64,000 nucleotides of DNA, from assembly GCA_016191115.1 (NCBI GenBank), contig JACPPG010000023.1, forward strand, positions 195,062-259,061, read 5' to 3'. A program made the position numbers and the translations under genes. Below the pieces are notes generated by a model. The model ran no database searches and was not told the origin of the DNA. It worked only from the letters and a program-made list of their open reading frames with translations. Source of the stretch: Planctomycetia bacterium. GTDB lineage: Bacteria; Planctomycetota; Planctomycetia; Pirellulales; JACPPG01. Positions 1-64,000 of the stretch are shown here, in pieces (the first letter of the stretch is position 1; every line of letters begins with the position of its first letter).

Positions 1-301
1 GTACGTGCCGGATTTCTACGCTCGGGCGGCCGGCAAGACCGTGGCGAATCCGTTAGCCGTGGCGACGCGGGTTGAGCCGCGAAGCGTCCGGGGTGGCTCG
101 TGGGACGACGATCCGGCAGCGCTTCGCAGCGCGGTCCGCCGTGGCTCGAGCAAGGAATGGAAGCAGCAAGACCCCCAAATCCCGCAAAGCATCTGGTATT
201 ATACGGACGCCTTGTTCCTGGGTTTCCGCGTCGTGCGGCCGTTGGTCGAGCCGGCGGCGGAAGAGAAAGTCAAATTCGCCCCCGACGCCTCGCAGCAATG
301 A
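1..301 (+). CDS. Formylglycine-generating-enzyme (SUMF1/FGE-sulfatase) family protein, C-terminal fragment
   Basis: The window opens inside this gene and only about the last 99 codons are present, ending at TGA 299-301. The visible residues read VRGGSWDDDP, then a run leading to LFLGFRVVRP. That is the usual C-terminal end of the FGE-sulfatase fold, where a 'RGGSW' strand and a 'GFR' strand close the domain. In planctomycetes such domains occur in sulfatase-activating enzymes and also in many proteins of unknown substrate, sometimes fused to kinases or peptidases. Without the N-terminus the specific role cannot be given. A short hairpin repeat follows the stop. Confidence 0.75.
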   Translation, partial: YVPDFYARAAGKTVANPLAVATRVEPRSVRGGSWDDDPAALRSAVRRGSSKEWKQQDPQIPQSIWYYTDALFLGFRVVRPLVEPAAEEKVKFAPDASQQ

Positions 302-313
302 CGCACAATCTTG

Positions 314-339
314 TAGGTCAGGCACCCCGTGCCTGACGC
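314..339. repeat. Short hairpin repeat, 'GGTCAGGCAC' family
   Basis: A small palindrome, TCAGGCACC-CCG-TGCCTGA, lies between the FGE-like gene and the oxidoreductase. Related copies occur at 5892-5915 and 5946-5973. It is a dispersed intergenic repeat; no regulatory role can be claimed from sequence. Confidence 0.6.
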
Positions 340-419
340 CGCGAGACCAAAAACAGCAACCACGCACTCTTAAGCCCCGGTGCTCCGCGCAAGCACCCCG
401 AAATCGGAGAGCAAAACCA

Positions 420-1733
420 ATGACCGATCACGCACTGCCCGAAGAGGCGCGGCACGGCTCGCGCCGCGAGTTCCTCAAGACGTCAACCGCCGCGGCCGTG
501 GCGGGCGGACTGGCCGCCACGCTCGGTTCGGCCCGCATGGCCCATGCCGCCGGCGACGACACGATCCGTATCGGCCTGATCGGCTGCGGCGGACGCGGCA
601 CCGGCGCCGCCGGCCAGGCGCTCAAGACGCCCGGCAACGTGAAGCTGGTGGCGATGGGGGACGCCTTCAAGGATCGCCTCGAGACGAGCCTCAAGGCCAT
701 CGCCAAGGAGGGAGACGGCGTCGCCGAACGCATCGACGTGCCCGAGGACCGGCAATTCGTCGGCTTCGACGCCTACAAGAACGTGATCGACGCCGGCGTG
801 GACCTGGTGATCCTGGCGACGCCGCCGGGCTTCCGGCCGATCCACTTCAAGGCCGCGGTCGACGCCGGCAAGCACGTGTTCATGGAGAAGCCGGTGGCCG
901 TCGACGCGCCGGGCGTCCGCAGCGTGCTGATCACCGCGCAGATCGCCCGGCAGAAATGCCTGGGCGTGGGTGTGGGTTTGCAGCGCCGCCACGAGGCGCC
1001 GTATCTGGAAACGATCAAGCGGCTGCAAGACGGCGCGATCGGCGACATCCTGGCCACCCGCGTCTATTGGAACGGCGCCGGCGTGTGGGTCCATCCGCGC
1101 ACCGAGGGCCAGAGCGAGATGGAGTACCAGATGCGCAACTGGTACTACTTCAACTGGCTGTGCGGCGACCACATCGTCGAGCAGCACATCCACAACCTGG
1201 ACGTGATCAACTGGCTGAAGGGCGCCTACCCGATCCGGGCCGAGGGCATGGGCGGCCGGCAGGTCCGCAACGGGCCCGACTACGGCGAGATCTACGACCA
1301 CCACGCCGTCGAGTTCGAGTATGCCGACGGCTCGCGAATGTTCAGCTACTGCCGTCACATCCCCAACTGCTGGGACAGCGTCACCGAGCACGCCCACGGC
1401 ACCAAGGGCACGGCCGACATCAGCGCCTCGACCATCCAGGTGAAGGGGGGCGAGAAGTGGCGCCATCGCGGCCCCAAGCGCAATCCGTACCAGGTCGAGC
1501 ACGACGACCTGTTCGCCAGCATCCGCGCCGGCACGCCCTTGAACGAGGCGGAGAACGGCGCCATGAGCAGCATGACGGCCATCCTCGGCCGGCTGGCGAC
1601 GTACTCGGGCAAGGTGATCACGCTCGAGCAGGCGCTCAACTCCGAGATCAGCCTGGCGCCCAAGGAATACGCCTGGAACTCGTCGCCGCCGGTGCCGGTG
1701 GTGGCGACCCCCGGCGTGACGCAGGTGGTGTGA
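420..1733 (+). CDS. Gfo/Idh/MocA-family oxidoreductase, Tat-exported
   Basis: 437 aa from ATG 420. The N-terminus carries a twin-arginine signal (SRREFLKTSTAAAVAGG, residues about 13-30) ending near AHA, so the folded enzyme is probably exported. The Rossmann motif IGLIGCGGRG follows at about residues 48-57, and the EKPVAVD segment typical of Gfo/Idh/MocA enzymes (EKP lysine) comes later. The family oxidises or epimerises sugars, inositols or related compounds with NAD(P); the substrate here is unknown. The gene lies 19 bp upstream of an MFS transporter on the same strand, which suggests a small carbohydrate or sugar-acid uptake and oxidation operon. The ORF stays open upstream of ATG 420, but that extension looks non-coding and would bury the Tat signal. 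Confidence 0.88.
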   Translation: MTDHALPEEARHGSRREFLKTSTAAAVAGGLAATLGSARMAHAAGDDTIRIGLIGCGGRGTGAAGQALKTPGNVKLVAMGDAFKDRLETSLKAIAKEGDGVAERIDVPEDRQFVGFDAYKNVIDAGVDLVILATPPGFRPIHFKAAVDAGKHVFMEKPVAVDAPGVRSVLITAQIARQKCLGVGVGLQRRHEAPYLETIKRLQDGAIGDILATRVYWNGAGVWVHPRTEGQSEMEYQMRNWYYFNWLCGDHIVEQHIHNLDVINWLKGAYPIRAEGMGGRQVRNGPDYGEIYDHHAVEFEYADGSRMFSYCRHIPNCWDSVTEHAHGTKGTADISASTIQVKGGEKWRHRGPKRNPYQVEHDDLFASIRAGTPLNEAENGAMSSMTAILGRLATYSGKVITLEQALNSEISLAPKEYAWNSSPPVPVVATPGVTQVV

Positions 1734-1752
1734 AAGAAGAAGAATCTGGGGG

Positions 1753-3093
1753 TTGGGGATTAGGATCGTCGCGCCGGCACGCCCGTCCAACGTCCGCTGG
1801 CAGATCTTCGGTCTGTCGTGCGCCGCCTCTTGGATGCTCTATCTGCATCGCTACGCGTTCGCGCTGGTGATGCCGAGCCTGGCCACGGAGTGGAACGTCG
1901 AGAAGACCGAGCTGGGCTTCATGCAGTCGGCGTTTTACGCCACGTACCTGGCGTTCCAGATACCGACGGGGCTGGTGGCGGATTGGTTGGGCACGCACGT
2001 ATTCTTGGCCGGGATCATTTTCCTCTGGTCGGCCGTGCTCGGTCTGCACGCCTGGGCGCCCGATCAACAGGCGATGTACGGCGTTCGCCTGGCGTTCGGC
2101 GCGGCACAGGCCGGCTGCTACCCGGCCTTGGGAAAGGTGACGCAGGCCTGGTTCCCGCTGTCGATCCGCACGTCGCTGCAAGGGTGGATCGCCTCGTTCT
2201 TCGGCCGGCTGGGCGGATGTACGGCGTACCTGCTGTTTGGGGCGCTGGCGCTGGGCGCGCTGGCGATCGACTGGCGCACGGCCGTGACGGTTCTGGCGGC
2301 CGCGGGCGTCGTGCTCGCCGTGGCGGTGTTGGTCGTGTTCCGCAACGCGCCGGGAGAGCATCCGCGCGTGAGCGCGGCCGAATTGGCGCTCATCGCCGAG
2401 GGGCAGCCGCCTCGCGTCGCTGAGGGTAACCCGCCGCAAAGCGAAATGTTTCAAGGGGCTGAGCCCGCGTGGTGGCAAGCCATCACGCCACGTTCGGCCG
2501 TCAATCTTCTGTTTTTTCTGCTTCAGTACTTCGCCGCCACGTTCGCCGACGTCGTCTACGTCGCCTGGCTGCCGTACTTCCTCAGCGAGCAGAACGTCGG
2601 CATGGTGCGGATGGGCCTGTATTCGTCGCTGCCGCTGGCTGGCGGCGCGCTGGGGGGCATGGTGGCCGGGTACTTGAACGATCTGGCCATTCGCGCCATC
2701 GGCCGTCGTTGGGGACGCTCGCTCGTGGCTTCCGCGGGAAACGTGGCCGCCGCCGCGATGATCGCCCTCGGGCTGCGATTTTACGACGTGCCCAGCGTGT
2801 TCTGCTGTTTTCTGTTTGCCGCGAAATTCTTCTTCGATTGGGGGCAGCCCACGGTGTGGGGAACGATCACCGACATCTCCGGCCGGCACACGGCGACGAT
2901 CTTCGGCCTGGCCAACGGCGTCGGCGGCCTGGGTGCGCTCGTGGCCCCGCCGGTGATCGCCATCGTGGCCCAGCGCTACTCCTGGAGTCACGCCTTCTGG
3001 ATGATCGCGGCGACGTACCTGGCTTGCGGGATCTTCTGGCTGGCCGTCAACTGCACGATCCCGGTGCTGAGCACGCGGGAAGCAACCGCGTAG
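1753..3093 (+). CDS. MFS transporter, ACS/OPA-like
   Basis: 446 aa from a TTG start at 1753; an ATG 27 codons further in is the alternative. About 12 hydrophobic segments are visible, and the QIPTGLVADWLGTH loop between TM2 and TM3 resembles the MFS signature (D-x3-G). Similarity by eye is closest to anion:cation symporters or organophosphate:Pi antiporters, whose substrates are sugar acids and phosphorylated sugars. It follows the Tat oxidoreductase by 19 bp, so co-transcription is likely and the transporter may import the product of that enzyme. One arm of the GTAGGGTGCG repeat follows the stop. Confidence 0.85.
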   Translation: MGIRIVAPARPSNVRWQIFGLSCAASWMLYLHRYAFALVMPSLATEWNVEKTELGFMQSAFYATYLAFQIPTGLVADWLGTHVFLAGIIFLWSAVLGLHAWAPDQQAMYGVRLAFGAAQAGCYPALGKVTQAWFPLSIRTSLQGWIASFFGRLGGCTAYLLFGALALGALAIDWRTAVTVLAAAGVVLAVAVLVVFRNAPGEHPRVSAAELALIAEGQPPRVAEGNPPQSEMFQGAEPAWWQAITPRSAVNLLFFLLQYFAATFADVVYVAWLPYFLSEQNVGMVRMGLYSSLPLAGGALGGMVAGYLNDLAIRAIGRRWGRSLVASAGNVAAAAMIALGLRFYDVPSVFCCFLFAAKFFFDWGQPTVWGTITDISGRHTATIFGLANGVGGLGALVAPPVIAIVAQRYSWSHAFWMIAATYLACGIFWLAVNCTIPVLSTREATA

Positions 3094-3139
3094 GGTGCGC
3101 TGTGCGCACCATGTTCCTTACGCGCCGTGCGATGAGCGC

Positions 3140-3178
3140 AAAAAAGCGAGGGGAGCCGATGCGATTTCGGCTCCCCTC
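3140..3178 (-). terminator. Rho-independent terminator after the PEP-CTERM gene
   Basis: On the minus strand a 12-bp stem (GAGGGGAGCCGA paired with TCGGCTCCCCTC, arms 3167-3178 and 3148-3159) has a 7-nt loop. After CGC it is followed by a run of six T (A-run 3140-3145 on the plus strand). It lies just past the stop codon of the PEP-CTERM gene. A near-identical hairpin lies at 4305-4328 beside the truncated copy. Confidence 0.8.
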
Positions 3179-3202
3179 TTTGCGTTTGGGACACAACTCG
3201 GT

Positions 3203-4090
3203 CTAGGCCGTTCGGCGGCGCCAGGCGGCTAGCCCAAGTCCCATCGCGCCCAAGGCCGCGAGCACGACGCTCGATGGCTCGGGAATCGATAGCACGGTCG
3301 CCGAAATGTCCAGGAAGTGGCCGTCCGCCGCCTGGTTTCGGCTGTTGGGGCCAGGGTAGTCGTCGGCCGACGCACCGCCGAGTGGGCCGTTGGCGCCCAG
3401 CCGGACTGCCGATTCGTCGCCACCCGCGACGTTTTGCGGGCTGGAGGCCGAAGTCGACCACGTGAATCGGACGGTGAACGAAGTGGGACCGCTGAACGGG
3501 CCCAGCGTTAACGAGTTGTTGGCGTTGATCGCGTTGTCGAGCGTGCCGCTCGTGCCGTCCGCCGAGGCGTTCGTGGAAAGGCCAAGACTTGGATTGCCGA
3601 CGGCGTTGAGCAGTCCGGTTACGTTGGACACGGTCTCGGTTCCGCCGCTACTGGCGCCGATGCCTGAGTCGTCGACCGCTGTGAGCCAGCCGCGCAGCAG
3701 GGTGTCGATCTTGACGGTATACGTCGTAAGAGCAAACAGCGGCGTCACGCTGAAATTCACGGTGTAGTCGGAATTGATCTGCGCCTTGGCCGTGCCACCA
3801 CTGACGGCAACGGCGCGATCGGCTGCGGCGTTGCTAACGTATCGCGACGCCCCGGTCGCGACAGCGGCGACAAAATCAGTGCCGGTATTGGTCCCGCTGT
3901 TTGTGACACTGAGAGAGTTGGCTTGCGCTCGGTCGCCCGAGCCGCCGCCAGTGAGCGACGTCGTCGTGTTATTCGTCGCTGAAGTGACCGAGATGGCAAT
4001 CGCTTTCGCGGATTGCGGCGAAAGAAAACCAAGAAGTGCTGCCGCCATCGCCGCGGCGGGCAGAAGAATCACAAATTTGTTCCGAGTCAT
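3203..4090 (-). CDS. PEP-CTERM sorting-domain protein
   Basis: 295 aa. An N-terminal signal peptide (about residues 1-30, ending SAKA) precedes a Thr/Ser/Asn-rich beta-type body with no recognised catalytic motif. The C-terminus reads IPEPSSVVLAALGAMGLGL followed by AAWRRRTA. That is a PEP motif, a transmembrane helix and a basic tail, the PEP-CTERM signal processed by exosortase during export of extracellular-matrix or surface proteins. The gene stands alone on the minus strand with its own terminator. It is visibly less GC-rich than its neighbours. The function of the mature protein is unknown. A truncated paralogue lies just upstream (4373-4541). Confidence 0.88.
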   Translation of the reverse strand: MTRNKFVILLPAAAMAAALLGFLSPQSAKAIAISVTSATNNTTTSLTGGGSGDRAQANSLSVTNSGTNTGTDFVAAVATGASRYVSNAAADRAVAVSGGTAKAQINSDYTVNFSVTPLFALTTYTVKIDTLLRGWLTAVDDSGIGASSGGTETVSNVTGLLNAVGNPSLGLSTNASADGTSGTLDNAINANNSLTLGPFSGPTSFTVRFTWSTSASSPQNVAGGDESAVRLGANGPLGGASADDYPGPNSRNQAADGHFLDISATVLSIPEPSSVVLAALGAMGLGLAAWRRRTA

Positions 4091-4304
4091 TAGCGTCTCC
4101 TTCTCCGGCTAAGCATCCCTTGCGTCTTGCGACGCCCGGCGATCCGCAATGGCCCGCCTGCAGCTACCGGTGCAGGTTGAACGGATGCCCACATTGGGTG
4201 CCATGCTACCCGTCCATTCGCTCATGTCAACAAAAAAGCAGGGATTATCCCACATGGGTGGTTCCCCTTCCCGGAAATCAGCAACCTCTGCGGCAAGAAA
4301 ATAA

Positions 4305-4328
4305 GGAGCCGACGTTGGTTTCGGCTCC
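4305..4328 (-). terminator. Duplicate terminator hairpin of the truncated PEP-CTERM copy
   Basis: A stem GGAGCCGA/TCGGCTCC with a short loop is followed on the minus strand by TTATTTTC. It matches the hairpin at 3148-3178 and is followed by the same 'GTTTGGGACAC' sequence, so it was duplicated together with the gene. Confidence 0.65.
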
Positions 4329-4372
4329 CCTCATGACGTTTGGGACACGTTTTGCGCCGACCGACACTTCGC

Positions 4373-4541
4373 TTAGGCCGTCCGGCGGCGCCACGCGGCC
4401 AAGGCTAGGCCGACAGCCCCCACGCAGCCGAGCAAGACGCTCGATGGCTCCGGCACGGTCTGCACCGTTGCGATCATCGTCACGAAATGCCCGTCATTGG
4501 ACTGCGTGTGACCGCTGGCGCCGGGATAGTCATCCGCGCCA
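4373..4541 (-). pseudogene. Truncated duplicate of the PEP-CTERM gene (C-terminal remnant)
   Basis: Read on the minus strand, these bases encode GADDYPGASG, then NDGHF, then VPEPSSVLLGCVGAVGLALA and AWRRRTA, stopping at TAA 4373-4375. This aligns with the last 55 or so residues of the protein at 3203-4090 (ADDYPG, DGHF, IPEPSSVVLAALGAMGLGL). Homology ends abruptly at about 4541, where a GTAGGGTGCG hairpin repeat begins, so there is no start codon or N-terminus. It is a tandem-duplication remnant whose 5' part was lost, or was replaced when the repeat arrived. Confidence 0.85.
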
Positions 4542-4542
4542 C

Positions 4543-4604
4543 GTAGGGTGCGCAGCGCGCACCGCTGCCGCGGCTTACACGTCGGTGCTCGCAGAGCACC
4601 CTAC
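4543..4604. repeat. GTAGGGTGCG hairpin repeat
   Basis: Arms GTAGGGTGCGCAGCGCGC... and ...CGGTGCTCGCAGAGCACCCTAC form an imperfect inverted repeat of about 22 bp. Other members are at 25704-25762 and 46825-46903, with single arms near 3092 and 10942. It sits exactly at the truncation point of the PEP-CTERM duplicate. Confidence 0.8.
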
Positions 4605-4634
4605 GTCGAGCGCGACGCCGCGTGGCCGCGGCGG

Positions 4635-5756
4635 CTAAGCGGGAATCGAGTTTGCGCGCACGACGTCCCAATCGACGTCGATTCCCAATCCCGGCCGATC
4701 GGGCACGGTTGTAGTCGGGCCGGCGATCGACAAGGGCTGGCGGGCGATGGAAAACTCGTGGTAGTCCGGTCCCAACAGGTCGCCCGGATATTGCTCGACG
4801 TCGATCGCCGGACAGGCCACGACCAGGTGCCCCATCGCCGCCGACGCGATGTCCCATTCCAGGTTCGAGCCAATCGTGGCCACGAGACCGCTCGCGGCCG
4901 CGAACTCGGCGATGGCCCGGGCCTTCGCGATGCCGCCGTTCTTGCCTGGATAGACACTGATGACGTCGCAGCACTCGTTGCGCACCAGCTCCCGCGCGTG
5001 AACGAGGTTGAAGCAGATGTCGTCGGCCATGATAGGCGGCTTGATGGCCCGGCGGACACGCGCCATCGCGGCGTAGTCGCCATCCGGCGTCGGCTGCTCC
5101 ACGAGCGACAGCTTGCAGTCGTCCAGCTCGCGGACGCAGGCGATCGCCGTCTCGGCGTCCCAACCGCAATTGGCGTCGATCACCAGTGCCACCTCCGGGC
5201 CGGCCGCCTCGCGCACGGTGCGAACGCGCTCGATGTCGCGCTCGGCCGCGCCGCCCACTTTGACCTTGATCGTGGTGAAGCCCGCCGCTACCAGTTCGGC
5301 CGTGCGAGCGCGGGCCCGCTGGGGCTCGTAAGCCCCCATCGAGAAGCGGCTGCGGATCGCCAGCGGCCGCCGCGCCCCGCCCAACAGTTGGTAGACGGGC
5401 TTTCCGGCGGCGCGGCCGCGAATGTCCCAGCAGGCCATTTCGATGGCCGCCTTGGCGAACCAGTTGTGGGCGCAGGCCTGGTCCATCCGCCGCTCGATCG
5501 CGGCTGTGTCGGCCGGGTCGCAGCCGATCAGCAAGGGGGCAAAGACCCGCTCGACGACGGCCTTCGCGCCCCACACGGTCTCGCCGCTCCACCGTGGCGT
5601 GACCGTCGCCTCGCCCACGCCCTCCACGCCGGCGTCGGTCCCCAGCCGCACGATCAGGTACTCGGATACCGTGTGCTGGCCGAGCGCCGAGATCATCCGC
5701 CGCTCGGGCTTGAGCGGAATCCGCACCGGGTAGGTCTCAACGTGCGTGATCTTCAT
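4635..5756 (-). CDS. Mandelate racemase/muconate lactonizing enzyme family protein
   Basis: 373 aa, the normal length for the enolase superfamily. Residues 1-125 are the capping domain and the rest is the modified TIM barrel. Visible catalytic residues are the KxK pair in IKVKVG (K164, K166), metal ligands D194 (DANCGWD), E220 (VEQP) and D245 (ADDI), and K272 in YPGKNGG. This lysine pattern fits the muconate-lactonizing/dipeptide-epimerase subgroup rather than mandelate racemase, which uses a His-Asp dyad. The reaction is proton abstraction alpha to a carboxylate; the substrate cannot be named. It has no pathway neighbours. A tandem repeat block lies just upstream. Confidence 0.85.
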   Translation of the reverse strand: MKITHVETYPVRIPLKPERRMISALGQHTVSEYLIVRLGTDAGVEGVGEATVTPRWSGETVWGAKAVVERVFAPLLIGCDPADTAAIERRMDQACAHNWFAKAAIEMACWDIRGRAAGKPVYQLLGGARRPLAIRSRFSMGAYEPQRARARTAELVAAGFTTIKVKVGGAAERDIERVRTVREAAGPEVALVIDANCGWDAETAIACVRELDDCKLSLVEQPTPDGDYAAMARVRRAIKPPIMADDICFNLVHARELVRNECCDVISVYPGKNGGIAKARAIAEFAAASGLVATIGSNLEWDIASAAMGHLVVACPAIDVEQYPGDLLGPDYHEFSIARQPLSIAGPTTTVPDRPGLGIDVDWDVVRANSIPA

Positions 5757-5768
5757 ACGACGGTTCTC

Positions 5769-5887
5769 TGTAGGAGGCGACTCCCGTCGCCGATCCCGTG
5801 CGCTTGTAGGAGGCGACTCCCGTCGCCGATCCCGTGCGCGGGTGAACAGCGTTCTCCGCAGATCGGCGTCGGGAGACGCCTCCTACA
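5769..5887. repeat. Tandem 36-bp direct repeats with an inverted third copy
   Basis: Two copies of a 36-bp unit (TGTAGGAGGCGACTCCCGTC...) lie head to tail at 5769-5804 and 5805-5840. An inverted partial copy lies at 5861-5887. The unit itself is a short palindrome (GGCGACTCCCGTCGCC). A related hairpin is at 12833-12911. Confidence 0.85.
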
Positions 5888-5891
5888 ACAC

Positions 5892-5973
5892 TAGGTCAGG
5901 CACTCCCTTGCCTGACTGTCTGCGCTGCCGACGTGCGTGACCAATGGTCAGGCACGCTCGTGCCTGACCTACC
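5892..5973. repeat. Two GGTCAGGCAC hairpins
   Basis: Two short palindromes (TCAGGCAC...GTGCCTGA type), at 5892-5915 and 5946-5973, belong to the family seen at 314-339. The stop codon of the MGMT-like gene (TAG on the minus strand, 5969-5971) lies inside the second one. Confidence 0.7.
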
Positions 5974-6445
5974 TGGGGACCTTCACCAGCGAGCGTTCGT
6001 AGTCGGCCACGCACAGGCGCTTGCCCTTGGCGACCACGCGGTGCCCTTCGGCGCGCAATTTGGCGCGGAGCCGAGCCGTCCCGCCGGGATACTTGGGATT
6101 CAACTCCCCGCCGGTCTTGAGCGTTCGCCAGTAGGGCGTGATCCGCGCGGCCCCCTCGGCGGCCGCCTCCTCCGCGGCGTGCGCGGCGATCCAGGCGAAG
6201 ATGCCGGTGGTGATCGGGCAGGCCATCGTCGCGCCGTGCTTCTTGGCGAGGATCGCGCGAATCTCGGCGATCGTGATCAGCTTCCCGCGCGGCACGCCGC
6301 GCATGATCGCGTCCACCTCGCGCGGCGCGGGGACAACCATCGTCCCGGTGCCCCAACGCCGGGTCATCTTCCCCATGGGCCGGCCGATCTTGGGCAGGCC
6401 CTTATCGTCCGCCAATTTTTCCCGCCAGGATTTTTGCCTGGGCAT
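5969..6445 (-). CDS. MGMT/ATL-like DNA-binding-domain protein
   Basis: 158 aa from ATG 6445, chosen because GAGGA lies 5 nt upstream; the ORF is open 14 codons further. The sequence contains VPRGKLITIAEIRAILAKKH, matching the winged-helix DNA-binding domain of O6-alkylguanine-DNA alkyltransferases. It then has CPITTGIFAW and TPYWRTLKTGGELNPKYPGG, typical of a compact 'MGMT family' clade. The alkyl-acceptor PCHRV motif of true MGMT is absent; CPIT occupies a comparable place. The protein may recognise alkylated bases like ATL proteins and hand them to excision repair, but this is inferred. It acts in the cytoplasm with no repair neighbours. Confidence 0.75.
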   Translation of the reverse strand: MPRQKSWREKLADDKGLPKIGRPMGKMTRRWGTGTMVVPAPREVDAIMRGVPRGKLITIAEIRAILAKKHGATMACPITTGIFAWIAAHAAEEAAAEGAARITPYWRTLKTGGELNPKYPGGTARLRAKLRAEGHRVVAKGKRLCVADYERSLVKVPR

Positions 6446-6500
6446 GTTTTCCTCGGCTTGGGAGTGAAGCACAAACCAGATGCGCACGTCGACGAGCGTG

Positions 6501-8399
6501 CTATTTCGGCAACGATAGCTCGACGCCCGCCGATTCGCTCCCGGACTCGACGCGAACTACCGTGGCGCGCTGCCACGGGTCGGCCCGCCTCTCCCACGCC
6601 TCCTTGGGAATGTCGGGATCCTGCGGCACCTCCGAATCCGTGTGCGCGTCGTGTCCTGCCTTCAGGCCATATTCGCCGGGCGGCACATTGGTAAACGAGA
6701 ATTCGCCATCCGGACGGGCGCGAGTTTGCATTCGGATGCCCGTCTTTGTGAACGCCACGGCCCATACGTGGCCTCGCCACTCCGGCGGCACGTCGCTGAC
6801 TCGGCCGCGCAGGCTGCCGCCGGCGACGCAAGCAACGTTCACTTGCTTTGTTTCGTTCACACCGATCGGGATGGGTCCGACTTGAGTCAAGGCATGTCCA
6901 GGTTCCTCGACCACGACGTACCAATTCTCATCTTGGAAGGGCACGTCCAGGACATAGTCGCCGTCGCGAACCGGCGTGGAAGCATACGCAACGGGGCCTC
7001 CCTCGACAGTACGGCCGCGCATGATGTGGGCATTGACGGAATCGGGAGTGCGCCTCAGCGCCCAAAGCCCGACCCAGCCGCTGCGTACCGGTTGACCGCC
7101 GCCGCGCATCACGCGGCCGGTGATCCGCTGGCTAGCGACGACCGGCGGCGTCCCCGGCCGCTTCTTCTTGAGTTTGACCAGCATTCCATCAATTGTCCGC
7201 AGCTCCGTCACTTTGGGCGTGAATGCTTCTCCGTCGTGGTAGCCTGTCGCCGAGACGGTTAGGTGGTATTCGTCGGGATAGCTGTACGACACGCGGAACC
7301 GGCCGGTTTCCGGCTGTTCGAAGCGCGCGTCGCGGCAGCCCGACAGCACGACCTCGCCATTGGGCTTGCGCTCAAAGAAGCATAACACGACTCGCTCGAT
7401 CCGGACGGGCACGCCCGTCTCCGCGTCGACCGCCTGGCCGTCGATCCAAGCCGTTCGCTTCATGCGAACGTGCAAGTCCGGAAATGGGCCGTTGGGAGGA
7501 TCGTCGTTGCTGACCTCCTGCCAGCGGATTCCGTCTTCCTTGATGGTCACACCCCAGTTGATGAACACATAGCCTTCCTTCTGGATTTGCAGTTGGAATG
7601 ACGGATTGGGTCCAAACCCGGCCAGCGTGAACCGGCCGACGGCGTCGGACTTCGTTTCCGCAACGCCGCCCGCGGATACCGCCGCGTCGACGATCGGATG
7701 GCCCGCCTCGTCCGTCAACAAGCCAGGGATCGGCACGTCCTTCTCTAAGCGAATGGGCTCGAGAGTTTCTTCTCCACCCGACGGTGCGAGCCGCCTGCGG
7801 TATGCTTTCTGCCGATTCGGAGCAGCCACTTCCACGGAGAAGCGGCCGACCGGCATCGGGCGCGAGCGGAAGTGCCCTTCGGCATCGGTCGTGACGATTT
7901 GCGGCGGTCCGATGAAGTCGATCGTGTGGCCCAGAACGTGGTGCGCCGTGCAACATTCGACCGAGGCGCCGGCGACGGGTTGCCCATCCACGTCGAGAAC
8001 TTGGCCTTTGAAAACGCGTCCGCGATCAAGCTGGATCGCGCCCATGTCAAAATCTTTTCCGGGCAGGACGGACCACGTGTCCGACGTTACGTACTGGCAG
8101 GCGTATCCTCCCGCGTCGACGAATAGATCGAAGCGATGGCGGTAGAGCGGCTCGACCGGACCAAGGCGGAATCGCCCGGCCGCATCGGAGGTAGCCTCGG
8201 CTAGCACCTTATCATCGAAGGTCTTGACCCATACATGAGCGTCCGCGACTGCGGCGCGTTCCGCGTTGACGATCTGGCCGGACAATGTGCCGTTGGAGAG
8301 AGGCTCGTCGGCAGCGGCATGGCGGCACAACGCCGGGGGAGCCGCGAGTACCAAGCCGAGAATCGCGCGCCGCGTGGCATGAGTGAAATGTCCGATCAT
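6501..8399 (-). CDS. Secreted protein with carboxypeptidase-regulatory-like domains
   Basis: 632 aa from ATG 8399, which has AGGGA 7-8 nt upstream; an ATG 5 codons earlier is possible. A hydrophobic signal (AILGLVLAAPPALC) ends near AAADEP. The body holds several Ig-like repeats of the form G.V.D..G.PVAGA.V......T.T.DA.GRFR, the carboxypeptidase-regulatory (CarboxypepD_reg/CnaB-like) pattern, near residues 35-120, 125-215, 225-290 and 420-620. Such folds are structural beta-sandwiches. No peptidase motif is present. It is probably periplasmic or extracellular, with unknown partner. Confidence 0.75.
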   Translation of the reverse strand: MIGHFTHATRRAILGLVLAAPPALCRHAAADEPLSNGTLSGQIVNAERAAVADAHVWVKTFDDKVLAEATSDAAGRFRLGPVEPLYRHRFDLFVDAGGYACQYVTSDTWSVLPGKDFDMGAIQLDRGRVFKGQVLDVDGQPVAGASVECCTAHHVLGHTIDFIGPPQIVTTDAEGHFRSRPMPVGRFSVEVAAPNRQKAYRRRLAPSGGEETLEPIRLEKDVPIPGLLTDEAGHPIVDAAVSAGGVAETKSDAVGRFTLAGFGPNPSFQLQIQKEGYVFINWGVTIKEDGIRWQEVSNDDPPNGPFPDLHVRMKRTAWIDGQAVDAETGVPVRIERVVLCFFERKPNGEVVLSGCRDARFEQPETGRFRVSYSYPDEYHLTVSATGYHDGEAFTPKVTELRTIDGMLVKLKKKRPGTPPVVASQRITGRVMRGGGQPVRSGWVGLWALRRTPDSVNAHIMRGRTVEGGPVAYASTPVRDGDYVLDVPFQDENWYVVVEEPGHALTQVGPIPIGVNETKQVNVACVAGGSLRGRVSDVPPEWRGHVWAVAFTKTGIRMQTRARPDGEFSFTNVPPGEYGLKAGHDAHTDSEVPQDPDIPKEAWERRADPWQRATVVRVESGSESAGVELSLPK

Positions 8400-8558
8400 C
8401 GCGCGATCCCTCATCGTTGAGACAACATCGACCTGCCGGTCGACAGGCCAAGGGATTTGGACATCATACCGCGCCGCGGGCTGGGAGTTTGAAACGGAGT
8501 TAGTTCGTGATCGGCGAAGGCGGGCAGGATGCCCGCCCCCCCCAACCAACAGCCCCGG

Positions 8559-10685
8559 CTACTTCACCAGGCTCTCCCCCTTCTCGGCCTTGCGCTTCAA
8601 ATACGCGCACGGCTCGTACACCGGGCCGTGGGCTTTGTGCCAGGCTGAGAGTTTGTCGTGGACGTACTTGGCGCCCAGCGTGTCGGCCCATTTCATGATG
8701 CCGCCGCGGTACGCTGGGAAGCCCATCCCCATCACGCACGCCACGTCGATGTCGGAGGGGCGGATGGCTATCCCTTCGTCCAGGCAGCGGCAGGCCTCGT
8801 TCACCACGCCAAACAGCACCCGCTCGACGATCTCGGCGTCGCTCAGCGCAAGCGGCTTCGGGTTGCCGGCGTCGGCCCGCGCCTTTTGGACGAAGCCGGC
8901 CAAGGCCGGGTCGGGCTCGGCCTTTTTGCCGTCGTACTTGTAGTAGCCGATCTTGGTTTTCTCGCCGAACCGTTTGGCCTCGAAGAGGTGATCGACCAGG
9001 GTCGAAATGTACGTGTGGTCGCTGTAGGCCTTGGCCAGGATGCCGCCGGCGAACTTGCCCACGTCCACGCCCGCCAGGTCCGACATGCGGAACGGGCCCA
9101 TCGGCATGCCAAAGTCGTACACCGCCTTGTCCAGCTTGTACGGATCGATGCCGTGATCGACCAACAGTAGCGCGGTCTGCCCGTATGGGAAGAAGATGCG
9201 GTTCACCAGGAACCCGACGCAGTTGCCCACGGTGACGGGCGTCTTCTTCAGCTTTTTCACCAATGCGATGGCCGAGTTGAGGGCCTGCGGGCTGGTGTGC
9301 TTGCTGCGCACCACTTCGACGAGGGGCATCACATGGGCCGGCGAGAAGAAGTGCGTGCCCAGGATGCGGTCCTGGGCCTTGGTGCGGGCGCCGATCACTT
9401 CCAGGTCGATCGTCGAGGTGTTCGAGGCGAGGATGCAGTCGGGCCGCACGGCCTTTTCGAGATCCACAAATACGCCCTGCTTTAGCTCGATATTCTCAAT
9501 CACGGCCTCGATCACCATGTCGACCTTGTCGAAGCCGGCGTAGTCGGTCTGCGGGCGCAGGCGGGCCATCATCTGCTCGTACTTGTCAGGGGCGAGCTTG
9601 CCTTTCTTGACGCGCGATTGCAGGTTGCCGTCGATCCGGCCGCGGCCGGCCTGCAGGAACTCGTCGTTGACCTCCTTGAGCGCCACTTCGACGCCGGCTT
9701 GCAAGAGCGCGGTGGCGATGCCGCTTCCCATCGTGCCGCCGCCGAGCACGGCCACGCGCTCGATCTTCTTAGGCTCGAGCTTCTGGTCGGTGACGCCGGG
9801 CACCTTGGGCGCGGCGCGGGTGGCGAAGAAGATGTGGATCATGCCGGCGGCCTGTGGGCTGGCCAGGCACTTGGCGAAATTCTCGGCCTCGCGCTTGACG
9901 CCGGCGGCGTACCCTTCGGCCACGCCGCAGACAATCGCGTCCATGCACATTTCGGGATGGATGAGGTTGCGCATCTTGTCGCCGCCGATCATGCGGGCCC
10001 CTTGCATGATCGCGCGGGCGTCGTCGGCCGTGCCGATCTTGTCCGCCAGTTGCGAGGCGCGGACCGGCTTCGCCTGCCCGTCGGCCAGCTTGCGGGCGGC
10101 GGCGACCGCGGCGATCAGCAGTTTGTCGGGCTCGACCATTTCCTGGATGATGCCCAGGTCGAGGGCTTCCTTGCCGCGGGCCTCGGTCGAGGTGAGCATC
10201 ATCTCGGTGGCCTTCTGCACGCCGACGATCCGCGGCAGGCGTTGCGTGCCGCCCGCGCCGGGAATGATGCCCAGGGTCAGCTCCGGCAGGCCGCAGCGGC
10301 AGCGCGTGGTGCCGACGCGCCAGTGGCCGGCCATGGCGACTTCCAGCCCTCCGCCCAGGGCGAAGCCGTCGATGGCCATGACGACGGGCTTCTTGTTGGC
10401 CTCCAGCTCGTCGAGCTTGCCGGTCAGGCGGCCGACGTTTTTGGTGTCGAGCTTGGCCTTTCCATCGGCCAGGTTTTGCAGCTCGCTGATATCGGCGCCG
10501 GCGATGAAGTTCTCGTGGGCGCCGGTCAGCACGATGGCGCGGACGCTCGAATCGGCGTTGGCCTCGGCGATGCGGTCGAAGATGCCCGAGGTGACCGGCT
10601 GGCTGAGCGAGTTGACGGGGGGTGAGTCGATGGTGATGAGGGCGACGTCGCCCTGTTTTTCCAGGCGGACAACTTCACTGGACAT
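8559..10685 (-). CDS. Bifunctional enoyl-CoA hydratase/3-hydroxyacyl-CoA dehydrogenase
   Basis: 708 aa from ATG 10685. Residues 1-200 are a crotonase domain: IAGADISEL at 61-69, catalytic glutamates E115 (GGGLEVA) and E135 (LPELTLGIIPG). From about residue 310 comes the NAD-binding dehydrogenase domain (VAVLGGGTMGSGIATAL), the ASNTST segment and the HFFSPAHVMPLVEVV signature. Two C-terminal dimerisation domains follow. The domain order matches the alpha subunit of fatty-acid beta-oxidation complexes (FadB/FadJ type), performing hydration and then NAD-dependent oxidation of acyl-CoA. No thiolase (FadA/FadI) gene is beside it, so the partner must be elsewhere. It is cytoplasmic. Confidence 0.9.
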   Translation of the reverse strand: MSSEVVRLEKQGDVALITIDSPPVNSLSQPVTSGIFDRIAEANADSSVRAIVLTGAHENFIAGADISELQNLADGKAKLDTKNVGRLTGKLDELEANKKPVVMAIDGFALGGGLEVAMAGHWRVGTTRCRCGLPELTLGIIPGAGGTQRLPRIVGVQKATEMMLTSTEARGKEALDLGIIQEMVEPDKLLIAAVAAARKLADGQAKPVRASQLADKIGTADDARAIMQGARMIGGDKMRNLIHPEMCMDAIVCGVAEGYAAGVKREAENFAKCLASPQAAGMIHIFFATRAAPKVPGVTDQKLEPKKIERVAVLGGGTMGSGIATALLQAGVEVALKEVNDEFLQAGRGRIDGNLQSRVKKGKLAPDKYEQMMARLRPQTDYAGFDKVDMVIEAVIENIELKQGVFVDLEKAVRPDCILASNTSTIDLEVIGARTKAQDRILGTHFFSPAHVMPLVEVVRSKHTSPQALNSAIALVKKLKKTPVTVGNCVGFLVNRIFFPYGQTALLLVDHGIDPYKLDKAVYDFGMPMGPFRMSDLAGVDVGKFAGGILAKAYSDHTYISTLVDHLFEAKRFGEKTKIGYYKYDGKKAEPDPALAGFVQKARADAGNPKPLALSDAEIVERVLFGVVNEACRCLDEGIAIRPSDIDVACVMGMGFPAYRGGIMKWADTLGAKYVHDKLSAWHKAHGPVYEPCAYLKRKAEKGESLVK

Positions 10686-10941
10686 GGGATTGTGCTCTCG
10701 ACGGTTGAAAGGACGATTGGCGTGCAAGGCGGAATGCGGTGGCCGCGGATTGGCGCGGATATTCGCTGATTTGCAAAACGAATCGATGCGGTCTCAAGCG
10801 AGCTTAGCCAAACCCAGGGGTGGCAACCCCTGGGACGGCCGGAAGCGCGCCAATGTACGGCGGCAGCGAGCGCGGTTCAATAGGCCCGCAGCGTGACGGG
10901 CATTCAAACTTGGCCCAGCTTCAATGCGAATGCTACTCGCC

Positions 10942-11020
10942 CATCATGGTGTCCACAGGACACCCTACAGTCTTCGTCCATTCATCATTCCGCATTCGGC
11001 ATTCATCATTACCCGCCGCG
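10942..11020. repeat. Mixed dispersed-repeat arms upstream of the bifunctional beta-oxidation gene
   Basis: The 336-bp gap between the beta-oxidation gene and ilvD holds a single GTAGGGTG-type arm (GTGTCC...GGACACCCTAC, about 10942-10968). It also has an ATTCATCATTCCGCATTC arm (about 10980-11010) related to the hairpin at 47613-47683. I see no gene in the rest of the gap. Confidence 0.5.
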
Positions 11021-11021
11021 C

Positions 11022-12701
11022 TCACTCATCGGTGACGCAGCCTTCGCTGGCGCTTTTGACGTTCTTGATGTACTTGTAAAGCGTACCGCGGGTGGCTTTG
11101 TAGGGCGGGGCCTTCCAAGCGGCGCGGCGGGCCGTGAGCTCCTGGTCGGAGAGTTCGACTGTGATCGCATTGCGTTCGGCGTCGAGCGTGATCCGATCGC
11201 CCGTTTTCACGAGCGCGATCGGGCCTCCTTCCTGGGCCTCGGGCGTGACGTGGCCGACGATGAAGCCGTGCGACCCGCCCGAGAACCGCCCGTCGGTGAT
11301 TAGCGCCACGTCCTTGCCTAGCCCGGCGCCCATGATGGCGCTCGTGGGGGTGAGCATTTCGGGCATGCCGGGCCCGCCCTTGGGCCCTTCGTAACGAATG
11401 ACGATGATATCGCCTTTCTGCAGTTCCTTGCGCTCAAGCGCGGCGAGCATGTCTTCTTCCGAGTCGTAGACCTTGGCGGGGCCGGTGAAGCGCTGCCCTT
11501 CCTTGCCGGTGATCTTGGCGACCGCGCCGTCGGGCGCGAGATTGCCGCGGAGGATCTGGATGTGGCCGGTCTTCTTGATGGGATTGTCGAGAGTGTGGAC
11601 GATCTCCTGCCCGGCCGAGAGGCCCGGCAGATCGCGGAGGTTCTCGGCCAGGGTGCGGCCGGTGACGGTCATACAGTCGCCGTCCAGCAGGCCTTTCTCG
11701 AGCAAATACTTCATCACGCCCGGCGTGCCGCCCACGCGGTGCAGATCCTCCTGCACGTAGCGGCCGCTGGGTTTCAGATCGGCCAGGTACGGCACGCGGT
11801 TGCTCGTGCGCTGGAAATCATCGATCGAAAGCGGCACTTCGACAGCCCGCGCCATGGCGATCAGGTGCAAGACGGCATTGGTCGATCCGCCCAGCGCCAT
11901 CACCACGACCATGGCGTTCTCGATGGCGCGGCGGGTCATGATGTCGCGCGGCTTGAGATCGCGCTCCAAGAGCGTGCGAATCGCGGCGCCCGCGCGAAAG
12001 CATTCGTCCAGCTTGGCGGGGTCCTCGGCCGGGATCGACGCGCTGTAGGGGAGTGCCATGCCCATGGCTTCGATGGCCGAGGCCATGGTGTTGGCCGTGT
12101 ACATGCCGCCGCAGGCGCCGGCGCCGGGGCAGGCGTGGCGGACAATCTCTTGCCGCGATTTCTCATCGATCGCCTTGCTCAGGAACTGTCCATAGCACTG
12201 GAAGGCCGACACGATATCCAAGGCCTCGCCGTCGGCATGGCCGGCGCGGATCGTGCCGCCGTAGACCATCAGCGCCGGCCGGTTCAGCCGGCCCATGGCG
12301 ATCAGGCAGCCCGGCATGTTCTTGTCGCAGCCGGGGAGCGCGATGTTGGCGTCGTACCACTGGGCGCAGGTGACGGTCTCTATTGAATCGGCGATCAGGT
12401 CGCGGGATTGGAGCGAATAGCTCATCCCCTCGGTGCCCATCGAGATGCCGTCGCTGACGCCGATGGTGTTGAAGCGCATGCCGACCAGGCCGGCGGCGGT
12501 GACGCCCTCCTTGACGCGCTCGGCCAGGCGGTTGAGGTGCATATTGCAAGTGTTCCCGTCGTACCACATGGCGGCGATGCCGACCTGCGCCTTCTGCATG
12601 TCGGCCTCGGTGAGCCCGGTGCCATAGAGCATGGCCTGGCTGGCGCCCTGGCTCTTGGGTTGGGTGACGCGGGCGCTGAACTTGTTCAACTGCGGGGGCA
12701 T
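11022..12701 (-). CDS. ilvD: Dihydroxy-acid dehydratase
   Basis: 559 aa from ATG 12701, with GGAG 9 nt upstream; an ATG 5 codons earlier is in frame. It dehydrates 2,3-dihydroxy-isovalerate and 2,3-dihydroxy-3-methylvalerate to 2-keto acids in valine, isoleucine and leucine synthesis, using an Fe-S cluster. The three cluster cysteines are visible as C52 ([10 protein letters not shown]), C125 ([10 protein letters not shown]) and C197 ([15 protein letters not shown]). The GRFSGGSHG segment near the C-terminus also matches. Length fits the family. It stands alone, without ilvBNC neighbours. Confidence 0.96.
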
Positions 12702-12832
12702 GCGCGAGTTCTCCATCGGAATCCGGTGGCTGGGGCAAAGCGCAGCGTGCCCCAGGCAAAAGGCGGTAGCTTCTGACAATCTTGCCCCGTGCGTGTGCGG
12801 TCGTCCAGTGGGTGCGACGGGCAGCACGATTT

Positions 12833-12911
12833 GGAGGAGGCGACTCCCGTCGCCGAGCCTCCCAGAGCGCGATGATGTCCGAAACGCTCGGCGACGGGAG
12901 CCGCCTCCTAC
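12833..12911. repeat. GGAGGCGACTCCCGTCGCC hairpin repeat
   Basis: Arms 12833-12857 and 12887-12911 are 25-bp near-perfect inverted repeats with a 29-bp loop, related to the tandem units at 5769-5887. The rest of the 375-bp gap between ilvD and argC shows no gene; it should hold the divergent promoters of both. Confidence 0.8.
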
Positions 12912-13076
12912 AGGCGTCTTGCACGCGCGCCCTGTAGCGGGCGCGAACCTACGCGCCCGTGGCACGTGTCTGGCGAGGGAGCGCCCCTTGGCGGGCTTGC
13001 GCCGAGGCCGGTATACTGCGGCGCGAACGGACATTTTCTTGATGCTGTCCCCCTTTTTTGAGCGAGCCGACCACCA

Positions 13077-14084
13077 GTGACGCGCGTGGCGATATTGGGT
13101 GCGACGGGTTACTCGGCGCTTGAGCTGATCAAGCTCCTGCTGCGGCACCCGCACGTCGAGATCACCACGGTCACCAGCCGGCAGGAGGGGACGCCGCACG
13201 TCGCCATGGTGCACCCCTCGCTCGGCAAGCGGCTGGACCTGGTGCTCGAGGACTTGGGCCCGGTTGCCGTGGCGACGCGGGCCGACTGCGTCTTTAGCTG
13301 TCTGCCGCATGGCGTCACGTCGGTCCTGGTGCCGCATCTCTTGGACGCGGGGGCGCGGGTCGTCGACTTTAGCGCCGACTATCGATTGCACGACCCGAAC
13401 GTCTACGCCGAGTGGTACGGGCAGAAGCACAGCGACCCGGGGCGGCTCGACCAGGCGGTATATGGGCTGCCGGAATTGTTTCGCGACGCGATCAAGCCGG
13501 CCAGGCTCGTGGCCAATCCCGGCTGCTACCCCACCGGCGCGATCCTGCCGCTCGCGCCATTGCTGAAAGCGGACCTGATCGAGCCGACCGACATTATCGT
13601 TGACTCGAAGAGCGGTGTTTCGGGCGCGGGACGGAGTCCGAAATTAACCACGCACTTTCCCGAGTGCAACGAAAGCATCTCGGCCTACAACGTCGGTCGG
13701 CACCGGCACACGCCGGAGATCGAGCAGGTGCTCAGCACCGCCAGCGGCCAGGCGATCCAGGTCGTCTTCACGCCGCACCTGGTGCCGATGGACCGGGGCA
13801 TCCTCACCACGGCCTACGCGCGGCCGCGGTCCGGCGTCACCGAGGAGAATGTGCTCGACGCGCTTCGCGAGGCGTACGCCGACGAGCCGTTCGTGCGGGT
13901 CGTGGATCATCTGCCCGGCACCAAGGACACGACGGACACCAATTTCTGCGACATCACGGCGAGGCGGGTGCGCGAGCGGGTGATCACGATCAGTTGCCTG
14001 GACAACCTGGTGAAAGGGGCAGCCGGCGCGGCGGTGCAGAACTTCAACCTGATGTACGGCTATGAGGAGACAACGGCGCTGTAG
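13077..14084 (+). CDS. argC: N-acetyl-gamma-glutamyl-phosphate reductase
   Basis: 335 aa from a GTG start at 13077. It reduces N-acetylglutamyl-phosphate to the semialdehyde with NADPH, the third step of arginine synthesis. The NADP motif [12 protein letters not shown] is at residues 6-17, the catalytic cysteine is C150 in NPGCYPTG, and [10 protein letters not shown] follows. Length is typical. argJ follows on the same strand 246 bp later, across a long hairpin repeat, so the two may or may not share a transcript. Confidence 0.95.
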
Positions 14085-14139
14085 GGAGTGCCTACCGATC
14101 AGCGATTAGCAATAAGCGAGAGCTGGCGCACGCGCGCGG

Positions 14140-14280
14140 GAATGACGAATGTCGAGGCTCGAATGTCAAAAGAAGCACGAATGACCGAATTCCGAATTGT
14201 TGAAACGCGTGACCGCACTTCGTCATTGAGGCCTTGGAATTTCGGATTTTTTTTGACATTCGAGCCTCACATTCGTCATT
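14140..14280. repeat. Long AT-richer hairpin repeat, 'AATGACGAATGT' family
   Basis: A 30-bp arm beginning AATGACGAATGTCGAGGCTC (14141-14171) pairs with 14251-14280 with a single unpaired base. A second nested inverted segment (ATGACCGAATTCCGAA with TTGGAATTTCGG) lies inside. It separates argC from argJ and is much less GC-rich than the genes. Confidence 0.8.
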
Positions 14281-14330
14281 AACTGCCTTCTGCCCTCTGC
14301 CTTATCGCCTGCTTCCTCCCGGAGCTTCCC

Positions 14331-15524
14331 ATGCCCATTGCTGTTCCTGCCGGCTTTCGCGTGGCCGGCGTCTATTGCGGGATCAAGAAGAATGCCGAGA
14401 AGCACGACCTGGCATTGATCGTCTCGGACCGACCGGCCGTGGCCGCGGGCGTTTACACGAGGAACCAGGTGTTCGCCGCCAGCGTGGCGCTCAACCGGCC
14501 GCGCACGCCCGGCGAGAATTTTCGCGCCGTGGTCGTGAACTCGGGCAACGCCAATGCCTGCACCGGGGCGCAAGGCGACCGCGATGCACAGCGGACGGCC
14601 GCGCTGGCCGCCGCGGCGTGCGGCGCCCGAGCCGACCAGGCGCTGGTGCTGTCGACCGGGATCATCGGCGAGTTCTTGCCGATGGAAAAGATCGCCGCCG
14701 GCATCGAGGCCGCCGCCGCGCGACTGGGCAGCGACGAGGCGTCGCTCGTGGCCGCCGCGCGCGGCATGCTCACCACCGACACCACGCACAAGCTGGCCGG
14801 CCGCACGCTCGAACTGGACGGCCGCCGCGTGCAAATCACGGGCATGGCCAAGGGGGCCGCGATGATCGGGCCGCGCATGGCCACGATGCTATCGGTGATC
14901 ATGACCGACGCCGCGCTCGCGCCGGCCGATGCGCAGCGATTGCTGGGCGCGGCGGTCGACTACAGCTTCAACTGCATCAGCGTCGACGGCCACATGAGCA
15001 CTAACGACACGGTGCTGCTCGTGGCCAACGGCGCGGCCGGCGGCGAGCGGTTGGCCGGGGCGGCGCTGGCGACCTTCGCCAAGGCCCTTGACGAGCTGTG
15101 CGTCGAATTGGCCAAGGCGATTCCGGCCGACGGCGAGGGGGCCACGCACCTGGTGTCGATCGAAGTGGCCGGCTGCGCGTCGCGCCAGGCGGCGCGGCAA
15201 ATCGCCAAGACCGTGGCAGAAAGCCCGCTTGTGAAAACGGCCGTGGCGGGCGCCGACCCCAATTGGGGCCGAATCGTCTCGGCGGCCGGCTACGCCGGCG
15301 TGCCGTTTGATCCCGCCGGGGTCAGCCTGTGGGTTAACGGCGTCTTGCTCTACGAGCGGGGGACGCCGACCGCCTTCGACCGCGCGGCCGTGTCGTGCTC
15401 GATCCGCGATCATCGCGACACGGCGGTGCAGTTGACGTTCTCAGACGGCACTGAATCGGCCCGCTTCTGGACGACCGACCTGACGGCCGAGTACGTCCGG
15501 CTGAACGCGGACTACCACACCTGA
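14331..15524 (+). CDS. argJ: Bifunctional glutamate N-acetyltransferase/ornithine acetyltransferase
   Basis: 397 aa from ATG 14331 with GGAG 6 nt upstream. It transfers acetyl from N-acetylornithine to glutamate, recycling the acetyl group in arginine synthesis; many members also use acetyl-CoA. The self-cleavage region reads KGAAMIGPRMATML, where cleavage before the Thr of MAT-ML creates the two subunits and the Thr nucleophile. NSGNANACTG and DPNWGRI are further family motifs. With argC it forms an arginine pair. Confidence 0.95.
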   Translation: MPIAVPAGFRVAGVYCGIKKNAEKHDLALIVSDRPAVAAGVYTRNQVFAASVALNRPRTPGENFRAVVVNSGNANACTGAQGDRDAQRTAALAAAACGARADQALVLSTGIIGEFLPMEKIAAGIEAAAARLGSDEASLVAAARGMLTTDTTHKLAGRTLELDGRRVQITGMAKGAAMIGPRMATMLSVIMTDAALAPADAQRLLGAAVDYSFNCISVDGHMSTNDTVLLVANGAAGGERLAGAALATFAKALDELCVELAKAIPADGEGATHLVSIEVAGCASRQAARQIAKTVAESPLVKTAVAGADPNWGRIVSAAGYAGVPFDPAGVSLWVNGVLLYERGTPTAFDRAAVSCSIRDHRDTAVQLTFSDGTESARFWTTDLTAEYVRLNADYHT

Positions 15525-15546
15525 GCAATGGCGCTAAGGGCGCTTA

Positions 15547-16011
15547 TCAGCTTACCAGCGGTCGGTTGAGTTCGGTGCGCCACTGCGACGGATCGAGACT
15601 GGACTCAGGGCCCGCGAGGTAGCGTTCCCAAAGATTGGGGGCCGGCTTGTGGCCGCTCTGCTCGATCCACTCGCTGAACGCACTCCATGCGGCGCCGAGC
15701 CCTTCGTAGGGGCCGTGGTAAACCGTCCGCGCGACCTTGGCGGCGGGAAGCTCTCCGGGTTTCACGCGCCCCGTCGGCGTAACGAGCCTAGTAACCGGGA
15801 CGCCGACTTCGAAATCAAAAGTCACCGGATCCACCCGCGCGTGGTGCGAGAAGAGGGGTCCGGCGGGGCCAATGCCTTGGGCAGTGGCGGCGGCCGCGAC
15901 TTCTTGCACGGCCAGCCCCATCACTGTGCGGATCTCCTCGCGCGGAACGGTCATATGGATGACGGCGGCCTGCTGCGCGGCGATTTCGATGATTTGTGGC
16001 GGGTCGATCAT
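15547..16011 (-). CDS. GyrI-like/AraC effector-binding domain protein
   Basis: 154 aa from ATG 16011, with AGGAG upstream. It consists of a single GyrI-like small-molecule-binding fold: PAAKVARTVYHGPYEGL near residues 88-104 and a terminal WRTEL strand. Stand-alone members bind cationic or hydrophobic ligands or act as hydrolases. No DNA-binding domain is attached. Function here is unknown. Confidence 0.75.
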   Translation of the reverse strand: MIDPPQIIEIAAQQAAVIHMTVPREEIRTVMGLAVQEVAAAATAQGIGPAGPLFSHHARVDPVTFDFEVGVPVTRLVTPTGRVKPGELPAAKVARTVYHGPYEGLGAAWSAFSEWIEQSGHKPAPNLWERYLAGPESSLDPSQWRTELNRPLVS

Positions 16012-16097
16012 GGGGATGTGGTCTCCTGTTGCGTGCCAGCGAACGCTGGGACGTCACGGCGGTTGAAATTCGATGCCTGGGCCGCCCGCGGGTCTTC

Positions 16098-16691
16098 TCA
16101 TTCGTCCGGGGTTTCGATCAGCTCGCGCAGCCGCGGGCGCAGGTCTTCGGGAATGCGCGCGAGCCACGATTCGTCGATGAGCGCCACTTCCAGCATGTCG
16201 AGAAGATGGACCTGGTCGCGGCGGCGGAATGAGACCAGCTTCATCCGCACCAGCGCCTCCAGCGAGACGGCGGATGTCCGGTCGATGATGGCTTGCTCGC
16301 TCACGTCCGGCGCCGGGTGCAGGTGGTCCGGGCGGACCTTTTCGTTGGAGAAGATCACGTGAACCGCGTCGCGCGGGCCGGCTTCGGGCCCGTCCAGAAA
16401 CATGGATACCCCGTTGATTTCTCGAAAGATGAAGCCGGCTTTCCCTAATGCATCGATCGCCGCCGCGAGGTCGTCCCGCCGGAGCAGGATGTCGACGTCG
16501 CGCGTGTTGCGCACCGCCGCTTCATCGACCTGCGCTACCCAGAGTTGCACGGCGTTTCCGCCGGCCACGGCGTAGGGCAGGCCGGCACCCGCGAGCGCCC
16601 GTGTTGCCCGGCGCATGCGATCCTTGATTCTTTCCACGGCTCGCTCGATCCTTTCCCAAAGCGCGTCGCCGGTGTATCGAATCGTAGCCAT
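16098..16691 (-). CDS. Nucleotidyltransferase-fold protein (MNT/AbiEii-like)
   Basis: 197 aa from ATG 16691. The ORF continues upstream another 60 codons, but that part is translated from the dispersed repeat at 16763-16919 and is rejected. The sequence has AVAGGNAVQLW followed by TRDVDILLRRDDL. This is the GG...DxD pattern of pol-beta-type nucleotidyltransferases, which fits AbiEii-like or minimal nucleotidyltransferase toxins. No antitoxin-like partner is adjacent, so a defence role is only a possibility. Confidence 0.6.
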   Translation of the reverse strand: MATIRYTGDALWERIERAVERIKDRMRRATRALAGAGLPYAVAGGNAVQLWVAQVDEAAVRNTRDVDILLRRDDLAAAIDALGKAGFIFREINGVSMFLDGPEAGPRDAVHVIFSNEKVRPDHLHPAPDVSEQAIIDRTSAVSLEALVRMKLVSFRRRDQVHLLDMLEVALIDESWLARIPEDLRPRLRELIETPDE

Positions 16692-16762
16692 CGTCGTTGG
16701 TCCGCCATTCTCGCGGTTGGCTCTGCGCCATCGATTGTACAGGATCCGCCGCATTCGGCCGC

Positions 16763-16919
16763 CAGGGCCATTCTGTTTTTCAAAATGGCAAGGCGGGAAA
16801 ATGGGACTGGCTCCGAGCATAAACAGCGCAAGTCCTTTCAGACCAACGTTGCGTCTCGGTGCCTGTCCCACTTTCCCGCCGGTGCGCCGCCGTCCAACTT
16901 GAATCTGTGAACGGCCCTG
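16763..16919. repeat. 157-bp dispersed palindromic element, copy 1
   Basis: The outer ends are CAGGGCC...GGCCCTG. Inside, two 26-bp arms (GGCGGGAAAATGGGACTGGC... and its near complement, 3 mismatches) flank a 37-bp asymmetric loop at 16818-16854. Copies 2-5 are at 27216-27372, 32168-32307, 39298-39453 and 48428-48570. It fills most of the 318-bp gap between the nucleotidyltransferase-like and hydrolase genes. Confidence 0.92.
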
Positions 16920-17010
16920 ATTCGGCCGCGGCTTCCCGTCCTCGGTTACTCGCCCATGTTATACTGCCGATCCGAGAGAGCCATATAGTCGCCGCAAAAG
17001 GGCTGCCTTT

Positions 17011-17871
17011 ATGAAACGTGCCGCCTGGTTACTGGTGTTGGGCGTTTCGCTTGTTGTGCGGGACGTGCCGGCCGGGTCGGTGCCCAGCCACGGCTATCTG
17101 GTGGTCGCTGACGGATTGAAGATCCACTACGTGGTCCTGGGCCATGGCACGCCGGTCATTTTGATCCACGGGGCGGGCGGGAGCGCGGAGGGGAATTGGT
17201 TCGCCAATGGCATCGCCGGGGCGCTCGCGAAAAATCACCGGATCGTCGCCATCGATTGCCGCGGCCACGGCAAAAGCGATGACCCGGCCGGCAACTCCAT
17301 GCCCAATCGCACGATGGCCGACGACGTGATCGAGTTGATGGATCACTTGGACGTCGCCAAGGCCCACGTGCACGGCTACTCGATGGGGGGCGCGATCGCC
17401 GAGCAGATGCTGGCCCGGTATCCCGAGCGATTGATCACGGTCGCCTTTGGCGGCTGGGGCATTCCCGAGACCGATCCCGAGATGAAGGCCAAGGTGCCGC
17501 CCGACAAGGAAGGGGCGGACCCTAAGGAGGCCGAGCTGTACGCCAGGTTCCGGGAGAAGCTCGCCGAGCGGAAGAAGGCCTCGGGTTCAGGACAGGAGAC
17601 GGCCGCGAATCGGCCGAAGCGCGGCGAAGGACGGGACGATGGTTCCCGGCCTAAACTCGACCTCGCGAAAGTCAAGATTCCCGTGCTGGCCATCAACGGC
17701 GAATTCGATCGGCCCAACGCAAAGACGCACCGCATGCAGCGCGAATTGGCCAACTTCACAAGCGTCGTTCTGCCGGGCAAGTCGCACCTGTCGGCCATCG
17801 TGACAGGGTCGATTCCCGCCCTGTACACCGATACGCTCGTGCAGTTCATCGATTCGAACGACCCCAAGTGA
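17011..17871 (+). CDS. Exported alpha/beta-hydrolase
   Basis: 286 aa. An N-terminal hydrophobic stretch (residues 5-20) suggests export. The oxyanion region ILIHGAGGS, the nucleophile elbow GYSMGG (S124), an acid in INGEFD and a histidine in GKSHLSA give the full alpha/beta-hydrolase triad. A charged, low-complexity insert (about residues 165-215, KKASGSGQE..KRGEGRDD) replaces a usual cap segment. Substrate is unknown; esterase or peptidase activity is plausible. It is monocistronic. Confidence 0.8.
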   Translation: MKRAAWLLVLGVSLVVRDVPAGSVPSHGYLVVADGLKIHYVVLGHGTPVILIHGAGGSAEGNWFANGIAGALAKNHRIVAIDCRGHGKSDDPAGNSMPNRTMADDVIELMDHLDVAKAHVHGYSMGGAIAEQMLARYPERLITVAFGGWGIPETDPEMKAKVPPDKEGADPKEAELYARFREKLAERKKASGSGQETAANRPKRGEGRDDGSRPKLDLAKVKIPVLAINGEFDRPNAKTHRMQRELANFTSVVLPGKSHLSAIVTGSIPALYTDTLVQFIDSNDPK

Positions 17872-18078
17872 AGGGAATGGGGAGAGACAAAAGAGACATG
17901 AGCGAAACGCTCCCTCCGCGCCGGCTCCTTCGAAGCATCTGGCGCCGTGCTGGCGAGCGTGGTCGTGACCGTCGTTCTCTCGCTGGCCACCGACGCGCCG
18001 CCGCTTCAATGCGTCTTATTTCTCAACAGACCTAATGAGACCCGAGATCGTGAACCTCGACGTGGAGCCTCCATCATT

Positions 18079-18594
18079 ATGAACGCACCGCCGGGCCCCG
18101 TGCGCATGCCAAGCAAGGCGAAGCCCAAGGCCAAGCCACGTGCGAAATTGGCCAAACCGCGCAAGACGGCGCCCAAGTCGCAGTCCCGCAAAGCCACGAA
18201 GCCGACCCTCCTCGCAGGCGGCAACCCGCAAATCGCGAAGGCCGACGGCGACGCCCCGGTGCAGGCGTACATCGCCGCGATGCCAGGCGGGAAGCGCGAC
18301 ATCGGGAAGCGCCTCGACGCGCTCATCGTGCACTCCGTGCCCAACGTGCGCAAGGCCGTGAAGTGGAACTCGCCATTTTACGGCATCGAGGGCCAGGGCT
18401 GGTTCCTGTCGTTCCACGTCTTCACCCACTACGTCAAGGCGACCTTCTTCCGCGGCACGTCGCTCGTACCCGTTCCACCCGGCGGCACGGGCAAGGATGC
18501 GCGCTGGATCGACATCCGCGAGGACGATCTCGACGAGGCGCAGATGGCGACCTGGGTGAAGCAGGCCGCCGCGTTGCCCGGCTGGGTTCCTTAG
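18079..18594 (+). CDS. DUF1801 domain protein with basic N-terminal tail
   Basis: 171 aa from ATG 18079. Residues 8-45 are a Lys/Arg/Pro-rich tail (KAKPKAKPRAKLAKPRK) of the kind seen in nucleic-acid-associated proteins. The rest is a DUF1801 (YdhG-like) domain: IHSVPNVRKAVKWNSPFYG, then a Trp-rich end. Function of the family is unknown. The ORF is open upstream, but composition and family length favour this start. Confidence 0.7.
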   Translation: MNAPPGPVRMPSKAKPKAKPRAKLAKPRKTAPKSQSRKATKPTLLAGGNPQIAKADGDAPVQAYIAAMPGGKRDIGKRLDALIVHSVPNVRKAVKWNSPFYGIEGQGWFLSFHVFTHYVKATFFRGTSLVPVPPGGTGKDARWIDIREDDLDEAQMATWVKQAAALPGWVP

Positions 18595-18821
18595 CAGCCG
18601 ACCGACCTGAGGATATGTCTTCGCGCAAGCGCCACACGTTTCGCGTGCCGCCGAACCCAGGCTGTGCGCGAATAGGTCTTCGGCCAGAGCACCTTACCCT
18701 GGCTTCGATAACGTAACTGTTGAACAGGTCGTCTATCGCCCTTCGATCCGGCGCAAGTCATGCGCAATTCGCGACCCAATGGTCAAAACCTTGCTTGATG
18801 ACGTTGAACGCGCCGCCGGCC
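18595..18821. other. Gap between convergent genes, nothing recognised
   Basis: This 227-bp gap lies between the DUF1801 gene and the oppositely oriented chaperone gene. I see no gene or member of the main repeat families in it, and no clear terminator hairpin. Confidence 0.4.
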
Positions 18822-21140
18822 CTACGCCTCGGGCTCGGATTCGCGCGATTGTTTCGCGTCGGGGGTTCGCGCCCAGTTGAGCTTGGCGTCGCGCTGCAGG
18901 CTGGTCACCCAAGCCCGATTCATGTCGAATCTCTCTTGGATAAAGGCCGATTCATACGTCGAGAAGCTGTCGGCCAGGAACCCTTGCCGCAGCACGTCTT
19001 GCGGCGGATCGAGATCGGTGACCTGGATCACGTAGGCGACGGTCCGCGGGTTGTTGAAGGCCGTGCCGATGCCGTCGACCGGCAACGCGAACACGGCTTG
19101 CATGAACTCGCTGCCGGCGTCCTCGACCCCCTCGACCTCGGATTGTCGCGGCGGCATGCGGCTGTTCATGCCCGGCGTCGAGTCGAACGTCAACCAGGAG
19201 AACTTGCCCGTCTCGTGCGCTTCGAGGTCATCCCGCTTGGCAAGCTCGGCCAGCGGCAGTTTCTCCTTGCGGGCCGTCTCGGCGAGGGCCTTCGCCCGCT
19301 CGAGCGCGGCGTTGCGCGCCTCGATCATCTTCCACGCCCGCAGAACGTCGTCGTGAATCTCGGCAAATTCCGGGACGCGGGCGGCCTGCTCTTCGATCTT
19401 CCAGAATAGATAGCGGTTGCCAGCTATGTCCCTCGACGCTGCGGCCGAATAGAGCGCCAGGTTCTGGCTGAAAGCGACCGCCGCGATCGGCTCGAAACGA
19501 TAATCGCCCAGGAACGACTCGCCGATGCCGTCGACTTGGGCGAGCTCGCGCGCCGAGAGCAGCTTCGTCGTATCGCTCGAAAGGCCGTTCGCTTCGGAAA
19601 TCGCCGCGAGGTCCAAAGGCTTGGGGGGCGGCGCCGACTTGTCCTGCTCGTATCGCGCCTCCCACCGCGACCGCTCGCTGGCATAACGCGCCATCTTCTC
19701 GCGGACGGTGGCGAGAACCTCGTCCATCTTCTTCGCCGCGGCCTGTGAGGCCAGTTGCTTGCGGATTTCGCCTTCCACTTTCCACAAAGGATCGTACTTC
19801 GGCGGTTGGATCTCGGTGGGCAGAGCGTAGCGGTCAGAAAGCGATAGCACCTCGGCCTCCTCGTCCTTGGACGAGGCCTCCGCATCGTCGGCCTTGTCAC
19901 CGGTGGCGTCAGCGTCGGCCTCGGCCTTGGTCGCGGCATCATCGTCGGGCTTGACGGGTGGATCCTGCGTCGCGGCCGGCGCGTCGCTGCCGTCGGCTGC
20001 ATGGAGCGCGACGAGCGAAAGTTGCGGTCCGCGCGGGAGGCCGCGATGCCGGCTTTGGTCGGGGGCCTTGCTCTTGCCCTCCGTCGGCGGCTTCGCCTTG
20101 TCGTCCGGCCGTGCGTCACCCGGTCCGGCATCCGGCGTGGCGCCTTCCGGCGGCTTGGCGTCGCCATCGGCATCGGGCGCCGCGTCCGGCTGCGGCGCGT
20201 CGGCGGCGGCATCTCCCTCCGGTTTGTCGGCGGCCGCGTCATCGGCCTTGTCAGCCTTTTTCGGAAGAAGCGACCGCAGGTCATCGGTCGACTGGTACAG
20301 CGTGTCCTTGAACTGCTCGTAGTTGTCCTTGATTTCCTTGTACGTCACGGCCTTGGGGTCGTAGAACTTGTCGTAGTCGGCCTTGAAGTACTGCAGGGCG
20401 ACCTTGGCCGGAATCTTGAAGCCAGGGACGGGCGCTCCCGGCGCCGGCTCGGAATCCTTGTGCGCTTCGAAGAACTTTTGCAACGTCGCCTCATCCGGGT
20501 CGGCGACCTTGTCCAGAAAATCGGCCACGGCCACGGGGACCACTTCGGCGCTGGCCCGCTCGCGGATCTTCGCGTACATCTCCCACCGCTGGGCGGGCGT
20601 CGTCTGCACGCCAACGGAAAGCGCGGAGCCCATCCTCAATGCCAGGATTTCCGTGCGCAGGGCATCGTAGAGCTGGGTCTTGCCGATGCGGTTGCGGCCC
20701 CCACCGCCGAGCGAACGCAGGATCTCGGCAAACTTCTCGCTGGTCACCCGATCGCGGGTCACTTGTTGCAGAAACTGTGTGACCTCTTCGTCGGTGACGG
20801 TCATACCCATTTGCTGCCCCTTGCGCGCCAGCAACATCGTATTCACCAGTCGCGTCTCCGACGGCGGGCCGAAGAAGGGCTGGTCGCTCTGCAGCGTCCC
20901 CGCCATGGCCATGGCGCGTTCCAGGAAATTGTTGGCCAGTTCCTTGGCCGAGTGCATGCGGTACAGCTCCGACTCGTGCACGTCTCCGTAGACGGTCGTG
21001 GCTGCCACCGGGTCGTTGCGACCGCGTTCGCTGCGCCCCGCAAAGGGGCTAATAAAGACGAACGCGATCATGGCCAGCACGCAGGCAATGGCCATCAGCA
21101 ACCGCTCGTGCTTGCGGAAAATTGAAAACGGGCTCGCCAT
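18822..21140 (-). CDS. SurA/PpiD-like membrane-anchored chaperone, planctomycete type
   Basis: 772 aa. A basic N-terminus (IFRKHERLL) precedes one transmembrane helix (residues 14-31), so the bulk lies outside the inner membrane. Residues 45-270 resemble the SurA_N/PpiD substrate-binding helices. Residues about 300-435 are an Asp/Ala/Pro/Lys-rich low-complexity linker. The end (FMQAVFALPVDGIGTAF...YVIQVTD) resembles the last strands of a parvulin domain, but a complete catalytic parvulin core is not evident. It probably assists folding of exported proteins. It is monocistronic, convergent with the DUF1801 gene and divergent from topA. Confidence 0.7.
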   Translation of the reverse strand: MASPFSIFRKHERLLMAIACVLAMIAFVFISPFAGRSERGRNDPVAATTVYGDVHESELYRMHSAKELANNFLERAMAMAGTLQSDQPFFGPPSETRLVNTMLLARKGQQMGMTVTDEEVTQFLQQVTRDRVTSEKFAEILRSLGGGGRNRIGKTQLYDALRTEILALRMGSALSVGVQTTPAQRWEMYAKIRERASAEVVPVAVADFLDKVADPDEATLQKFFEAHKDSEPAPGAPVPGFKIPAKVALQYFKADYDKFYDPKAVTYKEIKDNYEQFKDTLYQSTDDLRSLLPKKADKADDAAADKPEGDAAADAPQPDAAPDADGDAKPPEGATPDAGPGDARPDDKAKPPTEGKSKAPDQSRHRGLPRGPQLSLVALHAADGSDAPAATQDPPVKPDDDAATKAEADADATGDKADDAEASSKDEEAEVLSLSDRYALPTEIQPPKYDPLWKVEGEIRKQLASQAAAKKMDEVLATVREKMARYASERSRWEARYEQDKSAPPPKPLDLAAISEANGLSSDTTKLLSARELAQVDGIGESFLGDYRFEPIAAVAFSQNLALYSAAASRDIAGNRYLFWKIEEQAARVPEFAEIHDDVLRAWKMIEARNAALERAKALAETARKEKLPLAELAKRDDLEAHETGKFSWLTFDSTPGMNSRMPPRQSEVEGVEDAGSEFMQAVFALPVDGIGTAFNNPRTVAYVIQVTDLDPPQDVLRQGFLADSFSTYESAFIQERFDMNRAWVTSLQRDAKLNWARTPDAKQSRESEPEA

Positions 21141-21182
21141 CGGATTTGGGTCCCCACGGGATGCCCGGCTACCTAAGAAGGC

Positions 21183-21209
21183 TTGACAGCCGGGTTGTGA
21201 ACATATTAA
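21183..21209 (+). promoter_or_regulatory. Possible sigma-70 promoter upstream of topA
   Basis: TTGACA (21183-21188) and TATTAA (21204-21209) are separated by 15 bp, slightly short of the preferred spacing. It lies 320 bp before topA. The rest of the 388-bp gap between the chaperone gene and topA shows no gene. Weak evidence. Confidence 0.25.
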
Positions 21210-21529
21210 GGAGGGGGCGGGGCCAGTGGCCCAGACCGGTCATTCCGATTGTAGGATCGATCGACGTAAATGCAATCCCAAACAGGACTCCCGTCAAAGT
21301 GCGCCGCTCGGGGCAGCGCCTGGACATAAGATGCGACAGGGGGAAATCGCAACCCACGGCCGCCCCGACCCCGGCGACTGGACGAGACGGATGCGCCGTC
21401 TGCGCCGACGGGGTAAAAGGAACTGAAACGATCGTTCGTACGCGGATGGACTCGCTCAGGAAACCGCCCGCCGGCGGCTGATACCACAATGGCAACTGCC
21501 CGCGTCCTCCGGAACTGAGAACGACACGC

Positions 21530-24244
21530 ATGGCCCGCAAATCAGTAGCCTCCTCGGGAAAGTCGCTGGTGATCGTCGAATCGCCGGCCAAGGCCCGCAC
21601 GATCGGCAAGTTCCTCGGTCCCAAGTACGTCATCGAGGCCTCGATCGGCCACGTCCGCGATCTGCCGCAGGGGGCCAAGCAGATTCCCGCCGAGTTCAAG
21701 GGGGAGGATTGGGCCTACCTGGGCGTCAACGTCAACAAGAACTTCGATCCCGTCTACATCATCCCGCCCGGAAAAACGCAGCAGGTCCGCAAGCTCAAGG
21801 GATTGCTCAAGGACGCCAAGGAGCTGTACCTGGCGACGGACGAGGACCGCGAAGGCGAGGCGATCAGTTGGCACCTGCGCGAGCTATTGAAGCCCAAGGT
21901 GCCGGTGCGGCGGCTGGTGTTTCATGAGATCACGTCCGAAGCCATTCACGACGCGCTCGAGCACCCCCGCGACATCGACGACGACCTGGTGAAGGCGCAA
22001 GAAACGCGCCGCATCGTCGACCGGTTGTACGGTTACGAGGTGTCGCCGCTTCTATGGCGCAAGGTCCGCCCGCGGCTGTCGGCGGGGCGCGTGCAAAGCG
22101 TTGCCGTACGGCTGATCGTCCAGCGCGAGCGCGAGCGGATGAGCTTCATCTCGGCCGCCTATTGGGACCTGGCCGGCACGTTCGCCAAGCACAGCGGTGA
22201 AACGCTCGAGGCCGGGCTGACGAGCTTCGAGAACCGGCGCGTCCCGGCCGCCAAGGATTTCGACGCGGCGACCGGCAAGATCAAGGACGCCACGCTCCTC
22301 GTGCTCGACGAGCGCGGGGCCGTCGACCTGGCTGCGCGGTTGAAAACGGCCGAGTTCAAGGTCGCGGCCGTCGACGACAAGCCGTACACCACCAAACCGT
22401 ACGCGCCGTTCACCACCAGCACGCTGCAGCAGGAAGCCAATCGCAAGCTGGGCTTCACCGCCCGCCGCACGATGCAAGTGGCGCAGAGCCTGTACGAAAA
22501 CGGTCACATTACCTACATGCGGACCGACTCGACGAACCTGGCGCAAGTGGCGATCGACGCCGCCCGCGAGCTCGTCGCGGCGCAGTACGGCAAGGAGTAT
22601 CTGCCCGACGCTCCGCGTAAGTACACCACCAAGGTGAAGAACGCGCAGGAAGCTCACGAGGCGATTCGCCCTGCCGGCCATCCGTTTCCGCTGCCCGAGT
22701 CGCTCCGCGCGGGGCTGTCGGCCGAGGAATTCAAGCTGTACGACCTGATCTGGAAGCGAACCGTGGCCAGTCAGATGGCCGACGCCCGCGGCCGACGCAT
22801 CTCGATCACCATCGAAGGCGGGGGCGCCGCCTTCCAGGTCGGCGGAAAAACGATCGACTTCCCCGGCTACTTGCGGGCGTACGTCGAGGGCGCCGACGAT
22901 CCGGCCGCCGAGCTGGCCGATCGCGAGACCGTGCTCCCGGACGTCCGCGTGGGCGAGGTCCTCGCTTGCCGCGCGCTCGAGCCCAAGGAGCACAACACGC
23001 AACCGCCGGCCCGCTACAACGAGCCCACCCTGACCCGGGCGCTCGAGGAGCTGGGTATCGGGCGGCCGAGCACGTACGCGGTGATCATCGACACGATCCA
23101 AGCCCGCGAATACGTGGTCAAGCGTGGCAACGCGCTGGTTCCGACGTGGGTGGCGTTTTCCGTCTCGCAACTGCTGGAAGAGCACTTGCCGTATCTGGTC
23201 GACTACGGATTCACGGCCCAGATGGAGGACGATCTGGACGCCATCAGCCGTGGCGAGCGGATGTATCTCGAATACCTGCGGACCTTCTACTTCGGGAACG
23301 GCCAGGCGGGGCTGAAAAAGCAACTCGAGAACAAGGTCGACGAGATCAACGCCCGCGACGTCAGCCGGATCTCGCTAGGGAAGCCGGCCGGCGGCGGCCA
23401 GGAGATCTTCGTCCGCGTCGGCCGCTACGGGCCATTCCTGGAGCAAGGCGACCGGCGGGCGAGCATCCCCGAGGGGATATCCCCCGACGAGTTGACGCTG
23501 CCCGTGGCGCTCGACCTTTTGGACAAGGCGGCCGAGGGTGACAAGCCGCTCGGTCACGATCCAGCGACCGGGAAGCCGGTCTACTTGAAGACCGGACGAT
23601 TCGGGCCCTATGTCCAACTGGGCGACGCCGAGGACGACGAGAAGCCGAAGAACGCATCGCTCTTGAAGGGGATGCAGCCGGGGCAGATCACGATGGCGAC
23701 GGCGCTTGCGCTGTTGTCGCTGCCGCGCGACCTGGGCGTTCACCCGCGGACCGGCGAGAAGGTGATGGCGCACAACGGCCGGTTCGGCCCGTACGTCAAG
23801 AGCGGCGAAGAGACGCGGAGCCTGCCGGCCGATCTTTCGCCGATCGACGTGACGATCGAGCAGGCGCTTGAATTGCTCGCGCAGCCGAAGAAGCAGCGGC
23901 GCGGGTTCGGTGCGCCGAAGGAGCCGCTCAAGGTGCTCGGCCCCTCTCCGGTCACGAAGGAGGAGGTGCGGCTGCTCGAAGGGCGCTATGGCCCGTACGT
24001 GACCGACGGGGCGACGAATGCCTCGGTTCCCAAGCAGCAGCCCATCGAGGAAGTGACGCTCGAAGGGGCGCTTGCTCTGTTGGCCGCGCGGGCGGCAGCG
24101 GGACCGTCGACGCGACCCCGCCGGGGCCGCGCTGCCCCCCGCGCCACGCGCAATACGGCGCCCGACGCGGCGGGCAACGGCGCGCGGCGAAGCGCGGCAG
24201 CATCCTCATCGGCGCGAAAGAAGACGGCCGGCAAGACGCGGTAA
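21530..24244 (+). CDS. topA: DNA topoisomerase I (type IA)
   Basis: 904 aa from ATG 21530. It relaxes negative supercoils by transient cleavage of one strand. The TOPRIM domain starts LVIVESPAKARTIGKFLG (residues 13-30) with the metal site in TDEDREGEAI. The catalytic tyrosine is Y329 in HITYMRTDST. The C-terminus has no cysteine zinc fingers. It carries instead four repeats built around GRYGPF/GRFGPY (about residues 625-855) and a Lys/Arg/Ala-rich tail, the alternative C-terminal architecture of many non-enteric bacteria. It is monocistronic. Confidence 0.96.
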   Translation: MARKSVASSGKSLVIVESPAKARTIGKFLGPKYVIEASIGHVRDLPQGAKQIPAEFKGEDWAYLGVNVNKNFDPVYIIPPGKTQQVRKLKGLLKDAKELYLATDEDREGEAISWHLRELLKPKVPVRRLVFHEITSEAIHDALEHPRDIDDDLVKAQETRRIVDRLYGYEVSPLLWRKVRPRLSAGRVQSVAVRLIVQRERERMSFISAAYWDLAGTFAKHSGETLEAGLTSFENRRVPAAKDFDAATGKIKDATLLVLDERGAVDLAARLKTAEFKVAAVDDKPYTTKPYAPFTTSTLQQEANRKLGFTARRTMQVAQSLYENGHITYMRTDSTNLAQVAIDAARELVAAQYGKEYLPDAPRKYTTKVKNAQEAHEAIRPAGHPFPLPESLRAGLSAEEFKLYDLIWKRTVASQMADARGRRISITIEGGGAAFQVGGKTIDFPGYLRAYVEGADDPAAELADRETVLPDVRVGEVLACRALEPKEHNTQPPARYNEPTLTRALEELGIGRPSTYAVIIDTIQAREYVVKRGNALVPTWVAFSVSQLLEEHLPYLVDYGFTAQMEDDLDAISRGERMYLEYLRTFYFGNGQAGLKKQLENKVDEINARDVSRISLGKPAGGGQEIFVRVGRYGPFLEQGDRRASIPEGISPDELTLPVALDLLDKAAEGDKPLGHDPATGKPVYLKTGRFGPYVQLGDAEDDEKPKNASLLKGMQPGQITMATALALLSLPRDLGVHPRTGEKVMAHNGRFGPYVKSGEETRSLPADLSPIDVTIEQALELLAQPKKQRRGFGAPKEPLKVLGPSPVTKEEVRLLEGRYGPYVTDGATNASVPKQQPIEEVTLEGALALLAARAAAGPSTRPRRGRAAPRATRNTAPDAAGNGARRSAAASSSARKKTAGKTR

Positions 24245-24263
24245 CGCGGCTGTTGCCGGAGAC

Positions 24264-24322
24264 GATTAATTAACCGCCAAGACGCCAAGGACGCCAAGAA
24301 GCGACGTTGGGACGGCGGTTAA
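24264..24322. repeat. TTAACCGCC hairpin with GACGCCAAG direct repeats
   Basis: The ends ATTAATTAACCGCC and GGCGGTTAAT are inverted. The left half contains consecutive GACGCCAAG-type 9-mers. It lies between convergent topA and the LRR gene and could act as a bidirectional hairpin, though no T-run supports a terminator. Confidence 0.6.
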
Positions 24323-24337
24323 TCTTTCGGGTCATCG

Positions 24338-25591
24338 CTACCACGTGACCTTCGCGCCCGGCAGGGCCTGCTTCAGTTTCTCCACGCCGTCTTCGCTGAC
24401 CTGCGTGAAGCTCAGGTCGACCTGCTTGAGTTTCTTGAGGGCGTGTAGTCGCGCGAGCCCCTCGTCGGTGATCGCGGTGCTGGCCAGCACCAGCGTGCTG
24501 AGATTCGGCAGGCTGGCGACGTGCTTCATTCCGTCGTCGGTTACAGGGGTGCTGTCGAGGTTCAGGTAGGCGAGCTTTTTGAGGCCGACGAGGCTCGCCA
24601 GGCCGGCATCGGTCACGACGCTCGACCATAAGTCGAGCCGCTCCAGGTCAGCCAGCCCCGCCAGGTGGGAAAGCCCTGCGTCGTTGACGCGCGTCTCGGC
24701 GAAGTCGAGGACCTTGAGCTTTTTCAGGGCCGCGAGGTTCACCAGGCCAGGCCCGCTCAGATTGGTGGCGCGCAACTCCAGCCGCTTGAGCTCCGTGAGG
24801 TCCTTCAGGTGCACGAGCCCCGCGTCGCTGACGTTCGTCCGCATCAGGTACAGCTCGTCGAGCGCCTTGAGCGGCTCCAGGTCCGCCAGGCCGCGGTCGC
24901 TCACCAGCGTGTCCTCCAACCACAGCCCTTTGAGCTTGGCCATGCCGCGGATGGCTTTGAGCCCGGCGTCGGTGACGGACGGATTGCGGAGCTTGAGCCG
25001 CTCGAGATTGGCGAGCGCCTTCAGATGCACAAGGCCCGCGTCGGTCACCGCGCCGCAGCCGCGCAGGTCGAGCACGCGCAGCCTGGCAAGCGGAGCGAGG
25101 CGCGCCAGGCCGCCGTCGCCGATATTGGTATAGAGCAAATGAAGCTGTTCGAGCTGCGGCAGCTTCGCCACCTGCTCCATGCCGGCGTCGGTCAGGTTCG
25201 AGCAGCGGCGAACGTTGAGGGACTTGAGGCCCGCGAGCGTGGCGATTCTCTCCAGACTCAAGTCGGTGATTCCGCTATTCTCGAGCGACAACTCCTTCAA
25301 GCTCGGCAGTGTTGGAAGTTGTGCCATCTCCCGGTCGGTGATCTCGGGCCCCGTAGCGACCAGCCGCGCGAGCTTCGCGAGCGCCGCCAGGTGGGGAAAC
25401 GCCCCAGCAACGACTTCCTTGTCCGTCAGGTCGACGCCCGTGACCTGACCCGCGGCATCGAGCGTCAGCCCGGCGCCCAGCTTCTTGAGCGCCGTGACCG
25501 CGGACTGTTCGTCCGCCGCCGGCGCGGCCCGCGCGGAGAGCACGACCGGAAGCAGCATCAGAGGGACGAGCGATTTTCCAAGACGGCGCAT
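24338..25591 (-). CDS. Exported leucine-rich-repeat protein
   Basis: 417 aa from ATG 25591. A signal peptide (MRRLGKSLVPLMLLPVVLSA) ends near APAADE. After an N-terminal cap, about 12-13 repeats of 24 residues follow with the form L..L..L.L..T.VTDAGL..L..L, the bacterial LRR_6/RNase-inhibitor-like type frequent in planctomycetes. LRRs mediate protein binding; no enzymatic domain is attached. It probably acts in the periplasm or outside the cell. The ligand is unknown. Confidence 0.85.
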   Translation of the reverse strand: MRRLGKSLVPLMLLPVVLSARAAPAADEQSAVTALKKLGAGLTLDAAGQVTGVDLTDKEVVAGAFPHLAALAKLARLVATGPEITDREMAQLPTLPSLKELSLENSGITDLSLERIATLAGLKSLNVRRCSNLTDAGMEQVAKLPQLEQLHLLYTNIGDGGLARLAPLARLRVLDLRGCGAVTDAGLVHLKALANLERLKLRNPSVTDAGLKAIRGMAKLKGLWLEDTLVSDRGLADLEPLKALDELYLMRTNVSDAGLVHLKDLTELKRLELRATNLSGPGLVNLAALKKLKVLDFAETRVNDAGLSHLAGLADLERLDLWSSVVTDAGLASLVGLKKLAYLNLDSTPVTDDGMKHVASLPNLSTLVLASTAITDEGLARLHALKKLKQVDLSFTQVSEDGVEKLKQALPGAKVTW

Positions 25592-25703
25592 CACGGATGA
25601 GGACCTCGGGATAGTGTCGTGACCGATTGTCTTTACATAGCCCGGCGAGAGAACAAGAACGGCCGCCAGGATCGTCGCCAATCCTGGCAGCCGCAATGGT
25701 CTC

Positions 25704-25762
25704 GTAGGGTGCGCTGCGGGCACCACGATTCACACCATGCTGGTGCTCACAGAGCACCCTAC
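25704..25762. repeat. GTAGGGTGCG hairpin repeat
   Basis: The arms GTAGGGTGCGCTGCGGGCAC.. and ..TGGTGCTCACAGAGCACCCTAC pair with 3 mismatches over 22 bp. It lies between the LRR gene and the oxidoreductase and ends about 10 bp from the latter's stop codon. Confidence 0.85.
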
Positions 25763-25773
25763 ACGGCTACAGG

Positions 25774-27126
25774 CTACAGCGTATACCCTTCGCGGTAGGC
25801 CGGGCGGATGATCGCGTCCAGCTCCGGCGCGTTGGTGGCCTTCAGGTTCTTGGCGTCCCACTCCACCTTCTTGCCACTCCAAACGGCCAGGTTTCCCAAC
25901 AACACGATCTCCGTCAGCGGCCCCGAGTAATTCGGGAAGTTCGACGTGGCCTGGCTGCCGGACTTGACGGCATCGGCAAACTCTCCGAAGTGATCGCGTC
26001 CGGGCGGCTTGTCGACATTCGGCTTGCTCGCGCCCTCGAGCAGGTAGTACTTCTCGGCATAGTCGCCGGGGGAGTACATTCGCCCTTTGTCGCCGATCAA
26101 CAGCGCGCCCGAGACCGAAACTTCCAGCTCCTCGGCCTTATCCCCATTCGGCCCGTCCTTGATCGCCGCGGCGGGCCAGCCGCTGCCGAGCTGCTCGATC
26201 GAGGGCTTTTTGCCGCCGTCGTGCCAGGTCATCGTAAGCGCCGGCCGTTTGTCGGTGGCCGGGAACTCGTAGCGAATGATCGACCAGGCGGGATACATCT
26301 CCTTGTTGTGCCCCGAGGTCTGCGCCTCGACCGACGTGGGATTCTGCAAGTCGAGCGCCATGTACGGCATGTTCAGCGTGTGGCACGCCATGTCGCCCAG
26401 CGCGCCTGTGCCGAAGTCCCAATAGCCGCGCCAACTGAACGGATGGTATCCCTCGCCGTAGGGACGGTAAGGCGCTGGGCCAAGCCACAGGTCCCAGTGA
26501 ACGAATTCGGGGATCGGCACCTCGGGCGGGCGCCCCTTGCCTTGCGGCCAAATGGGGCGATTGGTCCACACGTGCACTTCCTTGACGGTGCCCAGCGCGC
26601 CGGCCTTCACGACCGAAGCCGCTTCCCGCAATCCGCGACTGGCCGTGCCTTGATTGCCCATCTGCGTGGCGACCTTCATTTCGCGGGCGACCTCGCCCAT
26701 GCGGCGCGCTTCGAAGAGGCTGTGCGTGAGCGGCTTCTGCGTGAAGCAGGCCTTGCCCATCTTCATCGCCATGATCGAGGCGGCGGCGTGCGTGTGGTCG
26801 GGCGTGCTGACGGTGACGGCGTCGATGTTCGGGCCCATCTCCTCGAGCAACTTGCGGAAATCGTTGTATTTTGCGGCGCTTGGGAAAGAGCCGGCCGCCT
26901 TGTTGAGCTTGTTGTCGTCGATGTCGCAAATGGCCACCACGTCGCCGTGGCGTCTGGCATCGTTCGAATCGCTGCGGCCCTTGCCGTCGATGCCGATGCA
27001 GGCGAAGCGAATCCGCTCGTTGGCCGCTTTGCTTTCCTCGGCCGCGGCGCGGCCGGCGACCCAAAAGCCGACGCCGGCCATGGTCGTATTGCGCAAAAAG
27101 TCACGCCGACTCTTTTGACGGCTCAT
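25774..27126 (-). CDS. Gfo/Idh/MocA-family oxidoreductase, Tat-exported
   Basis: 450 aa from ATG 27126, with GGAG 8 nt upstream. The Tat signal SRRDFLRNTTMAGVGFWVAG follows the start. The Rossmann start IRFACIGIDGKG has GxDGxG in place of the canonical GxGxxG. TQKPLTHS corresponds to the EKP catalytic lysine motif, and GDMACHTLNMPYMAL and GYWDFGTGALGD are typical of the large planctomycete clade. It is probably a periplasmic sugar or cyclitol oxidoreductase; the substrate is unknown. It is a separate gene from the homologue at 420-1733. Confidence 0.87.
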   Translation of the reverse strand: MSRQKSRRDFLRNTTMAGVGFWVAGRAAAEESKAANERIRFACIGIDGKGRSDSNDARRHGDVVAICDIDDNKLNKAAGSFPSAAKYNDFRKLLEEMGPNIDAVTVSTPDHTHAAASIMAMKMGKACFTQKPLTHSLFEARRMGEVAREMKVATQMGNQGTASRGLREAASVVKAGALGTVKEVHVWTNRPIWPQGKGRPPEVPIPEFVHWDLWLGPAPYRPYGEGYHPFSWRGYWDFGTGALGDMACHTLNMPYMALDLQNPTSVEAQTSGHNKEMYPAWSIIRYEFPATDKRPALTMTWHDGGKKPSIEQLGSGWPAAAIKDGPNGDKAEELEVSVSGALLIGDKGRMYSPGDYAEKYYLLEGASKPNVDKPPGRDHFGEFADAVKSGSQATSNFPNYSGPLTEIVLLGNLAVWSGKKVEWDAKNLKATNAPELDAIIRPAYREGYTL

Positions 27127-27215
27127 TTCCCAAACTCCTTCAAATAGTTTGACTTCAGACCGCCCGCCACGCGAAGCATAAACGATAACCGATCCGAGGG
27201 CGGGCCGCAATCAGG

Positions 27216-27372
27216 CAGGGCCGTTCACAGATTCAAGCTTGCCGGCGGCGCACCGGCGGGAAAGTGGGACAGGCACCGAGCATAAACAGCGCAAGTCCTT
27301 TCAGACCAACGTTGCGTCTCGGAGCCAGTCCCATTTTCCCGCCTCGCCATTTTGAAAAACAGAATGGCCCTG
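27216..27372. repeat. 157-bp dispersed palindromic element, copy 2 (central segment inverted)
   Basis: The outer flanks and 26-bp arms are the reverse complement of copy 1, but the 37-bp centre (27281-27317, CATAAACAGCGCAAGTCCTT...) reads in the same direction as copy 1. The centre has therefore flipped relative to the arms. It fills much of the 350-bp gap between the oxidoreductase and hemolysin III genes. Confidence 0.92.
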
Positions 27373-27476
27373 CGCAATCAGGCTAGAGGCGAGAGGCTAC
27401 AGGCCAGAGGCAAAATATTTCCAAGAGGCGGGTTAGCCGCCGCGGCCACCCGGCGCGAGCCTCCGGCCCGCGCTCC

Positions 27477-28154
27477 CTACCCGCCCGGCGCCACCGCGTA
27501 CAGCAAGATGGCCACGTAGTGAACGGCGCTACCGGCAATGACGAACACGTGCCACACCGCGTGCAGATACAGCGCCTTGTAGTCGAACATCAAGAACACC
27601 ACGCCTACGGTGTAGCACAGCCCGCCCAGGATCATCAGCCACACGCAGCCCATCGGCACCACGGCAACGGCCCACTTGACGCCCAGCACGGGCATCCAGC
27701 CCATCAGGACGTAGGCCGCGGTCGAGACCGCCTCGACGCGGTGGGCCCACAGGACCTTCGAGAGAAAGCCGACGATGGCCACGCCCCACATGGCGACGAA
27801 CAAAACCCACCACCATCCGCCGCGAAGGTATTGCAGCGCGAAAGGCGTGAAGGTGCCGGCGATCAACAAATAAATGCACGCCTGGTCGAGGGTGCGAAAC
27901 ATCCGCCGCAGCCTGGGCGTTTGAAACACGTGAGACAAGGTCGAGGCGGCGTACACCGCCACGAGCGAGGCGGCAAAGATTGAGCAGCCGGCAATCTCCC
28001 GCGCGCCGCCGTACTGGATCGCGAGCGCCACAAGCGCGGCCGCCCCCACGAGCGCGAGCGCCAAGCCGATGCCGTGCGTGATGCTGTTGGCGATCTCGTC
28101 CTGGATGCGGCGCAAGTCGGCCTTGCGGGCATCGAAGGTGTCATCGGACGCCAT
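27477..28154 (-). CDS. Hemolysin III/PAQR-family membrane protein
   Basis: 225 aa from ATG 28154. Seven hydrophobic segments are visible. Family motifs are ITHGIGLALAL near residue 25, STLSHVF near 70, a central DQACIYLLIAGTFTP, and a final HAVWHVFVIAGSAVHY that supplies the His residues of the intramembrane metal site. PAQR proteins are probably zinc-dependent membrane hydrolases; the 'hemolysin' name is historical. It is monocistronic. Confidence 0.9.
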   Translation of the reverse strand: MASDDTFDARKADLRRIQDEIANSITHGIGLALALVGAAALVALAIQYGGAREIAGCSIFAASLVAVYAASTLSHVFQTPRLRRMFRTLDQACIYLLIAGTFTPFALQYLRGGWWWVLFVAMWGVAIVGFLSKVLWAHRVEAVSTAAYVLMGWMPVLGVKWAVAVVPMGCVWLMILGGLCYTVGVVFLMFDYKALYLHAVWHVFVIAGSAVHYVAILLYAVAPGG

Positions 28155-28453
28155 GACGTTCGTTACCCTCGTCTCCCAACGTGCTTGCCCGGGCGCATTT
28201 CTAATCGAGCGACCATCGCGCGGGCAACCAACCCACCCCAACACTGTAGTTTAATCGGCTCAATCGATACATCCTGAATACCGCCGCTTCGCGGTCCGCG
28301 GTGTGCCAGCCCGGTGACGTCAGGCGTTCGGCGCCGGTGCTCGTTTTCTTTGCGCCGCGACACTTTGCGCGATTGTAGGGGTTGAATCAATCGGAGCGCT
28401 AGTTCAAGCGCGCCACGCCCGTGGGAGCTCGCACCGAAAGGGAGAAATTGCAC

Positions 28454-29629
28454 ATGCATCGAGTCCTCGTAGCCATAACGCTCGCGGGCGTTGGCGGAAT
28501 TTCATCCAGGGCATCGGCGGAGGAAACCGCCGCTGCCGGCGCCGCTGCGGCGGAAACGGCGGTCGCTGCCGTTGACCAGAACGGAGGCCCGGCAGTCGGG
28601 CAACTTGCCGCGGATGCGGGCGTCGGGCGGGACCTGATCGACGATACGCAGGTGCGTCCACCGCGCCGTGGCCGCGGCCCGATGGACCCCGAGCGGATGA
28701 AGGCCTTTCGCGAGCGGCTGGAAAAAATGACCCCGGAGGAGCGGCAGAAGGCGGTCGAACAGTTCCGCAATCGCCGCCCGCCAGGAATGCCCGGCCGCGG
28801 CCCAGGCGGCCCGATGGATCCTGAGCGGATGAAGGCCTTTCGGGAGCGGTGGGAGAAAATGACTCCCGAGGAGCGGCAAAAGTTCCAGGAGCGGTTTAGC
28901 GGCCGTCGCGACCCGGCCGCGGGCGCGCGCGATCAGGCAAAAGACGGGGAGGCCAAATCAGACGCTGGCCCACGCCACCGCGGACGGCGCGACGGCTCCC
29001 CGCGATGGGGCCGCGGAGGCGGCGGACCTCCGCACGCCTGGCACGGGCCGCCGGCCTGGGCGCACGGCCACCGGCACGGTCACCATCACTTCGCGCAGCA
29101 CGGGCACCATCGCGGTCCGCATCAATTCGCGCACCACGGCATGGGCGGCAGGTACGGCCACGGGCATCGCCACGACGGGCATCATCAGTTCGCACGCCAC
29201 GGCCACCACGGTCATCAGCAGTATGCCCACCACCGCGGCGGCCATGGCCACGGCCATCACCAGTACGCGCAACACCACGGCATGGGCGCGGGACACGGGT
29301 GGGGGCGCCATCGTGGTCCCAACGAGTTCGCGCATCACGGTCGTCACCACGGTCATCCCCAGTTCGCGCGCCACGGTATGAGCGGCGGGCACGATGGCGG
29401 ACATCGCTCTGATGCGCATCACCGGTTCGCGCATGACGGTCGTGGCCCCGGGCCGCGGCCGCACCCGTTTGCCGCGCGCGGTCCGGGTGGCCCTCCGCAC
29501 GGTCCCCCACCCCACGCCGGTCCCCGCGCGGGACCGTCCGCCGCCGACGGCGTGGCCGGGCGGGTCGCCGAGCTGGAGCGGAAGGTGGACCACTTGATTC
29601 GACTGATCTCGGACCTGAAGAGACCGTGA
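28454..29629 (+). CDS. Exported histidine-rich repeat protein
   Basis: 391 aa from ATG 28454, with GGGAG upstream. A short signal peptide (residues 1-22) is followed by an Ala-rich stretch. A 23-residue helical module, MDPERMKAFRERLEKMTPEE..., occurs twice at 77-99 and 121-143. Residues about 190-350 are dominated by His, Gly and Arg, with about nine repeats centred on H.[QR][FY]A[RQH]HG. The C-terminal 25 residues (RVAELERKVDHLIRLISDL) form a short coiled coil. The His clusters could bind Zn, Ni or Cu, and the coiled coil suggests oligomerisation. I do not recognise a named family. Confidence 0.7.
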   Translation: MHRVLVAITLAGVGGISSRASAEETAAAGAAAAETAVAAVDQNGGPAVGQLAADAGVGRDLIDDTQVRPPRRGRGPMDPERMKAFRERLEKMTPEERQKAVEQFRNRRPPGMPGRGPGGPMDPERMKAFRERWEKMTPEERQKFQERFSGRRDPAAGARDQAKDGEAKSDAGPRHRGRRDGSPRWGRGGGGPPHAWHGPPAWAHGHRHGHHHFAQHGHHRGPHQFAHHGMGGRYGHGHRHDGHHQFARHGHHGHQQYAHHRGGHGHGHHQYAQHHGMGAGHGWGRHRGPNEFAHHGRHHGHPQFARHGMSGGHDGGHRSDAHHRFAHDGRGPGPRPHPFAARGPGGPPHGPPPHAGPRAGPSAADGVAGRVAELERKVDHLIRLISDLKRP

Positions 29630-29844
29630 ACCGAGAAGAGTTGGCGGGCGAACGAAGCGGGCGACTCTAGCGGGTTGCTCGAATCGTCGAACGCCCAAGC
29701 GCTGTCCACGTCGTCTGCCAACGGGCGCGCGCGTCGAGGCGCTAGTGGGAAGGTTCCCGGGCGCCTCGACCCGCGCCTTTCTGATGCGCGGTCGGCACCC
29801 TGGGAAAGCGGCTAGCCGCGGAGCACGAGCGGACGATCGCGGAA
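29630..29844. other. Gap between convergent genes, nothing recognised
   Basis: This 215-bp gap lies between the His-rich gene and the oppositely oriented esterase-like gene. I see no repeat family member, gene or clear terminator. Confidence 0.4.
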
Positions 29845-32061
29845 CTACTGTCCAATCCACGCCGCCGCGGCAGCCGCCTCGCCGCTCTCGGCGCCCCCGT
29901 ACGTGGCGATGGCGTCACCTTTTCCCGCGGCCTGATAGGCGGCCCGTACGGTCGCCGGCGGCTCGGCCCCTTCGCCGGCCAGCCACAGCGCGTGCGGCGC
30001 GGCCAGCGACACCAGGCCCGGCAGGTCGCCATACTTGACGGCGCCGGGCAGGAAATTCACGTCGTCGAACTCCGTCAGCTTCGCGAAACGGAAGCCCGCC
30101 GTGTCGAGCGCCGCCCGCTCGATCGCTTCGCCGGCCAGCGCCACGGCCGCCGCGCCCCACGGGCCGGCGCCATTCAAAGCTACCAGGTGAATGCGTTCCG
30201 GCTTGTCCTGGTGATTCTTGATGAACGTCACCAGCGTCAATACGTCCTCGACGCGCTCGGCAAAGAGCGGGTGGTTGTAGCCCACCGTGTAGCCGGCGAA
30301 CTCGCGGTCCTTGTCGACGCGGCGGGCCTTCTTGGGCGGCTGGCCATCGGCGTTAAACTCGCCTTGATACAACAGGTCGACGCCCGCCACGGTCGCGCCG
30401 CCGTCGACGAGCTTGCGGACCTCGGGGCGCGGGCTGCCGTCGCTGCCGAAGAGTCCTGCTTTGCCCGCTTCGTCGATCCATAGCACCACCTGCTTGTTCC
30501 AGTTCTTGGGATGCAGGAACACCGCCGGCAACTCCGATCCATGTTCCTTGTTCCGCACGAGCGCGGTGTACTCCGTGTAGCCGCCGCGGTCCTGCTCGGC
30601 CACGCGCTCGTACTCGATTTCAGCCGCGGCCGGCAGCCCGTGACCGATCATCGCCTCGAGCGCCCCGCCCACCACCCGGCGATACTCGGCCAGCGACGCG
30701 GCGTCGCGCGGGGCCAGGGCGGCAAGCTGCCGCGCCGAAGCCTCGGCCATCTGCCGCGTGAAGAGGCGCTCGTACTCCTCGCCCGAAGGCGGACGCGGAT
30801 GGGCGTCGTCCCACACGGTCATCTCGGCGACCGACAGAGGTTGATAGTCCTCCTCGACCACCGGCTCCTCCAGGCCGAGGTTCAAATGCTTGTTGAACCA
30901 CGAGTACATCGCCGCGCGGCTGACGTAGTTGTAGTTATGGCCGAAATGATTGAGGGGCCGGGCCATTACGTGGTCGGGCGCGCCCAACAGCGTGTAAAGC
31001 TGCTTCAGCTCCGGCAGGCCCTTGGCGGCGATCTCGACCGTCCAGTCGTTGGCGCCGGTCATCCCTAGCGGCTTGGGGGCGAACAGTCCGGCGAACTCGA
31101 CGTTGCCGGTGTCGATGCGCAGGTACGGCGCGTTCTCGCACGTGCAGCCCCCTTGCATCCCGGTCGAAACCATCACCGCCGGAAACGCCACGGCCGGCCG
31201 CGAGTCGATCCCGCACAACATGAACGTCTGCGTCCCGCCGCCGCTGGCGCCGGTGACCGCGATGCGAGCAGGATCGACGTCCGGCAGCGTCACCAGCCAG
31301 TCGAGCGCGCGGACCGAGTTGTACGTCTGCAAGCCCATGATGTTCTGCAACTGCAGCTCGGCCTGCGGGCTGAAGAAGCCCCAGCTCTCGCTCGATTCCA
31401 TGTTCGCGCGGCGGCGGGCGTAGCGGTGCGACACCTCGAAGGGAATCTGCTGGCTGTCGGCGTAGCCCACCATGTCGTAGTGGAACACGGCGCAGCCCAT
31501 CCGGCAGAGTTGCACGCAGCGCGATTGCAGCGGGCTTCGCCCGCCTGCCTCGAAGCGTTCGGCTCCTTGCACGATCTCCTGGCGAACCGCCTTGAGACCG
31601 GCGTCGTGGAAGCGCCCCTCGGCCCAATGCCCATGCGGGCAGAGCACGCCCGGCAGCCGGCCGCTTTTGCCCTTCGGCCGGTAAAGGCTGCCGGTGACGA
31701 AGTGGCCCGGGTAGCTTTCCAGGTAGACGCGATCGACCGTGTAGTCGGGACGATCGACGCGGCCATGGATCACGGCATTCGCCGGCGTCGCCTGGGGCAT
31801 GGGCCACAGGCCTTGCGAGACGAGCATCTGGCGGCGGACGCGCTCGGCGCGCTTGTCCCACTCGCCGCGCGTGGCGGGCGGCTGGAAGGGGAAATAGCCG
31901 TTGAGCGTCTTGAGGGGCGCGAGCCGCTTGTCGTTGGGCACCTTGCCTTCCGGCAAGACGCGCGGGGCGGCCGAGGCCGCGAACGCGAGCGGCGCCAGGA
32001 GCAGAGCAGCGGCAAGCCACAGGGAACGAATGCGTCGGGTGACTGGCGTCGGGTGCATCAT
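29845..32061 (-). CDS. Exported acetyl-xylan-esterase-like alpha/beta-hydrolase
   Basis: 738 aa from ATG 32061, the second possible start being one codon later. A signal peptide (LWLAAALLLAPLAFAASA) ends near residue 32. The first alpha/beta-hydrolase half has VLCPHGHW, the nucleophile elbow GASGGG (S273) and a His in NHFGHNYN, and resembles the AXE1/dienelactone family. The second half (about 470-738) again has hydrolase-like strands (VVLWIDEAGK, IHLVALNGAGPWG), but the elbow is ALNGAG with no Ser, so it is probably non-catalytic. It likely deacetylates or hydrolyses an extracellular polysaccharide ester. Confidence 0.75.
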   Translation of the reverse strand: MMHPTPVTRRIRSLWLAAALLLAPLAFAASAAPRVLPEGKVPNDKRLAPLKTLNGYFPFQPPATRGEWDKRAERVRRQMLVSQGLWPMPQATPANAVIHGRVDRPDYTVDRVYLESYPGHFVTGSLYRPKGKSGRLPGVLCPHGHWAEGRFHDAGLKAVRQEIVQGAERFEAGGRSPLQSRCVQLCRMGCAVFHYDMVGYADSQQIPFEVSHRYARRRANMESSESWGFFSPQAELQLQNIMGLQTYNSVRALDWLVTLPDVDPARIAVTGASGGGTQTFMLCGIDSRPAVAFPAVMVSTGMQGGCTCENAPYLRIDTGNVEFAGLFAPKPLGMTGANDWTVEIAAKGLPELKQLYTLLGAPDHVMARPLNHFGHNYNYVSRAAMYSWFNKHLNLGLEEPVVEEDYQPLSVAEMTVWDDAHPRPPSGEEYERLFTRQMAEASARQLAALAPRDAASLAEYRRVVGGALEAMIGHGLPAAAEIEYERVAEQDRGGYTEYTALVRNKEHGSELPAVFLHPKNWNKQVVLWIDEAGKAGLFGSDGSPRPEVRKLVDGGATVAGVDLLYQGEFNADGQPPKKARRVDKDREFAGYTVGYNHPLFAERVEDVLTLVTFIKNHQDKPERIHLVALNGAGPWGAAAVALAGEAIERAALDTAGFRFAKLTEFDDVNFLPGAVKYGDLPGLVSLAAPHALWLAGEGAEPPATVRAAYQAAGKGDAIATYGGAESGEAAAAAAWIGQ

Positions 32062-32167
32062 GATCGACTCGCGGTGGGAGCGACGGGGCGGGTAGGTTGG
32101 CGGGGACACAGACAACCACTGTAAGCGACCGGCATCGGTGAATCCACCCACAGGGGCGTTGTCACCA

Positions 32168-32307
32168 GCGCCATTCTGTTTTTCAAAATGGCGAGGCGGG
32201 AAAATGGGACTGGCTCCGAGCATAAACAGCGCAAGTCCTTTCAGACCAACGTTGCGTCTCGGTGCCTGTCCCACTTTCCCGCCGGTGCGCCGCCGGCAAG
32301 CTTGAAC
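32168..32307. repeat. Dispersed palindromic element, copy 3 (end-truncated)
   Basis: It has the same orientation as copy 1 for flanks, arms and centre. It lacks the terminal GGCCCTG, the homology ending at about 32307 after AAGCTTGAA. It lies in the divergent region between the esterase-like and penicillin-acylase genes, close to both promoters. Confidence 0.9.
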
Positions 32308-32350
32308 GCTTCTCTTTTTTGGCCCGGTCCGGGCAGTTCGGCAGTTGCCC

Positions 32351-34759
32351 ATGCGCAAGTTCATATTGAGAACCCTGGCCGTCGTCACCTTGTTGATCGT
32401 GGTCATCGCGGTGGGGGGCGGGCTGGCGATCCGCCACGTCCTTAAGGGAAGCTTGCCGCAACTCGACGGCGAATTGCGGGTCGCCAAGCTCACAGCGCCC
32501 GTGACCATCGAGCGCGACGGGCTGGGCGTGCCCACGATTCGCGCCGCCAATCGCCTCGACCTGGCGTTCGCCACCGGGTTCGTGCACGCGCAGGATCGCT
32601 TTTTTCAGATGGACCTCTTGCGGCGCAACTCGGCCGGCGAGCTGGCGGAGCTGGTCGGGCCGGCCGCGCTCCCCTTGGATCGCAAGGTCCGGGTGCACCG
32701 CTTTCGCGAGGTCGTAAAGCAGGTGATGGCCAACTCCGGCCCGGAATCCGCGGCCTTGATGACGGCCTATGCCGACGGCGTGAACGCCGGTCTTGAGTCG
32801 CTTGCGAAAAAGCCCTTCGAGTACTACTTCCTGCGCGTCGATCCGCAGCCGTGGAAAGCGGAGGACTCGGCGCTGGTGATCTGCTCGATGTACCTGGATC
32901 TGCAAGGGGAGGATTTCGCCGACGAGGCGACGCTGGGCCTATTGGCCGAGCGGATGCCCGCGGCGATGTTCGACTTCCTCGCGCCGCGCGGCACGGAGTG
33001 GGACGCGCCCGTGGACGGCGAGGCGTTCGCCGTGGCGACCACGCCGGGGCCCGACGTGTTCGACACGCGCAAGTACGACAAGGGAACGCTGGCCCTACTG
33101 GCGCCCGTCGGCTCGCTTGCCATGCGCGAGGCGCGGCACGGCGGAAGCAACAACTGGGCCGTCTCCGCCAAGCGGACGGCCGACGGCCGGGCGATCGTCG
33201 CCGACGACATGCACCTCGACATCCGCGTGCCGCACGTCTGGTACCGCGCCAGCTTCGAATGGCCCGCCGCCGACGGTCAGGGTAACGAGCGAATGACCGG
33301 CGTGTCGCTGCCGGGCACCCCGGTGATCGTCGTAGGCAGCAACGGCCACGTGGCCTGGGGATTCACCAATAGCGAGGGTGACTGGGTCGACGCGGTCGTC
33401 GTTGAAGTGGACCCGCTAGACAAGGACTTCTATCTCACGCCGGACGGCCCGCGGAAGTTCGCGCACCACACCGAGACGATCCACGCCAAAGGCGCGGCCG
33501 ACGAGACGCTGGAAGTCGTGTCCACGATTTGGGGCCCGATCATGGGCCACGACGCCAAGGGGCGGCCGCTTGCCAATCACTGGGTGGCGTACGAAGACGG
33601 GGGCGTCAACGTGGGCCTGCTGGCGGTCGAATCGGCGCACACGCTGGAAGAAGCCCTGCGGCTGGCCAACCAGACCGGCGCGCCCGCGCAGAACTTCATG
33701 GTGGCCGACGACCGGGGGCGCATCGCCTGGACGATCATCGGCCGCATCCCGCGCCGCGTCGGCTTCGACGGCCGGCTGCCGACATCCTGGGCCGACGGCA
33801 AGTGCCGCTGGGACGGTTGGCTGACGCCGGAGGAGTATCCGCGGATCATCGACCCGGAGAACGGCCGACTTTGGACGGCCAACGCGCGGGTGGTCAGCGG
33901 CGAGATGCTGGCCACCGTCGGCGATGGCGGCTACGACCTTGGGGCCCGCGCCCAGCAGATTCGCGACGACCTGGCGAAGATCGACGTCGCGAGCGAGGCC
34001 GACATGCTCGCCATCCAGCTCGACGACCGCGCGGTGTTCCTGCGGCCGTGGCGGAAACTGCTCCTGGACGTCCTCTCGCCCGAGGCGGTCGAGGCCGACC
34101 CGCGCCGCGGCGAGCTGCGCCGCGCGGTCGAGTACTGGGGCGATCGCGCGGCGCCCGATTCGGTGGGCTACCGCGTCGTGCGGACCTTCCGCCGCAACCT
34201 GATCGGGCAGCTCTCGGACGTGCTGGTGGCCCCGTGCAAAGAGGTGAAGGAAAGTTTCTCGATCGCCAAGCTCGACCGCACCGAGGGGCCAGTGTGGCGA
34301 TTGGTGTCCGAGAAGCCCGAGAACCTGATCGACCCGCGGTACAAGAATTGGGACGAGTTGCTGCTGGCGGCGGCCGACGCGGTCGTGACCGACGCCACGC
34401 GCGGCGGCAAGCCGATCTCGGAATACACCTGGGGCAACTACAACACGACGAGCATCCAGCACGCGCTCAGCCGTGCCGTGCCGTCGCTGTCGCCGTGGCT
34501 CGACATGCCGGCCCGGGCGCTGGCGGGCGATAAGGAAAACATGCCGCGGATCCAGGGCCCGTCGATGGGCGCCTCGCAACGGATGGCGGTCTCGCCCGGC
34601 CACGAGGGCGACGGCTATCTGCACATGCCGTGCGGCCAGTCGGGCCACCCGCTGTCGCCCCACTACCGCGACGCGCACGCGGCCTGGGAAGAAGGCCGCC
34701 CGACGCCGTTTCTGCCCGGCGCGACGGTGCACACGCTGGTGCTCAAGCCGGCGGCGTGA
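32351..34759 (+). CDS. Penicillin acylase family protein (Ntn hydrolase)
   Basis: 802 aa from ATG 32351; a TTG two codons earlier is possible. One N-terminal hydrophobic segment (residues 7-27) exports or anchors it. The precursor is expected to be cut before S266 in HGGSNNWAV, making Ser the N-terminal nucleophile of the beta chain; the preceding stretch is the alpha chain plus linker. DGLGVPTIRA and HAQDRFFQMDLLRR are family motifs of the alpha chain, and YTWGNYNT lies near the C-terminus. Members hydrolyse amides such as penicillins or acyl-homoserine lactones; the substrate here is unknown. It is followed by a convergent gene 21 bp away. Confidence 0.9.
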   Translation: MRKFILRTLAVVTLLIVVIAVGGGLAIRHVLKGSLPQLDGELRVAKLTAPVTIERDGLGVPTIRAANRLDLAFATGFVHAQDRFFQMDLLRRNSAGELAELVGPAALPLDRKVRVHRFREVVKQVMANSGPESAALMTAYADGVNAGLESLAKKPFEYYFLRVDPQPWKAEDSALVICSMYLDLQGEDFADEATLGLLAERMPAAMFDFLAPRGTEWDAPVDGEAFAVATTPGPDVFDTRKYDKGTLALLAPVGSLAMREARHGGSNNWAVSAKRTADGRAIVADDMHLDIRVPHVWYRASFEWPAADGQGNERMTGVSLPGTPVIVVGSNGHVAWGFTNSEGDWVDAVVVEVDPLDKDFYLTPDGPRKFAHHTETIHAKGAADETLEVVSTIWGPIMGHDAKGRPLANHWVAYEDGGVNVGLLAVESAHTLEEALRLANQTGAPAQNFMVADDRGRIAWTIIGRIPRRVGFDGRLPTSWADGKCRWDGWLTPEEYPRIIDPENGRLWTANARVVSGEMLATVGDGGYDLGARAQQIRDDLAKIDVASEADMLAIQLDDRAVFLRPWRKLLLDVLSPEAVEADPRRGELRRAVEYWGDRAAPDSVGYRVVRTFRRNLIGQLSDVLVAPCKEVKESFSIAKLDRTEGPVWRLVSEKPENLIDPRYKNWDELLLAAADAVVTDATRGGKPISEYTWGNYNTTSIQHALSRAVPSLSPWLDMPARALAGDKENMPRIQGPSMGASQRMAVSPGHEGDGYLHMPCGQSGHPLSPHYRDAHAAWEEGRPTPFLPGATVHTLVLKPAA

Positions 34760-34780
34760 GAACAGATGGCGGAGCACGCG

Positions 34781-36400
34781 CTATTCCGCGATCGTGATCC
34801 GTACGGTGCCGCCGCGGCTGAGCACGTCCAATCCCGGCGGGCGATCCTCCCCCAGTTCCATCTGCGAGATCCGCTCGAGGACCTGAAAGGCGAGTCCACC
34901 AAAGCCTCCGTCGCGCTTCTGGGCAAAGCCGTGGAAGCCGCGCCGGATCCGCCCGGCGCCCGGCCACCCGCTGACCATGATGCTCTCGACGGACAATTTG
35001 TCGGGCACGCGGACCATGCCGCATTGGGTGAGTGCCGCGAGCGGGGCCTGGGCCAGCGCGCCATCCGTTACCTGCACTTCGATGTTGCCTCCCTGCGAAA
35101 CGATGCGATGGGCCGCGGCCGCGAGCGGCTTGTCGGCCGTGACGACCGTGTCTCCAAACTCGTTGTTGACGTCGATCCGGCCCGCGATGCCCGCGACGTG
35201 CAGATCGGCTTTCACGGCGAGCACCGTTAGGTTGCCTTCGATGTTGCGGTAGTTCCATTCCTCGGGCGGTGCGAAGTACGCGGTCTGTCCGTTACCGTCG
35301 TGCTGCATGCCGGAATTGACCGTGTCGACGCTGACGGTGATCGACACGTCCCCCCGCACGTTCTCGATCGACTGAATGGGGACGTTCTCCGAGGTCAGGG
35401 CCCCCTCGTGATCGCGGACGCGGAACGTTCCGTCGTAGTCGCGGTTGCCATCGCCCCAAATGATCAAAGGCGCCCGCACGGATTGCACGTCGAGGCCGGC
35501 ACAGCCGCCGCGCAGCCCGATCGCCTTACACTCGGGCAGGTAGACGGTGAGCGCGGCGTGCCGCCGCCACAAGCTTCCGGCCATGCCCCCGCCGCCCGGC
35601 GAAAGCGTTTCAAAAGCAATTTGCGCGTTGCCCTGGTCAGCGGTGAGCCCATCGATTGTGACGATGTCGATCTCTTTGCCTTGCAGGGGACCGAAGTAGC
35701 CTGAATTGGCGATCATCTTGTCGATGAAATTCTTCCGCCATTCGCGCTGCTTCGCATCGAGCTTCTGCCCGTCGGGGCTGGCCAGGAATTTTTCTTCGTC
35801 GGCGTCGATCTCCGCTTGCGAGCGGCCTACTTCGCTCGAAGTGCCGCGCTCGTGGCGGTGGACGAGCTGAATCGCCTTGAAGTCGTCGTCCACCGGCTGG
35901 TCGCCGGCGCTGAGGACCGTTTTGTCCAGCACGCACTTGATGCCAGGCTGGTCCCACCCGATGAGGCGAACGTTGCCGGCCGCAATATAGAGCGTCCGCT
36001 CGCTCCCCAAGTCGAAGGTGGTCGTTTCACTCCGCGTGTCGATCTTGGCGGAAGGGACGAACGACTTCTGCGCGTCGATTTCGGCGCGGACCCGTTCGAG
36101 CTCGGCCTTAAGCGTGCGAACTTTCTCGCCCGCCACTCGGCCACTGATCCGGCCGGCGATGATCTCTTTCTCCAAGGCCTTCACTTGGGCGACCAGGGCC
36201 TCGTACTGTTCCCGCAGCGGCCTGGGCGCGAAATAGAACCCACCCAGCTTTCGGCCCACGGTGTCCTGTCCCTTGGGCGCATCGACTTTCGACTTCGGCA
36301 GGTCGTCGGCCTGGGCAATTTGCCCCGAGAAAGGCTCCAGCACCGCGCCAGCCATCGATACAGTCGCCAAGAACAACCAATGCGATGATCGCGATAGCAT
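34781..36400 (-). CDS. Exported beta-helix/'toastrack'-like protein of the sigma/anti-sigma cassette
   Basis: 539 aa from ATG 36400, with GGGAGG upstream. A signal peptide (about residues 1-30) is followed by a coiled-coil region (REQYEALVAQVKALEKEI...VRTLKAELERVRAEI, about 60-110). The rest is a beta-rich body with repeated short strands (ENVRGDVSITVSVDTVNSG, NIEGNLTVLAVKADLHVAGI, INVNNEFGDTVV-like) that recalls DUF4097-type domains. Those are often encoded beside ECF sigma/anti-sigma pairs. It is the third gene, 60 bp downstream of the anti-sigma gene. I infer an envelope role tied to that switch. Confidence 0.6.
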   Translation of the reverse strand: MLSRSSHWLFLATVSMAGAVLEPFSGQIAQADDLPKSKVDAPKGQDTVGRKLGGFYFAPRPLREQYEALVAQVKALEKEIIAGRISGRVAGEKVRTLKAELERVRAEIDAQKSFVPSAKIDTRSETTTFDLGSERTLYIAAGNVRLIGWDQPGIKCVLDKTVLSAGDQPVDDDFKAIQLVHRHERGTSSEVGRSQAEIDADEEKFLASPDGQKLDAKQREWRKNFIDKMIANSGYFGPLQGKEIDIVTIDGLTADQGNAQIAFETLSPGGGGMAGSLWRRHAALTVYLPECKAIGLRGGCAGLDVQSVRAPLIIWGDGNRDYDGTFRVRDHEGALTSENVPIQSIENVRGDVSITVSVDTVNSGMQHDGNGQTAYFAPPEEWNYRNIEGNLTVLAVKADLHVAGIAGRIDVNNEFGDTVVTADKPLAAAAHRIVSQGGNIEVQVTDGALAQAPLAALTQCGMVRVPDKLSVESIMVSGWPGAGRIRRGFHGFAQKRDGGFGGLAFQVLERISQMELGEDRPPGLDVLSRGGTVRITIAE

Positions 36401-36460
36401 CTCTGCGCCTCCCAAGTGATCAATGTGCTTTGGCTTGCCGGGCGGGTTTGTCACGCCGTG

Positions 36461-37060
36461 CTAACCCGACGACGGCCCGTGTTGTCCAGCGGCTGGCTTC
36501 CGTGGGCTTGGCGTCATCGGTTCCTGCGACTCCTCGCGCGACCGCAGCGACGGGTAGGCGCCGATCACCGTGGCCACCTCCCGGCGCGCGTCGAGCAGGT
36601 CGGCCGACCGGGCGAGTCGATCCAGATCGCCCGACAGCTTGTCCAGGCCTTGCTCGATTTGCGCCAGCTCGGCCGGCGAATAGAGCGATGGCGTTTGTTC
36701 TTCAACGTTCGGCGCCGCGATTTGCGGCGGCCCTTCGACTTGCACAGGGGCCGGCACGACCCGCAGGAAATAAAACCCGCAGGTGATCAAAATCGCCGCC
36801 GCCGCGGCCGCCAGAACGCCGCGCGGACGCCGCGCCCGTCCAGGCGCCAACGTGTCCGGTGCCGGTCCCTCGACGGCGCGCATCCATGATTCGCGGGCTG
36901 CCGGGCTCGCCGGCTCCGTTCGCGCAAGCTCGGTCTTCATCTTCGCAAGCCCGGCCCGCGCCGCCGCGCACCGCGGGCAGCGGACAGCGTGCATCCGGGC
37001 CAGGCATCTCGCAAGCGCCCCTCCGGTTTCGTAGCGCGGCAAGAAGTCTTCGCATTTCAT
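36461..37060 (-). CDS. Zinc-binding anti-sigma factor (ZAS type)
   Basis: 199 aa from ATG 37060, overlapping the sigma-factor stop as ATGA. The N-terminus contains HAVRCPRC (about residues 24-31), the H-x3-C-x2-C core of zinc-binding anti-sigma domains. A single transmembrane helix (GVLAAAAAAILITCGFYFL, about 81-99) places a C-terminal helical domain outside the membrane. The gene order ECF sigma then ZAS anti-sigma, translationally coupled, strongly supports the role: it sequesters the sigma factor until an envelope signal arrives. Confidence 0.82.
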   Translation of the reverse strand: MKCEDFLPRYETGGALARCLARMHAVRCPRCAAARAGLAKMKTELARTEPASPAARESWMRAVEGPAPDTLAPGRARRPRGVLAAAAAAILITCGFYFLRVVPAPVQVEGPPQIAAPNVEEQTPSLYSPAELAQIEQGLDKLSGDLDRLARSADLLDARREVATVIGAYPSLRSREESQEPMTPSPRKPAAGQHGPSSG

Positions 37061-37590
37061 TCCAGCACGCTCCTCAGTTTGTTGAGCGCCGCGTTGAGCC
37101 GGCTCTTGACCGTCCCCACCGGCAGGCCCGTGGCCACGGCCGTCTGCCGCAGCGTCAATCCTCCCGTGTAGTGCAACACCACGACTTGCCGCGCCACCGG
37201 CTCGAGTCGATCGATGGCGGCGTTCACGCGGCTTTGCCACTCCGCGCGTTCCGCTTGGCGCACGGGGGAGCCAACGCGCTGGTCCACCGGATCGACCAGG
37301 CAGTCGTGGTTGGGCGCCCGCCGGCGATCGTCCAGGAATGCCCGGTAGCCGATCGTCAAGAGCCATCCGCGCGGGCTGCGCAGCGTGGGCCGGCGGCCGA
37401 AGTTTCGCCACACGCGCACGGCGGTCTCCTGAAACAGGTCTGCGGCATCGTGCGGGTTGCCACACAGCCGGCGCAGCGTCGCCAGCAGCACCCCGCCGTG
37501 GGCCTCGAACATCGCCAGGAATTCGCGCTCGTCCCGGCTCATCGGTGCCCGAAGGGTAGGTGTCTGGCGGACGGATATCAGGTGTTGCAT
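37057..37590 (-). CDS. ECF-subfamily RNA polymerase sigma factor
   Basis: 177 aa from ATG 37590. Region 2 is visible as LCGNPHDAADLFQETAVRVWRN (about residues 42-64), and region 4 as LHYTGGLTLRQTAVATGLPVGTV followed by KSRLNAALNKL (about 138-171). No extra domains are present. Its stop overlaps the anti-sigma start (ATGA), giving coupled translation. With the two following genes it forms a three-gene sigma, anti-sigma, exported-protein operon. Autoregulation is likely for such cassettes, but I could not define its promoter. Confidence 0.9.
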   Translation of the reverse strand: MQHLISVRQTPTLRAPMSRDEREFLAMFEAHGGVLLATLRRLCGNPHDAADLFQETAVRVWRNFGRRPTLRSPRGWLLTIGYRAFLDDRRRAPNHDCLVDPVDQRVGSPVRQAERAEWQSRVNAAIDRLEPVARQVVVLHYTGGLTLRQTAVATGLPVGTVKSRLNAALNKLRSVLE

Positions 37591-37872
37591 GTGCACCCTT
37601 CCGCCCTGGCAGCGGCAGCCCTCAATGATAAAGACCGGAAATCGAGACGAGGTGTTCGAAAGGATTCGGCCGGTCCGCGCGCCGCAGGGGAAAATACCCG
37701 GCCGCAACAGGTCGGCGGAACCGGCCTTGACCGATTTTCGCGAGGGAAATAGAAAACCGGCAGGTCGGAGTTCGGGCCGTCCTGCTTGGTAGCCATTGCT
37801 CGGGTGTCGCCGCCCCTTCACATGCCGCTGTCGGCAAATAGGGCGTCACCGCGATCTAAGGTGGTTGCGCCT

Positions 37873-38946
37873 ATGCCGCAGCAGGATCCTGAATCAGTCG
37901 ATGCGGCGCCTCTGGGGCGATGTGAACTTCCGCGCGAGTCGCCGTTCGTCGCGGTCACCAGCGAACAAGTCGGGCGCGCTGCCGCAGCCGAATCGGCTCG
38001 GCCGCCCGATTTGCCCCCCGCGTGGCGCCGGCTCGAGGCCCAGGGGCTCTTCATCTTCGGTTGCGCGCGATCCGGCACCACGATCCTGGCCCGCTGCCTG
38101 AACCGCGCGCCGCGGATCCACATGCTGGAGGAGTCCGACCTGTGGCTGAACCAGCAGGTGGAGGATTTTCCGACGTTCTTCAACGACAAGCACCAGGCGA
38201 TGGGGAACGAGTGGCTCAAAGGGACGTTCGTTCCGCCTGCGGCGAAGGAGGAGACCGGCCCGCTGGCCACCTTCGTGCGGCTCGCCGAGCGCCATCGCTA
38301 CGTGGGGGAGAAGCTGGCGTTTGGCCCGCACTTCTACGAGCCCGACTGGCGCCGGCAGTGCCTTGAGTTCTACACGCGACTGTTCTGGCAGTCGCGGTAC
38401 TTGCTGCTCGTGCGCCAGCCGGCCGAGTCGCTGTGGTCGATGCAAAAGATGTTCCCCCAGCGTCCGCTGGCGGCGGTCTTCCAGATCTGGTGCGACGCGC
38501 TTTCGCTGTTGATCGACATCTACTGCGTTTGCCCGCAGGCCAGGTTTGTGTTCTTCGAGCACGTCGACCGGCGGTTGCTGTGGCAGCTTGCCTGGATGTT
38601 GCGGGCGCCCTTGTGGGTGCCGCGCGGCACGCTGGGGGGAGCGCACGTCCACTCGCGCGTCGGCGCCGACGAGATGCCGGAGATCCTCGCGCCCTACGGC
38701 GATCTATGCGGCGCCTGCCAGGACGTGTACGCGATCTTGCGCCACAGCATCTCCCGCCGCACGCTGCGGTGGCGCGGCGCGGGCGGCCCGTGGGATTTCT
38801 TCAACGATCTCCGCGCACGACTGGCCGCGCTGCGCGATCGGGCCGCCGAAGAAGTGCAGGAGGACGCTGCGCCCGGCGAGCCCAACGAGCGACTGGTCCC
38901 CACGACGGCGGCGAGCCTACCCGCCAATCCAGTCTTCGCTGCGTAA
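37873..38946 (+). CDS. Sulfotransferase-family protein
   Basis: 357 aa from ATG 37873; an ATG at 37822 and one at 37786 are also in frame, and none has a strong ribosome-binding site. The PAPS-binding 5'-PSB loop is visible as IFGCARSGTTIL (about residues 62-73), and the 3'-PSB-like segment is probably YLLLVRQPAESLWS near 175-190. The family transfers sulfate from PAPS to hydroxyls of carbohydrates, peptides or lipids. Acceptor is unknown. It is divergent from the ECF sigma operon. Confidence 0.7.
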   Translation: MPQQDPESVDAAPLGRCELPRESPFVAVTSEQVGRAAAAESARPPDLPPAWRRLEAQGLFIFGCARSGTTILARCLNRAPRIHMLEESDLWLNQQVEDFPTFFNDKHQAMGNEWLKGTFVPPAAKEETGPLATFVRLAERHRYVGEKLAFGPHFYEPDWRRQCLEFYTRLFWQSRYLLLVRQPAESLWSMQKMFPQRPLAAVFQIWCDALSLLIDIYCVCPQARFVFFEHVDRRLLWQLAWMLRAPLWVPRGTLGGAHVHSRVGADEMPEILAPYGDLCGACQDVYAILRHSISRRTLRWRGAGGPWDFFNDLRARLAALRDRAAEEVQEDAAPGEPNERLVPTTAASLPANPVFAA

Positions 38947-39245
38947 TCCCGGGACGTTGGCGTAGTCGCGTTCGTTGTGAGTACCAACGTCAAGTCGTGG
39001 ACCAGAGCCGTGGCCGCGATCAGCAGATCCATTTCGGGAGCAGGCTTGCCGATATCCAGCAAGCCCGCTTGGAGTTCGCCGAATCGGCGCGACGCGGCGG
39101 GTGTGATATCCAACACGACAACATCCCTCAGCAATTCCGCCAAGGCATGGAGGCGCCGCGGCGGCGCTTTGCTCCGCAATGCCCAGGTGTACAGTTCCGC
39201 CAACGTCACGGTCGAGATGTGCAGTCCGCTGCCGGGGCCGCCCAC
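38917..39245 (-). pseudogene. Decayed PIN-domain (VapC-like) toxin gene
   Basis: The minus strand encodes HISTVTLAELYTWALRSK, then GELQAGLLDIGKPAPEMDLLIAA and TALVHDLTLV, which is the middle of a VapC PIN domain. After DLTLV the frame is lost. One base added near 38983 would restore THNERDYANVPGLRSEDWIG and the stop at 38917. The N-terminal strand with the first catalytic Asp (LDTN) is missing; the sequence upstream runs into other DNA and then palindromic element copy 4 at 39298. No VapB-like antitoxin gene is seen. The 3' end overlaps the sulfotransferase gene by 30 bp. Confidence 0.75.
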
Positions 39246-39297
39246 AACAACCCTACATGGCGGACAGGCGTTCGTGGGTGTGGCGTGCCTGCCGCGT

Positions 39298-39453
39298 CAG
39301 GGCCGTTCACAGATTCAAGCTGGACGGCGGCGCGCCGGCGGGAAAGTGGGACAGGCACCGAGACGAAACGTTGGTCTGAAAGGGCTTGCGCTGTTTATGC
39401 TCGGAGCCAGTCCCATTTCCCGCCTCGCCATTTTGAAAAACAGAACGGCCGTG
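39298..39453. repeat. Dispersed palindromic element, copy 4
   Basis: It is the full reverse complement of copy 1 including the centre, with some substitutions and one base fewer. It lies beside the truncated 5' end of the PIN pseudogene, with about 52 bp between them. The remaining 50 bp to the M16 peptidase stop holds a short GGGCAGCATGCCCGCC palindrome. Confidence 0.92.
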
Positions 39454-39503
39454 CCTGCCGCGTGAAGACGGGCAGCATGCCCGCCCCCCTGTCTGCCCTC
39501 CGC

Positions 39504-42305
39504 CTACTCCTTTTCCTCGACCACCGTCACCGGGGCGATCTTCTCCAGGCCTTCCTTGACTTCCTCCGCGCGGCCGACGACGACCACCACCATGTCGTCG
39601 GGGTGCACGCGGCTATCGACTAGCCGCATGCACTGCTGCTCGTTGGTTTTGGCGACCGCGTCGAGCTCCTTTTGGAAGTAGTCCGCCGGCAAGCCGTTGG
39701 ACTCGATCAACCACAGCTCGTCGGCCATCTGAAAGGGAGTTTCGTGCTCCAACGGAAAGTTTCCCAGCAAAAATGCCTTCGTCTTGCGCAGCTCCTCGCT
39801 CGTCGGTGGCTCGCTCCGCAAGCGCTTGATCTCGCCGAACACGGCCGCCACGGCGTCGGCCGTCGACTCGGTCTTGCTGAACGTGCCGACGGTGAATGAG
39901 CCGGCAAAGCGTTGGGCGCGGAAGCCGCCGCTGGCGCCGTAGGTCAGCCCCTTCTTGACGCGAATCGTCTCGTTCAGCCGGCTGGAGAACGCGCCGCCGA
40001 AGTAGCCGCTCACCACGCGGCCGGTGAAAAACGAGGGGTCGCGCCGCGTGATCCCCAACTGGCCGACCTGAATCTGGCTTTGCGTGGCGGTCGCGCGATC
40101 GACCAGATAGACGTGCGTGGCCGTGGCCGCGGGGGGCTCCGCGAGCTTGACATCGGGCTTTGCCCCCTCGGCTTTCCAGCCGCCGAACACCTTCTTCGCC
40201 AGCGCCACGGCCCGTTCGTCGTCGATGTCGCCGGCCAGGATCAGCACGGCCATGTCGGGCCGGGCGAATCGCTTCCACCAGGCGGAGGCCTCGTCCAGGG
40301 TGAGCGCCTCGACGTCCTTGGTCTCGCCGGTCGCGGTGCGGGCGTAAGGGTGCTCGCCATACAGCTTGCGGCGCAGCTCGCGCCGCGCGACGTAGGACGG
40401 ATCGCGCGACGAGACGCGCAGGCTAGTCAGCGTCTGCTTCTTCACCTCGGTGAATTCATCGGCGGGAAACGTCGGCCCCAGCACGACCTCGCCCAAGAGC
40501 TGCATCGTGCGATCCAACTGGTCGGTGAGACAGTTGGCGTTGACCGTCGCGCTGTCCATCAGGCCCGAGCCGGAGAGGCTGATGGCGTACGTTCCCAGCT
40601 CGTCGGCGAGTTGTTCCTCGGTGTGCGCCTGCGTTCCCTTGACGAGCATGTCGAGGGCCATCGAGGCGGCGCCGGGCTTTTGCTCGGCCCAGGCCCCGGC
40701 CAGGAGCCCCAGTTCCGCGCTGACGATTGGCACCTCACGGTTCGGGACCACGATCACCTTCAGGCCATTGTCGAGCGTGTGGGCGGTGTGCGCAAAGGTC
40801 GGCGGCGGGACGTCGAGGGCAGCGGCCAAGGGGGGCGTGGAAAGATAGTTTTGCGGCCGACTGACGCCCGGCCGGCCGGGGCGTGGCGCCTCTTTCTCCG
40901 GCTCGGCCGTGATCGGCGCGTCCTCCTCGGCGTTCTTCTTCGATCCCGCGCCCGGTCCGCTGGCCGGAATCAGAACGTTGATGCGGCGATTGGGGTCGAG
41001 ATACTTCTCGGCGACGCGCTTCAGGTCGGCGATCGTGACCCGCGCGATCGCGGCGAGCCGGTCGTTGGCCCGGCCGGCGTCCCCTTCCAGCACGGCGGCG
41101 CGCCCCAGCGCCGAGGCCTTGCCTTCGACCGAGAGCGTCTGCAGCACGGCTGACTTCAACTGGCGGTTGCGGGCCTTAAGTAGCTCGCGGTCGCTGATCG
41201 GGCCGGTCCGCAGCTTTTCGATTTCCTCGACGAGCGCATCCATGGCGGCATCCGGTTTCGCGCCGAACGGGGGCACAACGGCGCCGGCGAAGAACACCCC
41301 CTCCTGCTCGAGCGACTGCGAGATGTCCAGCACCTGCACCGCCAGCTTCTTTTCGGCCACGAGCGCCCGGTGCAGCCGGCTGCTGTCATCGCCCACCAGA
41401 ATCCGCGCCAGCATGGAAAGCGGCACGTGGTCGGGGTCCTTAAGCGGCACGGTGCGGAATAGCGCGCCCACGACCGGCGCCGGCGCGTTGTCTTCGTGGA
41501 TCGTGATCGTCCGCCCGGCCGTCGGGAAGGGCTCGTCAATCGTGACGGGCGGCGGCGCCGTGCCGCGCGGGATCCAGCCGAAGTGGCGCTTCACGAGCTG
41601 CTGCGCCTCGGCGTGCTTGACGGCGCCGGCGATCACGACCGTGGCGTTCCCCGGGAGGTAATATCGATTCCAGAAGTCGCGCAGCTCGCGCACGGCCGCG
41701 GCCCGCAAGTGCGGGATCTTGCCGATCGGCGTCCAGCGGTAGGGGTGCTTCTGAAAGACCTCGGCCATCACCTTTTCGAACACGCTTCCGAAGGGGGAGT
41801 TGAGCCCCATGCGGCGCTCCTCCTCGACGACCTTCCGCTCGGTGTCGAACGAGATCTGGTCGATCTTCAGGCCCGACATGCGATCGGCTTCGAGCCACAG
41901 GGCCAGCTCCAACTGGTGCGCGGCCAGCGTCTCGTGGTAGACGGTCTGGTCGAAGGCCGTATAGGCGTTGCACTCGCCGCCGGCCTGCCGGATCAGGTCC
42001 ATGTGATCGGTCGGCCCTAGCCGCTCCGTGCCGCGGAACATCATGTGCTCGAACATGTGGGCGAAACCCTGCCGCTCGGGGTTCTCGTCCTTCGAGCCCA
42101 CGTGGTACCACACCTGCACGTTGACGATGGGGCAGGAAAAATCCTCGAGCGTGATCAGCCGCAGGCCGTTGTCGAGCGTGATCTCGCGATAGTCGAAGAG
42201 CTTCGCTGGTGTGTTCTGCTCGGCGCCCGTGCAGGTCCGTCCGGCGGTGAATGCGGTGCAGACAACAACGAGCGCGGCGATCCAGCGGCAACGACGTGGT
42301 GGCAT
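39504..42305 (-). CDS. Exported M16-family zinc metallopeptidase (double-module)
   Basis: 933 aa from ATG 42305. A signal peptide (residues 1-28) precedes the first M16 module. That module has the inverted zinc motif HMFEH (83-87), with the distal Glu expected in the VVEEERRM region. The second module starts at about residue 505 (HTLDNGLKVIVVPNREVPIVS) and has SMALDMLVKGT where HxxEH would be, so it is the inactive partner half. The two halves enclose a cavity in which short peptides are degraded. It is periplasmic by the signal. Monocistronic. Confidence 0.92.
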   Translation of the reverse strand: MPPRRCRWIAALVVVCTAFTAGRTCTGAEQNTPAKLFDYREITLDNGLRLITLEDFSCPIVNVQVWYHVGSKDENPERQGFAHMFEHMMFRGTERLGPTDHMDLIRQAGGECNAYTAFDQTVYHETLAAHQLELALWLEADRMSGLKIDQISFDTERKVVEEERRMGLNSPFGSVFEKVMAEVFQKHPYRWTPIGKIPHLRAAAVRELRDFWNRYYLPGNATVVIAGAVKHAEAQQLVKRHFGWIPRGTAPPPVTIDEPFPTAGRTITIHEDNAPAPVVGALFRTVPLKDPDHVPLSMLARILVGDDSSRLHRALVAEKKLAVQVLDISQSLEQEGVFFAGAVVPPFGAKPDAAMDALVEEIEKLRTGPISDRELLKARNRQLKSAVLQTLSVEGKASALGRAAVLEGDAGRANDRLAAIARVTIADLKRVAEKYLDPNRRINVLIPASGPGAGSKKNAEEDAPITAEPEKEAPRPGRPGVSRPQNYLSTPPLAAALDVPPPTFAHTAHTLDNGLKVIVVPNREVPIVSAELGLLAGAWAEQKPGAASMALDMLVKGTQAHTEEQLADELGTYAISLSGSGLMDSATVNANCLTDQLDRTMQLLGEVVLGPTFPADEFTEVKKQTLTSLRVSSRDPSYVARRELRRKLYGEHPYARTATGETKDVEALTLDEASAWWKRFARPDMAVLILAGDIDDERAVALAKKVFGGWKAEGAKPDVKLAEPPAATATHVYLVDRATATQSQIQVGQLGITRRDPSFFTGRVVSGYFGGAFSSRLNETIRVKKGLTYGASGGFRAQRFAGSFTVGTFSKTESTADAVAAVFGEIKRLRSEPPTSEELRKTKAFLLGNFPLEHETPFQMADELWLIESNGLPADYFQKELDAVAKTNEQQCMRLVDSRVHPDDMVVVVVGRAEEVKEGLEKIAPVTVVEEKE

Positions 42306-42491
42306 GAGTTTTTCCTGTGTGGAGAGGACTGCAGCCCGGCCCGGTGCGGCCCGTAGTGTACCGGCTCATGGCAAGGCCTTGAAGTTGCTCGCTAGCGCAC
42401 AAAAAAGCCTGGAGGCCCGGCGCCGCCGGACCTCCAGGCATAATCTACGTCGCGATTCTTCCCTAACCCCCAACCCCTAAGCGCCCAACCC

Positions 42492-44834
42492 CTACCTCGC
42501 CGCCGCCTGCTGGTTCGGCTTGGGCGCCGCCATGGCCTTCGACAAGGCCGACAGCAACTGCACGGCCGGCTGCGGGAAGGCGTCGGCGTCGGTGCTCCAA
42601 AAGTTGATGGTCGCCCGCACGCCGCCGACCTCGATCGGCACGTGCATGCTACTCTTGGCGCCCCGCGCGACCATCTTCGCGAATACCGCGCCTTTGACCT
42701 TCGTCAGGTCCGGATTGATGACCGGCTTGTCGCCCGCCGCGTACGCGGCCAGCGGTTCGCCTTCGACCGGTGCTTCGGCCAGCGGGCTGCGGAGCGTCTC
42801 GGGCAGGTCTTCAGGCTTCGCGCCGGGGCGCTGCCGTTGGAACGGTCCGAACTTCTGCACCAGCTTGCCGTCGACGATGGCCGTCAGGCAGACGCGATCG
42901 ACTTGCGGCACGGTGACCGGCAGAATCATGCTGAACTTAGCGAACCACTCAGGATCGCTAAGGGCCAGGTGCGTGCCGGCCTTCAGGTTGTCGTCCGGGT
43001 CGCCCCCGGTGGCCCGCATGATGACCAGGAACTCCTCGACGCGGGACAGCTTGCGGACCTTCTCGGCGGCCTTCGGGTCGGTCAGGTCCTGATTCGGATC
43101 GGCCGCTTCGAAGAAGCCGATCATCATTTCCTCGAACGTCTGGTCGCCGAAGCCGACCGTGGCCTTCGGATCGGGATTGTTCAGGTTGTCCTCCGAGTTA
43201 TCGAACTCGGCGAAGCAATCCAGCCGCGTCCCCATCGGCAAGAGCTTCGGCTCGACCAGCCGGTAGTTGGTCTGCCAGCCGAAGTCGTATCGCGGCACCG
43301 ACAACAGCACTTCCTTCTTGCCGTCGGGGTACGTGGCCTCGTAGCGGAAGGCCTTGCCGCGGAGGTGCATGTGCGGCATCAGCGTCAACAGCAGCGTGTC
43401 CTTCTTGAAGATCCACCGCGACTGCGCGTGATAGTCGTTGACACCCGGCGGAATCTGAATGACGAAGTTGGCGGCGCTATTCACGACCACCTCGCGCTTC
43501 ACCGTCTTGGGATCGGCGAACTTGATGCCCGCGAAACTGCGGTCCGCCTGCGCCGAGCCGTTGGGCGTGTAGTGCATCTGGAAGATCAATTTCGAGCCGG
43601 CCGGCACCAGGCGGGCCATGCCCTCTGGCAGGGGCTCGGGCCGCAACCCCGGCGCGAACGCTCCGGTGAAGTCGTTGCCACCCAACAGGCCCAGATTGCC
43701 GCCGTCCGGCGTCAGCACGAAGATCAGGATGTGGTGCACGACGGCCGGATTGCCGGGCCGCGGCTCGATCGCGCTAATCCACTTGTCCTCTTTCCAGCCC
43801 GGGTCGACCGTGAACATCTGGTAGTCCACGACGCCCGTTGCCGGCACGTCAAAACCCTTGTCGGCCATGTAGATCACCTGGTCCGGCTCGGCGATCATCC
43901 ACCCTTCGGCGAACTTCGGCGGCTCGGGCAGGTCCTTGGGGTTCCCTTCCGGAGCGCCATTGGCGACCCACTTGGCGATCGCCGCCTTGTCGGCGTCGGA
44001 GAGCCGGGCGTCGTTCTTGAAGTGGCCATACTGCGGGTCGGCGTGCCAGGGAGGCATGCGCCCGCCCTGCACCACTTCGTCGATCATGCCGGCCCAGCCG
44101 ACCACTTCGTCGTAGCTGGTCAGCGTGAACGGCGCGATCTGGCCGGTCCTGTGGCACGAAACGCAATTGTCGTTGAGGATCCGCGCGATTTGCTTCGAGT
44201 ACGTGACGTCGCTTCCGGCGACCGGCTTGCGGTCGCGGCCGATCAGGCAGCCGCCCGGCTCGGTCTGCGGCTGGCTGACGGCTTTTCCGGCGAGCAGCTC
44301 ATCGAGCGCCACGGCCAGGTCGCGCCGCGACGGCTCTTTGCGCTGGTAGCCGGCGTTGTTGACCAGGCCGTACTGATCGTCGATCCGCCCGCGATAGCGA
44401 ATCTTGCGATCCGCGTCGAGCACGATCACTTCAGGCGTGCGGGTGGCGCCGAGCTGATCGGCCACGGCCTGATTCAGGTCCTTGAGGATCGGGAACTGGA
44501 TGTCATGAACCCGGGCGTACGAGGAGATCTCCGTCACCGAATCCTGCCGGTTCGCGTTGACGCCGACGAACACGACCCCCTTCGGCTCGAACTCCTTGGC
44601 CAATTCCGCCAGTCGCGGCGCATAGAGCTTGGCCAGCGGACACTCGGTGCCCAGAAACGCCACGACCACGATCTTACCCTTGGCTGAGTCGGCCAGGTTG
44701 TAGGGCTGCCCGTGGAAGTCGTTCAATTTGAAGTCGGCCACTTTTTTGTTGAGCGAGTCGCTGGGCGCGGCGGCCTGGGCCGACGAGCCGGCGGCCACGG
44801 CGGCCAGTGCCAGCAGGGTCAGGGCATTTCGCAT
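42492..44834 (-). CDS. Redoxin-cytochrome c-copper monooxygenase-like fusion protein
   Basis: 780 aa. Residues 1-23 are a signal peptide. Residues 28-185 are a thioredoxin-fold redoxin domain (LGTECPLAKLYAPRL), with only one Cys at the usual CxxC site. Residues 205-300 hold a c-type heme site, CVSCH at 224-228, with MPPW (260-263) as possible Met ligand region. From about residue 335 the sequence resembles copper type II monooxygenases: VVHHILIF (H367, H368), MHYTPNG (H421) and PHMHLRG (H488, H490). Such fusions occur in planctomycetes and acidobacteria. Electron flow from heme to the copper site is an inference; substrate unknown. Confidence 0.75.
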   Translation of the reverse strand: MRNALTLLALAAVAAGSSAQAAAPSDSLNKKVADFKLNDFHGQPYNLADSAKGKIVVVAFLGTECPLAKLYAPRLAELAKEFEPKGVVFVGVNANRQDSVTEISSYARVHDIQFPILKDLNQAVADQLGATRTPEVIVLDADRKIRYRGRIDDQYGLVNNAGYQRKEPSRRDLAVALDELLAGKAVSQPQTEPGGCLIGRDRKPVAGSDVTYSKQIARILNDNCVSCHRTGQIAPFTLTSYDEVVGWAGMIDEVVQGGRMPPWHADPQYGHFKNDARLSDADKAAIAKWVANGAPEGNPKDLPEPPKFAEGWMIAEPDQVIYMADKGFDVPATGVVDYQMFTVDPGWKEDKWISAIEPRPGNPAVVHHILIFVLTPDGGNLGLLGGNDFTGAFAPGLRPEPLPEGMARLVPAGSKLIFQMHYTPNGSAQADRSFAGIKFADPKTVKREVVVNSAANFVIQIPPGVNDYHAQSRWIFKKDTLLLTLMPHMHLRGKAFRYEATYPDGKKEVLLSVPRYDFGWQTNYRLVEPKLLPMGTRLDCFAEFDNSEDNLNNPDPKATVGFGDQTFEEMMIGFFEAADPNQDLTDPKAAEKVRKLSRVEEFLVIMRATGGDPDDNLKAGTHLALSDPEWFAKFSMILPVTVPQVDRVCLTAIVDGKLVQKFGPFQRQRPGAKPEDLPETLRSPLAEAPVEGEPLAAYAAGDKPVINPDLTKVKGAVFAKMVARGAKSSMHVPIEVGGVRATINFWSTDADAFPQPAVQLLSALSKAMAAPKPNQQAAAR

Positions 44835-45301
44835 GATAGAACCTCACGTCCTTCGCTAAGGGGAAGTGGTCGCGGGAGGATAGGCCGAGAACCGGCCGTG
44901 TTGCCCCAATGGCCCGCCACGAGAGCGGCCAACTCGACGGCGCTATCCTAGCCCGAATCACCGGGTTTGACTACTCGAACCAAGGGCCTTTCTCGCCCGC
45001 GGCACTTGCAGGGGAAAGCGGGGGCTTCCGCCGAGCGAACCTGCCGCGGGAGCACTAGCAGCAAGTCGCGTCTCGGCGGGAGATTGCCCCGCTTTCACCT
45101 GTTTATGTCCATGTCTTGCCTCGGCCTCCGTGCCGCCGCGCCATGCCGCTTGGGACAGCCGGGGCCGCGGCAAAGTTCGCGTTGTTGGGTCGGTCGCCGA
45201 CCGCCGGGCGAACGGCCGCCAAGCATTGCTGCCGGCTGGTCCTCACACGTGGATTCGCCGCGGCCGAAGAAATCTTGGGGCGAGCGGAGGGGTTTTTGAG
45301 G
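44835..45301. other. Intergenic region with no recognised gene
   Basis: This is most of the 583-bp gap between the fusion gene and the POT transporter (its right end is the hairpin 45302-45410). A GCGGGGGCTTCCGCC-like palindromic stretch and AAAGCGGGG/CCCCGCTTT inverted segments lie at about 45014-45096. Nothing looks protein-coding, and no promoter for the fusion gene stands out. Confidence 0.4.
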
Positions 45302-45410
45302 GGGGCGGGCATCCTGCCCGCCTTCGTCCGGAAGAGTGAAACGTGACATGGCGCGCAAGCGCGCCGCGACGGGTGCCTCTGGCAACAAAGGCGGGCAGGA
45401 TGCCCGCCCC
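45302..45410. repeat. GGCGGGCAGGATGCCCGCC long inverted repeat
   Basis: Perfect 23-bp arms (45302-45324 and 45388-45410) flank a 63-bp loop. Each arm is itself a palindrome. Single arms of the same family lie at about 8519-8540 and 39469-39487. It ends a few bases from the stop of the POT transporter gene. Confidence 0.88.
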
Positions 45411-45417
45411 GCCCCAA

Positions 45418-46809
45418 CTACACCGCGGCCTGCGACTCGTCCGCCGCCGGCTCCCTGAATCTCGACGAAACGAGCACAAACCCGACCGCCGTCACGAACA
45501 TCATCGCCGCAAAGAACCAATAGTAGCTGGGGCCCGGCAACTTGCTCGTGCCGTCTTCGTTTTGAATGACGACGTTCACCACCGCCGTGAGGGCGTTCCC
45601 CAGCGACAGCGACAAGAGCCAGATAGCCATCACGATCGACTTCATGCTCCTGGGCGCCACGGTGTAGGAAAACTCCAGCCCCGTGATCGACACCATCACT
45701 TCGGCCGAGGCCAGGACGATGTAGGCCAATATCTGCCAGGCGATGTGGGGCCTCAGACCGCCGGCGATCATGTGCTCGATATAGGCCGAGACGACAAACG
45801 ACAGGGCCGTGAGGAACAAGCCGATCGAAATCTTCCGCACCGCCGTCAAGGGAAACACGCGGTTGATCGCCGGGTAGATGCCGTAGGAGAAGAGCGGAAT
45901 AAAGAGCAGGATCAGGACCGGATTGACGGTGTGAATCTGCGCGGGCAGCCACTCCCTGCCCAACGCGACGCGGTTCATGTCGCGGGCCTGCAAGATCCAC
46001 GTGGAGCTGCTCTGGTCGTAGAGGCTCCAGAACATGGCCACGAACAAGGTCACGATGACCGGCTTGGCCAGTGCCCGCATGCCCTCCGGCGTGAATGCCT
46101 CGCGGACGAAATCGAGGCCCGCCGGCGGTCGGTGCACGAACTTGTGCCGCCCCATCCAGAAGATCACGGTCGCCAGCCCCATCAGGACGCCAGGCAACGC
46201 GAAGGCCACGTGCGGGCCGTACCTGTTGAGCAGCTCCGGGATAAGGATCGTGGAGAACATCGATCCGAAATTGATGGAGAAGTAAAACCAGGCGTACACC
46301 TTTTCCAAGAGGTGTTGATTGCGGGGCCCAAACTGGTCTCCCACGTTGGCCGACACGCACGGTTTGATGCCGCCCGAGCCGACGGCGATCATCGTCAGCC
46401 CGACGGCCAGCGCCCACCGCGGGGTGAGCCCCATGCCATTGCCCGGTTCGGTGCCTCCGATCGCCAGCACCAGGTGACCCAGGCAATACAAGAGCGACAC
46501 GTAAAGAATCGTGCGGTATTTCCCCAAGACGCCGTCGGCGACGATCGCGCCGAGCATGGGAAAGAAATACACCGACGAAAGGAACAAGGAGTACCAGGCC
46601 GTGGCCTGCTCCTTGTTCATGACGTCGAGCGCGCCCGTCCCGTCCACGAGCCACTCGGTCATGTAGACCACGAGGATCGACCGCATCCCGTAGTAGCTGA
46701 ACCGCTCGGCCGCTTCGTTGCCGATGATGTACGGCACGCCGCCGGGCATGCCGGCGGTGTCTTCCGGCACCGTGCGATAGGGACCGGTCGTGGCGGCGTC
46801 TTCTTTCAT
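45418..46809 (-). CDS. POT-family proton-dependent peptide transporter
   Basis: 463 aa from ATG 46809; a GTG three codons upstream is also possible. The first helix has the ERFSYYGMR proton-coupling motif (E-x-x-E-R-F family signature) and the PTR2 signature AVGSGGIKPCVSANVGDQF lies near residue 150. About 12-14 hydrophobic segments are present. The protein imports di- and tripeptides with protons across the inner membrane. It is monocistronic, bracketed by repeats on both sides. Confidence 0.9.
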   Translation of the reverse strand: MKEDAATTGPYRTVPEDTAGMPGGVPYIIGNEAAERFSYYGMRSILVVYMTEWLVDGTGALDVMNKEQATAWYSLFLSSVYFFPMLGAIVADGVLGKYRTILYVSLLYCLGHLVLAIGGTEPGNGMGLTPRWALAVGLTMIAVGSGGIKPCVSANVGDQFGPRNQHLLEKVYAWFYFSINFGSMFSTILIPELLNRYGPHVAFALPGVLMGLATVIFWMGRHKFVHRPPAGLDFVREAFTPEGMRALAKPVIVTLFVAMFWSLYDQSSSTWILQARDMNRVALGREWLPAQIHTVNPVLILLFIPLFSYGIYPAINRVFPLTAVRKISIGLFLTALSFVVSAYIEHMIAGGLRPHIAWQILAYIVLASAEVMVSITGLEFSYTVAPRSMKSIVMAIWLLSLSLGNALTAVVNVVIQNEDGTSKLPGPSYYWFFAAMMFVTAVGFVLVSSRFREPAADESQAAV

Positions 46810-46824
46810 CGCTGGCACTGCTCT

Positions 46825-46903
46825 GTAGGGTGCACTGCGTGCCCGCTTTAACTGAACTGTGAACCCGCGCGTGTTGGCGCGTGGTGCCCACAGGGCACGC
46901 TAC
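46825..46903. repeat. GTAGGGTGC hairpin repeat, divergent copy
   Basis: The arm GTAGGGTGCACTGCGTGCCC pairs loosely with GTGGTGCCCACAGGGCACGC followed by TAC. It lies just upstream of the POT gene start, so it is in the presumed promoter or leader. Confidence 0.65.
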
Positions 46904-47100
46904 TAGACTAGAACTAGTCTGCGCCCGACGGCCCGCGCTACTGCCGGGATAGTCGCACAACGGCGGGCGAAGTCAAGACCAAGGGGCGTGTCGCGACCGA
47001 GCGGCGGCGCCTTGTCGACGCTTCGTCCAATAGGCCTCGACGCTCGCAGGCCGCGGGCATACAACAAATCGCGGAAGCCGCGGACCAAGGAGCAAGACCA

Positions 47101-47607
47101 ATGGCCCTCACATTTCTGTTGCTGTTTTTGTTTGGAGGAGTGGTCGGCGTGATGAGCGGGCTGTTGGGCATCGGCGGCGGCATCGCCCTGGTGCCCGGCC
47201 TGATGTGGCTCTTTGGCTTTTCGCAGCAGGAGGCGCAAGGCACCAGCCTGGCCGTGCTGATCCCGCCCATCGGCATCTTCGCGGCCTTGGTCTATTATCA
47301 ACACAACTGGGTGCGGCTGCCGGTCGTGGCGTGGATCGCGGTGGGCTTCATGCTTGGCGCGTACTTGGGGGCGCACCTGGTGGCCCACGTTCCGCTCGAT
47401 TGGCTGCGGCTGGGGTTCGGCGCGCTATTGGTGTACACAGGCTTCACTTTCGTGATGCAACCACGCGTCACGCACCCCGCGGCCGCGCTGCCGGCCGGCG
47501 TGGGCACATTGGCGGTGACCGCCTTCGGCCTCGTCCGTCGCCGCGGCATGGAACGCAAAGCCGAAGCGGCCAAGCCACCCGACGACGATACGTACTATCA
47601 CATCTGA
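47101..47607 (+). CDS. Half-size TauE/SafE-family permease
   Basis: 168 aa, with AAGGAG about 12 nt before ATG 47101. Four or five hydrophobic segments are visible. The N-terminal GLLGIGGGIALVPGL is the first of the two inverted-repeat motifs of sulfite-exporter TauE/SafE (TSUP) transporters. Full-length members are about 250 aa with two such halves; only the first is present here, followed by a charged tail ending DDDTYYHI. It may work as a dimer of halves. The anion transported is unknown. Confidence 0.75.
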   Translation: MALTFLLLFLFGGVVGVMSGLLGIGGGIALVPGLMWLFGFSQQEAQGTSLAVLIPPIGIFAALVYYQHNWVRLPVVAWIAVGFMLGAYLGAHLVAHVPLDWLRLGFGALLVYTGFTFVMQPRVTHPAAALPAGVGTLAVTAFGLVRRRGMERKAEAAKPPDDDTYYHI

Positions 47608-47612
47608 GAGCT

Positions 47613-47683
47613 AATGATGAATGCGGAACGATGAATGATGAATGAAAGACCATTCATCATTCATCATTCATCGTTCCGCATTC
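47613..47683. repeat. ATGATGAATGCGGAACG hairpin repeat overlapping the RluA gene end
   Basis: Left arm 47619-47644 and right arm 47651-47683 are complementary over 26 bp, built of ATGATGA units. The stop of the convergent pseudouridine-synthase gene (47657) and its last codons lie in the right arm. Confidence 0.85.
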
Positions 47684-48382
47684 GTTCCCGATGCCGAGTT
47701 CGTGCCACGCTTGCGCGACCGGCGCGGTGACCGAGACCATTTCCTGCGTCATCGGATGGCGAAACGAGAGGCCGCGGCCGTGCAGCGCGATCGCCCGCAG
47801 CCGCTCGTCTTCGTGCGCCGGGCCGAACGTCCCCGCGGCGCCGTACAGCGCGTCTCCCAGTATCGGGTGGCCGCGGGCGGCGGCCTGCACGCGGACCTGG
47901 TGCGTGCGGCCCGTCTCCAGCTCGATTTCAAGCCATGAGCCCCAGCTTGCGCTTTCCAGCACCCGATAGTGCAGCACCGCCGCGCGCCCCTCCGGGTGAT
48001 CCTGGGCGACTAGCTCGGCCCGCGGCTCGCCCGGCACCTTGCGGACGTAGTCGCTCCACGTCCCCTCGCGCGGCGCGACTTCCCTTTCGACGCAAGCCCA
48101 ATAGACCTTGCGCACCAAGCGCCCCTCGAACTGCTCGGACAGGCGCCGGGCCGCTCGCGCGTGCCGGGCGAACACCATTGCGCCTGACACCGGCCGATCG
48201 AGCCGGTGCGGCACTCCCAGGTAGACGTTGCCCGGCTTGTTGTCGCGCCGCTTGAACCACGCCTTGATCCGCGCTTCGAGGCTGTCGATTCCCGGCGGCG
48301 CTTGGGTCAAGACCCCGGCCGGCTTGAGCACGACCAGGCAAGGCCCCGATTCATAGAGAACTTCGACCGCCGGTTCGTTCAT
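47657..48382 (-). CDS. RluA-family pseudouridine synthase
   Basis: 241 aa from ATG 48382; a TTG six codons earlier is the other option. The catalytic Asp is in PHRLDRPVSGAMV (HRLD motif). VLKPAGVLTQ and ETGRTHQVRVQ are further RluA motifs. No S4 domain precedes the catalytic domain. It isomerises uridine to pseudouridine in rRNA or tRNA; the target cannot be told. The last 10 residues, NECGTMNDE and the one before, are encoded by the hairpin repeat 47613-47683 and replace whatever native C-terminus existed. Confidence 0.88.
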   Translation of the reverse strand: MNEPAVEVLYESGPCLVVLKPAGVLTQAPPGIDSLEARIKAWFKRRDNKPGNVYLGVPHRLDRPVSGAMVFARHARAARRLSEQFEGRLVRKVYWACVEREVAPREGTWSDYVRKVPGEPRAELVAQDHPEGRAAVLHYRVLESASWGSWLEIELETGRTHQVRVQAAARGHPILGDALYGAAGTFGPAHEDERLRAIALHGRGLSFRHPMTQEMVSVTAPVAQAWHELGIGNECGTMNDE

Positions 48383-48427
48383 CTGATGTAGTGTAGCCAA
48401 TCCGGGGAACGGGCGCCGGCGGCGCGG

Positions 48428-48570
48428 CAGGGCCGTTCACAGGTTCAAGCTTGCCGGCGGCGCACCGGCGGGAAAGTGGGACAGGCACCGAGACGCAACG
48501 TTGGTCTGAAAGGACTTGCGCTGTTTATGCTCGGAGCCAGTCCCATTTTCCCGCCTCGCCATTTTGAAAA
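48428..48570. repeat. Dispersed palindromic element, copy 5
   Basis: It has the same orientation as copy 4, centre not flipped. The distal end is cut at TTTTGAAAA, where another repeat family starts at 48571. Together the two repeats fill the 414-bp gap upstream of the small membrane protein. Confidence 0.92.
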
Positions 48571-48644
48571 CACTAGCCCGAAGCGCCAGCGAGGGATCCT
48601 GATCGGAAGGGGATCACAACCCTCGCTGGCGCTTCGGGCTAGTG
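48571..48644. repeat. CACTAGCCCGAAGCGCCAGC perfect inverted repeat ('SPKRQRG' family)
   Basis: Two perfect 25-bp arms (48571-48595 and 48620-48644) with a 24-bp loop. This is a repeat family known to me from planctomycete genomes, where it is often mistranslated as 'TSPKRQRG'. It abuts element copy 5, truncating its end. Confidence 0.9.
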
Positions 48645-48796
48645 TTTACGGGCGCGCGCGCTATTCGCAAGAGTATCTTACTTCTCCCAGAACATGGCTG
48701 GCCTGGAAAGCGGCGATACCGTTCAATAGCGGCGTGGCGTTCGCGCCTGCGCCTGATGCAGACGATGCCCAAGAAGTGACGGATGGGAGCACCCAA

Positions 48797-49033
48797 ATGA
48801 ACATGAGATCGGCCACGCTTGTGGCAATCGCCGGCCTGGCGCTCGCCCTTCTGCTGCGGCTGGGGATGTTCGCCAGAGATTTCTTGCGACTTCTCGACGG
48901 CGGCGGAGGCGGCGGGGTTGCCGTCTTGGCGACGGTGGCCATTTATTGCGCGGGGGATGTGCTAGCCTACGGCTCGCTCTTGGTCTTCTTCGTCGTCCTG
49001 CGACGCTCGCTGAACCAGCAGGCCGGGCACTAA
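48797..49033 (+). CDS. Small membrane protein
   Basis: 78 aa from ATG 48797, with GGGAG 7 nt upstream. Two hydrophobic segments (about residues 5-24 and 40-66) are joined by a short Asp/Gly-rich loop ([13 protein letters not shown]). I do not recognise a family. It lies 64 bp upstream of the NtrC-type regulator on the same strand; a functional link is not shown. Confidence 0.55.
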
Positions 49034-49097
49034 GGCGAGAACTTCGCCGCGCCTCGGCCAGTGGCCGGTTTCCGGCTCGTTTTGTATCATCGGGCAC

Positions 49098-50501
49098 ATG
49101 GTTGCCACCAAGACCGCCGAACCCACGGATGCCGTTGCGCCGCCGGTCCGCGTGCTGATCATCGACAACGAAGTCGCGCATGCCGAGGCCGTGGCCGAAA
49201 GCCTGTCGCGCGTCGGCTATGACTGCACGGTGGCCACCAGTGGCACGCGCGGCGCCGAGCGGATCGACGAGGACACCTTCGACATCATCATCACCGACCT
49301 GGTGATGAACGACGTCGACGGCCTGGCCATCCTGAAGCGGGCCAAGGAGAGCCTGCCCGAGGCGGAGGTGATCCTGGTCACCGGGCACGGCACGGTCCCC
49401 TCGGCCGTGGCGGCCATGCAGCAGGGGGCCTACAGCTACCTCTTGAAGCCGCTCGACCTGGGGCAGCTTCGCGCGGTCACGGAGAACGCCGCCGCCAACT
49501 TGCGGCTCCGCCGCACCAACGCCGAGCTCAATCGCCGGCTGGACGAAAAGTTTGGCTTCGAGGGCGTCGTCGGCTCCAGCCCCAAGATGAACGAGGTCAT
49601 CCAGCTCCTGAAGCGGATCGCCCCGACCAACGCCAGCGTGCTCGTCCAGGGGGAGACCGGCACCGGCAAGGAGCTCGTCGCTCAGGCCATCCATCAGAAC
49701 AGCCCGCGGAAGAACAAGCCCTTCGTCGGGCTCAACTGCGCGGCCCTCAGCGAGAACATCTTAGAGAGCGAGCTCTTTGGGCACGTGAAGGGGGCCTTCA
49801 CCGATGCTTCGACCGATCGGATTGGCAAGTTCGAGTTCGCAGGCGGCGGCACCCTCTTTCTCGACGAAGTGGGCGACATGCCACTGGCCACGCAGATCAA
49901 ACTCTTGCGGGTGCTCGAGAACAGCGAGATCACCCGCGTCGGCTCGAACGATCCGATCAAGGTCAACGTCCGCATCCTCTCGGCCACCAATCGCAACCTG
50001 GAGAAGCAGATCGAGGCCGGCACCTTCCGCAGCGATCTCTATCACCGGCTGAAAGTGGTGACCGTGGTGCTGCCGCGGCTGGTCGAGCGGAGCCAGGACA
50101 TTCCGCTGTTGATCGAACATTTCATCAAGCACTTCGCCAAGCGGCACGAGAAGCCGATCAAGAGCATGTCGACCGCCGCGCGGCGCCGCTTGATGACGTT
50201 CGACTGGCCGGGCAACGTGCGGCAGTTGCGCAACGTCGTCGAGAGCATGGTCGTGGTCGATTACGACGGAGTGCTCGACGTGGACGACCTGCCGGCCGAG
50301 CTGGCGGGACCGGCCGAGCCGCCCGTCGAGGCGACCGCCGGCGGCCTGGGCAGCCTGGTGGGCAAGCCGCTGGCGGACATCGAACGGCTGTTCATCGAGG
50401 AGACGCTCAAGCTCACGGCCGGCAACCGCGAAGAGGCGGCCGGCATGCTGGGAATCGGCGAGCGGACGTTGTATCGGAAGATCAAGGAATTTGGCTTGTA
50501 A
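49098..50501 (+). CDS. Sigma-54-dependent response regulator (NtrC family)
   Basis: 467 aa with REC, AAA+ and Fis-type HTH domains. The phosphoacceptor is D67 in [10 protein letters not shown]. The Walker A motif is GETGTGKE (185-192) and Walker B is [11 protein letters not shown]. The sigma-54 contact loop reads GAFTDA instead of GAFTGA. The C-terminal HTH ends [20 protein letters not shown]. It activates sigma-54 promoters when phosphorylated, but no sensor kinase is adjacent. mutL begins 15 bp downstream. Confidence 0.92.
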
Positions 50502-50516
50502 CCAGCAAGCAATTGA

Positions 50517-52538
50517 ATGCCCTCCATTCATCAACTTCCACCCAGCGTCGTCAACAAAATCGCCGCCGGCGAGGTGATCGAGCGGCCGGCCAGCGTCGTC
50601 AAGGAGCTGGTGGAAAATGCGCTCGACGCCGGCGCTACCCGGATCGAGGTCGCGCTTGTGCAAGGGGGCGTCGAGCTGGTGCGGGTGGTCGACAACGGCG
50701 GCGGCATTCCGCGCGACGAGCTCCCCTTGGCCGTCGCCAGCCATGCCACGAGCAAGCTCGCCACGGCCGACGACTTGTTTCGCGTCGAGACGCTGGGCTT
50801 TCGCGGCGAGGCCCTGGCCAGTATCGCCGAGATCAGCCGCTTCACTCTGCGCAGCCGCCCGGCCGGCGCCACGGCCGGCGCCGAACTCGAAGTCGCGGCG
50901 GGCGTCGTCGGGGAGGTTGCCCCCTGCGGCTGCCCGGAGGGGACGATCATCGAGGTCCGCAATCTCTTTTTCAACACGCCGGTGCGGCGGAAGTTCCTCC
51001 GCTCGACGCAGACCGAGATGGGGCACGTCAGCGAGGCCTTCACGCGGCTGGCGCTCGCGCACCCCCAAGTGCACTTCACACTAAAGCACAATGACCGCGC
51101 GGTGTACGACCTGGCGCCGTGCCAGGACTGGCGCGAACGGATCGACAGCTTTTTCGGCCACGAATTGGCCGCGAGCCTCATCTGGATCGAGAGCCAAGAT
51201 CCGCCTGTCCGTCTGGCCGGCTTCGTGGCCCATCCCAGCCACAGCCGCGGCAACGCGCGGATGCAGTACCTGTTCCTCAACGGCCGCTCGATCCGCGACC
51301 GGTCGCTGCAGCACGCGCTGGCCGAGGCGTACCGCGGTCTGCTGCTGACGGGCCGGTACCCGATCTCGTTCTTGTGCTTTGACATGCCGCCGGAGATGGT
51401 GGACGTGAACGTCCATCCGACGAAACTCGAGGTCCGCTTTCAGGACGGCGGCCGGCTGTATAGCCAACTGTTGGGCACGATCCGCACGAAGTTTCTCACG
51501 ACCGACTTGACGCACGCGCTCACGGCGACCGGTGCGACGACTAGCGGCGGGCCGCGGGCGGCGGACAGCTTACCGGCCGCCGGCGGCCCGCACGGCGCCC
51601 AGGAGGTGGTCGCTTGGGCAAAGGCCGAGCTCGTGGCGCGGTTGGCGGCTCATCCGCCGGAACAAGCGCCCGGCGCCGTGGCGGCGGAAGCGGCGGCCGG
51701 CAACGGAATGGACCGTCCCGCGACGGTCGCAAATGCACACGGTCCGCTTGAGCTCTATCCGCTCGACCGCGCGTGGCAGCCCGTCGGCGGCCCCGAGGAG
51801 GCGGAACCCGGCGGCTCGCAGTGGCCGGATGTGCCGCCGGTCGTCGGCGGATTGGACTGGGGGGCGGCGCCGGCGCCGTGGGCTCGCGTGCCGCGGCAGG
51901 CGACGGCGGAAGCGTCCTGGGGTCTTCGCCCTGGCGTGCCCGGTGAGCCGCATTTTCATCCGGCGCCCGTCGCGTCCGCGGTGCAGATCCACAATCGGTA
52001 TTTGGTGACGGAGAGCGCCGAAGGCGTGCTGGTGATCGACCAGCACGCCCTGCACGAACGCATTCTGTACGAGCAACTACGCGCGAAGGTGCTCGCTGGC
52101 GCGCTGGAAACGCAGAACCTGCTCGTGCCGGAGCCGGTCGACTTGAGCCCTGCCGAGGCGGCCGCGGCGCTCGACGAGCGCGAGCTACTCGCGCAACTAG
52201 GCTTGCGGATCGAGCCCTTCGGCGGCGGCACGGTGCTCGTGTCGAGCTATCCGGCGATGCTCGCCGGCAGTAGCGCCGGCCAGTTATTGCGCGATCTGGT
52301 CGAGCTGCTTCTGGCCGAGCGGAGGGCGCCGGACCGCCGCGATCTGGTAGACGAGCTACTGCACATGATGTCCTGCAAGGCGGCGGTGAAGGCGGGCGAC
52401 CGGCTCACCGGCGAGGAAATCGCGGCCCTCCTCGAGCAGCGGCACCTGGCCCAGGACACGCACCATTGCCCGCACGGAAGGCCCACGGCGCTGGTGTTCA
52501 CGCGCGAGGATCTGGATCGACAGTTCAAGAGGACTTAG
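50517..52538 (+). CDS. mutL: DNA mismatch repair protein MutL
   Basis: 673 aa from ATG 50517. The N-terminal GHKL ATPase motifs are ELVENALDAGAT, VVDNGGGI and TLGFRGEAL. A Pro/Ala/Gly-rich linker runs from about residue 335 to 480. The C-terminal domain has DQHALHERILYE (from D508), the DQHA(x)2E(x)4E endonuclease motif, and the late CPHGRPT motif. It is therefore a nicking MutL, as in bacteria without MutH. It acts with MutS, which is not in this window. Confidence 0.95.
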   Translation: MPSIHQLPPSVVNKIAAGEVIERPASVVKELVENALDAGATRIEVALVQGGVELVRVVDNGGGIPRDELPLAVASHATSKLATADDLFRVETLGFRGEALASIAEISRFTLRSRPAGATAGAELEVAAGVVGEVAPCGCPEGTIIEVRNLFFNTPVRRKFLRSTQTEMGHVSEAFTRLALAHPQVHFTLKHNDRAVYDLAPCQDWRERIDSFFGHELAASLIWIESQDPPVRLAGFVAHPSHSRGNARMQYLFLNGRSIRDRSLQHALAEAYRGLLLTGRYPISFLCFDMPPEMVDVNVHPTKLEVRFQDGGRLYSQLLGTIRTKFLTTDLTHALTATGATTSGGPRAADSLPAAGGPHGAQEVVAWAKAELVARLAAHPPEQAPGAVAAEAAAGNGMDRPATVANAHGPLELYPLDRAWQPVGGPEEAEPGGSQWPDVPPVVGGLDWGAAPAPWARVPRQATAEASWGLRPGVPGEPHFHPAPVASAVQIHNRYLVTESAEGVLVIDQHALHERILYEQLRAKVLAGALETQNLLVPEPVDLSPAEAAAALDERELLAQLGLRIEPFGGGTVLVSSYPAMLAGSSAGQLLRDLVELLLAERRAPDRRDLVDELLHMMSCKAAVKAGDRLTGEEIAALLEQRHLAQDTHHCPHGRPTALVFTREDLDRQFKRT

Positions 52539-52542
52539 AGCC

Positions 52543-52632
52543 CATCCGAGAACCGTCCGAAGAGAGGGGGACAGTCCCATTTTGCTCGGAGTACCTCGCA
52601 AAATCGGGGCGGTCCCCGTCGGTTCTCGGATG
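52543..52632. repeat. CATCCGAGAACCG hairpin with nested GGGGACAGTCCC
   Basis: Outer arms 52543-52555 and 52620-52632 are perfectly complementary. The inside contains GGGGGACAGTCCCATTTTGC and its degenerate complement GCAAAATCGGGGCGGTCCCC. It lies just after mutL. The remaining 185 bp before the aro genes shows no gene. Confidence 0.8.
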
Positions 52633-52817
52633 AGTCTCTTAACCCAGTGGAGCGGGGCTATCGGACACGGACGTAGCGCTGGGCGCGGCGCTCCGCCGAT
52701 TGACATCTCGCAACCTTCGGGCTTAGCACGCCCCGCGTCGTATAATTGACTCACGCTCACCGGCGCCGCTCGCCGCGTCTTTTAAAGAACAATCGCAACT
52801 AAAGCGACCTCGCGAAC

Positions 52818-54311
52818 ATGATTTGCGTCAGCATTGGCCGCGGCCGGCACCGCCACGTGAGCGCCGAACACAAGCACCTCGTCGAGCAGGGCGCCAAGCT
52901 CGTCGAGCTGCGGCTGGATTACATCAACGGGCAGATTAACCTCAAGCGCGTCGTGCCCGACCGCCCCGGTCCGGTCATCGTCACGATTCGCCGCCAGCGG
53001 GACGGGGGGAAGTACAACGGCAGCGAAGAATCGCGGGTGATGCTGCTGCGGACGGCGATCGCCGACGGCGTGGAGTACGTCGATCTGGAGGACGACATCG
53101 CCCACCAGATCCCCCGCTACGGACGCACGAAGCGGATCATCAGCCTGCACGACTTCCGCAAGACGCCCGACGATCTGCGGCAGATCCACGCGCGGCTGGC
53201 CGCTCTCGACGCGGACATCGTCAAGATTTCGACCCTGGCCAACCATCCGCACGACAACCTGCGCATGCTGCGGCTGGTGCGGGAGAGCACGATCCCGACG
53301 GTCGGAGTCTGCATGGGCGATATCGGCACGCCCTCGCGGTTGCTGGCCGGCCGCTTTGGCGCGCCGTTCACCTACGCCACGTTTCACCACGAACGGACGC
53401 TCGCGCCCGGACAGCTCAGCTTCCTGCAGATGCGCGACATTTACCACTACGACCAGCTTACGGCGGAAACCGAGCTGTACGGCGTGATCGGCGACCCGAT
53501 CGCCCAGAGCATGAGCCCGCTGATCCAGAATGCCGCCTTCGAGCAGGCCGGCATGAACAAGGTGTACCTGCCCTTTCGGATTCCGCGCGAGGACCTGGCC
53601 AGCTTTCTCGACGACGCAAAAGAGCTCGGCATCCGCGGCCTGTCGGTCACCATTCCGCACAAGGAAACGATCCTCAAAAAGCTGGACAAAGTCGACGGCG
53701 CCGTCCGCGGCGTCGCCGCCGCCAACACAGTGCTCTTCGAAAACGGCTGCCTGTCGGGCTTCAACACCGACTACCGTGCCGCCATGGACAGCCTGGCCGA
53801 GTCGCTCGAAGTGCAAGACGCCTCGAGCGCCGGCCGGTACCTGCAGGGAAAACTGGCCCTGGTCATGGGGGCCGGCGGCGCGGGGCGGGCCATTGCCTTC
53901 GGGCTGGCGCGGCGCGGCGCCGAGGTCGTCATCGCCAGCCGCACCAGTCAACGGGCCGAGGCTCTGGCGAAGTTCATCGGCTGCAAGGCCGTCGACTGGA
54001 CCGCGCGGCACAACTATTCGGTCGACATCCTCGTCAACTGCACGCCGCTGGGCATGCACCCGAACGTCGACGAGACGCCTTACGAACGACACCACCTCAA
54101 GCCTTCGATGGTGGTCTTCGACACCGTCTACAACCCGGAGAGCACGTTGTTGATCAAGGACGCCCGCAGCCGCAGTTGCACGGTGGTGACGGGCGTGGAG
54201 ATGTTCATCCGGCAGGCGGCGCTGCAGTTCAAGCTGTTTACCAGCCAGGAGGCCCCCACGGACCTGATGCGCGACGTTCTGCGGCGGACGATCGGGCCGG
54301 CGAAGTATTAG
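52818..54311 (+). CDS. Bifunctional 3-dehydroquinate dehydratase (type I)/shikimate dehydrogenase
   Basis: 497 aa. Residues 1-213 are a type I dehydroquinase, with catalytic H111 (IISLHDF) and Schiff-base K136 (ADIVKIST). Residues 220-497 are shikimate dehydrogenase: YGVIGDPIAQSMSPLIQN for substrate binding, VTIPHK with catalytic K282, GFNTDY, and the NADP loop GAGGAGRAIAFGLARRG. The fusion carries out steps 3 and 4 of the shikimate pathway, the arrangement also found in plants and some bacteria. aroK follows 38 bp later, so three consecutive activities are grouped. Confidence 0.95.
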   Translation: MICVSIGRGRHRHVSAEHKHLVEQGAKLVELRLDYINGQINLKRVVPDRPGPVIVTIRRQRDGGKYNGSEESRVMLLRTAIADGVEYVDLEDDIAHQIPRYGRTKRIISLHDFRKTPDDLRQIHARLAALDADIVKISTLANHPHDNLRMLRLVRESTIPTVGVCMGDIGTPSRLLAGRFGAPFTYATFHHERTLAPGQLSFLQMRDIYHYDQLTAETELYGVIGDPIAQSMSPLIQNAAFEQAGMNKVYLPFRIPREDLASFLDDAKELGIRGLSVTIPHKETILKKLDKVDGAVRGVAAANTVLFENGCLSGFNTDYRAAMDSLAESLEVQDASSAGRYLQGKLALVMGAGGAGRAIAFGLARRGAEVVIASRTSQRAEALAKFIGCKAVDWTARHNYSVDILVNCTPLGMHPNVDETPYERHHLKPSMVVFDTVYNPESTLLIKDARSRSCTVVTGVEMFIRQAALQFKLFTSQEAPTDLMRDVLRRTIGPAKY

Positions 54312-54349
54312 AACGCGTCAAGGCATGCGCGCTTGTGGGCACTGCAAGA

Positions 54350-54889
54350 ATGAGCCTCGTCCTGATCGGCTATCGCGGCACCGGAAAGACCACCGTGGCG
54401 CGGCTGTTGGCCCTCGAACTGGGATGGGATTGGGTCGATGCCGACGTCGAAGTCGAGCTCCGCGCCGGCCGGTCGATCGCCGCCCTCTTCGCCGAGGCGG
54501 GCGAACGGGCGTTTCGCGATCTAGAGACGGCCGTGTTGCGCGAGCTCGTCACCCGCGAGCGGGCGGTGATTGCCGCCGGCGGCGGCGCCGTGCTGCGGGC
54601 CGAGAACCGGGAATTGCTCGCCCAATGCGGCGGCGTGGTCTGGCTTACCGCCAAGGTCGACACGATCGTCGCGCGGCTATCGACCGACGCCACCACCGCC
54701 GCGCGGCGGCCGAACCTGACCTCCGCGGGCGGCCGGGCGGAAATCGAGCGATTGCTGGCCGAGCGCGAACCGCTCTATCGCGCGTGCGTGACGCTCGAGG
54801 TTGCCACCGACGACCGCACGCCGGTCGCGGTCGCCGCCGAAATCCGCGCCCGCCTCGATCCGCCCACCGCCGGCCGGGAGCGGACGTGA
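54350..54889 (+). CDS. aroK: Shikimate kinase
   Basis: 179 aa from ATG 54350. The Walker A is GYRGTGKTTV (residues 7-16). The shikimate-binding motifs are WVDADVEVE, FRDLE and AAGGGAVLR, as expected for the family. It phosphorylates shikimate with ATP. It is co-directional with the dehydratase/dehydrogenase fusion and overlaps the next gene by 4 bp (GTGA). Confidence 0.93.
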   Translation: MSLVLIGYRGTGKTTVARLLALELGWDWVDADVEVELRAGRSIAALFAEAGERAFRDLETAVLRELVTRERAVIAAGGGAVLRAENRELLAQCGGVVWLTAKVDTIVARLSTDATTAARRPNLTSAGGRAEIERLLAEREPLYRACVTLEVATDDRTPVAVAAEIRARLDPPTAGRERT

Positions 54890-56082
54890 ACCTCTTGCTC
54901 GCCATCCCACACGCCGTCCGGCTGGCGCTCTTGTTCGCGATCGGCGCCGGGCTTGCGCACCTCGTCGAGCGCTGGGCGCGGCGACTCGTTGCCGGCCAGC
55001 GCGGCGAGATAGGTGTAGCGCCCGGGCTAGAAGTTGCGGCATCGACCCTTCGAGTCCGCACCCTCGCCGTCGACGCGGCGGTCGGCCTCTTGCTCGCCTT
55101 TCTGTACTGGTGGGAGACCGAGCGGCTTGGGCTCCTGCGGGCGCTGGCGCCGGCCAACTTTGCGCCTGGGCCGGCGGACCAGCTTGCACTGCACCTCGCC
55201 TATGCCAGTCAGGCGATCTTGATCCTGTTGATGCTCGCGGCGTCGCTGGTCGATATTGCCGACCAGACGATCCCCGACGCGATCACCGTCCCCGGGACGC
55301 TCATCGGACTGGCGGTGGCGGCGCTTTTTCCCGCGTCGCTCTTGCCGATCGTGGCCGCTCCGGGAGGCGTGCCTGGGCTCGATTTCTTGACGCTTGCCAG
55401 TCCGAACGACTGGCCGCCGGCGCTGGCCGGGCGACCTAATACAGCGCCGCTTGCCGTCGCGCTGGGCTGCTTCCTCTTGTGGTGCGTTGCGCTATTGCCG
55501 CGGCCGTGGCGCGGGCGCCGGGGCTGGCTTCGAGCGGCTGCCCTCATGATGGCCCGCCTGCGGCGCGAGCCGTCCGCGCGGGGAATGCTCGCCATCGCGA
55601 CCTTGGGCTCCGCCATCATCGTCGCCGTGTGGGCCGTCGGCGGAGACCTTTGGTGCGGCCTGTTAACGTCGCTCGTCGGGCTGGCCGCCAGCGGCGCGCT
55701 CGTTTGGGCCGTGCGGATCGTCGGCACGTGGGCCCTGGGCCGCGAAGCGATGGGCTTTGGTGACGTCACCCTCATGGCCATGATCGGCAGCTTCCTCGGC
55801 TGGCAGGCCGGGCTGATCATCTTCTTTCTTGCCCCTTTCGCGGGACTGGTGACGGGCATCGCGCAGTGGTTTTTCTACCGCGACAACGTCATTCCCTACG
55901 GGCCCTTTCTGTGCCTGGCGGCACTGGCGCTTGTGTTCAATTGGGGCCCGATCTGGGCTTGGGCCGCGCCCCTGTTTGGGCCGGTGTGGCTCGTGCCCGT
56001 GGTGATGGTGGCCTGCGTCGTGATGCTGGCCGCGCTATTGGCGTTGTGGAAAGCCGTCCGCGGCTTGTTGGCCATCGGGTAA
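54886..56082 (+). CDS. Prepilin peptidase-like A24 aspartic peptidase
   Basis: 398 aa from a GTG at 54886 that overlaps the aroK stop. At least eight hydrophobic segments are visible. The two A24 catalytic aspartates are seen in SLVDIADQTIPD and GFGDVTLMAMIG (GxGD motif). The N-terminal zinc/methylase region with CxxC pairs of PilD is absent. A longer ORF beginning earlier overlaps aroK in another frame and is not real. It would cleave type IV-like prepilins at the membrane; no pilin gene lies nearby. Confidence 0.85.
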   Translation: MNLLLAIPHAVRLALLFAIGAGLAHLVERWARRLVAGQRGEIGVAPGLEVAASTLRVRTLAVDAAVGLLLAFLYWWETERLGLLRALAPANFAPGPADQLALHLAYASQAILILLMLAASLVDIADQTIPDAITVPGTLIGLAVAALFPASLLPIVAAPGGVPGLDFLTLASPNDWPPALAGRPNTAPLAVALGCFLLWCVALLPRPWRGRRGWLRAAALMMARLRREPSARGMLAIATLGSAIIVAVWAVGGDLWCGLLTSLVGLAASGALVWAVRIVGTWALGREAMGFGDVTLMAMIGSFLGWQAGLIIFFLAPFAGLVTGIAQWFFYRDNVIPYGPFLCLAALALVFNWGPIWAWAAPLFGPVWLVPVVMVACVVMLAALLALWKAVRGLLAIG

Positions 56083-56294
56083 ACCGCTTCTGGCGTGCGG
56101 TTTTCCACCCTCCCGCAGCGCGAATATGCGTGTTCTGCCGTTTGGGCGGCCAAAGCCCACAGATTGCGCTTTCGTGGCGCTGCGCGCCGGATCGGGAAAT
56201 AGAGTTGCCCAGAGCAGAGCACGCGCCCTATCGCACCGACAAGGTGCCGGCGGCCGTCTTGCGGCCCAGACCACTCGCCAGGAGAACCGAAACC
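56083..56294. other. Intergenic region, nothing recognised
   Basis: This 212-bp gap between the prepilin peptidase and the TIGR03000-like gene shows no gene or repeat. CAGGAG 9 nt before ATG 56295 is the ribosome-binding site of the next gene. Confidence 0.4.
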
Positions 56295-57071
56295 ATGTCA
56301 GCCCGATTCACACGGTCGTTGATCATTGTCGCAGTTGTCGGTTTGGGCCTGGCCGTCAGCGTCGGCATGGCGATGGCCCGGGGCGGAGGCGGTCACGGCG
56401 GGGGCGGTCACGGCGGAGGGCATGCGGGCGGCCACCACGGCGGCGAACATCATGCCGAGCATCACAATGCGGATCACCATGACCAACACGCCGGGAGCCA
56501 CTACAACCACTATCACCACCACTATCACTACAACCACGGTTGGAACAATGGCTGGGGCGGCTGGGCCGGCCTCGCCGGGTTGGGCGGGCTGGCCGGCCTC
56601 GGCGGCTGGGGCGCCCCCTACGGAGGCTGGGGTTCCTACGGCTATGCCGACCCGATCTCCGTGCCGCTCGACAATCGGTACGCTTCCAATGGCGGTGGCG
56701 TGGGCGACGACGGGTCCAATCAAATCGCCGACGACGGAGACCAGCCGCAAAGCAATCAGCTCGCCAAGTCGGAAGATGAAGACGATGGCGACGACCTGCG
56801 GGGCGCGATCCACATGATCCTCCCCGACACGGACACGCACGTCTTTCTCAACGGCAAACTCGTGGCCGGCACCGGCAAGAAGCGGCTCTTGTTGACGCCG
56901 GAAATGGAAGACGACAAACCGCACAAGTACCACGTCCTGGCGGTGTGGGAAGTCGATGGCCGCCCCGTCCAGCGCGAGGCGGACATCGAGCTGGCGCCCG
57001 GCGGCGGCACGGCGCTCAACTTCGCCAAGGCCGCGGACGCCAAGGCCCCGGCCGCCACGACGGGCGGCTAA
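56295..57071 (+). CDS. Exported His/Gly-rich protein with a TIGR03000-like domain
   Basis: 258 aa from ATG 56295. A signal peptide (LIIVAVVGLGLAVSVGMAMA) is followed by a His/Gly-rich stretch (residues 30-85, HHGGEHHAEHHNADHH) and a Gly/Trp-rich stretch (85-120). Residues about 172-250 resemble the planctomycete TIGR03000 domain: AIHMILPDTDTHVFLNGKLV, then KYHVLAVWEVDG and GGGTALNF. That domain is found only in planctomycetes as far as I know and has unknown function. The His stretch may bind metal. Confidence 0.75.
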   Translation: MSARFTRSLIIVAVVGLGLAVSVGMAMARGGGGHGGGGHGGGHAGGHHGGEHHAEHHNADHHDQHAGSHYNHYHHHYHYNHGWNNGWGGWAGLAGLGGLAGLGGWGAPYGGWGSYGYADPISVPLDNRYASNGGGVGDDGSNQIADDGDQPQSNQLAKSEDEDDGDDLRGAIHMILPDTDTHVFLNGKLVAGTGKKRLLLTPEMEDDKPHKYHVLAVWEVDGRPVQREADIELAPGGGTALNFAKAADAKAPAATTGG

Positions 57072-57097
57072 CGCCTGCCGGCGTGCCGAACACGACG

Positions 57098-57646
57098 ATG
57101 CGGCGACTGTTTCAAACGGTGACCGATTTCCGCGGCCAAGCCGACGTGTTGCGCGCCGCGCGGTGCGGCCGGATCGAGGTCCGCGACGAGCGGTTCGTGG
57201 CCGTCAGCTTGCGCCCCTGGGCCCGCCATGCCTCGCACGTCGAGGCCCTTCTGTGGGGGCGATTCGCCCACCACGCGCGCCCGGGCAATCACTGCTGGCT
57301 GTACTATCACCAGCCGCGGCGGTTTCCCAACTTCCTGGTGCTCAGTTACGTCATTTCAGGGCGAGGAACGACGCTGGCGACGCTGCGCGGAGCGTTGCGA
57401 CTGCTGGACGAGATCGCCCGACTGCGCGGGGCCGACGCCCTCCTGTGCGACGTGGCGACGTCCAAAATCTCCGATCGGCTACTGGCCCGCTGGGGCTGGG
57501 CGCCGCATGCGCCGCGCCGCTGGCACCGGCCCTTTATCAAGCGGTTCTACGGCAGGTATCCCCCGGCGGATGAGATGCTCGAGGCACTGCTGTCAGCGCC
57601 GCGCGACAGCCAAAGCGCCGTGCCGCAAATGGCCTTGTGTCGCTAG
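57098..57646 (+). CDS. Hypothetical protein, possibly GNAT-like
   Basis: 182 aa from ATG 57098; a GTG 5 codons upstream is possible. No signal peptide. The C-terminal half has RLRGADALLCDVATSKISDR and LLARWGWAPHAPRRWHRPFIKRFYG, which loosely recalls the end of GNAT acetyltransferase folds, but no acetyl-CoA motif is clear. I do not recognise a named family. Confidence 0.5.
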   Translation: MRRLFQTVTDFRGQADVLRAARCGRIEVRDERFVAVSLRPWARHASHVEALLWGRFAHHARPGNHCWLYYHQPRRFPNFLVLSYVISGRGTTLATLRGALRLLDEIARLRGADALLCDVATSKISDRLLARWGWAPHAPRRWHRPFIKRFYGRYPPADEMLEALLSAPRDSQSAVPQMALCR

Positions 57647-57812
57647 GGACGGCCCGCTACCATCCCGCACCCCCGGGCGTTTACCCAGACAGCGCATGCA
57701 CCGTCTTCGGCCCTTTGCCGGGTTGCCGTGCGGCGGTGCCGCGTTAGCTCTGCCGTGCTACCGGGAAATCACATCGCGTCTTCTTCTCTCGAAGTGCTTG
57801 GAGCCGTTCGCC

Positions 57813-58640
57813 ATGCGAGCCGCGGCACGCGCGCGCTGGCTTTTGGTTTTTGCGCTGGTGGCCGGGACGGGCTGCGCGCAGAACCCGGTCCTGCTCCAAA
57901 CTCAGGTGCAGAACCTCCAGCAGCAGCAGGTGGCGCTCGGGCAGCGCAACCAGGAGCTGCAAACCCGCGCGGCGGCGCTCGACAAGGACAACCAGGAGTT
58001 GCAGACGCTCTTGGGCCAGTCGCAGCAACAGTCGCGGCTGTTGGAGGATCAACTGGCCGCGGTCCGCGATCAGCTCAGCGGCGCGACGAGTCAATTGGCG
58101 AAGATCAAGCAGCAGACGCCGCCCGAGGCGAAGCCGGCGGAAACGTGGACCACCTCGGCCAAGCCGGGGGCCAGCGCCAAGATCACCGCCAACAGCAGCC
58201 TGAAGAACCAACTGCCGGCGATCGAGATTCCCGGCGTCCAGGTCCGCGCCGACGGCGACGTCGTGCGGATCGAGCTCGCCAGCGCGAAGCTGTTCTCGCC
58301 CGGCACCGCGCGGCTGCTGCCCGAGGCCGGTCCCCTCTTGGATACGGTCGCGGCCGATATCGTCCGCATGTATCCCGACCAGATCGTGGGGATCGAGGGG
58401 CACACCGACAACGATCCCTCGAGCGCCGGCCGGTGGGCCAGCAATCACCAGCTCTCCACCGGCGAGGCCATGGCCGTCTACGACTATCTCTCGTTGCGGT
58501 CCCGCCTGCGGGTCACGCAACTGTTCGTCGTGGGGCACGGCCCCAACCATCCGGTCGTCTCCAACGGCACGCCGGCCGGCCGCGAGCGCAATCGGCGGAT
58601 CGAGCTGGTGATCTACCCCGACCGCGCCGCGCCGCGTTAG
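57813..58640 (+). CDS. OmpA-family lipoprotein
   Basis: 275 aa from ATG 57813. The lipobox LVAGTGC places a lipidated Cys at residue 22. Residues 28-100 form a Gln-rich coiled coil. The C-terminal OmpA domain (about 150-275) has GIEGHTDNDPSS and GRERNRRIELVI, the peptidoglycan-binding signatures. It probably tethers the outer membrane to the cell wall or acts like a Pal-type protein. It is monocistronic. Confidence 0.85.
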   Translation: MRAAARARWLLVFALVAGTGCAQNPVLLQTQVQNLQQQQVALGQRNQELQTRAAALDKDNQELQTLLGQSQQQSRLLEDQLAAVRDQLSGATSQLAKIKQQTPPEAKPAETWTTSAKPGASAKITANSSLKNQLPAIEIPGVQVRADGDVVRIELASAKLFSPGTARLLPEAGPLLDTVAADIVRMYPDQIVGIEGHTDNDPSSAGRWASNHQLSTGEAMAVYDYLSLRSRLRVTQLFVVGHGPNHPVVSNGTPAGRERNRRIELVIYPDRAAPR

Positions 58641-58761
58641 AATCGACTTAGCGCCGCGAACCGCCGCGCACTCAGGCGTGTCCCCTCTGTCCCGCGCCAC
58701 CGGCGGAATCAGACAGCGGGCGCCAGCTCCGGCCAATTGCTAATTGCCAGTCGCTTCCGCC

Positions 58762-59373
58762 ATGATCGCCATCATCGACTACGGCATGGGCAACCTGCGG
58801 AGCGTGCAAAAAGGCTTCGAGAAGGTCGGGCACGCGGCCGCCATCACCAGCAGCCCGGCCGAGATTCTCGCGGCGGATCGCGTCGTTCTGCCGGGCGTGG
58901 GGGCGTTCGAGGACGCCATGCGCGAGTTGCGCGTCCGCGGCCTGGTCGACCCGGTTCGCCAGAGCGTGGCCGCCGGCAAGCCCTTTCTGGGCATCTGCCT
59001 GGGGATGCAACTGCTGTTCGAGACCGGCCATGAAAACGGCCGGCACGAGGGGTTGGGGATCCTCGAGGGGGACGTCGTCCGCTTCAGCGTGCCGGCCGGC
59101 TACAAGGTCCCGCACATGGGCTGGAACCAACTGGAGATCGTCAAGCCGGCGCCGCTCCTGGCGGGCCTTGCCGCGACGCCCTCGGTGTACTTCGTGCACT
59201 CCTACTACGTCGTGCCCAAGGACCGCTCGATCGTGGCAGCGGAGGCGAGCTACCCCGGGCCCTTCACGGCGATGATCTGGCGCGACAACCTGTTTGCCAC
59301 GCAGTTCCACCCGGAAAAGAGCCAGCGCGAGGGGCTGAAGATGCTGGCGAACTTCGCCGAGTTAACCGCGTAA
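58762..59373 (+). CDS. hisH: Imidazole glycerol phosphate synthase, glutamine amidotransferase subunit
   Basis: 203 aa from ATG 58762. The class I amidotransferase triad is visible: Cys in GICLGMQLL, His and Glu in FHPEKSQ. IIDYGMGNLRSVQKGF and LPGVGAFEDAM are HisH motifs. It supplies ammonia to HisF in histidine synthesis. hisF and other his genes are not in the window. Confidence 0.95.
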   Translation: MIAIIDYGMGNLRSVQKGFEKVGHAAAITSSPAEILAADRVVLPGVGAFEDAMRELRVRGLVDPVRQSVAAGKPFLGICLGMQLLFETGHENGRHEGLGILEGDVVRFSVPAGYKVPHMGWNQLEIVKPAPLLAGLAATPSVYFVHSYYVVPKDRSIVAAEASYPGPFTAMIWRDNLFATQFHPEKSQREGLKMLANFAELTA

Positions 59374-59478
59374 CTGGCAACCCGCTATCGGATGGAAATT
59401 ATGGCCGTCCAGTTGCCTGTACGGCAGCATCGAATCCTCCATCGCGCACTGACTTGCATCGCACACCGACCCGGCGGC

Positions 59479-61509
59479 CTAATCGGCTCCCCAATCTTGG
59501 GGCGCCTCGCCCCCGTCATCATCGTCGTCTGCAAGTCGTATGCGCTCCGTAGCATGCCGAAGCGCCATTGTGTAGGTGTCGCGCTCCAACGGCGTGCGAG
59601 CGTCAAGCATCGCGCGAAACGTCTCCATGCTTGGCCTCACCGCCATCCTGCGAACCGCCTCGTCGATGAGCCAGTCGAGCGAATCAGTCATGCGAGCAAG
59701 ACGTACAAACGCATCTCGCCAGCCCGGGTCGGCCAATAGCGGAATGACATCTATCGAGCGATTCAGCGCCATCTCCGTCGCTGCCAAATGCTCCTGAAAT
59801 CGCAAATGGCCGAAACCTAGGCGTCCATCTCCCGACATAGTCACCAGGACACTGCATGGGTCCACAAGCTCGTCCACAAGCTTTTTGGCACCTGCCGCTC
59901 CCGTCCTCTTTGACACACGGACGTCGCCAACAATACGGTACATATCTGACGCAGAAAGCTCACGTGTTCTCCCTTCATGCATCGCGAACGCGATGCGCCG
60001 AGCGGCTGCAATGAGATCCTCGCTACGATACTCCAGCCGACGCGGGACACGCTTGTGGACGTCGTACTGTCCGGTGAACAGTCGCATCCGCTCGTCGTAC
60101 AGCCGCACCTCTGTGTCTGGGAGCGGGATACCGTGCTCCGCAAGGACGCAAAGGACCGTAGCGAGCAGCGGGTTCCGAACTATCTCGCCAAGAATCTGGT
60201 TTCGCGACAGATTGTTTGCAATCACTCGGCGGTACTTCTTACCACCCGCCCCAAACCAACCATCTAGAAACTGGTCCCGTTGGGCTACCGTGAACGGCAT
60301 CAGCGTGACCGACATGAAGGGCATCGGCTTGTCTAAGACGCCGGACGTTCGCGCGCTGACAACCATATGCAACGTCCGGTGGCGTGCTGCGAAGCAACGA
60401 ATTTCGTCGAGCAGCCAAGGTGCGCTGCGCAAGCCTTCGTCGATTCCATCCAGGAGCAAGGTCGTCTCGCCCGCATCCAAGATGTGACAAAGCTCAGAGT
60501 CCGTGATGTCGATGGTCAGCGAGTTCAGATACGCAAGCAGGCCGATGTCGAGTGTCGGGACCTGCGCCGATCCGAAAGCCGATTTCGAGAGCGCTGCAAC
60601 CAGCACGGAGAGCCGCTCTCGCAGTGGTCGCTGCTTGCGTACGGGTGCGCATGTCTCTCCACCACGCAGTATACTCCTCCTTCTCACGCTCACACCGGCG
60701 CTCAATTGCCGCTATTTCCTCCGTAAACAACGGACATCCCCATTGACTACTCACCATATTTGCCAGTGCGGAGAGTGGACGCCATTCGTCAAGTGGCACC
60801 ATACATCGATGGTCAGCAGCAAGTAGCAAGTCGTCGTACAAGAGTGGTACGTGGCTCGCACGGCCCAAGGAGAAGTCAATGTCTGTATAAAAGTTGCTGA
60901 GCGACCGCGTTGGTTCAGTTCCTAGCGCGTTTAGCAGTGCGGCATTGTTCAGCTCCTTTGATATGCGGCTTGTAATGTCGGTGAGTGGTCCACCGAAACG
61001 GCGCAACAAAGGGGGGCGTTAGACGCCATCAACTCAATCAACCGTGCACCGTCAATAATGTGGACCCTTTTTGAGCGCAGACTCTCGACTTTTTCGAAGC
61101 GCGTCTGCAGTGCGCGCGTGTCGATCACGTACGGTGTTACTAGCCACACCTCCGTTGGTAGGATGCGTCGCCCGGAAATGTGTGGAACCTCCTTCTCGGT
61201 ACCTTGCCCCAATTGGGTAACTATTTCCGAAAAGCTGTGTGGATCCGAGGCGCGCGCCGTCGGCCGATATCGTTTCACTTGTACGACCGTTGCCATGGCG
61301 TCGCCAAGGATATTTGTACTTCAGCAGATGAGGTCCTTTCCTTCTTCGTTGACGCCGCCATGGTAGTCCACGCGCGCAAATTTCAGTTCCGTGAGTAGCG
61401 GCTTCAGCACTTCTAGTGTAAACTCGTCTTCGCGCATGGTGCGCAGCTGCCTAAGCACCGCGTCGTATGGCGTTGAAACGCGCTCGCGTTTAAGGCGGCG
61501 TTTCCCCAT
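59479..61509 (-). pseudogene. Broken Mrr-like nuclease-NACHT ATPase defence gene
   Basis: The minus-strand reading starts at ATG 61509. The N-terminus has EEGKDLIC, then an in-frame TGA at 61321-61323. The same frame continues through VVQVKRYRPT, giving the D...QxK pattern of Mrr-like nucleases. A one-base loss in a run of six G (plus strand 61011-61016) shifts the frame; an added base restores NAPPLLRRFGGPL. A second shift lies at about 60610-60660. The last piece (59479-60705) has a NACHT-type Walker B, TTLLLDGIDEG, and SARTSG, but no Walker A is visible, suggesting an internal deletion at the second junction. Base composition is visibly less GC-rich than its neighbours. Confidence 0.72.
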
Positions 61510-61596
61510 GGTCAGGCGTTCGGCGCGTGTTGACGTGGGTACGGAGTAGCGGGATATGCGATCTCGGCGCGTGTCGGTTACATTGTCGCACGCGGT

Positions 61597-61893
61597 TCAA
61601 GTTCGGCTCAGATCCCATTGCTTGGCCCGAGTCACGATCGCCTCGGCATTTGCCGGCCAGTCGTGGAGCGTCGCGGGATCAAAATCCGCCCCGTTCGGCC
61701 AGACCAGTGTGTGGACCTCGGGATCGAGCCTCACCTGATTGAAAACCGTCAGGTCCTTTAATGGGCCGAAAAGCTCGCCGGCCAGGACAGGTTGGAAGTC
61801 GATGACCTGCTCCGAACCGTCATCAAATCGGACGCTCAGCGTATAGGGCGCCTCGATCTTAAACGATCGGACGCGATAGATTGGGTGTGCCAT
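61597..61893 (-). CDS. DUF2442 domain protein
   Basis: 98 aa from ATG 61893. It contains LSVRFDDGSEQVIDFQPVL and DPEVHTLVWPNGADFDPATL followed by HDW, the core of DUF2442. Members are small proteins often encoded next to DUF4160 genes, as here, where the DUF4160 gene ends 28 bp upstream. A toxin-antitoxin role has been suggested for such pairs, but is not shown here. Confidence 0.8.
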   Translation of the reverse strand: MAHPIYRVRSFKIEAPYTLSVRFDDGSEQVIDFQPVLAGELFGPLKDLTVFNQVRLDPEVHTLVWPNGADFDPATLHDWPANAEAIVTRAKQWDLSRT

Positions 61894-61921
61894 CGGTTTT
61901 GGGTCTGTCGATTGAACTCCG

Positions 61922-62191
61922 TTAGTCAAGCGGATCGATAGGCAACGGCGGCTGACCGGCCTGAAGTCGCTGCCAATCCGCAACAAGCTCCTCTTGGTGC
62001 AATTCAGCCCATGCTTCCACAAGGCGGCGTTGCCTTCGCGGAAGTGAACCGGCGATCAGCTCGATAGGATCCAGACTGAATATGGCTATGTCGTCCTGAT
62101 AATACGCATGGAAATGAGGCAAATGGTGCGGCTGTCCGACCTCCATGAACATCCGAATGATGATCCCGAAGAAGCGACTGAGCTCCGGCAT
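61922..62191 (-). CDS. DUF4160 domain protein
   Basis: 89 aa from ATG 62191. It contains FFGIIIRMFMEVGQPHHLPH followed by FHAYYQDDIAIF, the signature of DUF4160, and a helical C-terminus (RRQRRLVEAWAELHQEEL). It is first in a two-gene group with the DUF2442 gene. Function unknown. Confidence 0.82.
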   Translation of the reverse strand: MPELSRFFGIIIRMFMEVGQPHHLPHFHAYYQDDIAIFSLDPIELIAGSLPRRQRRLVEAWAELHQEELVADWQRLQAGQPPLPIDPLD

Positions 62192-62247
62192 GGTGGGAGT
62201 ATACCATGCAAGAATGCCGGAATTCGACCGTCTCAACCGACTAATCG

Positions 62248-62760
62248 CTAGTCGCTTCTCGGCTTCCCCATCTTCCGCCGCAATTCCGTGATTACTTCCG
62301 GCGGCACGAAGCGGGCCAGCTCGTCGTCTCCCGCGATCGGAGCGATCTGCTTGATCAGCGAGCTGGAGACGTGGGCGAACTCCGCGTCGGCCAACAGCAC
62401 CACCGTCTCCAGGCCCGGGTCGAGCTGCCGGTTGGCCATCATCATGGTGATTTCGGTTTCCAGGTCCGTCAGCGGGCGGACGCCGCGGATCATGACCCGC
62501 GCCCCGCACTGCCGAACGAAGTGCACTGCCAGGCCCGAGAATTTCTGCACCTCGACGTTGGCAAACGGCCGGGTCGTGCGGCGCACGAGCTCGACCCGTT
62601 CGTCGGGCGTGAACAGCGGATCCTTGCCGGCGTGCACGCCGATCCCGACGATCAGGCGATCGACCAGCCGGCTGGCCCTTTCAATGACGTTGAGATGTCC
62701 CAGCGTCACCGGATCGAACGAACCGGTATAGACGGCCACACGCGAATCGGTCTGGGACAT
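62248..62760 (-). CDS. coaD: Phosphopantetheine adenylyltransferase
   Basis: 170 aa. The nucleotidylyltransferase motif T/SFDPVTLGHLNVI (residues 14-26) and the SSSLIKQIA motif are present, with MIRGVRPLTDLETE in between. It transfers AMP from ATP to 4'-phosphopantetheine, making dephospho-CoA. Its start is 10 bp from the rpsT stop, so the two probably share a transcript. Confidence 0.95.
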   Translation of the reverse strand: MSQTDSRVAVYTGSFDPVTLGHLNVIERASRLVDRLIVGIGVHAGKDPLFTPDERVELVRRTTRPFANVEVQKFSGLAVHFVRQCGARVMIRGVRPLTDLETEITMMMANRQLDPGLETVVLLADAEFAHVSSSLIKQIAPIAGDDELARFVPPEVITELRRKMGKPRSD

Positions 62761-62770
62761 GCGCGTCGAG

Positions 62771-63049
62771 CTACGACTTCTTGTTAGTTTGGGCCGCCTT
62801 CACCGCCGCCGACAGGCGCGACTTCAGCCGGGCTGCCGCGTTGCGGTGAATGACGCCGCGGGCCGCCGCCTTGTCGAGCTTCTGAGCCGCCAGGCGGAAC
62901 TCGGTGGTCGCCGCTTCGCCGTTGGCGCCGGCAAGCGCCTCGCGAACTTTGCGAACCTGGGACTTTAGCGCGCTGCGGCCGGCACGGTTGCGCGCCCGGC
63001 GGGCGACGTTCTGGCGGAGGCGCTTTTTGGCACTCTTGGTGGTGGGCAT
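62771..63049 (-). CDS. rpsT: 30S ribosomal protein S20
   Basis: 92 aa. It starts MPTTKSAKKRLRQNVARRAR, the conserved basic N-terminus of S20, and ends in a helical Lys-rich tail. Length is normal. It binds 16S rRNA. coaD follows on the same strand at once. Confidence 0.95.
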   Translation of the reverse strand: MPTTKSAKKRLRQNVARRARNRAGRSALKSQVRKVREALAGANGEAATTEFRLAAQKLDKAAARGVIHRNAAARLKSRLSAAVKAAQTNKKS

Positions 63050-63114
63050 GGGGAGGATCGTTTCGCGGTAGGAATGAGTCGGCGCGCCGCGGACGCCCCT
63101 TGGCGGTGCCGCGT

Positions 63115-64000
63115 CTAGGGCGCCGGCGCGGAGCCGGTTGGCCCGCTATCTTCCCTCAATTCGTTCAGTTTGTCCAGCAGCGCGGAGGTGTCCTTGTAGC
63201 CGAAATCCATCCCGGCCAGCTCCGTCAGGTACTTCTCCGCCGTGTCGAAATTACGCATGAACGTCGCCAGCTTCCCCGCCCGATATAAGGCCAGCTTCCG
63301 CTGCTCGGGCTCGCGCTCCGGCGTCTCGGCCACGGCCCCGTCGTAGTTGCTCATCGCCAGCTTGTACTGCTTGATCGCCTGGAAGCATTCCCCGAGCTCC
63401 AGGAAAACGGTGCCCTTCCGCTTGGTGTCGGCGCGGGCTTCCTGAAACAGCTTGATGGCCTCGGCGTAGTTCTTGGCCCGCTTGAGTCGCACGGCCAACT
63501 CGAATTTGAGGCTGACGTTCGAGGGGTAGCGTTCGACGCGGCTGCGGTAGATTTCCATCTCCTTGCTGTTCAGGTCGACGCGCATCTGCTGGTAGAGGGC
63601 CATCGCCTCTTCGGTCTTCTCGGCGGCGGCCTTCTTTTCCGCCCGAGCCAGGTTTTCGCGGGCCCGCCGCAGTTGCACGTCCTCGAGCCGTTCGCGCGTG
63701 CTGATCTCGCCGCCCGAGGCGGCCAGCGCCCGCGTGAGCACCTCCTCGGCTTGCTCCAGCCGCTCGTTCCGCAAGTACAGGTCAACCAGCTCGGAATAGT
63801 TCGACAGGTCGGCCGGGTTCTTGGCGATCGCCTTCTCGAGTAGCTGGTCGGGCGAAAGCTTCGGCCCGCCGGCCCCTTGCCGCTCGGCCTGGGCGTTCTT
63901 GTCGACCATCACCTCCGTGCTGCTTTCGGCCTCTTCGTAGCCGCCCTTGCGAATCGTCTTCTGCACGGTCAGGTTGGCGATCGCGCGGGCGGCTTCTTCG
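63115..64000 (-). CDS. Tetratricopeptide-repeat protein, C-terminal part (runs off the window)
   Basis: The reading frame is open from 63115 to the window edge, giving at least 294 codons; the start lies beyond 64000. TPR-like helices with the A...G.Y..A spacing are visible: LSNYSELVDLYLRNERLEQA, then VSLKFELAVRLKRAKNYAEA, VFLELGECFQAIKQYKLAMS and ALYRAGKLATFMRNFDTAEK. A Lys/Glu-rich helix (ARAEKKAAAEKTEEAM) sits between. It probably scaffolds other proteins. Function unknown. Confidence 0.75.
   Translation of the reverse strand, partial: EEAARAIANLTVQKTIRKGGYEEAESSTEVMVDKNAQAERQGAGGPKLSPDQLLEKAIAKNPADLSNYSELVDLYLRNERLEQAEEVLTRALAASGGEISTRERLEDVQLRRARENLARAEKKAAAEKTEEAMALYQQMRVDLNSKEMEIYRSRVERYPSNVSLKFELAVRLKRAKNYAEAIKLFQEARADTKRKGTVFLELGECFQAIKQYKLAMSNYDGAVAETPEREPEQRKLALYRAGKLATFMRNFDTAEKYLTELAGMDFGYKDTSALLDKLNELREDSGPTGSAPAP

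Follow-up and report, generated by a model that had tools for sequence, protein, structure and literature searches.

One inverted hairpin loop among about 423 copies of an ISAs1-type MITE in a planctomycete species, probably the product of a single copying error

Why does one copy of a short repeated element carry its centre the wrong way round when its sister copies do not, and is the inversion the trace of a genetic switch or of an accident? The question arises in a planctomycete genome, in a stretch of 64,000 nucleotides that was analysed as a whole and is called the window here, in which a sequence-only reading had described five palindromic copies and found the reversed centre of the second compatible with recombination between its arms or with a hairpin-processing enzyme. 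All five copies were found at the positions given for them (Table 1), and re-oriented alignment bears out that the 37-bp centre is reversed in copy 2 only, with flanks and arms unchanged.

Read in the common orientation of the element, copies 1, 3, 4 and 5 continue from arm A into a centre starting ACGCAACG or ACGAAACG; copy 2 alone of the five continues from arm A into CATAAACAGC. Arm A of normal copies ends in ACAGGCACCGAG, followed by a centre of the type ACGCAACGTTGGTCTGAAAGGACTTGCGCTGTTTATG and then by the complement of arm B ending in ACTGGCTCCGAG. In copy 2 the order is arm A, the reverse complement of the usual centre and the complement of arm B, the arms and outer flanks being in their usual places, and its centre is identical in sequence to that of copies 1 and 3 as these stand on the plus strand. 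Copies 1 and 3 only seem reversed, because the whole element lies on the minus strand, and copies 3 and 5 are shorter because each is without one end. The arms of copy 2, 26 nt each, 88% complementary and spaced by 37 nt, form an inner hairpin far above chance (z -7.4 for the DNA fold, -5.7 to -10.5 for four RNA folds). Arms A and B differ at three positions, which leaves exact runs of 9, 6, 3 and 5 bp from the outside to the inside. As the distinguishing A and B bases of copy 2 are on their usual sides, the inverted stretch reaches at most into the inner 5 bp of each arm and measures 37 to 47 bp, so that in this assembly its edges lie inside CCGAG and CTCGG, at 27276-27322 at most.

Table 1. 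Copies of the element in the window and the parts of the copy with the inverted centre
Feature	Position	Strand	
MITE copy 1, complete, normal centre, 10-bp duplication ATTCGGCCGC (plus strand)	16763..16919	-	
MITE copy 2, complete, inverted centre	27216..27372	+	
Copy 2, left target-site duplication CGCAATCAGG	27206..27215	+	
Copy 2, left terminal inverted repeat CAGGGCCGTTC	27216..27226	+	
Copy 2, arm A of the inner hairpin, GGCGGGAAAGTGGGACAGGCACCGAG	27255..27280	+	
Copy 2, 37-bp centre, inverted versus all other copies read	27281..27317	-	
Copy 2, arm B of the inner hairpin, GGCGGGAAAATGGGACTGGCTCCGAG on the minus strand	27318..27343	-	
Copy 2, right terminal inverted repeat CAGGGCCATTC (minus-strand reading)	27362..27372	-	
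Copy 2, right target-site duplication CGCAATCAGG	27373..27382	+	
MITE copy 3, one end missing, normal centre	32168..32307	-	
MITE copy 4, complete, normal centre, 10-bp duplication CCTGCCGCGT	39298..39453	+	
MITE copy 5, right end missing, normal centre	48428..48570	+	

How often the centre is turned was read from the host assembly (6.03 Mb, 93 contigs, 94% complete). A 27-base pattern for the left junction, with at most 3 mismatches allowed, found 423 matches, about evenly divided between the two orientations (209 and 214), and the reversed-pattern control found 0; copy 2 is the only exact match and none differs by one mismatch among the best 100 of 423 listed, although the unlisted matches may include a flipped copy whose 27-nt junction differs at two or more further positions. 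The right junction gave 417 matches (control 0), one of them exact, again copy 2, and two at one mismatch (L290, L291), both of which are normal copies in full reading with A changed to T at arm position 17. This change brings the hairpin stem closer to perfect pairing and is in no excess over other changes. Full reading of 154 distinct copies found 153 to be normal, 149 scored at once and four, with an indel or a substitution, by eye, and one to be flipped, which is copy 2. A count blind to the centre, by arms A and B in 0.757 Mb of the organism's own DNA, resulted in 95 hairpins, of which 93 are normal, one is copy 2 and one (L309) has a dissimilar centre. The flip is thus present in about 1 of 423 copies of this assembly, and no second flipped copy was found. 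Counting both orientations genome-wide had been proposed in the sequence-only reading, for which a sole flip would point to an assembly artefact or a one-off event, and a sole flip is the outcome. Several contigs end inside MITE copies (C4:74-100, C11:71-97, C15:73-99, C26:23-49), and the count of copies is therefore probably an underestimate.

A sole flip in a 93-contig draft, with contigs ending inside element copies, might also be confined to the assembly or to a chimeric molecule that arose upon amplification. Such an artefact is unlikely. Exact inverted matches between the arms do not exceed 9 bp and amount to a mere 5 bp beside the centre, so that a k-mer assembly should have no path to the flip; moreover, copy 2 retains its own flanks and a perfect duplication.

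Judged by its ends and duplications, the element of about 157 bp is a MITE of the ISAs1 type. Its terminal inverted repeats read CAGGGCCRTTC, i.e. CAGGGCC(G/A)TTC, and among 151 fully flanked copies of this assembly 102 possess both ends, 26 the left only, 20 the right only and 3 neither, 49 of 151 being without one or both ends. The one-ended copies 3 and 5 of the window fit this wider pattern, in which 46 of the 151 copies read have a single recognisable end, and one-sided loss of ends is suggested to be frequent among the copies. Target-site duplications of 10 bp flank the two-ended copies; of the 102, 43 have a perfect one and 65 one within a single mismatch, versus 0.37 perfect and 0.58 within one mismatch when left and right flanks of different copies were re-paired at random. 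Lengths from 7 to 12 other than 10 gave at most 5 perfect duplications, and 37 of the 102 copies are without a 10-bp duplication within one mismatch; in the window, copies 1, 2 and 4 each have one of their own, that of copy 2 being perfect. ISAs1 elements have 14-22 bp ends starting with CAGGG and a 10-bp duplication, according to the excerpted text of one account (PMC11946415). The 10-bp duplications together with the CAGGG ends therefore constitute the signature of ISAs1-family transposition, and an ISAs1-type DDE transposase acting in trans would have driven the spread of the MITE. The earlier suggestion of a mobile element thus gains firm ground from ends, duplications and copy number. The MITE is new and very abundant in one planctomycete species; an ISAs1-type MITE may nevertheless already be in print.

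An autonomous ISAs1 partner with MITE-like ends was found neither in the own genome nor at the ISAs1 loci of relatives. Scoring of 29 ISAs1-domain (PF13808) loci of relatives by a script pairing CAGGG with CCCTG resulted in CAGGGC-type ends with a perfect 10-bp duplication at five (L083, L084, L089, L091 and L105, with L084 and L105 from one genome) and in no such combination at the remaining 24. The relatives' end closest to that of the MITE, CAGGGCTATTCGCTTATTCAAG in L102, is without a matching 10-bp duplication. The single PF13808 match of the own genome runs off a contig end; about 140 bp beyond this cut-off match an ISAs1-like end, CAGGGCGATTGCGCC, was recognised by eye, which has CAGGGC but hardly anything else in common with the MITE. 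Elsewhere in the genome two MITE copies stand in direct tandem (L289, about 350-690; G000:C86:54850-55156) with about 10 bp between them, a spacer that resembles the flanking sequence, as if one copy had integrated at an end of its neighbour.

With respect to age, the element was searched for in 57 genomes, the own one, four of the same genus and 52 of the same order, with at most 14 first-look candidates scored per genome. Matches occur in three, the own genome, G020 and G024, and in the latter two they comprise the inner hairpin only; neither the four sister genomes, searched for the MITE, nor plasmids, searched for relatives of the element, gave a match. As only the own genome possesses the full element, the MITE family is young and restricted to this species in the present sample. 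The neighbours of copy 2, a GFO/IDH/MocA oxidoreductase gene and a gene for a haemolysin-III-like membrane protein, were both matched in all four sisters and lie on one contig in G001, G002 and G004, about 0.4, 0.5 and 1.7 kb apart. Those of the sister loci that were fetched show no trace of the MITE, and as the intergenic DNA does not align, an exact empty site is not demonstrable. Copy 2 itself looks recent, given its perfect duplication and a centre that copies 1 and 3 match exactly.

The hairpin inside the MITE has a wider distribution. The motif GGGACAGGCACC-N-GGAGCCAGTCCC was found in 8 of 145 other genomes sampled of the order, at loci which, where shown, are without MITE ends, and a scan of named genomes recovered at least 116 hairpin stretches, many from a few MAGs and 115 of them planctomycete. 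The arms differ in the same manner across Planctomycetota, CAGGCAC versus CTGGCTC, and GGC/GCC is thereby enclosed by two A.A mismatches. Outside this core, the eight stem pairs of 131 distinct hairpins reach 86% Watson-Crick pairing (63% to 94% for individual pairs), versus 63.5% (highest 66.3%) when the right halves were re-dealt. The stem thus covaries, although the 86% does not translate into a probability, as the sequences are related. The loop between the conserved 12-mers spans 38-44 nt, with two loops at 29 nt, and loops are, by eye, often unrelated among copies of one genome. The inner hairpin is accordingly older than the MITE and would have been captured inside it. A possible survivor of the captured hairpin is the one with the dissimilar centre mentioned above (L309 at about 18600; G000:C83, about 58600), which combines near-MITE arms with a different centre of 35 nt and no MITE ends.

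The own genome harbours a second hairpin family, GGGGTCAGGCACATTTTTCGGC...GCCGAAAAATGAGCCAGACCCC, with the same A/B asymmetry of the arms and a different stem, mostly within one conserved flank, CTGGGAGAGGG ... CGGACTTTGC; it occurs among the stretches L292-L326 and in L288, and its two arm motifs are absent from the window. In the 0.757 Mb of own DNA, the unfiltered arm types amount to 113 A/B, 3 A/A and 3 B/B (2 in the reversed control). A rough filter against MITE copies left 25 A/B hairpins versus 1 A/A and 3 B/B, and inspection of the 25 by eye assigned 20 to the second family and 4 to MITE copies missed by the filter, L309 being the last. Rfam has no match in the window at gathering scores and only four sub-threshold matches around copy 2 (E 1.1 to 5.6), and a described RNA family for the hairpin was rejected on the lack of a match above threshold. 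A literature search with four 12-letter hairpin strings retrieved no related description as judged by titles and abstract openings; the excerpted text of PMC3733652 contains neither GGGAC nor Rhodopirellula.

Standalone hairpins of other planctomycetes allow the orientation of centres to be compared outside the MITE. Among 135 distinct standalone centres, i.e. 9045 pairs, an identity of 75% or more is reached by 355 pairs in direct orientation versus 0 reversed; at 70% the counts are 421 versus 1 and at 65%, at the onset of chance, 578 versus 18. This absence of reversed pairs and the single flip among about 423 own copies argue against a recurrent switch, and recurrent inversion was rejected on the genome-wide and standalone counts together. 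On the same figures, the invertible element considered in the sequence-only reading, or a phase-variable one, is not supported. A recombinase-family match was not found among nine window ORFs scanned near the copies.

The REP/RAYT type, the other mobile class put forward at the outset, fares no better. REP/RAYT movement proceeds by single-strand Y1 chemistry and is not known to leave a target duplication. The 10-bp duplications led to rejection of such an origin for the MITE, and its CAGGG ends speak against it as well. The own genome possesses three Y1 transposase genes, and the proposed check for a Y1 gene close to the element found MITE arms within 1.5 kb of none of the three. In eight hairpin-bearing relatives, 30 of 50 Y1 matches were examined, with no exact arm and two arms at one mismatch. 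In three hairpin-rich genomes, 30 of 33 Y1 matches were examined, with hairpins at one (L336, identical to L261) and a lone arm motif at one (L338). The L261 locus carries a RAYT gene at 2490-3206 with hairpins at 312, 1815, 3351 and 3791, on both sides of the gene, and in L287, a stretch fetched for the closeness of hairpin and Y1 gene, the two are 174 bp apart. The RAYT-like genes of these two loci are possible partners of the hairpin, too little for a link. A REP/RAYT origin of the inner hairpin was found unsupported, with few Y1 loci bearing hairpins.

These observations bear on an enzyme, be it of the Y1/RAYT type, relaxase-like or a site-specific recombinase, which would act on the hairpin and turn its loop, making the element invertible. 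The strong conserved hairpin with its fixed arm asymmetry, the three Y1 genes of the genome and the relatives' Y1 genes at L261 and L287 would suit such an activity, but the flip affects 1 of about 423 copies, similar centre pairs elsewhere are exclusively direct, Y1 loci are seldom near arms and the target duplications indicate a DDE transposase, which together render it highly improbable. Of the earlier proposal, an inversion of the centre between its arms is supported, while the sole flip and the DDE-type duplications speak against the hairpin-processing enzyme. A related reading concerns the hairpins as a Planctomycetota-wide class, undescribed in Rfam and in the literature searched by letters. 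An enzyme with hairpin recognition would spread them, the arm asymmetry would let a protein distinguish the strands, and the flip of copy 2 would be a rare product of loop cutting and rejoining. This reading is unlikely.

Alternatively, copy 2 could have paired via its arms with one of the about 210 copies in opposite orientation and have taken over the centre of that copy by ectopic gene conversion. Donors would be at hand, as copies 1 and 3 have plus-strand centres identical to that of copy 2, copy 3 is only 5 kb away and the two orientations are nearly equal in number, but pairing would extend over only 26 bp with 3 mismatches, the conversion tract must end within 5 bp at both sides, and a second such event is missing among the about 423 copies. 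Exact runs as short as those between the arms are short for homologous recombination. Gene conversion is thus unlikely, if the least so of the alternatives.

The reading that probably accounts for these data is that of an ISAs1-type MITE which spread to about 423 copies in one species, probably of the Pirellulales, by transposase provided in trans, had captured a planctomycete hairpin as its core, and had its loop inverted once, in copy 2, by a copying error. The stable hairpin, the edges at a 5-bp microhomology and the exact copy of the loop make a single microinversion the simplest account. Such an error, made while the DNA was replicated or a break repaired and not long before or after the insertion of copy 2, would have taken the nascent strand off its template at CCGAG, the microhomology at the inner arm end, through the loop in reverse and back at CTCGG. 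The route would be template switching or microhomology-mediated break-induced replication. In PMC8755829, as excerpted, short imperfect repeats are held to fit simple template switching poorly, and microhomology-mediated break-induced replication is preferred.

Frequent quasi-palindrome correction between the arms was considered and rejected, as there is no excess of such changes and no position was changed in both arms of one copy. At the three positions at which the arms differ (891 sites), two of seven changes are to the base of the other arm, which is chance level, and the stem changes of 146 copies affect arm A only in 27 cases, arm B only in 36 and both arms in 0. The lack of an excess of arm-to-arm correction argues against a high rate of template switching here. 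Cumulatively, the flip looks like an ordinary kind of event, a rare copying accident rather than a genetic switch, and provides a clean bacterial case of a hairpin-loop microinversion, with hundreds of sister copies as internal reference for its frequency. More interesting than the flip is the conserved asymmetric hairpin family with its covarying stems and no known partner, which raises the question of what it is that reads a pair of A.A (or T.T) mismatches flanking GGC/GCC.

Compared with known systems, the element shares with ISAs1-family MITEs the CAGGG ends, the 10-bp duplication, the high copy number and a length, 157 bp, too short for a transposase gene, but differs in that its core is an unrelated planctomycete hairpin and in that no autonomous copy with matching ends was found in the own genome. 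With REP and REPIN sequences and their RAYT it has in common palindromes by the hundred, built of two arms and a loop, whereas the 10-bp target duplications, the CAGGG ends and the lack of a consistent RAYT neighbour set the MITE apart. Invertons likewise present a segment flanked by inverted repeats in the other orientation, but here 1 of about 423 copies is flipped and the orientation of the centre is constant in the other hairpins compared. In hairpin-loop microinversions a short loop is inverted exactly between inverted repeats, and the inversion stops where the repeats end on the inside, as it does in copy 2. According to the excerpted sources, such inversions are widespread in plastomes (PMC6824564), and 59 human/chimpanzee microinversions are all flanked by inverted repeats, with the edges within -5 to +4 nt of the inner repeat ends save two exceptions (PMC8755829). 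The human/chimpanzee cases, in the same excerpt, measure 17-33 nt versus 37-47 bp here, where the inversion resides in a bacterial MITE with several hundred unflipped sisters.
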